Shown here: positions 1 through 19,840 of the stretch, piece by piece
How the letters are laid out: each line of letters opens with the position of its first letter
How positions within the stretch are numbered: the first letter of the stretch is position 1
From: Acidobacteriota bacterium
Lineage (GTDB): Bacteria; Acidobacteriota; Aminicenantia; UBA2199
Direction of reading: 5' to 3'
DNA: 19,840 nt
Assembly (NCBI GenBank): GCA_021817755.1
Contig: JAKAGC010000003.1
Span: 1 to 19,840 of the forward strand
Position numbers and translations under genes: made by a program
Notes under the pieces: generated by a model
What the model was told of the DNA's origin: nothing
Database searches by the model: none
What the model saw: only the letters and a program-made list of their open reading frames with translations

Positions 1-101
1 ATGCATTTCTGGGGATTTCATTGATTTTAATGGCGATACATTTTCCCAGGAAAGATGATTGGGAATTACGATTAAAAAATATGGAGATCGATGAAGATTA
101 A
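1..101 (+). CDS. C-terminal end of a membrane protein gene (5' end outside window)
   Basis: The third frame is open from the first bases to a TAA at 99-101 and encodes about 32 residues. A hydrophobic stretch (AFLGISLILMAIHF) is followed by a charged tail ending MEIDED. This is what the end of an integral membrane protein with a cytoplasmic C-terminus looks like. The gap to the next start is only 36 nt with no visible terminator, so the two genes may be co-transcribed. The family cannot be recognised from so short a fragment, and a chance open frame is possible. Confidence 0.45.
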   Translation, partial: AFLGISLILMAIHFPRKDDWELRLKNMEIDED

Positions 102-137
102 ATTTTCATTAATTGAAAATACAAAAGGAGAAATGTT

Positions 138-2174
138 ATGAAATATATTAAATGGACATTATGCCTGGTTGTTATTCTGTTTTTTAGTTTGGGACTCCAG
201 GCCCAAATAAAAAATTCATTTATCGATAATAATACAATCGATACAGTTAAAGACGTATTAGTTAAAGAGTTCGGAGAATCCAACAGTACCAGAATAGATC
301 GTGGTGTTACTCAAGCGGCTCAATCCTGGACCCAGGAAGATGGTACAAAAGAAGAGTTCATTGAGTTTTGTAAATCCAATTTCATTGGAGATCCTCAAAA
401 ACTGGAACTCTTGTTTAAGCGATTTGAAATGTACTCGGAGATGATCGCCGGTTATAATAATGAAATGTATATGGATATTAAGCAACCGGTAGAGCTTAAT
501 TGGGGAGAAATTTTACCGCTTGATGAACGCATGAGTGAATATTCTCCAATTTCCCACCTTATGGATGATTTTTTTAAAAACAAAATCGCTTTTATTATTT
601 TGTTGAATTTTCCTGCCTATACATTGGAAGAGAAAATTAAATCGGGAGATAAATGGAATCGTAAGGAATGGGCTCTGGCACGTATAGGAGATATTTTCGA
701 TTCGCGGCAGCCTGCTTCTGTGGAACAAGAAATCACGCGCGTCACTGCTCGTGCGGAATTGTATATCTCCAGGTACAATATTTATGTGGGTAAGCTTGTG
801 GATCAAAAAGGCTTAACTTATTTTCCTGAAGATAAAGTTTTGCTCTCTCATTGGAATTTGCGGGATGAAATCAAATCCAATTATAAAGAAAAAGATGGAT
901 TTGCAAAACAAAAAATGATCTATAAAGTAATGGAGCGGATTATTTCACAGGAAATCCCCGGTGTTGTCATCGATAATCCGAAATACACTTGGAATCCATT
1001 TACCAATACGGTTTACGATAATGGCAAAGTAATCAATGCGGAACGCGAACCGGATACACGCTATGCCCGGTTTCTGGATATTTATAAAGCTGAAAAAGCT
1101 TCCGATCCTTATTATCCTGCTTATCCGACTCATATAAAACGTATTTTTGAACAAGATAGAGAAATTCCCGAAGCAGAAGTTGAAGCGCTTTTTACAGGAT
1201 TGCTCTCTTCCCCGGAAGTAGGACAAGTTGCTTCTCTTATTGAAAAACGGTTACACAGAAAATTACAACCTTTCGATATCTGGTATGATGGTTTTAAAGC
1301 GGATTCCGGTATTTCCGAACAGGAACTCGATAAAATTACCAAAGCCAAGTATCCGACGGGTGAAGCATTTGAAAAAGATATTGTCGAAATACTGGTGAAA
1401 TTGGGATTCAGTAAAGAGAAAGCGGCATTTATTACCTCTCAAATTCGAGTGGATGCTGCAAGAGGGTCCGGTCATTGCGCCAGTTCTCTTATGAAGAGCG
1501 CAAAAACACGGTTGAGGACTCGGGTCACTAAAGACGGTATGGATTATAAAGGATATAATATAGCGGTTCATGAATTGGGACATGCTGTAGAATCAACAAT
1601 TTCATTACATGATGTGGATTACTATTCATTGGTAAGCGTACCGAATATTGCCTTTACGGAAGCTTTTGCCTTTTTGTTCCAGGCAAGAGATCTCGATCTA
1701 CTGGGTGTTAAAAAAGAGAACCCACAGGAAAAATACCTCGAGGCCCTCGATATTTTTTGGAATTCCGTTGAAATTATGGGTGTGGCTTTAGTAGATATGA
1801 AAGTATGGAATTGGATGTATCAGAATCCGGATGCTACTCCGGCCCAGTTAAAGGAAGCAGTTATCTCCATCTCAAAAGAAGTATGGAATAAATACTATGC
1901 ACCGGTTTTTAAAATTAAGGATCAAACAGTTCTTGGCATTTATTCTCATATGATCGATTCCGCTCTTTATTTGCCGGATTATCCTCTGGGTTATGTGATT
2001 CAATCCCAGATCGAGAAATACATGGAAGGTAAAAATATCGGAACCGAAATGGAACGCATGTGTAAAGCAGGTAAAATTCTTCCGCAATTATGGATGGAGA
2101 ATGCAGTAGGAGCGAAAATTTCTGTTAAACCGATGCTGGATGCAGTAAAAGAAGCGCTTCCCCATATAAAATAA
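138..2174 (+). CDS. Secreted HEXXH zinc metallopeptidase (gluzincin, possibly M3-like)
   Basis: This 678-residue protein begins with a signal peptide (MKYIKWTLCLVVILFFSLGLQAQ), so it is exported. The zinc site HELGH lies at about residues 478-482 in the context YNIAVHELGHAVES. A glutamate in FTEAFAF about 30 residues from the first histidine (near 508) is the likely third zinc ligand. Motif, spacing and the preceding DYKGYN segment resemble oligopeptidases of the M3 type (clan MA(E)), but the rest of the protein is not clearly M3, so the substrate is unknown. The start is supported by AAAGGAG at 124-130, 7 nt before the ATG. A terminator follows directly. That it is a metallopeptidase is fairly sure; the exact family is not. 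Confidence 0.75.
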   Translation: MKYIKWTLCLVVILFFSLGLQAQIKNSFIDNNTIDTVKDVLVKEFGESNSTRIDRGVTQAAQSWTQEDGTKEEFIEFCKSNFIGDPQKLELLFKRFEMYSEMIAGYNNEMYMDIKQPVELNWGEILPLDERMSEYSPISHLMDDFFKNKIAFIILLNFPAYTLEEKIKSGDKWNRKEWALARIGDIFDSRQPASVEQEITRVTARAELYISRYNIYVGKLVDQKGLTYFPEDKVLLSHWNLRDEIKSNYKEKDGFAKQKMIYKVMERIISQEIPGVVIDNPKYTWNPFTNTVYDNGKVINAEREPDTRYARFLDIYKAEKASDPYYPAYPTHIKRIFEQDREIPEAEVEALFTGLLSSPEVGQVASLIEKRLHRKLQPFDIWYDGFKADSGISEQELDKITKAKYPTGEAFEKDIVEILVKLGFSKEKAAFITSQIRVDAARGSGHCASSLMKSAKTRLRTRVTKDGMDYKGYNIAVHELGHAVESTISLHDVDYYSLVSVPNIAFTEAFAFLFQARDLDLLGVKKENPQEKYLEALDIFWNSVEIMGVALVDMKVWNWMYQNPDATPAQLKEAVISISKEVWNKYYAPVFKIKDQTVLGIYSHMIDSALYLPDYPLGYVIQSQIEKYMEGKNIGTEMERMCKAGKILPQLWMENAVGAKISVKPMLDAVKEALPHIK

Positions 2175-2242
2175 ATTAAGAATAGAAAATAATTATGTTA
2201 TGCAATTCATAATTGTATAATTTTTACCCAATATATTACGAT

Positions 2243-2273
2243 AAGGGCGCGGTTTTCCGTGCCCTTTTTTTTT
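2243..2273 (+). terminator. Intrinsic terminator of the metallopeptidase gene
   Basis: The stem AAGGGCGCGG (2243-2252) pairs with CCGTGCCCTT (2257-2266) across a TTTT loop with one G.T wobble. A run of T residues follows to 2273. This is a classic rho-independent terminator about 70 nt after the peptidase stop. Confidence 0.85.
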
Positions 2274-2319
2274 GATTATCATATATAATGGTTCTATAGA
2301 GAGATGGAATAAAAAATGC

Positions 2320-2685
2320 ATGAAGTTCGTCATGAAAAAAGAAAAACGTAGCGAAGACCGAGTAAAAAAAAATATACTCGTCTATATTGAAAATGGCGGG
2401 TATGAATTATTGGGAGTAAGCTCCAATCTCTCTTCCTACGGTTTATTTATCGAATCTCCCTATTCATTGGATGCCCAAACAATGGTTATTCTTACACTCG
2501 CCACTCCTCCCGGGGCTATTGAAATCGAAGGGAAAGTTTGCTGGGTTAAATACCCGGAAGATAAATTACCTCTCCATATACAACCGGGTATGGGAATTCA
2601 AATTACCCGGGCACCGGAAGAATATCGCCGTTATATTGATACTCTTCGGCACCCGGTATCATCCCATTATGCCGCGGTTTCTTAA
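2320..2685 (+). CDS. PilZ-domain protein (putative cyclic-di-GMP receptor)
   Basis: This is a single-domain protein of about 121 residues. The two PilZ signature motifs for cyclic-di-GMP binding are both present: RxxxR as R10-SED-R14, and N/DxSxxG as N36-LSSY-G41. A beta-rich body follows (YGLFIESPY, IEIEGKVCWVKYP), ending in a region like the PilZ C-terminal helix. Stand-alone PilZ proteins act as cytoplasmic adaptors that pass the second messenger to motility, secretion or polymer machinery; the partner is not shown here. The frame extends upstream to a TTG at 2272, but that codon lies inside the terminator T-run. The start is therefore more likely ATG 2320 or ATG 2332. A weak purine-rich site (AGAGAG, 2298-2303) precedes it. 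Its stop overlaps that of the convergent glutamine synthetase gene. Confidence 0.85.
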   Translation: MKFVMKKEKRSEDRVKKNILVYIENGGYELLGVSSNLSSYGLFIESPYSLDAQTMVILTLATPPGAIEIEGKVCWVKYPEDKLPLHIQPGMGIQITRAPEEYRRYIDTLRHPVSSHYAAVS

Positions 2686-4166
2686 CCGCAGTGGATATAT
2701 TTTCGAACCAGTTCCAATAAAGCGTCAGCCTGCCCAAAAAGTTTCTCGCTCAAATCTTTGTCGTTATGAGCCATTAGATCTTTTGCCAATTTATCGATCA
2801 TTCCGGCTGGGAAAACACCATCTTTCTGGTAATATTCACGGTCTTTTAAGAGCATTTCTGCGGCTTCGTAGCAAGAAGCGGGAAGGTTTTTAAGATCGCA
2901 GCATTTACTGGCATCTGCACTTACATAAAGGTCTGCTGCTTTTTTCAGTGAATCTGGGTCTTCAAGTCCATGAAGTGCTGCCACAGTGAAACCTGCGAGT
3001 AATTGATGAATGTTAGCGCTTCCATCCGGGCTGCGAAGCTCTACTGTCTGAGAATTCATTGCTTTTTTAATTTCATCCGTTTCTTTGGGATTTGCATCTT
3101 TAATCATATTATCAACGCCGAGCCAACCCAATGGAACACGGACCAAAACAGAACGGTTTCGATCGCCCCAACAAATACGGGTAGGGGCTTCCTGGTGAGG
3201 AACCAGACGAAGGAAAGAGGTCGGAACGGTATTTCCAAAAGCAGTCAAGGATGGAGCAAATTTTAATAAACCTGCGATCATCTTCTTTGCTGTATCGCTT
3301 AATCCGTTATTATCCACCATCATATTCTGACCATCTTTTACCAGACGGGTGTGAATATGCAGGCCGCTTCCCGCATGGCCTACGATAATTTTTGGAGCAA
3401 AACTGACTTCAAGATTATATTTATATGCTACTTCCCGAACAACCCATTTTGCCACTGCCAGTTGATCGGCAGCATCTTCAACAGGACAAGGGAGAAATTC
3501 GATTTCATGCTGAACCCATTCTTTATCTGCCTGGATGATATTTCCGACTTCGGCGTGACCATATTTAATCTGGCCACCCATTTCACTAATATGTTTCATT
3601 GCTTCTTTTCGTACGACTTCCCATTTTGAAAAGGGATGAGATTCATGATATCCCTTCTGCTGAATAATGGGGTAAATGGAATCCAATTCGGAATAAAGAT
3701 AATATTCAAGTTCGCCTAGAGCTTCCAGTGTAAAACCGGTACGTTCTTTCAAAACATTGTGAGCCTTCTTGATAATGTTTTCCGGGGAGTTTTCCATTGG
3801 TTTTCCCTCCCGGGTATAGTAAGAACAAAGTAAATCCAGTGTAGGGTAGGTAGTGAACGGATTAACAAATGCAGTCTTATAGCGGGGTACTACGTAAAGA
3901 TCACTGGAAGTGGCATCGATATAGGAAAAAAGGCTGGACCCGTCCACGCGTTCCCCTGTAGATAAAATATGCTCCAGGTGTGCTTTACTGTTGATTACAA
4001 AGTTCAATGTTTTGAGTCGTCCATCTCCTCCGATGTACCGGAAGTTCAACATCCGAATATCATTACCTTCTATGAAACGGATGATATCTTTCTTAGTGAA
4101 GTCTTCTGCCGGCTTATCCAGGTATTGAACCAATTTGTTGGGATTTAAGGCGATACGTTCGTCCAT
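2682..4166 (-). CDS. glnA: Glutamine synthetase family protein (type I-like)
   Basis: This 494-residue protein would make glutamine from glutamate, ammonia and ATP in the cytoplasm. The N-terminal beta-grasp part includes DGSSLF (about 75-80; the usual form is DGSS). The catalytic barrel shows HAEVGN with VQHEIEFLP, GSGLHIHTRL (about 265-274; the usual form is GSGMHxH), NRSVLVRVP (about 336-344) and the active-site ELRSPDGSANIH (about 376-387). These deviate from typical GlnA in several places (GLHIH, NIHQ for NPY), so this is a divergent GS-I branch. A role in another gamma-glutamyl ligation cannot be excluded. The C-terminus is also atypical and I see no clear adenylylation tyrosine loop. 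The start is fixed by AAGGAG, 9 nt before ATG. The DUF502 gene lies 114 nt upstream on the same strand. Confidence 0.85.
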   Translation of the reverse strand: MDERIALNPNKLVQYLDKPAEDFTKKDIIRFIEGNDIRMLNFRYIGGDGRLKTLNFVINSKAHLEHILSTGERVDGSSLFSYIDATSSDLYVVPRYKTAFVNPFTTYPTLDLLCSYYTREGKPMENSPENIIKKAHNVLKERTGFTLEALGELEYYLYSELDSIYPIIQQKGYHESHPFSKWEVVRKEAMKHISEMGGQIKYGHAEVGNIIQADKEWVQHEIEFLPCPVEDAADQLAVAKWVVREVAYKYNLEVSFAPKIIVGHAGSGLHIHTRLVKDGQNMMVDNNGLSDTAKKMIAGLLKFAPSLTAFGNTVPTSFLRLVPHQEAPTRICWGDRNRSVLVRVPLGWLGVDNMIKDANPKETDEIKKAMNSQTVELRSPDGSANIHQLLAGFTVAALHGLEDPDSLKKAADLYVSADASKCCDLKNLPASCYEAAEMLLKDREYYQKDGVFPAGMIDKLAKDLMAHNDKDLSEKLFGQADALLELVRKYIHCG

Positions 4167-4280
4167 AGTGTTTAACTCCTTATTTCTCGATTGTTTATTT
4201 TTTGTATTTTCAGTGTATGCAGAGATACATAATCTTATAAAAAAAACGACAAGAATACAAGAGGGGGAGTATATTTTTCA

Positions 4281-4898
4281 TTAATTGGATTTCTGTTTAA
4301 GGTATTTTTCAATCAATTTACTTGATCCCGAACCACAACCGATTATAGAACGCATGGTTTCTTCAACAGGTATATCCACTACATGTACCCTTTGCTTTTC
4401 CACATGAAAAATCAAACCTGTAGTCGGATTAAGACCGGAAGGGACATAAACAGTAAAAATTCCTTCAGGGTGTTCGTCGGTGATAAATCCGGTCATTAAA
4501 ACACCTGTTCCATAAACATCCACAAGAGCAACCCGGGAAAAAGGTGCTCTTTCTTGCCCCAGGAATTGCTTGATGGTTTCTTTAAATAAAGTATACCCAG
4601 GAGCAATTTTCAATATTCGAATTTCCAATGTATGATAAATATAGCGTCCCATTTTAGTCTTTATCAACAGACCGATAGAAAAACAGGTTAGAACAATAAT
4701 AAATATAGATAATAAATGCGCAAGGAAAGTATATCCATGCGGTTGGGTTGTTTTTTCTACCACTTCAGTTAATGGATTGATAAGCCGGATCACAAATTCA
4801 TATAACCATCTTAAAAAATAATAGGTTAGTACTACAGGAAGTATTACAGTTATGCCACCCAATAAAGTGGTTTTAAGAAAATTTTTTATACGTTTCAT
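4281..4898 (-). CDS. DUF502 family membrane protein
   Basis: This 205-residue protein matches the DUF502 pattern. A basic N-terminus (MKRIKNFLKTTLLGG) leads into a hydrophobic segment ending in ILPVVLTYYFLRWLYEF. A second membrane helix lies near residues 60-82 (FLAHLLSIFIIVLTCFSIG). A soluble C-terminal half carries the family-typical order FKETIKQF, then VALVDVYGTGVLMTGFIT, then FTVYVPSGLNPTTG. The biochemical role of DUF502 is unknown. The start is set by TAGGAG about 9 nt upstream. It is transcribed toward the glutamine synthetase gene and is divergent from rpsO. Confidence 0.85.
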   Translation of the reverse strand: MKRIKNFLKTTLLGGITVILPVVLTYYFLRWLYEFVIRLINPLTEVVEKTTQPHGYTFLAHLLSIFIIVLTCFSIGLLIKTKMGRYIYHTLEIRILKIAPGYTLFKETIKQFLGQERAPFSRVALVDVYGTGVLMTGFITDEHPEGIFTVYVPSGLNPTTGLIFHVEKQRVHVVDIPVEETMRSIIGCGSGSSKLIEKYLKQKSN

Positions 4899-4920
4899 TT
4901 AAAATGTCTCCTAACATAAT

Positions 4921-4948
4921 TGTATACACAACCCTTGCTTTTTTGCAA
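4921..4948 (-). promoter_or_regulatory. Candidate sigma-70 promoter of the DUF502 gene
   Basis: Read on the minus strand, TTGCAA (4948-4943) and TATACA (4926-4921) are separated by 16 nt. The predicted transcript start near 4914 would leave a leader of only about 16 nt that still holds the SD. The -35 also lies in a small palindrome, CTTGC-N6-GCAAG (4934-4949). Confidence 0.45.
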
Positions 4949-5031
4949 GAGGTATGGGATAATAATGCCGGAGAAAAGCATACCGGACAAAGAAAGATTT
5001 TGTTATTTTTTTATAAAAAAATGCAAGATGG

Positions 5032-5060
5032 TTTACAAAACCCGATATTTCTGGTAATAT
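5032..5060 (+). promoter_or_regulatory. sigma-70 promoter of rpsO-pnp
   Basis: TTTACA (5032-5037) and TAATAT (5055-5060) are separated by exactly 17 nt. They stand about 45 nt upstream of the rpsO start. No other strong candidate lies between the divergent genes on this strand. Confidence 0.65.
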
Positions 5061-5074
5061 ACTCTAATATACTC
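5055..5074 (+). repeat. 10-bp tandem repeat duplicating the -10 element
   Basis: TAATATACTC occurs twice in direct succession (5055-5064 and 5065-5074). The -10 hexamer TAATAT is therefore repeated at 5065, inside the expected start of the rpsO transcript. Confidence 0.8.
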
Positions 5075-5104
5075 TAAAAAAAAGAAAAAATTTAGGAGGA
5101 ACGT

Positions 5105-5374
5105 GTGAGTATCACAAGTGAAGACAAGCAGAAATTGATTGCACAATTCCAGCGGAATGCCAAGGATACAGGTTCGCCAGAGGTGCAGATCTCACTTTTA
5201 ACAAAACGAATCGTCGGTTTAACCGGACATTTTCAAGAACACAAGAAAGATCATCATTCACGACGTGGATTGTTGGGATTGGTATCAAGAAGACGTAAAT
5301 TGTTAGAATATTTGAAAAGAAACGATTATCCAAAATATTTAAAAACCATCCAGGAATTGGAGTTAAGAAAATAA
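5105..5374 (+). CDS. rpsO: 30S ribosomal protein S15
   Basis: S15 is a primary binding protein of the 16S rRNA central domain. The 89-residue length is standard. The signature regions are clear: [57 protein letters not shown] and [15 protein letters not shown]. The start codon is GTG, with AGGAGG just upstream. The gene precedes pnp, the order conserved in many bacteria. In E. coli S15 represses its own translation; no equivalent leader structure is obvious here. Confidence 0.97.
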
Positions 5375-5381
5375 ATAGAGG

Positions 5382-5405
5382 CGGGGAAAACAGCGTTTTT
5401 CCCCG
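5382..5405 (+). terminator. rpsO-pnp intergenic hairpin (attenuator or processing site)
   Basis: CGGGGAAAA (5382-5390) pairs perfectly with TTTTCCCCG (5397-5405) around a 6-nt loop, 7 nt after the rpsO stop. There is no T-run after the stem, so it may be a partial terminator, an RNA-processing site or a 3'-end stabiliser. In E. coli this same gap holds a terminator and an RNase III site used in PNPase autoregulation; an equivalent use here is inference. Confidence 0.6.
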
Positions 5406-5467
5406 AAAACTATCTTGGGTAATGTTGAATATTGTGATATTAATACCACCACTCTAAGGAGAAGATT

Positions 5468-7552
5468 ATGAAAAAAAAGATTGAAATAGAAGTAGGAGGG
5501 ACTCTACTTACTATCGAGACAGATCGATGGGCAAAACAATCGAATGGTTCGGCAGTATTAACCTGTAAAGATAATGTTTTATTGGTTACTGCCAACATGA
5601 AAGAAGAATCCAAAGAAGGGCAGGATTTCCTTCCGTTGATGGTGGATTTCAGGGAAAATAACTATGCAGCGGGTAAAATTCCCGGTGGTTTTTTTAAACG
5701 GGAAGGCAAACCCTCCGAACGTGAAATATTACTTTCACGTTTAATAGATCGTCCAATTCGGCCTCTATTCCCCGATGGTTACTATAATGAAACCCAGGTT
5801 ATTGCCATGCTTCTCTCAGCCGATTTCAGCATGGATTATGATTCATTGGGAATCATAGGCGCCTCAGCAGCGTTATTAGCTTCAACCATTCCATTTACCA
5901 CTCCTGTTGCCGCTGTTAAAATCGGACGCCGTGATGGCCAATTCCTGATTAACCCAGGAGCTGGAACGTTGAATGAATTCGATATGATCGTTCAAGTGGC
6001 CGGTACGGAACAAAATATTGTTATGTTGGAAGCTGAAGGATCTGAATTCTCAGAGGAATCCTTCAAAGAAGCCTTAATTATTGCCGGTGAATGGATTACA
6101 AAAATTTGCCAGGCTCAAAAAGAATTGATTAATCCCGATAAAATTCCTGTAACCATAAATCCGGAAGCTGGCGAGATTTTTGAGAATATGCGGACAAATT
6201 ATTCCGACCGTTTGAAAGAAGCAATCTTCAGCCCTGGAAAGTTAGACAGACAGGCGAAAGTCAAAGCAATTAGCGATGAGATCATGGAACCTATTAAAGA
6301 AGATGAGAAAAAGGCTCCGATGTATCAAAGCGCTTTCCATAAACTCGAATACGAAGTATTCCGAAAAACATTAATCGCTGATAAGAAGCGTAATGATGGA
6401 CGCGCATTCGATGAAATTCGTCAGATTACGATCGAACTCGGTGTTCTTCCCAGGGTTCACGGTTCTGCGGTTTTTACACGTGGAGAAACCCAGGCACTGG
6501 CTACTATTACATTGGGTTCTGAAGACGATGCGCAACGTATGGACAATCTATTGGGAAATGGCGAAGAATTGAAGAAATTCATGCTCCATTATAATTTTCC
6601 TCCCTTCTCCGTTGGAGAAGTTAGCTTCTTAAAAGGCGCGGGGCGAAGAGAAATCGGACATGGACACCTTGCTGAAAAATCGTTAAAACAGGTTCTTCCC
6701 AATGAAGATGAATTCCCTTACACTGTAAGACTTGTATCGGACATTCTGGAGTCTAACGGTTCATCCTCGATGGCTACAGTTTGCGGCGGTACATTGGCAC
6801 TTCTTAATGCCGGTGTTCCGATTAAAGCACCTATCTCCGGTATTGCAATGGGTTTAGTCAAAGAAGGTGATGATTTTGTCGTATTAACAGACATCGCAGG
6901 TTATGAAGACCATTTCGGTGATATGGATTTCAAAATCACCGGTACCGACAAAGGTATTACTGCTGTTCAATTGGATATCAAAATAGATGGCTTAAGCGAT
7001 GAAATTATCGATACAACTCTTAGAGATGCCAAAAAGGCACGGTTGTTTATCCTGGAAAAAATGAAAGCCGCTATTCCGGAACCTGCTCGAACACTTTCCG
7101 AATATGCACCTGTTATAGATACAGTGATGATTAGTACTGATAAAATCAGAGATTTGATCGGTCCAAGTGGGAAAACCATTAAAGGACTTGTGGCAGAATT
7201 TAATGTCAAGATTAATACGGATGATGACGGTAAAGTCACTATTTCCGCTCCCAATAAAGCTATTTCAGAAGCTGTTGTAAAACGTATTAATGAAATCACT
7301 CAGTCTGCTGAAATCGGGAAAATCTATAAAGGAAAAATTACTCGTATCGAAGATTATGGTATTTTCGTTGAAATCTTCAAAGGTGCCGTAGGACTTATTC
7401 ATATTTCGGAAATGTCCAACCGCAGAGTCGGAAACATCAAAGATTTAAAACTGTCTATCGGACAAGAAGTGAAATCCAAAGTAATCGGTATCGATAAAGA
7501 TAACCGGATTAAATTGAGCAAACGGGCTGCCGAATACGAAGATAACGATTAA
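5468..7552 (+). CDS. pnp: Polyribonucleotide nucleotidyltransferase (PNPase)
   Basis: PNPase is a trimeric 3'-5' phosphorolytic exoribonuclease of mRNA decay. The 694 residues match the usual ~700. Two RNase PH-like domains are visible: the first with FRENNYAAGKIPGGFFKREG and LIDRPIRPLFP; the second with SDILESNGSSSMATVCGGTLAL and the catalytic-region DMDFKITGTDKG near residue 485. These are followed by a KH domain (IGPSGKTIKG, about 565) and a C-terminal S1 domain (IGKIYKGKITRIEDYGIFVEI onward). Nothing essential is missing. AAGGAG lies 8 nt before the ATG. It is probably expressed from the rpsO promoter by read-through of the intergenic hairpin. Confidence 0.98.
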   Translation: MKKKIEIEVGGTLLTIETDRWAKQSNGSAVLTCKDNVLLVTANMKEESKEGQDFLPLMVDFRENNYAAGKIPGGFFKREGKPSEREILLSRLIDRPIRPLFPDGYYNETQVIAMLLSADFSMDYDSLGIIGASAALLASTIPFTTPVAAVKIGRRDGQFLINPGAGTLNEFDMIVQVAGTEQNIVMLEAEGSEFSEESFKEALIIAGEWITKICQAQKELINPDKIPVTINPEAGEIFENMRTNYSDRLKEAIFSPGKLDRQAKVKAISDEIMEPIKEDEKKAPMYQSAFHKLEYEVFRKTLIADKKRNDGRAFDEIRQITIELGVLPRVHGSAVFTRGETQALATITLGSEDDAQRMDNLLGNGEELKKFMLHYNFPPFSVGEVSFLKGAGRREIGHGHLAEKSLKQVLPNEDEFPYTVRLVSDILESNGSSSMATVCGGTLALLNAGVPIKAPISGIAMGLVKEGDDFVVLTDIAGYEDHFGDMDFKITGTDKGITAVQLDIKIDGLSDEIIDTTLRDAKKARLFILEKMKAAIPEPARTLSEYAPVIDTVMISTDKIRDLIGPSGKTIKGLVAEFNVKINTDDDGKVTISAPNKAISEAVVKRINEITQSAEIGKIYKGKITRIEDYGIFVEIFKGAVGLIHISEMSNRRVGNIKDLKLSIGQEVKSKVIGIDKDNRIKLSKRAAEYEDND

Positions 7553-7572
7553 TCGGTCCCGGAGGTTATAGT

Positions 7573-8061
7573 ATGTTGCAAGTAAAGGTTGAACGGTTAA
7601 GATCAAAAAAAAGTGGTTTTACTCTTATCGAACTGCTAGTAGTGGTCATTATCGTCGCCGTTCTTGCAACGGTGGCGGTTCCTATGGTGGAAAATTCGGT
7701 AAAACGTTATAAAGAAATCGAATTACGCCGATGTCTCCGTGCAATTAGAACCGCCATCGATGACTATAAAAAATTTGTTGAAGAGAATAAAATAGAAGTC
7801 GATGAAGACACTTATAATTACCCTGAAAAAATTGACAAATTAGTGGATGGGATCGAATATAAAGATAAAGAAAACAAAGAGAAAATTATGAAATTCCTAC
7901 GAAAGGTTCCAATCGATCCCATGACCAATTCCACCGAATGGGGCTTAAGGTCTTATCAAGATGAAAAGGATTCCAGTTCCTGGGGAGGGGAAAACGTCTA
8001 TGATGTTTATACCAAATCCGAACGAAAAGCCCTTGATGGTACGTATTACAAAGATTGGTAG
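7573..8061 (+). CDS. GspG-like type II secretion pseudopilin / type IV pilin-like protein
   Basis: This 162-residue protein has a class III prepilin leader. Cleavage is expected after G15 in KKSG|FTLIELL, leaving F16 at the N-terminus and the conserved glutamate at mature position 5. A hydrophobic helix follows (VVVIIVAVLATVAVPMV). The C-terminal part (FLRKVPIDPMTNSTEWGLRSY, SSWGGENVYDVYTKSE) resembles the major pseudopilin GspG, where DP and the W-G-x-N region help form the calcium-binding loop. It would assemble into a periplasmic pseudopilus after processing by a prepilin peptidase. GGAGG lies 7 nt before ATG. It sits 20 nt after pnp, probably in the same transcript, with no other secretion genes nearby. 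Confidence 0.85.
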   Translation: MLQVKVERLRSKKSGFTLIELLVVVIIVAVLATVAVPMVENSVKRYKEIELRRCLRAIRTAIDDYKKFVEENKIEVDEDTYNYPEKIDKLVDGIEYKDKENKEKIMKFLRKVPIDPMTNSTEWGLRSYQDEKDSSSWGGENVYDVYTKSERKALDGTYYKDW

Positions 8062-8083
8062 AAATTTTTCTATTTAAAAATTT
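8062..8083. terminator. Possible AT-only bidirectional terminator between convergent genes
   Basis: AAATTTTT (8062-8069) and AAAAATTT (8076-8083) form an 8-bp stem with a 6-nt loop in the 8-nt gap between convergent genes, overlapping the last codons of the glycosylase gene. The stem has no G-C pairs, so it may be weak. Confidence 0.3.
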
Positions 8084-8714
8084 TTCCTGTAGCTCTATAA
8101 AAAAGTAAGAAATCCAGAGGCCCCATCCCTATTTCAATTTGTTTTGCATAGGTTTGCATTTTTTTTTCAATTTCAAGATACCGGGAGTTTGATAAGGATG
8201 AAGGGATTTGAGTAATCACTTCCGCGGAAAGTAAGAAACGCAATACATGACGATCCAGTATAGCGAGTTCTTCTCCTCTTCCTATATTTCTAAGAAAGTG
8301 CCCCGCCTCTTTTATACCAATTCCTTTTATATGATTTACCAACCACTGTCTCGCAGTATAAATGTCTCCTTGGGCTGATAGAGTCTGCTTTAATCCCTTA
8401 TTTAGGCAAAGACAAAAATCTCTGGCTTCCCGGACAAATTCGGATTTTTTGTATTTAAACCGGACTCCATAGAGGTGTTCAAGGATTTCTTTATCGGAAT
8501 TCATGGAGAAAAAATCATTATCTTTTAGTCGTTGAACGGCTTCCCAGCATAAATCCGGTTTTGATTGAGGGGTGAGAATACAGAAAACCAGTTCATAGAG
8601 TATTTCCGTATCAGAGGCATTTTGCCAGATGGATTGAAAATCAGCCAGTCGCTCTTCGATTCGGGATTTTATATTATTATAATCCCGTATCAGTTCCGTT
8701 ATCAATGTTTGCAT
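8070..8714 (-). CDS. ogg: 8-oxoguanine N-glycosylase/DNA lyase, Ogg2 type
   Basis: This 214-residue base-excision repair enzyme removes 8-oxoguanine from DNA and cuts the strand by its lyase activity. The helix-hairpin-helix region reads VNHIKGIGIKEAGHFLRNIG. The catalytic lysine is K135 and the activating aspartate D154 in AILDRH. The 19-residue spacing and the GIGxKEAxHFLRN motif are those of the Ogg2 group, known mainly from archaea and some thermophilic or anaerobic bacteria. Length fits the family (~210). The SD is weak. It lies 51 nt after the guanylyltransferase gene, apparently in one transcript, an association without obvious functional sense. Confidence 0.88.
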   Translation of the reverse strand: MQTLITELIRDYNNIKSRIEERLADFQSIWQNASDTEILYELVFCILTPQSKPDLCWEAVQRLKDNDFFSMNSDKEILEHLYGVRFKYKKSEFVREARDFCLCLNKGLKQTLSAQGDIYTARQWLVNHIKGIGIKEAGHFLRNIGRGEELAILDRHVLRFLLSAEVITQIPSSLSNSRYLEIEKKMQTYAKQIEIGMGPLDFLLFYRATGKIFK

Positions 8715-8765
8715 CTGTGAATACTGAACCTATTTTATCCGGTAATATTATTAGCGGTTTCCGAA

Positions 8766-9875
8766 TCAATCACACTCAGGAAATCCGGGATCATCTTCAT
8801 CGTCTGATTGGGCGCATCTTTTATTCATGGTTTGAATAATTTCTTTTACCCGTTCCAATTGACTCATATCGGCAACCAATGTCCCGTTAGGTGTATCGAT
8901 GATTGCAAGATTACTCACTCCCAATGCGGCAATGGGTTTATCCAGGGTAGAAAATATCATTGAATTATTTGAATCGATAAAGATATTATTTTTGCCACAA
9001 GATACATTCTTCGATTCATCTTTCGAATTCAAATCGTATACTGTAGACCATGACCCGAGATCATTCCATTTGAATTCAGCATGGAACATCTTCACTTCCG
9101 GGAGTTTTTCCATTAACGCATAATCGATGGAATCCGGTTTTATATTGGAAAAGAGCTCATAAAATGCCAATTTGTAATGGAAAACCTTTTCTAATTCATT
9201 GTACTGGATGAAATAGTAAGGAGAGTATTCTCCGAGGAATTCTTTAAAATATGATAATTTGTAAACGAACATACCGGAATTCCAGTAATAATTACCTTCT
9301 TTTAGGTATTTTTCGGCTACAGCCTTTTCCGGCTTTTCTTTGAATTCCATTAAGTCATGAAAATTGGTTTTGTTGAGCTTTTCGGCTTTTTCCTTGTTAA
9401 ATTTAATATACCCGAAACCAGTATGAGGAATATATGGTTTAATACCGCAGGTGATAACACATTTATTATCTGCGTATTCGAGAGCATCCTTCATCTGTGC
9501 AGCGTATATTTCCGTATCGGGAATATAATGATCTGACGGAACAACCAATACATTGCCTTCGGGGTTGATCCTTGAAAGGTAGATGTTGGATAAGATCAAA
9601 CTCGGGGCTGTGTTTCGGGGGGTGGGTTCCGTGATAAAGTTTAGCTGTCTAAAACCCGGTATTGCATCCATTATTAATCCGAGGTACCGGATTTCTGCTA
9701 CAATGTAGATATTCTCTTCCGGGATGAAGGTTTTCAACCGATTATAGGTTTGAGTGATTAACGGTTCTTTTCCTACGATATTAAGGAATTGTTTGGGAAA
9801 ATTCTCCGTACTCCAAGGCCAAAAGCGTGTTCCCTGACCGCCAGCTAATATTAGTCCAAAATTTTTTTTGTTCAT
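8766..9875 (-). CDS. manC: Mannose-1-phosphate guanylyltransferase
   Basis: The enzyme makes GDP-mannose from mannose-1-phosphate and GTP, a precursor for mannosylated or fucosylated glycans. The N-terminus has the nucleotidyltransferase signature LILAGGQGTRFWPWS (about 8-22). It is followed by TPRNTAPS, VPSDHYI, the FKEKP motif, and YYWNSGMFVY. The C-terminus is short, so the second isomerase domain of bifunctional ManC/AlgA is absent. At ~369 residues it matches single-domain bacterial enzymes. The frame could begin at 9962, but that would place a good promoter (9906-9934) inside the coding region and add 29 atypical residues. ATG 9875 (or 9890) is therefore preferred. No SD precedes either, and the predicted leader is only 9-24 nt. 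Confidence 0.9.
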   Translation of the reverse strand: MNKKNFGLILAGGQGTRFWPWSTENFPKQFLNIVGKEPLITQTYNRLKTFIPEENIYIVAEIRYLGLIMDAIPGFRQLNFITEPTPRNTAPSLILSNIYLSRINPEGNVLVVPSDHYIPDTEIYAAQMKDALEYADNKCVITCGIKPYIPHTGFGYIKFNKEKAEKLNKTNFHDLMEFKEKPEKAVAEKYLKEGNYYWNSGMFVYKLSYFKEFLGEYSPYYFIQYNELEKVFHYKLAFYELFSNIKPDSIDYALMEKLPEVKMFHAEFKWNDLGSWSTVYDLNSKDESKNVSCGKNNIFIDSNNSMIFSTLDKPIAALGVSNLAIIDTPNGTLVADMSQLERVKEIIQTMNKRCAQSDDEDDPGFPECD

Positions 9876-9905
9876 ATTTATAATTATCATAATTTTCAAT
9901 AAAAG

Positions 9906-9934
9906 ACAATATCCAAACCACGAAATCTTGACAA
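9906..9934 (-). promoter_or_regulatory. sigma-70 promoter of manC
   Basis: On the minus strand TTGTCA (9934-9929) and TATTGT (9911-9906) are separated by exactly 17 nt. The expected start is near 9899, 24 nt before ATG 9875. Its -35 shares bases with the opposite-strand promoter of the 9963 operon. Confidence 0.65.
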
Positions 9935-9956
9935 TTTTTGTATTATTCTTTATGAT
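9928..9956 (+). promoter_or_regulatory. Near-consensus sigma-70 promoter of the 9963 operon
   Basis: TTGACA (9928-9933), a perfect -35, and TATGAT (9951-9956) are separated by 17 nt. The first transcribed base should fall at or within a base or two of 9963, which is the A of the first gene's ATG. This predicts a leaderless mRNA. Confidence 0.75.
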
Positions 9957-9962
9957 TGTCAT

Positions 9963-10994
9963 ATGAAGGATAAACTAAAAAATGGGATTAACTATTTAAA
10001 TCCTATTTCTTCGGACTTAGACAAGAACGAGTTCTCAACTGCTACCGGGGAAGGGGAAATATTACCTCTGCTTTCTATTTCCAAAGAAGATTTTCTCTCT
10101 TTGTCTTCTGCCGAGATATCCCGGTTAGTTCGCCAAAAAAATGATGATCTAACCGGTATATTCCTTGCAGATGGAAACCGTCGACTGGTTATGGCATTAA
10201 CCGGAAAAACTCCTGGTTCACAAGGTTTTTACGAAGCTTATTCGGAGATTGCTATTTCCCGATTTATGCAAAATCTCGAAGTATTCTTTTCTCATGGAAT
10301 CCGGCGTTTGTTTTTTCCCATTTTTGGAAATTCCATCCTGGAACGGGATAAAGAATTCTTACAATCCGTTATTCCTTCGCTAATCAATAGTCTTTTTCAG
10401 GATTCGGCATGGCTTCGATTTTATAACCAATACAATATTCGTGTTGAGTTTTATGGCTCTCCTGGCAAATTGGATGGTGTATTTCCTCATCTGGGCCTTT
10501 CTGGGAAAATTGGAGAGATGAAAAATCAAACTTCAGGGAATACCGCGCATATACTCTATTATGGTTTTTTTTCCGATTCCTGTTTGGACCAGGTTTTTAG
10601 TAGACACATTCTACGATTTATCGATGAAAAAGGGAAGGAACCCAATAGGGATGAGTTAACCCGGATTTATTACGGTGAATATGTTCCGCAAGCCGATTTT
10701 TTTATCAACTCCACTCGTGCTGCCGGATTAGGTGCTTTACCCCCACTGGCATATGGGAAAAACACACGGATTTATACCACTGCGGCCCCTGGAATTTTCG
10801 CTGTCGATTCATCTCTTATCAGGGAAATTCTTTACGATCTTTTAATCGAATCTTCCCTTTTGAACAGTTCTTCTGAAGCCAATTCCCTTACCCAACATGA
10901 TCTCGATAATTTAAAGGATTTTTATTTTTCTAACCGGCATGTATTTACAGGACGTACCCGGAAAATAGGTCGATTCCAGGTACTTGATATCTAA
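9963..10994 (+). CDS. Divergent cis-prenyltransferase (UppS-like) family protein, putative
   Basis: I recognise this 343-residue protein only tentatively. LADGNRR (68-74) looks like the diphosphate-binding MDGNGR loop of undecaprenyl diphosphate synthases, with D70 as the catalytic aspartate. Next come a helix with EAYSEIAISRF, then the strand HGIRRLFFPIFGNS (where UppS has LTLYAFSTEN), then IRVEFYGSPGKL (UppS-like RVxxxGDxxxLP). Near the end PQADFFINSTRAAG stands where UppS has PDLLIRTGGE. The order fits the fold, but the S-x-E-N and RTGGE-R-SN substrate motifs are altered. It may use unusual prenyl substrates or have lost activity. The N-terminal ~60 residues are extra. No SD precedes ATG 9963 and no alternative in-frame start is attractive. 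The ATPase gene follows after 27 nt. Confidence 0.5.
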   Translation: MKDKLKNGINYLNPISSDLDKNEFSTATGEGEILPLLSISKEDFLSLSSAEISRLVRQKNDDLTGIFLADGNRRLVMALTGKTPGSQGFYEAYSEIAISRFMQNLEVFFSHGIRRLFFPIFGNSILERDKEFLQSVIPSLINSLFQDSAWLRFYNQYNIRVEFYGSPGKLDGVFPHLGLSGKIGEMKNQTSGNTAHILYYGFFSDSCLDQVFSRHILRFIDEKGKEPNRDELTRIYYGEYVPQADFFINSTRAAGLGALPPLAYGKNTRIYTTAAPGIFAVDSSLIREILYDLLIESSLLNSSSEANSLTQHDLDNLKDFYFSNRHVFTGRTRKIGRFQVLDI

Positions 10995-11021
10995 ATTTTG
11001 CTTTCGGAGGAAATGCGATTA

Positions 11022-13871
11022 ATGTCTGATAAGAGAAATTTCAAGCGAATCCCCAATCCCTATAATCCTTATGATATAAAAGCAGGGCGTTCTTATTATA
11101 ACAAAGCCGTAACCAATGAAATCAAACGTGAATTCGAAGGCCACCCTCCTCGAAAAGTGATCTTTATTCAGGGGAGTGAAGGCTCGGGGAAATCAAGCAC
11201 CTTTAATCGCATTATTGATGAACCGGATATCATTGGGAATAAATATCTCCCCATCTATATCCATTCCAATAAAATTATTTCAGGGAAACCTGATGTGTTT
11301 TTATCGAACCTCTATGAAATCATCAAAAAAAATATCGATAAATATGGGATTCAACTATTTGATGATCCTTCCGAATCATTGAAAACAAAAATACTACTGA
11401 AAGATTTTTACCATCTTTTTTCTGCTCTTGAAAAGAAAGTGAAACCTTCCGATTCAATAATCTTATTAATTGTAGATGATTTCGATAATATATTGGAATT
11501 AAAAGATAACCATGAGCAGGTCAGTGAAGCAATCCAGTTTTTTAGAGAATTATCTGAAAAAAAGGATCGAATTCGTATCATCCTTGGCGGACGGACCGAT
11601 TTACATTCTACTGCAAGGGAGAGGGCTATCGATTCTTATTTCGATGGTGTTTTAACCATTAAAATGAAAACGTTGGACACCCGGGAATTCAATGATGCTA
11701 TTACTCATCCGGTAATGGATTGGGTCTCTTATTCACCGGAAGCGCTTGAAGAAATACGAAAAATAACAGGAGGGAATTTATACTGCCAACAATTACTCTG
11801 CTATTATATCATTATCCATCTTAATAATGAGAAAAAGTACAATTGCACCACAGAAGATGTGGTAAGCGCTGCTGATCTGGCTGTCATGGATGTACGAGAG
11901 GATTTTAATTATTTCTGGGAGAAATTGGCTGTACCGGATAAATTGGTCTGCTCTGCCATTATGGATGAAAATGAAGTTAAGAAACGGGGGCTTTATTATT
12001 TTATTGACCCTTCCGGTCTATTATCCCGAGTTTTCACTCCTGAAACCCTGAATGAAATCCTTTCCAGACTGCATGCATATGATTTTATTATTAAAATCAA
12101 CGGCAGACGTTTTGATGATTTCCCTTTCAAAATTCCTTTATACGGAAACTGGATAAATAAAGAACACCCATTTATTAAAACTGTCGTAGACCATTTCGAT
12201 ACCATTGCAAAGGAAAATGATTTCATCTCTCTTGGAAAAATAGTTGAAGATTTGCCCATTGAAATGTTCCGATCAGACAGGAAACCCATCATCGAATTTT
12301 TACGGGAATGGTTTCTCCTGAAGAAATCACTTAAAGAAAATGGTAGTGTAAATCCATACCAGATCGAAATTCCAATCCAGGCGTTTTGTAAATTCCTGGA
12401 CCTGGATATAAAGGAGAGTATTCGAACCGGTATGGAGTATTTTTCGATCGATTTTAGGAAATTAAATATCGGAAGTATTGAAGAGGCGTTCTTTATTATT
12501 CAAGACCGTCTCGAACCAGCGAAAGATGATATTCAACATCTTCGAGATATGATTATGGCACATGTGAACTCGATGCGGCCATGTCTTTTTTTCTGCTTGA
12601 AGAAAAATGACCGTATTGAAGAACTGGTGAAGAAAACGTTTTTAAATATTATTCTTATTGAAAACAATGATTTAAAAAATATATTATTTTCATCCAGACC
12701 ATTACAGAGCTTAAAAGAAATATTATTCCGAAGGATTTCAAGCAGTCAGATTTCTCCATATCAGACAGATGGTCCGGCAATAGCGACATTTTACGGAAGA
12801 AACAGGGAATTGAGGAAAATTTTAGGTTCTACGAGCCGCAGCTTCTCTGTTGTTGGCGCGCGTAAGATTGGTAAATCATCCCTTCTTGCACGAATAAAAA
12901 AAGAACTCGAAGATATGGGGGCATATTCATTGTTTATGGACCTGGAAAGTCCTACTAATCCTGATCATCAATCTTTTTTGCAACGTTCCGAAATTGAAAT
13001 TGGCCGCTTATTAAAAACAGATTTGAATTTTGAAAATAATATAGATACGTTTTGTTCTGTTCTTAAAAGTAAGTTGTCCCCCAATAAGAAACTGGTGTTC
13101 ATCCTTGATGAAATAGATGATTTACTCTCCTACGATAAAGAAAAGGATTTCCCCTTAATACGGAGTTTTCGTTCATTGTTTCAGGAGGGGTACTGCCAGT
13201 TTATCCTTTCCGGATTTGAAGTTTTGCAGAATATGAAACGGGGAATTGATTCTCCTTTTTATAATTTTTGTGAGGAAATTCCGTTAGGGCCATTGGAAAA
13301 ACAATTTGCTCTTGATTTGATTACCGAACCGATGGCAAATATTGGGATAGGATATGATAACCCGGATGATCGAGATTTAATCCTTGAATATACATCGAAT
13401 CATCCCAATTTGATCCAGTTTTTTTGTAAAAATTTGATTGAAAAGTTAGATGAAAACCCAGATCCGGTTCATCACCGGATTATTTCATACATTGATATCA
13501 GTGAGTTATATGATTTTCAATATGAAAATTATGTCATCGATGATTTTTACATGTTTTATACCGATCTAAACATACTTGAAAAGTTAATCGTAATTATATT
13601 AGTGGAGATTTACCCGGATGAATCCGCTTTTCCGATAAAGTTTATTACTCAAAAACTCGTTGAAAACGGGATCCACCTCGATGAAGGACTAATTCACAAT
13701 ACCATCCGAAAACTGGCACTCCGTTTTATTCTTCTGGATAAAGGAAAAGGGATATATCGTTTCGCATTACCTCATTTCCCAGGAATGCTTCGCGAACGTG
13801 TCGAACCTGAAATGAAGGAACGGTTAGTACGGCGAATAATAGAGGAAAATACCCTGCCTTTAAGTAATTAG
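11022..13871 (+). CDS. Large protein with two P-loop NTPase (STAND/AAA-like) modules
   Basis: This ~949-residue cytoplasmic protein has two ATPase modules. Module 1 opens with the leader NPYNPYDIKAG and has Walker A GSEGSGKSS (about 51-59) and Walker B IILLIVDDFDNIL (about 148-160), then a winged-helix-like region. Module 2 opens with SPYQTDGPAIATFYGRNREL (about 584-603), with Walker A GARKIGKSS (about 612-620), Walker B LVFILDEIDDLL (about 690-701) and HPNLIQFFCKNL, a helix typical of STAND/Orc-like lid regions, then a wHTH-like tail. Both Walker sites look intact. Between them (about 430-580) is an unrecognised alpha/beta segment. Such proteins often act as switches or loaders; the partner is unknown. 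GGAGG (11006-11010) favours ATG 11022 over upstream TTG 10998 or ATG 11013. It is the middle gene of the 9963-15302 operon. Confidence 0.75.
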   Translation: MSDKRNFKRIPNPYNPYDIKAGRSYYNKAVTNEIKREFEGHPPRKVIFIQGSEGSGKSSTFNRIIDEPDIIGNKYLPIYIHSNKIISGKPDVFLSNLYEIIKKNIDKYGIQLFDDPSESLKTKILLKDFYHLFSALEKKVKPSDSIILLIVDDFDNILELKDNHEQVSEAIQFFRELSEKKDRIRIILGGRTDLHSTARERAIDSYFDGVLTIKMKTLDTREFNDAITHPVMDWVSYSPEALEEIRKITGGNLYCQQLLCYYIIIHLNNEKKYNCTTEDVVSAADLAVMDVREDFNYFWEKLAVPDKLVCSAIMDENEVKKRGLYYFIDPSGLLSRVFTPETLNEILSRLHAYDFIIKINGRRFDDFPFKIPLYGNWINKEHPFIKTVVDHFDTIAKENDFISLGKIVEDLPIEMFRSDRKPIIEFLREWFLLKKSLKENGSVNPYQIEIPIQAFCKFLDLDIKESIRTGMEYFSIDFRKLNIGSIEEAFFIIQDRLEPAKDDIQHLRDMIMAHVNSMRPCLFFCLKKNDRIEELVKKTFLNIILIENNDLKNILFSSRPLQSLKEILFRRISSSQISPYQTDGPAIATFYGRNRELRKILGSTSRSFSVVGARKIGKSSLLARIKKELEDMGAYSLFMDLESPTNPDHQSFLQRSEIEIGRLLKTDLNFENNIDTFCSVLKSKLSPNKKLVFILDEIDDLLSYDKEKDFPLIRSFRSLFQEGYCQFILSGFEVLQNMKRGIDSPFYNFCEEIPLGPLEKQFALDLITEPMANIGIGYDNPDDRDLILEYTSNHPNLIQFFCKNLIEKLDENPDPVHHRIISYIDISELYDFQYENYVIDDFYMFYTDLNILEKLIVIILVEIYPDESAFPIKFITQKLVENGIHLDEGLIHNTIRKLALRFILLDKGKGIYRFALPHFPGMLRERVEPEMKERLVRRIIEENTLPLSN

Positions 13872-13904
13872 TATATTACACTATAAAGTTATTGGAGGAT
13901 TGCA

Positions 13905-15302
13905 ATGAAAATGAAGCTTTCAAAATGTATCGCATTAGTTACAATTTTAATTTTTATTTGGACTGTTGCACCTGCAAAGGATAAAGCTGCCGCTGTAACA
14001 CCTGCGCAGGATCATGAAAAGATGACTCTTTCCGCATTAGGTGATTTATTATTATTTCAAAAAGTATCTGTTTTAAAGGATTCCGGATTTACTGCACTGG
14101 TAGATTTAATCCGTAATACCGATTGCACGTGGGCCAATTGCGAAATTCCATTAATTGATCCTCGTAAAACCTATCCCGAATATAGAAATGGCGATATCCC
14201 TTGTTATGCTGAGCCATGGACCGCCGATGAGTTTAAATGGATGGGAATCGATCTTGTCGGTTTTGCAAATAATCATACTCTGGATTACGGTATAATCGGA
14301 TTATTCTCAACCCTTGAACAATTATACCGTGTAGGAATTGGTTATGCCGGGGCCGGGAAAGACCTGGAAGATGCAGCAAAACCCCGTTACATAGTAAGCT
14401 CCGGGGGAACGATCGGACAGGTTAATTGTGCCGGTTCATTTCATCCAGGCACCTGGGCTTCCTCAGCTCATCCATATATGAATGGAAGGCCCGGTCTTAA
14501 TCCTCTACGTGTGGATCAAATCTGCAAGATTGATAAACAGACTTTCGATACTTTGAAAAAAAGCGAAGATGATATTTTAAAATATTTTGGCGAAGATCAA
14601 CGTGGCGATCAAGAGAAAAAGAAAGAACAGAAAGTAGTGATAAATGAAATTACATTTGTTCCCGGAGAAAAATTCGATTTTTCTTATGTGATTAATGAAG
14701 CAGATTTAAAACGGTTAACTGAAGCAATAAAAGCGGCTCGCCGGAACTCTCGAATCGTTATTGCCAGTCTCCATGAGCATCGAGGTGCCAAACAAAGCAC
14801 CATGCCTGCGCCTTTCATCGAAACATATGCCAGGGCGTGTATCGATGCCGGAGCGGATGTTTTTTTCAATACAGGACCACATCGTCCATGGGGAATTGAA
14901 ATATACAAAAATAAACCTATATTTTACTCCCTCGGGAATTTCTTTTTTCTTCTTTCCGGTATCCAACATTCTGCTGAAAAATTAGCCGAATACGGACTTG
15001 ATCCTTTTACTTTAGATTCTACTCTTCTTGAAGAAAAAATTGCCACCAATTATTTTAAAGATGATTTTTATTGGGATAGCTTTGTCCCCATAATCACTTT
15101 CGGTAAGGAAAACGAAGTCCTCGATATCAAATTATATCCCATTACCCTGGGTAAAGATCAACCGCTTTACAAAAAAGGAATTCCACGCCTTGCAGATGAA
15201 AAGAAATCAAAAGCCATTATAGATGAGCTTAAGAAGATGTCAGAACCTTATAAAACGAAAATCGATTATTCCAATAGTATCGGCACTGTACATATAAAGT
15301 AA
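13905..15302 (+). CDS. Secreted CapA family protein (poly-gamma-glutamate/capsule type)
   Basis: This 465-residue protein has an N-terminal signal peptide or anchor (KCIALVTILIFIWTVAPA) and the CapA (PGA_cap) domain, a metallophosphoesterase-like fold. Motifs in order are ALGDLLLF (about 45-52), ANCEIPL (about 76-82), GFANNHTLDYG (about 120-130), ASLHEHRG (about 286-293; the usual form is SLHWG) and TGPHRPWGIEIY...PIFYSLGNFFF (about 323-348). In Bacillus CapA takes part in poly-gamma-glutamate export or attachment; most family members are uncharacterised. The altered third histidine motif and a charged insertion near 215-250 (EDDILKYFGEDQRGDQEKKKE region) are distinctive. GGAGG lies 7 nt before ATG. 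It is 33 nt after the ATPase gene and ends the operon at a bidirectional terminator. No capB or capC is present. Confidence 0.85.
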   Translation: MKMKLSKCIALVTILIFIWTVAPAKDKAAAVTPAQDHEKMTLSALGDLLLFQKVSVLKDSGFTALVDLIRNTDCTWANCEIPLIDPRKTYPEYRNGDIPCYAEPWTADEFKWMGIDLVGFANNHTLDYGIIGLFSTLEQLYRVGIGYAGAGKDLEDAAKPRYIVSSGGTIGQVNCAGSFHPGTWASSAHPYMNGRPGLNPLRVDQICKIDKQTFDTLKKSEDDILKYFGEDQRGDQEKKKEQKVVINEITFVPGEKFDFSYVINEADLKRLTEAIKAARRNSRIVIASLHEHRGAKQSTMPAPFIETYARACIDAGADVFFNTGPHRPWGIEIYKNKPIFYSLGNFFFLLSGIQHSAEKLAEYGLDPFTLDSTLLEEKIATNYFKDDFYWDSFVPIITFGKENEVLDIKLYPITLGKDQPLYKKGIPRLADEKKSKAIIDELKKMSEPYKTKIDYSNSIGTVHIK

Positions 15303-15318
15303 TAGAAATTTTTACTAT

Positions 15319-15355
15319 AAGGCCGGAGTTCTTTTTTATAGAAAACTTCGGCCTT
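15319..15355. terminator. Bidirectional terminator between capA-like and kinase genes
   Basis: AAGGCCGGAGTT (15319-15330) pairs with AACTTCGGCCTT (15344-15355), a 12-bp stem with one wobble and a 13-nt loop. It sits in the 59-nt gap between convergent genes. On the plus strand the 3' arm ends in TTT; on the minus strand it is followed by an AT-rich stretch, so both directions could be served. Confidence 0.75.
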
Positions 15356-15361
15356 TAAATT

Positions 15362-17617
15362 CTAACAATATCCATTTATCAATTCGATTAATTGCTTTCC
15401 GCTCGGTCTTTTCGTAGGTTCTTTCCGAATCATCTCTATTATAAAATCGTTCAATTCCACTGGAATATCTTTTCTATAAACCGCAGGTTCCGGCGGTTCT
15501 TTTTCCAGGATTTGCTTGATAATATCAACAGGAGTTTCTCCAAGAAACGGTTTTTCCAGTGTTAACATTTCATAAAATACTATTCCTAACGAATAGAGGT
15601 CGCCAAGTGGGGAGTATTCCTGGTGGGCAATCCGTTCCGGGGGAAGGTAATTGATTGTTCCAAGTATCTCACCTGTTTCCGTTAACCTTGTTAGCGATTG
15701 TGTTCGTGCCAAACCGAAATCAAGGAGTTTTACGAAAGGCGTATCGCTTTTTTCAAGGATCATAATATTTTCCGGTTTAAGATCACGGTGTATGATTCCT
15801 CTTGAATGAATCTTGTCCAGTGCTTCCGTTAATTGCGTCATAATTTTTAAGCAATAGGGGATAGGAATGAGTTCACCTTTTTTTATTATTTCAGCCAGAG
15901 AATTTCCTTGCAACATCTCCATGGCAATGAATAAACGTTGATTGGATTCTCCGCGTTCATAAATTTTTACGATGTTCGGGTGATCCAATTGATCGATCAT
16001 TGCTGCTTCGTTTAAAAAGCGTTTTCGGTATGTCGGATCTTTGGAATGTTCTTCACGGATTACTTTTAATGCAGCCGTTTTTTCTCGATCCATGATATGG
16101 GTTGCTTTATAAACGATTCCCATGCCTCCTGAACCGATTTCTTCAATAATGCGATAATGACCGATATAATTCTTTCTTTTCCAGAATGAGAATAGATACA
16201 TGAATTGCTTAAATAATACTATTCCGATGACTAAAATTAATACGATACCCGCTATTAAAATTGTAGATTTAAGCCGTTCGCGGCTTAATTTTAATTTCTG
16301 TATCTCATTATTTTTTTGTAGTAGTTCATTATTCTTTGCAAGAAGTGCAATCTCTTTTTCTTTTTTCTGTGTTTCGTATTTAGTCTGTAATTCTGCCATC
16401 TTGTCATTGGATTCTTTACTCAAGATTTCATCTTTTATATTTACAAATAATTTGAAATAAGAAAGCGCTTTTTGATAATCTTTTTTTTCTTCGTAAATTC
16501 CTGAGAGATTTTTATAGATATCATGGAGTGCATCTTTTGCATTAATTTCTATAGCAATGGATAGACTCTTTTCAAAGGCAGAAATCGCATTGTCTATCCG
16601 ATGTTGTTTGAAGTAAAGTCGTCCAAGGTTTCCCAGGATCTCTGCCACTCCTTTTTTTTCTCCCATCTCTTCACGGATTTTAAGCGATTCATTGTAATAG
16701 GTCAATGCCATATCATATTGACCCAATATTCTGTATATATTTCCCAGGTTATCCAGTGTAGCCCCAATATCCTTTTTATTTCCGATATCTCTTTTTAATT
16801 TCAGTGATTTCTCATAGTATACTTTTGCATTCCTATAATCTTTTTGTCCTTCTTTAACTACGCCAATGTTATTTAGATTTCGGGCGATACCTTCTTTGTT
16901 ATTCAATTCTGTTTCGATTTTCAGGGCAGTATTATAGTATTCAAGTGCTTTATCAAAACGTCCCAGTTTCCTGTAAACTACACCAACGTTTGTCGTTAGA
17001 ATCGCTTGTCCCGCTTTATCTCCTGATTCTTCGTAAATCCTTATCGATTCCAGGTAGTTTTCGATCGCTTTATCATACAGCCCCATTTCATCATAAATTA
17101 TTCCTGCAATATTCAAACATGAAGCCCTACCTGGTTTAAAACCGATTTCATCGGCAATTTCCCCCGATTGTTTTATATATTCCAATGCTTGCTTATAATT
17201 GCTCTGTGTATAATATGTAATTCCTATATTATGAAAAAGGAATCCCATCTCTTTTTTATTGTTTTCTTTTTTTGCCAATTCCAATGCTTTGAAAAAGTAA
17301 TCCAATGCTTTTCCGGTTTCCCCCAATACTTGATAAGCCGAACCTTCGTTCCGTAAAGCCATTGTTTCATTTTTTATATCTTTGTATTTTCGTGCTAATT
17401 CCAGAGCTTTCAGACTATAGTCCAGGCTTTTTCTCGGTTGATTGCTAACTGTTTTTTTAGCCAGAGTATTTAGAATTTCAGGTTTTTCTTTTTCGTTTGC
17501 ATTCATTAGTTTTTTTTCAATCTCATCGATCGATTCAGAAAATCCCCATATAGAAACCAATGTGAATAATACCCCTGCGAATAACATCATAACCCGAAAA
17601 CTTCCGCGTTTATTCAT
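15362..17617 (-). CDS. TPR - transmembrane - Ser/Thr protein kinase receptor
   Basis: This is a 751-residue sensor kinase. It has an N-terminal signal/anchor (VMMLFAGVLFTLVSIWGFS) and about eight tetratricopeptide repeats with a ~40-residue period (about 50-400; repeated motifs such as NLGNIYRILGQYDMALTYY). These are followed by a coiled coil (about 405-445), a membrane helix (STILIAGIVLILVIGIVLF, about 449-467) and a complete eukaryote-like kinase domain (about 480-751). The kinase has the glycine loop GSGGMG (about 491-496), the ALK lysine (about 515), HRDLKPEN (about 609), DFGLA (about 633) and the APE-equivalent PPE, so it should be active. Topology puts the TPRs outside the cytoplasm and the kinase inside. 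In many acidobacterial-type kinases the order is reversed. GGAG lies 8 nt before ATG. Confidence 0.93.
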   Translation of the reverse strand: MNKRGSFRVMMLFAGVLFTLVSIWGFSESIDEIEKKLMNANEKEKPEILNTLAKKTVSNQPRKSLDYSLKALELARKYKDIKNETMALRNEGSAYQVLGETGKALDYFFKALELAKKENNKKEMGFLFHNIGITYYTQSNYKQALEYIKQSGEIADEIGFKPGRASCLNIAGIIYDEMGLYDKAIENYLESIRIYEESGDKAGQAILTTNVGVVYRKLGRFDKALEYYNTALKIETELNNKEGIARNLNNIGVVKEGQKDYRNAKVYYEKSLKLKRDIGNKKDIGATLDNLGNIYRILGQYDMALTYYNESLKIREEMGEKKGVAEILGNLGRLYFKQHRIDNAISAFEKSLSIAIEINAKDALHDIYKNLSGIYEEKKDYQKALSYFKLFVNIKDEILSKESNDKMAELQTKYETQKKEKEIALLAKNNELLQKNNEIQKLKLSRERLKSTILIAGIVLILVIGIVLFKQFMYLFSFWKRKNYIGHYRIIEEIGSGGMGIVYKATHIMDREKTAALKVIREEHSKDPTYRKRFLNEAAMIDQLDHPNIVKIYERGESNQRLFIAMEMLQGNSLAEIIKKGELIPIPYCLKIMTQLTEALDKIHSRGIIHRDLKPENIMILEKSDTPFVKLLDFGLARTQSLTRLTETGEILGTINYLPPERIAHQEYSPLGDLYSLGIVFYEMLTLEKPFLGETPVDIIKQILEKEPPEPAVYRKDIPVELNDFIIEMIRKEPTKRPSGKQLIELINGYC

Positions 17618-17681
17618 ATTATAACTCCATCATGGTTATATAATAAATATCGTTTTTCCAGTCCATGAATTTATATTTAAA

Positions 17682-17710
17682 ATTGTATCATACCCCTTTA
17701 TAAAGATCAA
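17682..17710 (-). promoter_or_regulatory. sigma-70 promoter of the TPR-kinase gene
   Basis: On the minus strand TTGATC (17710-17705) and TACAAT (17687-17682) are separated by exactly 17 nt. The predicted start near 17675 gives a leader of about 58 nt. Confidence 0.6.
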
Positions 17711-17803
17711 ATACCCGTTCTATAAACCTTTTATCGCCTTTTAATAATTTTTTATTTTTGTTAGATAAATAACCTCTCGAAAATAATTAAATCATTATCC
17801 CCG

Positions 17804-17832
17804 TTGAAATCCCAGTATATTTGTTTTACAAT
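17804..17832 (+). promoter_or_regulatory. sigma-70 promoter of the sigma-54 activator gene
   Basis: TTGAAA (17804-17809) and TACAAT (17827-17832) are separated by exactly 17 nt. Transcription should start near 17839, about 22 nt before the ATG, with GAGG of the leader as SD. Confidence 0.7.
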
Positions 17833-17860
17833 AGAAGATCGGAAACGAGGCTGATAATCA

Positions 17861-19273
17861 ATGATAGAAAGTATTAAAACCAAGGTATGGGAATTATTAA
17901 AAGAGAAGCAGGTTTCTCTGGTAATGCTTTATGACCGGGAAGGGAAAATCCTCTGGCACAGGGGGCGGAAGATTAACGGTAATACTGTTCAAACCGGAGA
18001 CGGATTTTCACACAGTGCTATTGAGAATACATTAAAAAGTGAAAATACTGTTCGCCAGGATGATGTTGTCATAACATTATCAGGTACCGGTCTGCCTCAA
18101 TCCGCGCGAATATTGTATGTGAAGAGTTTAATTATCCGGCCCGTGCCCCCGCGTTATTTTTTATATCTCGATAGTGGAATAAAGGAATATTTTAGCGCAC
18201 TTGATCTTGAGATTTTCAATGTCCTTGGGAATTTACTTGTCGATGTCATTCAACAGATTCAATCCCACCAGGAGGATACCGGAGGAATAAGTGGAACCAG
18301 TTCCGCTATTAAGGAAATCCGGGAACAGGTTATTACGTATTCCCTCGAAGAAGAACCTGTATTATTACTTGGAGAAACAGGTGTCGGAAAAAGTCACATT
18401 GCCAAGTTGATTCACCGGTTTTCCGGAAGAAAAGGGCCTTTTATAATTGTCAATACTCCTGCGATTCCTGAAAATCTTTTTGAAAGTGAAATTTTCGGAC
18501 ATAAGAAAGGTGCGTTTACCGGTGCAAGTGATAATAAAAAAGGATTGGTAGAGGAGGCTCATGGAGGGACTATTTTCTTTGATGAAATAGCTGAAGTACC
18601 TGCCACGTTTCAGGCCAAATTGCTTCAATTCATTGAATCACGTTGTTACCGTGTTCTCGGTGATTCTAAAGAGAGACAGGCTGATGTACGTATTCTGGCT
18701 GCTACCAACAGGGACCTTGCTCAAGAGGTAAAAGCAAAACGTTTCCGCGATGATTTGTATTACCGGTTAAATGTACTTCCAATCGATATCCCTCCTTTAC
18801 GAAAACGCAGAGAGGATATAATAGCTATTCTCGATGAGAACGCCAATTTCTTACGTGGAAAAGTACTGGATCAAGAGGTGCGGGGTATTTTTACTGCTTA
18901 TGATTGGCCAGGGAATATTAGGGAGTTGATTCATGTAATAAAGCGAATTGGTATCCAGGTAAATCAACCCGTAACGTCTCATGAAGTACGGTCATTAATT
19001 ACCATGCGGAATAGTCTTGAAATAGGGTCCCAATTGAATTTTTCTTTATTTGATGAAGAAATAGCCGTAGGGAAGAGTTTCTGGGAAACATTGTGGAAAG
19101 CGTTCCTTGACCGGGAAATTTCGCGAAAAGAGATAAAGAGTATTTTGGAAAGGTATTTTACATTGAGTCATAATAGTTTAAAAGGGATGTCTCAGCGTTT
19201 AAACATTCAGGAAAAAGATTATCCACGATTTATATCTGCTTTGCATAAATATCAAATCCATCCCGGAAAATAA
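17861..19273 (+). CDS. Sigma-54-dependent transcriptional activator (enhancer-binding protein)
   Basis: This 470-residue protein uses ATP to open promoters held by RNA polymerase-sigma-54. The central AAA+ domain is complete: Walker A GETGVGKS (about 170-177), the sigma-54-contacting GAFTGA loop (about 218-223), Walker B GTIFFDEI (about 239-246) and arginine-finger region RFRDDLYYRLNVLPIDIPPLRKR (about 291-313). The N-terminal ~150 residues are not a response-regulator receiver; they look like a small sensory domain of GAF type, beginning LVMLYDREGKILWHRG. The C-terminus (NSLKGMSQRLNIQEKDYPRF, then ISALHKYQI) resembles a Fis-type helix-turn-helix with a short insertion, so DNA binding is likely but divergent. 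It is divergent from the kinase gene. A matching sigma-54 promoter lies 280 nt downstream. Confidence 0.95.
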   Translation: MIESIKTKVWELLKEKQVSLVMLYDREGKILWHRGRKINGNTVQTGDGFSHSAIENTLKSENTVRQDDVVITLSGTGLPQSARILYVKSLIIRPVPPRYFLYLDSGIKEYFSALDLEIFNVLGNLLVDVIQQIQSHQEDTGGISGTSSAIKEIREQVITYSLEEEPVLLLGETGVGKSHIAKLIHRFSGRKGPFIIVNTPAIPENLFESEIFGHKKGAFTGASDNKKGLVEEAHGGTIFFDEIAEVPATFQAKLLQFIESRCYRVLGDSKERQADVRILAATNRDLAQEVKAKRFRDDLYYRLNVLPIDIPPLRKRREDIIAILDENANFLRGKVLDQEVRGIFTAYDWPGNIRELIHVIKRIGIQVNQPVTSHEVRSLITMRNSLEIGSQLNFSLFDEEIAVGKSFWETLWKAFLDREISRKEIKSILERYFTLSHNSLKGMSQRLNIQEKDYPRFISALHKYQIHPGK

Positions 19274-19296
19274 CCTTATAAAAAATTTTGGGGAGT

Positions 19297-19326
19297 GCAG
19301 AACCCTTTTTATAAAAAGGGTTTTGC
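19297..19326 (+). terminator. Intrinsic terminator of the sigma-54 activator gene
   Basis: GCAGAACCCTTTTT (19297-19310) pairs with AAAAAGGGTTTTGC (19313-19326), a 14-bp stem with one wobble and a 2-nt spacer, 23 nt after the stop. The TTTT in the 3' arm replaces a separate T-tail. The stem is symmetric enough to work in both directions. Confidence 0.7.
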
Positions 19327-19348
19327 AAAATAAAATCAAGGTATAATC

Positions 19349-19366
19349 CATACCCTATACGGTATT
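19349..19366. promoter_or_regulatory. Candidate enhancer site 1 (inverted repeat)
   Basis: CATACC-N6-GGTATT. The same two half-sites, with the same 6-nt spacing, occur again 77 bp downstream. An extra GGTAT half-site at 19340-19344 makes an overlapping palindrome with ATACC. Its centre lies about 205 bp upstream of the sigma-54 -12 element. Confidence 0.5.
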
Positions 19367-19425
19367 TCCTGGAATCTTCTTTATATCAGGCTTTCACCTC
19401 ATATTTTAACTCATATATATTATTC

Positions 19426-19443
19426 CATACCACCCAGGGTATG
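19426..19443. promoter_or_regulatory. Candidate enhancer site 2 (perfect inverted repeat)
   Basis: CATACC-N6-GGTATG is a perfect 6-bp dyad, centred about 130 bp upstream of the sigma-54 -12 element. This is a typical distance for activator-binding sites that loop to the promoter. Confidence 0.55.
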
Positions 19444-19549
19444 CGTAATTTTGCCAACCATTAAAATCTCATTTTATATAATACCCAAATACTTCGATAA
19501 TAAAGGGGTTTCAGGTTTTAACACTTTCTCCAAATTTTACTATTTCTCC

Positions 19550-19565
19550 TGGCAAGTAATTTGCA
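19550..19565 (+). promoter_or_regulatory. Sigma-54 (-24/-12) promoter
   Basis: TGGCAAGTAATTTGCA matches the consensus TGGCACG-N4-TTGCW at all conserved positions but one (A for C at position 6). The invariant GG and GC are correctly spaced. The transcript should start about 12 nt after the GC, near 19576, and reach the SD at 19604. Confidence 0.75.
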
Positions 19566-19618
19566 TTTGATTTCATATTGAAGAATTAATTAACGCGATT
19601 ATTAAAGGAGATTTAAAT

Positions 19619-19642
19619 ATGAATAGTATTTCCATTAGTTAA
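19619..19642 (+). pseudogene. Start of a sigma-54-driven gene, open for only seven codons
   Basis: AAAGGAG at 19604-19610 is 8 nt before ATG 19619, as good a start as any in the window. The frame reads MNSISIS and then stops at TAA 19640-19642. The following sequence is richer in G+C and carries a frame on the other strand. The most likely readings are a gene cut by an insertion or deletion, or an assembly join. A functional heptapeptide leader is possible but less likely. Confidence 0.5.
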
Positions 19643-19781
19643 GATTGTTGTGTTCGTCAATGTCATTCAGTTCGTTGTGCCAGAACTTTCGGTCGGCTTC
19701 GTCTGCCCTGTGTTGCGCAATTAGGTACAGGCATAGTATACCTAGGCATAGGCAGGCAATGGTTAGGATGGTGTTTAACAT
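19635..19781 (-). CDS. Possible small single-pass membrane protein, 48 residues
   Basis: A short frame encodes a hydrophobic N-terminal helix (TILTIACLCLGILCLYLIA) followed by a charged tail rich in D, E, H and N. GGAGG lies 16 nt upstream of ATG 19781, too far for a normal SD. The frame can be extended upstream to ATG 19838, but that part lacks protein-like character. It lies in a segment of about 44% G+C that begins near 19640 and differs from the flanking AT-rich DNA, so it may belong to a mobile element or to foreign sequence. I do not recognise a family. Confidence 0.35.
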   Translation of the reverse strand: MLNTILTIACLCLGILCLYLIAQHRADEADRKFWHNELNDIDEHNNLN

Positions 19782-19840
19782 GATTAATAATTTTCTGCCT
19801 CCAGGCGGGTGATAAAAAAATGTATTCCACTGGCACATTC

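Follow-up and report, generated by a model that had tools for sequence, protein, structure and literature searches.

The question raised by this locus is whether a -24/-12 element behind the gene of a sigma-54 activator is a genuine promoter, and whether the activator encoded next to it, an enhancer-binding protein (EBP), controls whatever is transcribed from there. The window, i.e. the whole stretch of 19,840 nucleotides that was analysed, is an entire contig (C371), which ends at position 19840, 275 bp past the promoter site. The following features were recognised at this site and behind it:

19550..19565, plus strand: putative -24/-12 promoter TGGCAAGTAATTTGCA (weight-matrix score, position, recurrence in relatives)
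19575..19576, plus strand: expected transcription start (predicted from the -12 spacing only)
19604..19610, plus strand: Shine-Dalgarno sequence AAAGGAG, 8 bases before an ATG at 19619 (sequence)
19619..19642, plus strand: seven-codon ORF MNSISIS with its stop at 19640-19642 (sequence)
19635..19838, minus strand: convergent 67-amino-acid ORF with a hydrophobic stretch, its reality uncertain (ORF list)

The whole window was scored with a self-built weight matrix, the frequencies of which were approximated from the sigma-54 consensus. The top match was TGGCAAGTAATTTGCA with a score of 18.2, followed by a runner-up at 12.0. None of 30 dinucleotide-resampled windows reached 18.2. The GG of the -24 element and the GC of the -12 element are separated by 12 bases, which is the consensus spacing, and the site begins 277 bp downstream of the stop of the EBP gene. 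The first-pass annotation had described a consensus site with correct GG/GC spacing, located about 280 bp behind an intact EBP gene and followed after a leader by an ideal Shine-Dalgarno sequence. This description was borne out, and the EBP has an intact GAFTGA motif. The annotation leaves out that the Shine-Dalgarno sequence opens only seven codons. When positions 19500-19840 were searched against the same genome and three same-genus genomes, only the window itself was matched.

The gene in front of the site and its neighbour were assigned as follows:

17861..19273, plus strand: sigma-54 activator (EBP) gene, 470 amino acids (ORF, domain search, subfamily alignment)
18509..18526, plus strand: GAFTGA motif of the L1 loop, residues 217-222 (translation)
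15362..17617, minus strand: TPR-Ser/Thr protein kinase gene, divergent from the EBP gene, possible signal input (ORF, domain search)

The EBP consists of an N-terminal domain (residues 1-138), an AAA+ domain (residues 144-308) and a C-terminal region (about residues 384-470). The Pfam model Sigma54_activat matched with 204.9 bits (cut-off 20.2), and GAFTGA is the signature of sigma-54 contact (PMC7175178). All Pfam matches of the window's EBP were confined to residues 132-370, with none in its N-terminal or C-terminal part; for the other 22 subfamily members, the Pfam results cover the 25 commonest of 49 families and carry no positions. The C-terminal region is conserved across the subfamily in the alignment and looks Fis-like by eye. 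A profile of the N-terminal domain gave a single match among solved structures, with an E value of 0.98 which we took as none; by eye alone, a GAF-like fold may be suggested. A structure model predicted from the one sequence alone reached a mean pLDDT of only 33.2 and was not usable. The likeness to RtcR- and NorR-type EBPs lies in the AAA+ domain. Both were the best NCBIfam models (261 bits for RtcR, 254 bits for NorR), but these scores are far below the cut-offs of 650 and 476, and the matches span only residues 132-376.

Of 29 other loci, 10 also gave kinase-domain matches; their distance varies, and the count has no control set. In locus L158 a kinase, the EBP and a second TPR-kinase are encoded in succession on one strand. 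Elsewhere in the window a 957-amino-acid protein with two AAA/STAND-like ATPase regions is encoded at 10998-13871 (plus strand).

The first-pass annotation had held that a genome without rpoN would speak against the promoter. The draft genome comprises 811 contigs and is 79.6% complete; two domain searches for rpoN gave no match in it. In total, rpoN was found in 39 of the 41 genomes searched, this draft being one of the 41, and all three same-genus relatives possess it. In these three relatives hpf comes after rpoN. On contig C410 of the draft, hpf begins at base 83, and the preceding bases encode DEMNIPNSSKRKEQYKLNEN followed by a stop, which is close to the C-terminal end of RpoN from the relative L194, DEMNIANSSKRKEQYKLLNEISKT. 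In our reading, C410 starts with the remaining end of an rpoN gene truncated at the contig edge; lptB and hpf, too, were named by us from the sequences. On this point the empty domain searches stand against the annotation, and the RpoN-like tail in front of hpf stands in its favour.

In order to compare the arrangement among relatives, an EBP subfamily was defined by the N-terminal 138 residues of the window's EBP. Within the same family, 17 of 34 genomes contained it (32 matches), and a profile search across the class recovered it from 24 of 142 genomes. In the same-genus genome G001 neither the family-level search nor the class-level profile search found a member. The PNPase of the draft is 53% identical to that of the genome containing L069, a Candidatus Aminicenantes genome. 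Four members of the same class gave 52-56% and seven further named genomes 43-51%, which makes this class the probable one. The set of 28 loci comprised 26 of the 32 neighbourhoods from the family search, three partial relatives from the EBP search (L184-L186) and the window, minus L173 (cut by a contig end) and L182 (broken). L187 was also unused, and five short pieces (three from G045, one from G049 and the second one in G023) were left out. The loci are not independent, eight of the 28 being from G002. In L160 and L177 a shift or an N-gap interrupts the EBP frame, and there the distance to the site was counted from the stop of the C-terminal piece.

Sites were accepted at a score of at least 12.5, a limit chosen after the first loci had been seen. 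A -24/-12 site on the same strand and no more than 600 bp downstream of the EBP stop was observed in 20 of the 28 loci (14 genomes, window included), or in 19 of 27 without the window. In 19 of the 20 it lies 78-325 bp after the stop and in the remaining one at 539 bp. The opposite strand behind the EBP gene carried a site in 1/28 loci. Upstream of the EBP gene, sites were found in 1/28 loci on the same strand and in 2/28 on the divergent strand; these upstream controls are weaker because the sequence available in front of the EBP gene is short in some loci. From shuffled sequences 0.44 of 28 loci would be expected to contain a site. Among same-genus EBPs outside the subfamily, 3 of 19 had a site after the stop. 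Of the 21 loci available for this control, L011 (stops in frame) and L026 (too short) were excluded, which left 19; in two of them the stretch examined covered 403 and 505 bp rather than the full 600.

Other families of the class supplied a later set, made up of 11 of the 12 class-profile matches outside the family; G031 was left out, and L209a and L209b are near-copies on one contig. A site stands 162-257 bp behind the EBP in seven of these 11 loci, and no site is listed for the opposite strand. The loci without a qualifying site are L206 (score 11.2), L204 (no DNA past the EBP frame), L210 (shifted) and L211, where a kinase gene follows the EBP immediately. Thus, the conserved activator-promoter arrangement that the first-pass annotation had looked for in related genomes does recur (20/28 loci against 1/28 on the opposite strand and 3/19 for other EBPs, and 7/11 in the later set), and this comparison across loci supports its suggestion, made from local pairing, that the activator controls the promoter. 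Its expectation for the promoter elements was confirmed in part: TGGCA/TTGC recur in relatives, but behind the EBP gene of L158, the closest homologue (64% identity), there is no site and the second TPR-kinase gene comes directly next. Altogether 8 of the 28 loci have no site at the limit of 12.5. In L164 a site is instead found farther on, before a leader-like peptide that scored below the family cut-off.

In 21 of the 27 loci whose site scores 12.5 or more, a start codon with a Shine-Dalgarno sequence follows the site within 400 bp. In 19 of them it lies at 47-121 bp (69 bp in the window) and in two at 357 and 365 bp. The genes behind these promoters differ. A class I lanthipeptide leader was recognised above the NCBIfam cut-off in L185, and a pinensin leader (NCBIfam) in L170, where the site scores only 11.8; these two places were tested under the identifiers L029 and L007. 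L175 encodes a radical-SAM peptide maturase above the NCBIfam cut-off, and L166 a radical-SAM protein beside a 51-amino-acid peptide of no family. L159 and L165 contain protease genes. Tail-sheath genes lie downstream of the promoter in L184 and L186, in L184 together with an ATPase gene; by our own reading they would belong to extracellular contractile injection clusters. The first proteins tested from L162, L168, L171 and L174 had no family match. In L209, L212 and L213 a G+C-rich inverted repeat of like sequence was seen by eye in the leader just past the promoter, perhaps a structured 5' region.

In the window itself neither a precursor peptide nor a maturase is encoded between the promoter and the contig end, and the convergent 67-amino-acid ORF had no match in phages or PHROGs. 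Since the Shine-Dalgarno sequence opens only seven codons, the target gene of the promoter probably lies beyond the contig end. The window might instead hold a decayed copy, in which the promoter survives, the first gene is reduced to a seven-codon remnant and nothing useful is expressed. Such decay is compatible with a real promoter. It would fit the short ORF and the convergent ORF that lies across the transcript, and in L159, L165 and L207 the Shine-Dalgarno sequence after the promoter likewise opens a tiny ORF, of 13, 3 and 6 codons, respectively. These tiny first ORFs are perhaps remnants or leader peptides. However, in L159 and L165 long protease ORFs come after the tiny one, the EBP and the promoter of the window are both intact, and the contig simply stops 275 bp past the site. 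We therefore regard decay as possible but rather doubtful.

Between the EBP stop and the promoter two copies of one palindrome were found:

19350..19365, plus strand: ATACC-N6-GGTAT palindrome, proposed distal upstream activating sequence (UAS) (sequence, shuffle tests)
19427..19442, plus strand: ATACC-N6-GGTAT palindrome, proposed proximal UAS (sequence, shuffle tests)

The two copies are 77 bp apart. By a general pair statistic, the pair was equalled in 22 of 100 shuffles and is not significant; a pair with identical arms occurred in 16 of 1000 shuffles, in a test that was framed after the pair had been seen. The place of the proximal palindrome (19426-19443) was the only terminator-like hit in 17600-19840, where 2.1 would be expected by chance. 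The pattern ATACC-N6-GGTAT occurs at 19 places in the draft genome and its reversed form at 4, and the window's contig alone holds two of the 19. The additional places are perhaps further sites of the EBP or of another regulator. Just past the EBP stop, at 19301-19322, there is also a perfect palindrome AACCC...GGGTT, which is absent from the list of the terminator scan and may be the terminator of the EBP gene or another binding site.

Paired like palindromes are present between the EBP stop and the promoter in many loci of the subfamily, and they are probably activator-binding sites. In 11 of 21 loci no more than 1 of 100 shuffles equalled the pair. For L160 and L177, up to 300 bp before the site were tested, which is partly still EBP coding sequence. 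The two members of these 11 clear pairs are spaced by 68-100 bp or by 20-21 bp, and in nine of the 11 loci a distance of 79-85 bp separates the centre of the proximal palindrome from the -24 element downstream of it. This distance is not general. In the window the centre lies at 115 bp, about three helical turns beyond the first set. In the later set, pairs were found at up to 2 of 100 shuffles in 6 of 8 loci (5 of 8 at the limit of 1 of 100). There the proximal centre lies near 82 bp in two of the eight loci, at 70 bp in one and at 119 bp in one; the remaining four contain a pair spaced by 20-21 bp, and its centre is 148-153 bp away from the -24 element. The palindrome sequence tracks the C-terminus of the EBP (Mantel r 0.75, 0 of 5000 permutations, relatedness not controlled) in 12 loci, namely those chosen for clear pairs plus the window.

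These data also bear on the idea that the promoter is real but responds to a different EBP of the cell, while the neighbouring EBP acts elsewhere. With 21 matches, fragments included, EBPs are numerous in the draft genome, and the palindromes of the window alone are weakly significant, one of them being perhaps a terminator. Against this, the linkage of EBP and promoter marks the subfamily (20/28 versus 3/19), and the palindromes vary with the C-terminus of the subfamily's own EBP. Activation by a different EBP is thus unlikely.

A small regulatory RNA instead of an mRNA is still less probable as the product. Sigma-54 promoters can drive small RNAs (PMC10162802) and no long ORF follows the promoter in the window, but a near-ideal Shine-Dalgarno sequence stands at the distance that is seen before coding genes in relatives. 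In addition, an Rfam search of 19200-19840 gave three matches, all far below the gathering scores, and no terminator-like site was detected in 19566-19840.

The -24/-12 motif by itself is only mildly enriched genome-wide: the 4.74 Mb draft contains 12 exact copies of TGGCAN6TTGCA, compared to 8 of the reversed control pattern. Consequently, the site at 19550-19565 gains its meaning from its position and not from its sequence alone. A chance match without function, for which this count and the siteless closest homologue could be quoted, is very improbable in view of position, strand and recurrence in relatives.

Taken together, we consider it likely that 19550-19565 is a genuine sigma-54 promoter which is activated by the adjacent, upstream-encoded EBP via the palindromes and DNA looping, with a transcription start near 19576. 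For the window we infer the following course of events. Dimers of the EBP would bind both ATACC-N6-GGTAT palindromes, and looping of the DNA would bring the bound EBP to the promoter. Its AAA+ ring would then open the sigma-54 holoenzyme at 19550-19565. The timing would be set by a signal at the N-terminal domain of the EBP, perhaps together with the neighbouring kinase. The window would represent one copy of a recurring unit composed of an EBP gene, paired palindromes, a -24/-12 promoter and a cargo operon, the cargo of this copy lying probably past the contig end.

The general mechanism of sigma-54 activation has been described before (PMC7175178). EBP genes of Clostridiales are usually located near their target operon, UAS motifs with inverted repeats were found for each EBP group, and 170 of 263 EBPs control one operon (PMC6615313). 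The locus described here shares with these regulons an activator gene near its probable target and, as proposed, inverted-repeat UAS. It differs in that Pfam recognises neither the N- nor the C-terminal part of the window's EBP and in that the recognised cargo of its relatives consists of peptides, maturases, proteases and tail-sheath genes. In Myxococcus xanthus, Nla28 and sigma-54 control natural-product genes (PMC7910581). The likeness is that natural-product loci there carry sigma-54 promoters together with EBP sites. However, those loci are polyketide and non-ribosomal peptide clusters and the vast majority of their promoters is located inside genes (PMC7910581), whereas here the EBP gene lies directly before the operon and the promoter is intergenic.

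The stems Acidobacteri and Aminicenan are absent from the main text of a survey of sigma-54 regulons (PMC12316311). Among the matches listed for sigma54 and lanthipeptide in the open-licence literature neither term occurs in a title or abstract, and nothing in that literature pairs Aminicenant with lanthipeptide. No description of the EBP subfamily was found in the open-licence literature searched, so that the subfamily is apparently undescribed. Measured against these sources, the mechanism is ordinary, and what looks new is the EBP subfamily, together with its cargo and the variation among its palindromes.

A wider reading, which we find plausible and slightly favour, is that the class carries a set of insulated sigma-54 switches with one activator for one operon, the window included. 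Each switch would possess its own EBP, palindromes that track the C-terminus of this EBP, a promoter and exchangeable cargo, i.e. modified peptides with radical-SAM maturases, proteases or contractile-tail clusters. If this is true, peptide and secretion operons of a poorly cultured group would follow a simple rule and be found about 80-330 bp behind these EBP genes. The natural variation of palindromes and C-termini would let the DNA-recognition code of the EBP subfamily be read from sequence, and the copies would make up a collection of activator-promoter pairs that could be tested for independence.
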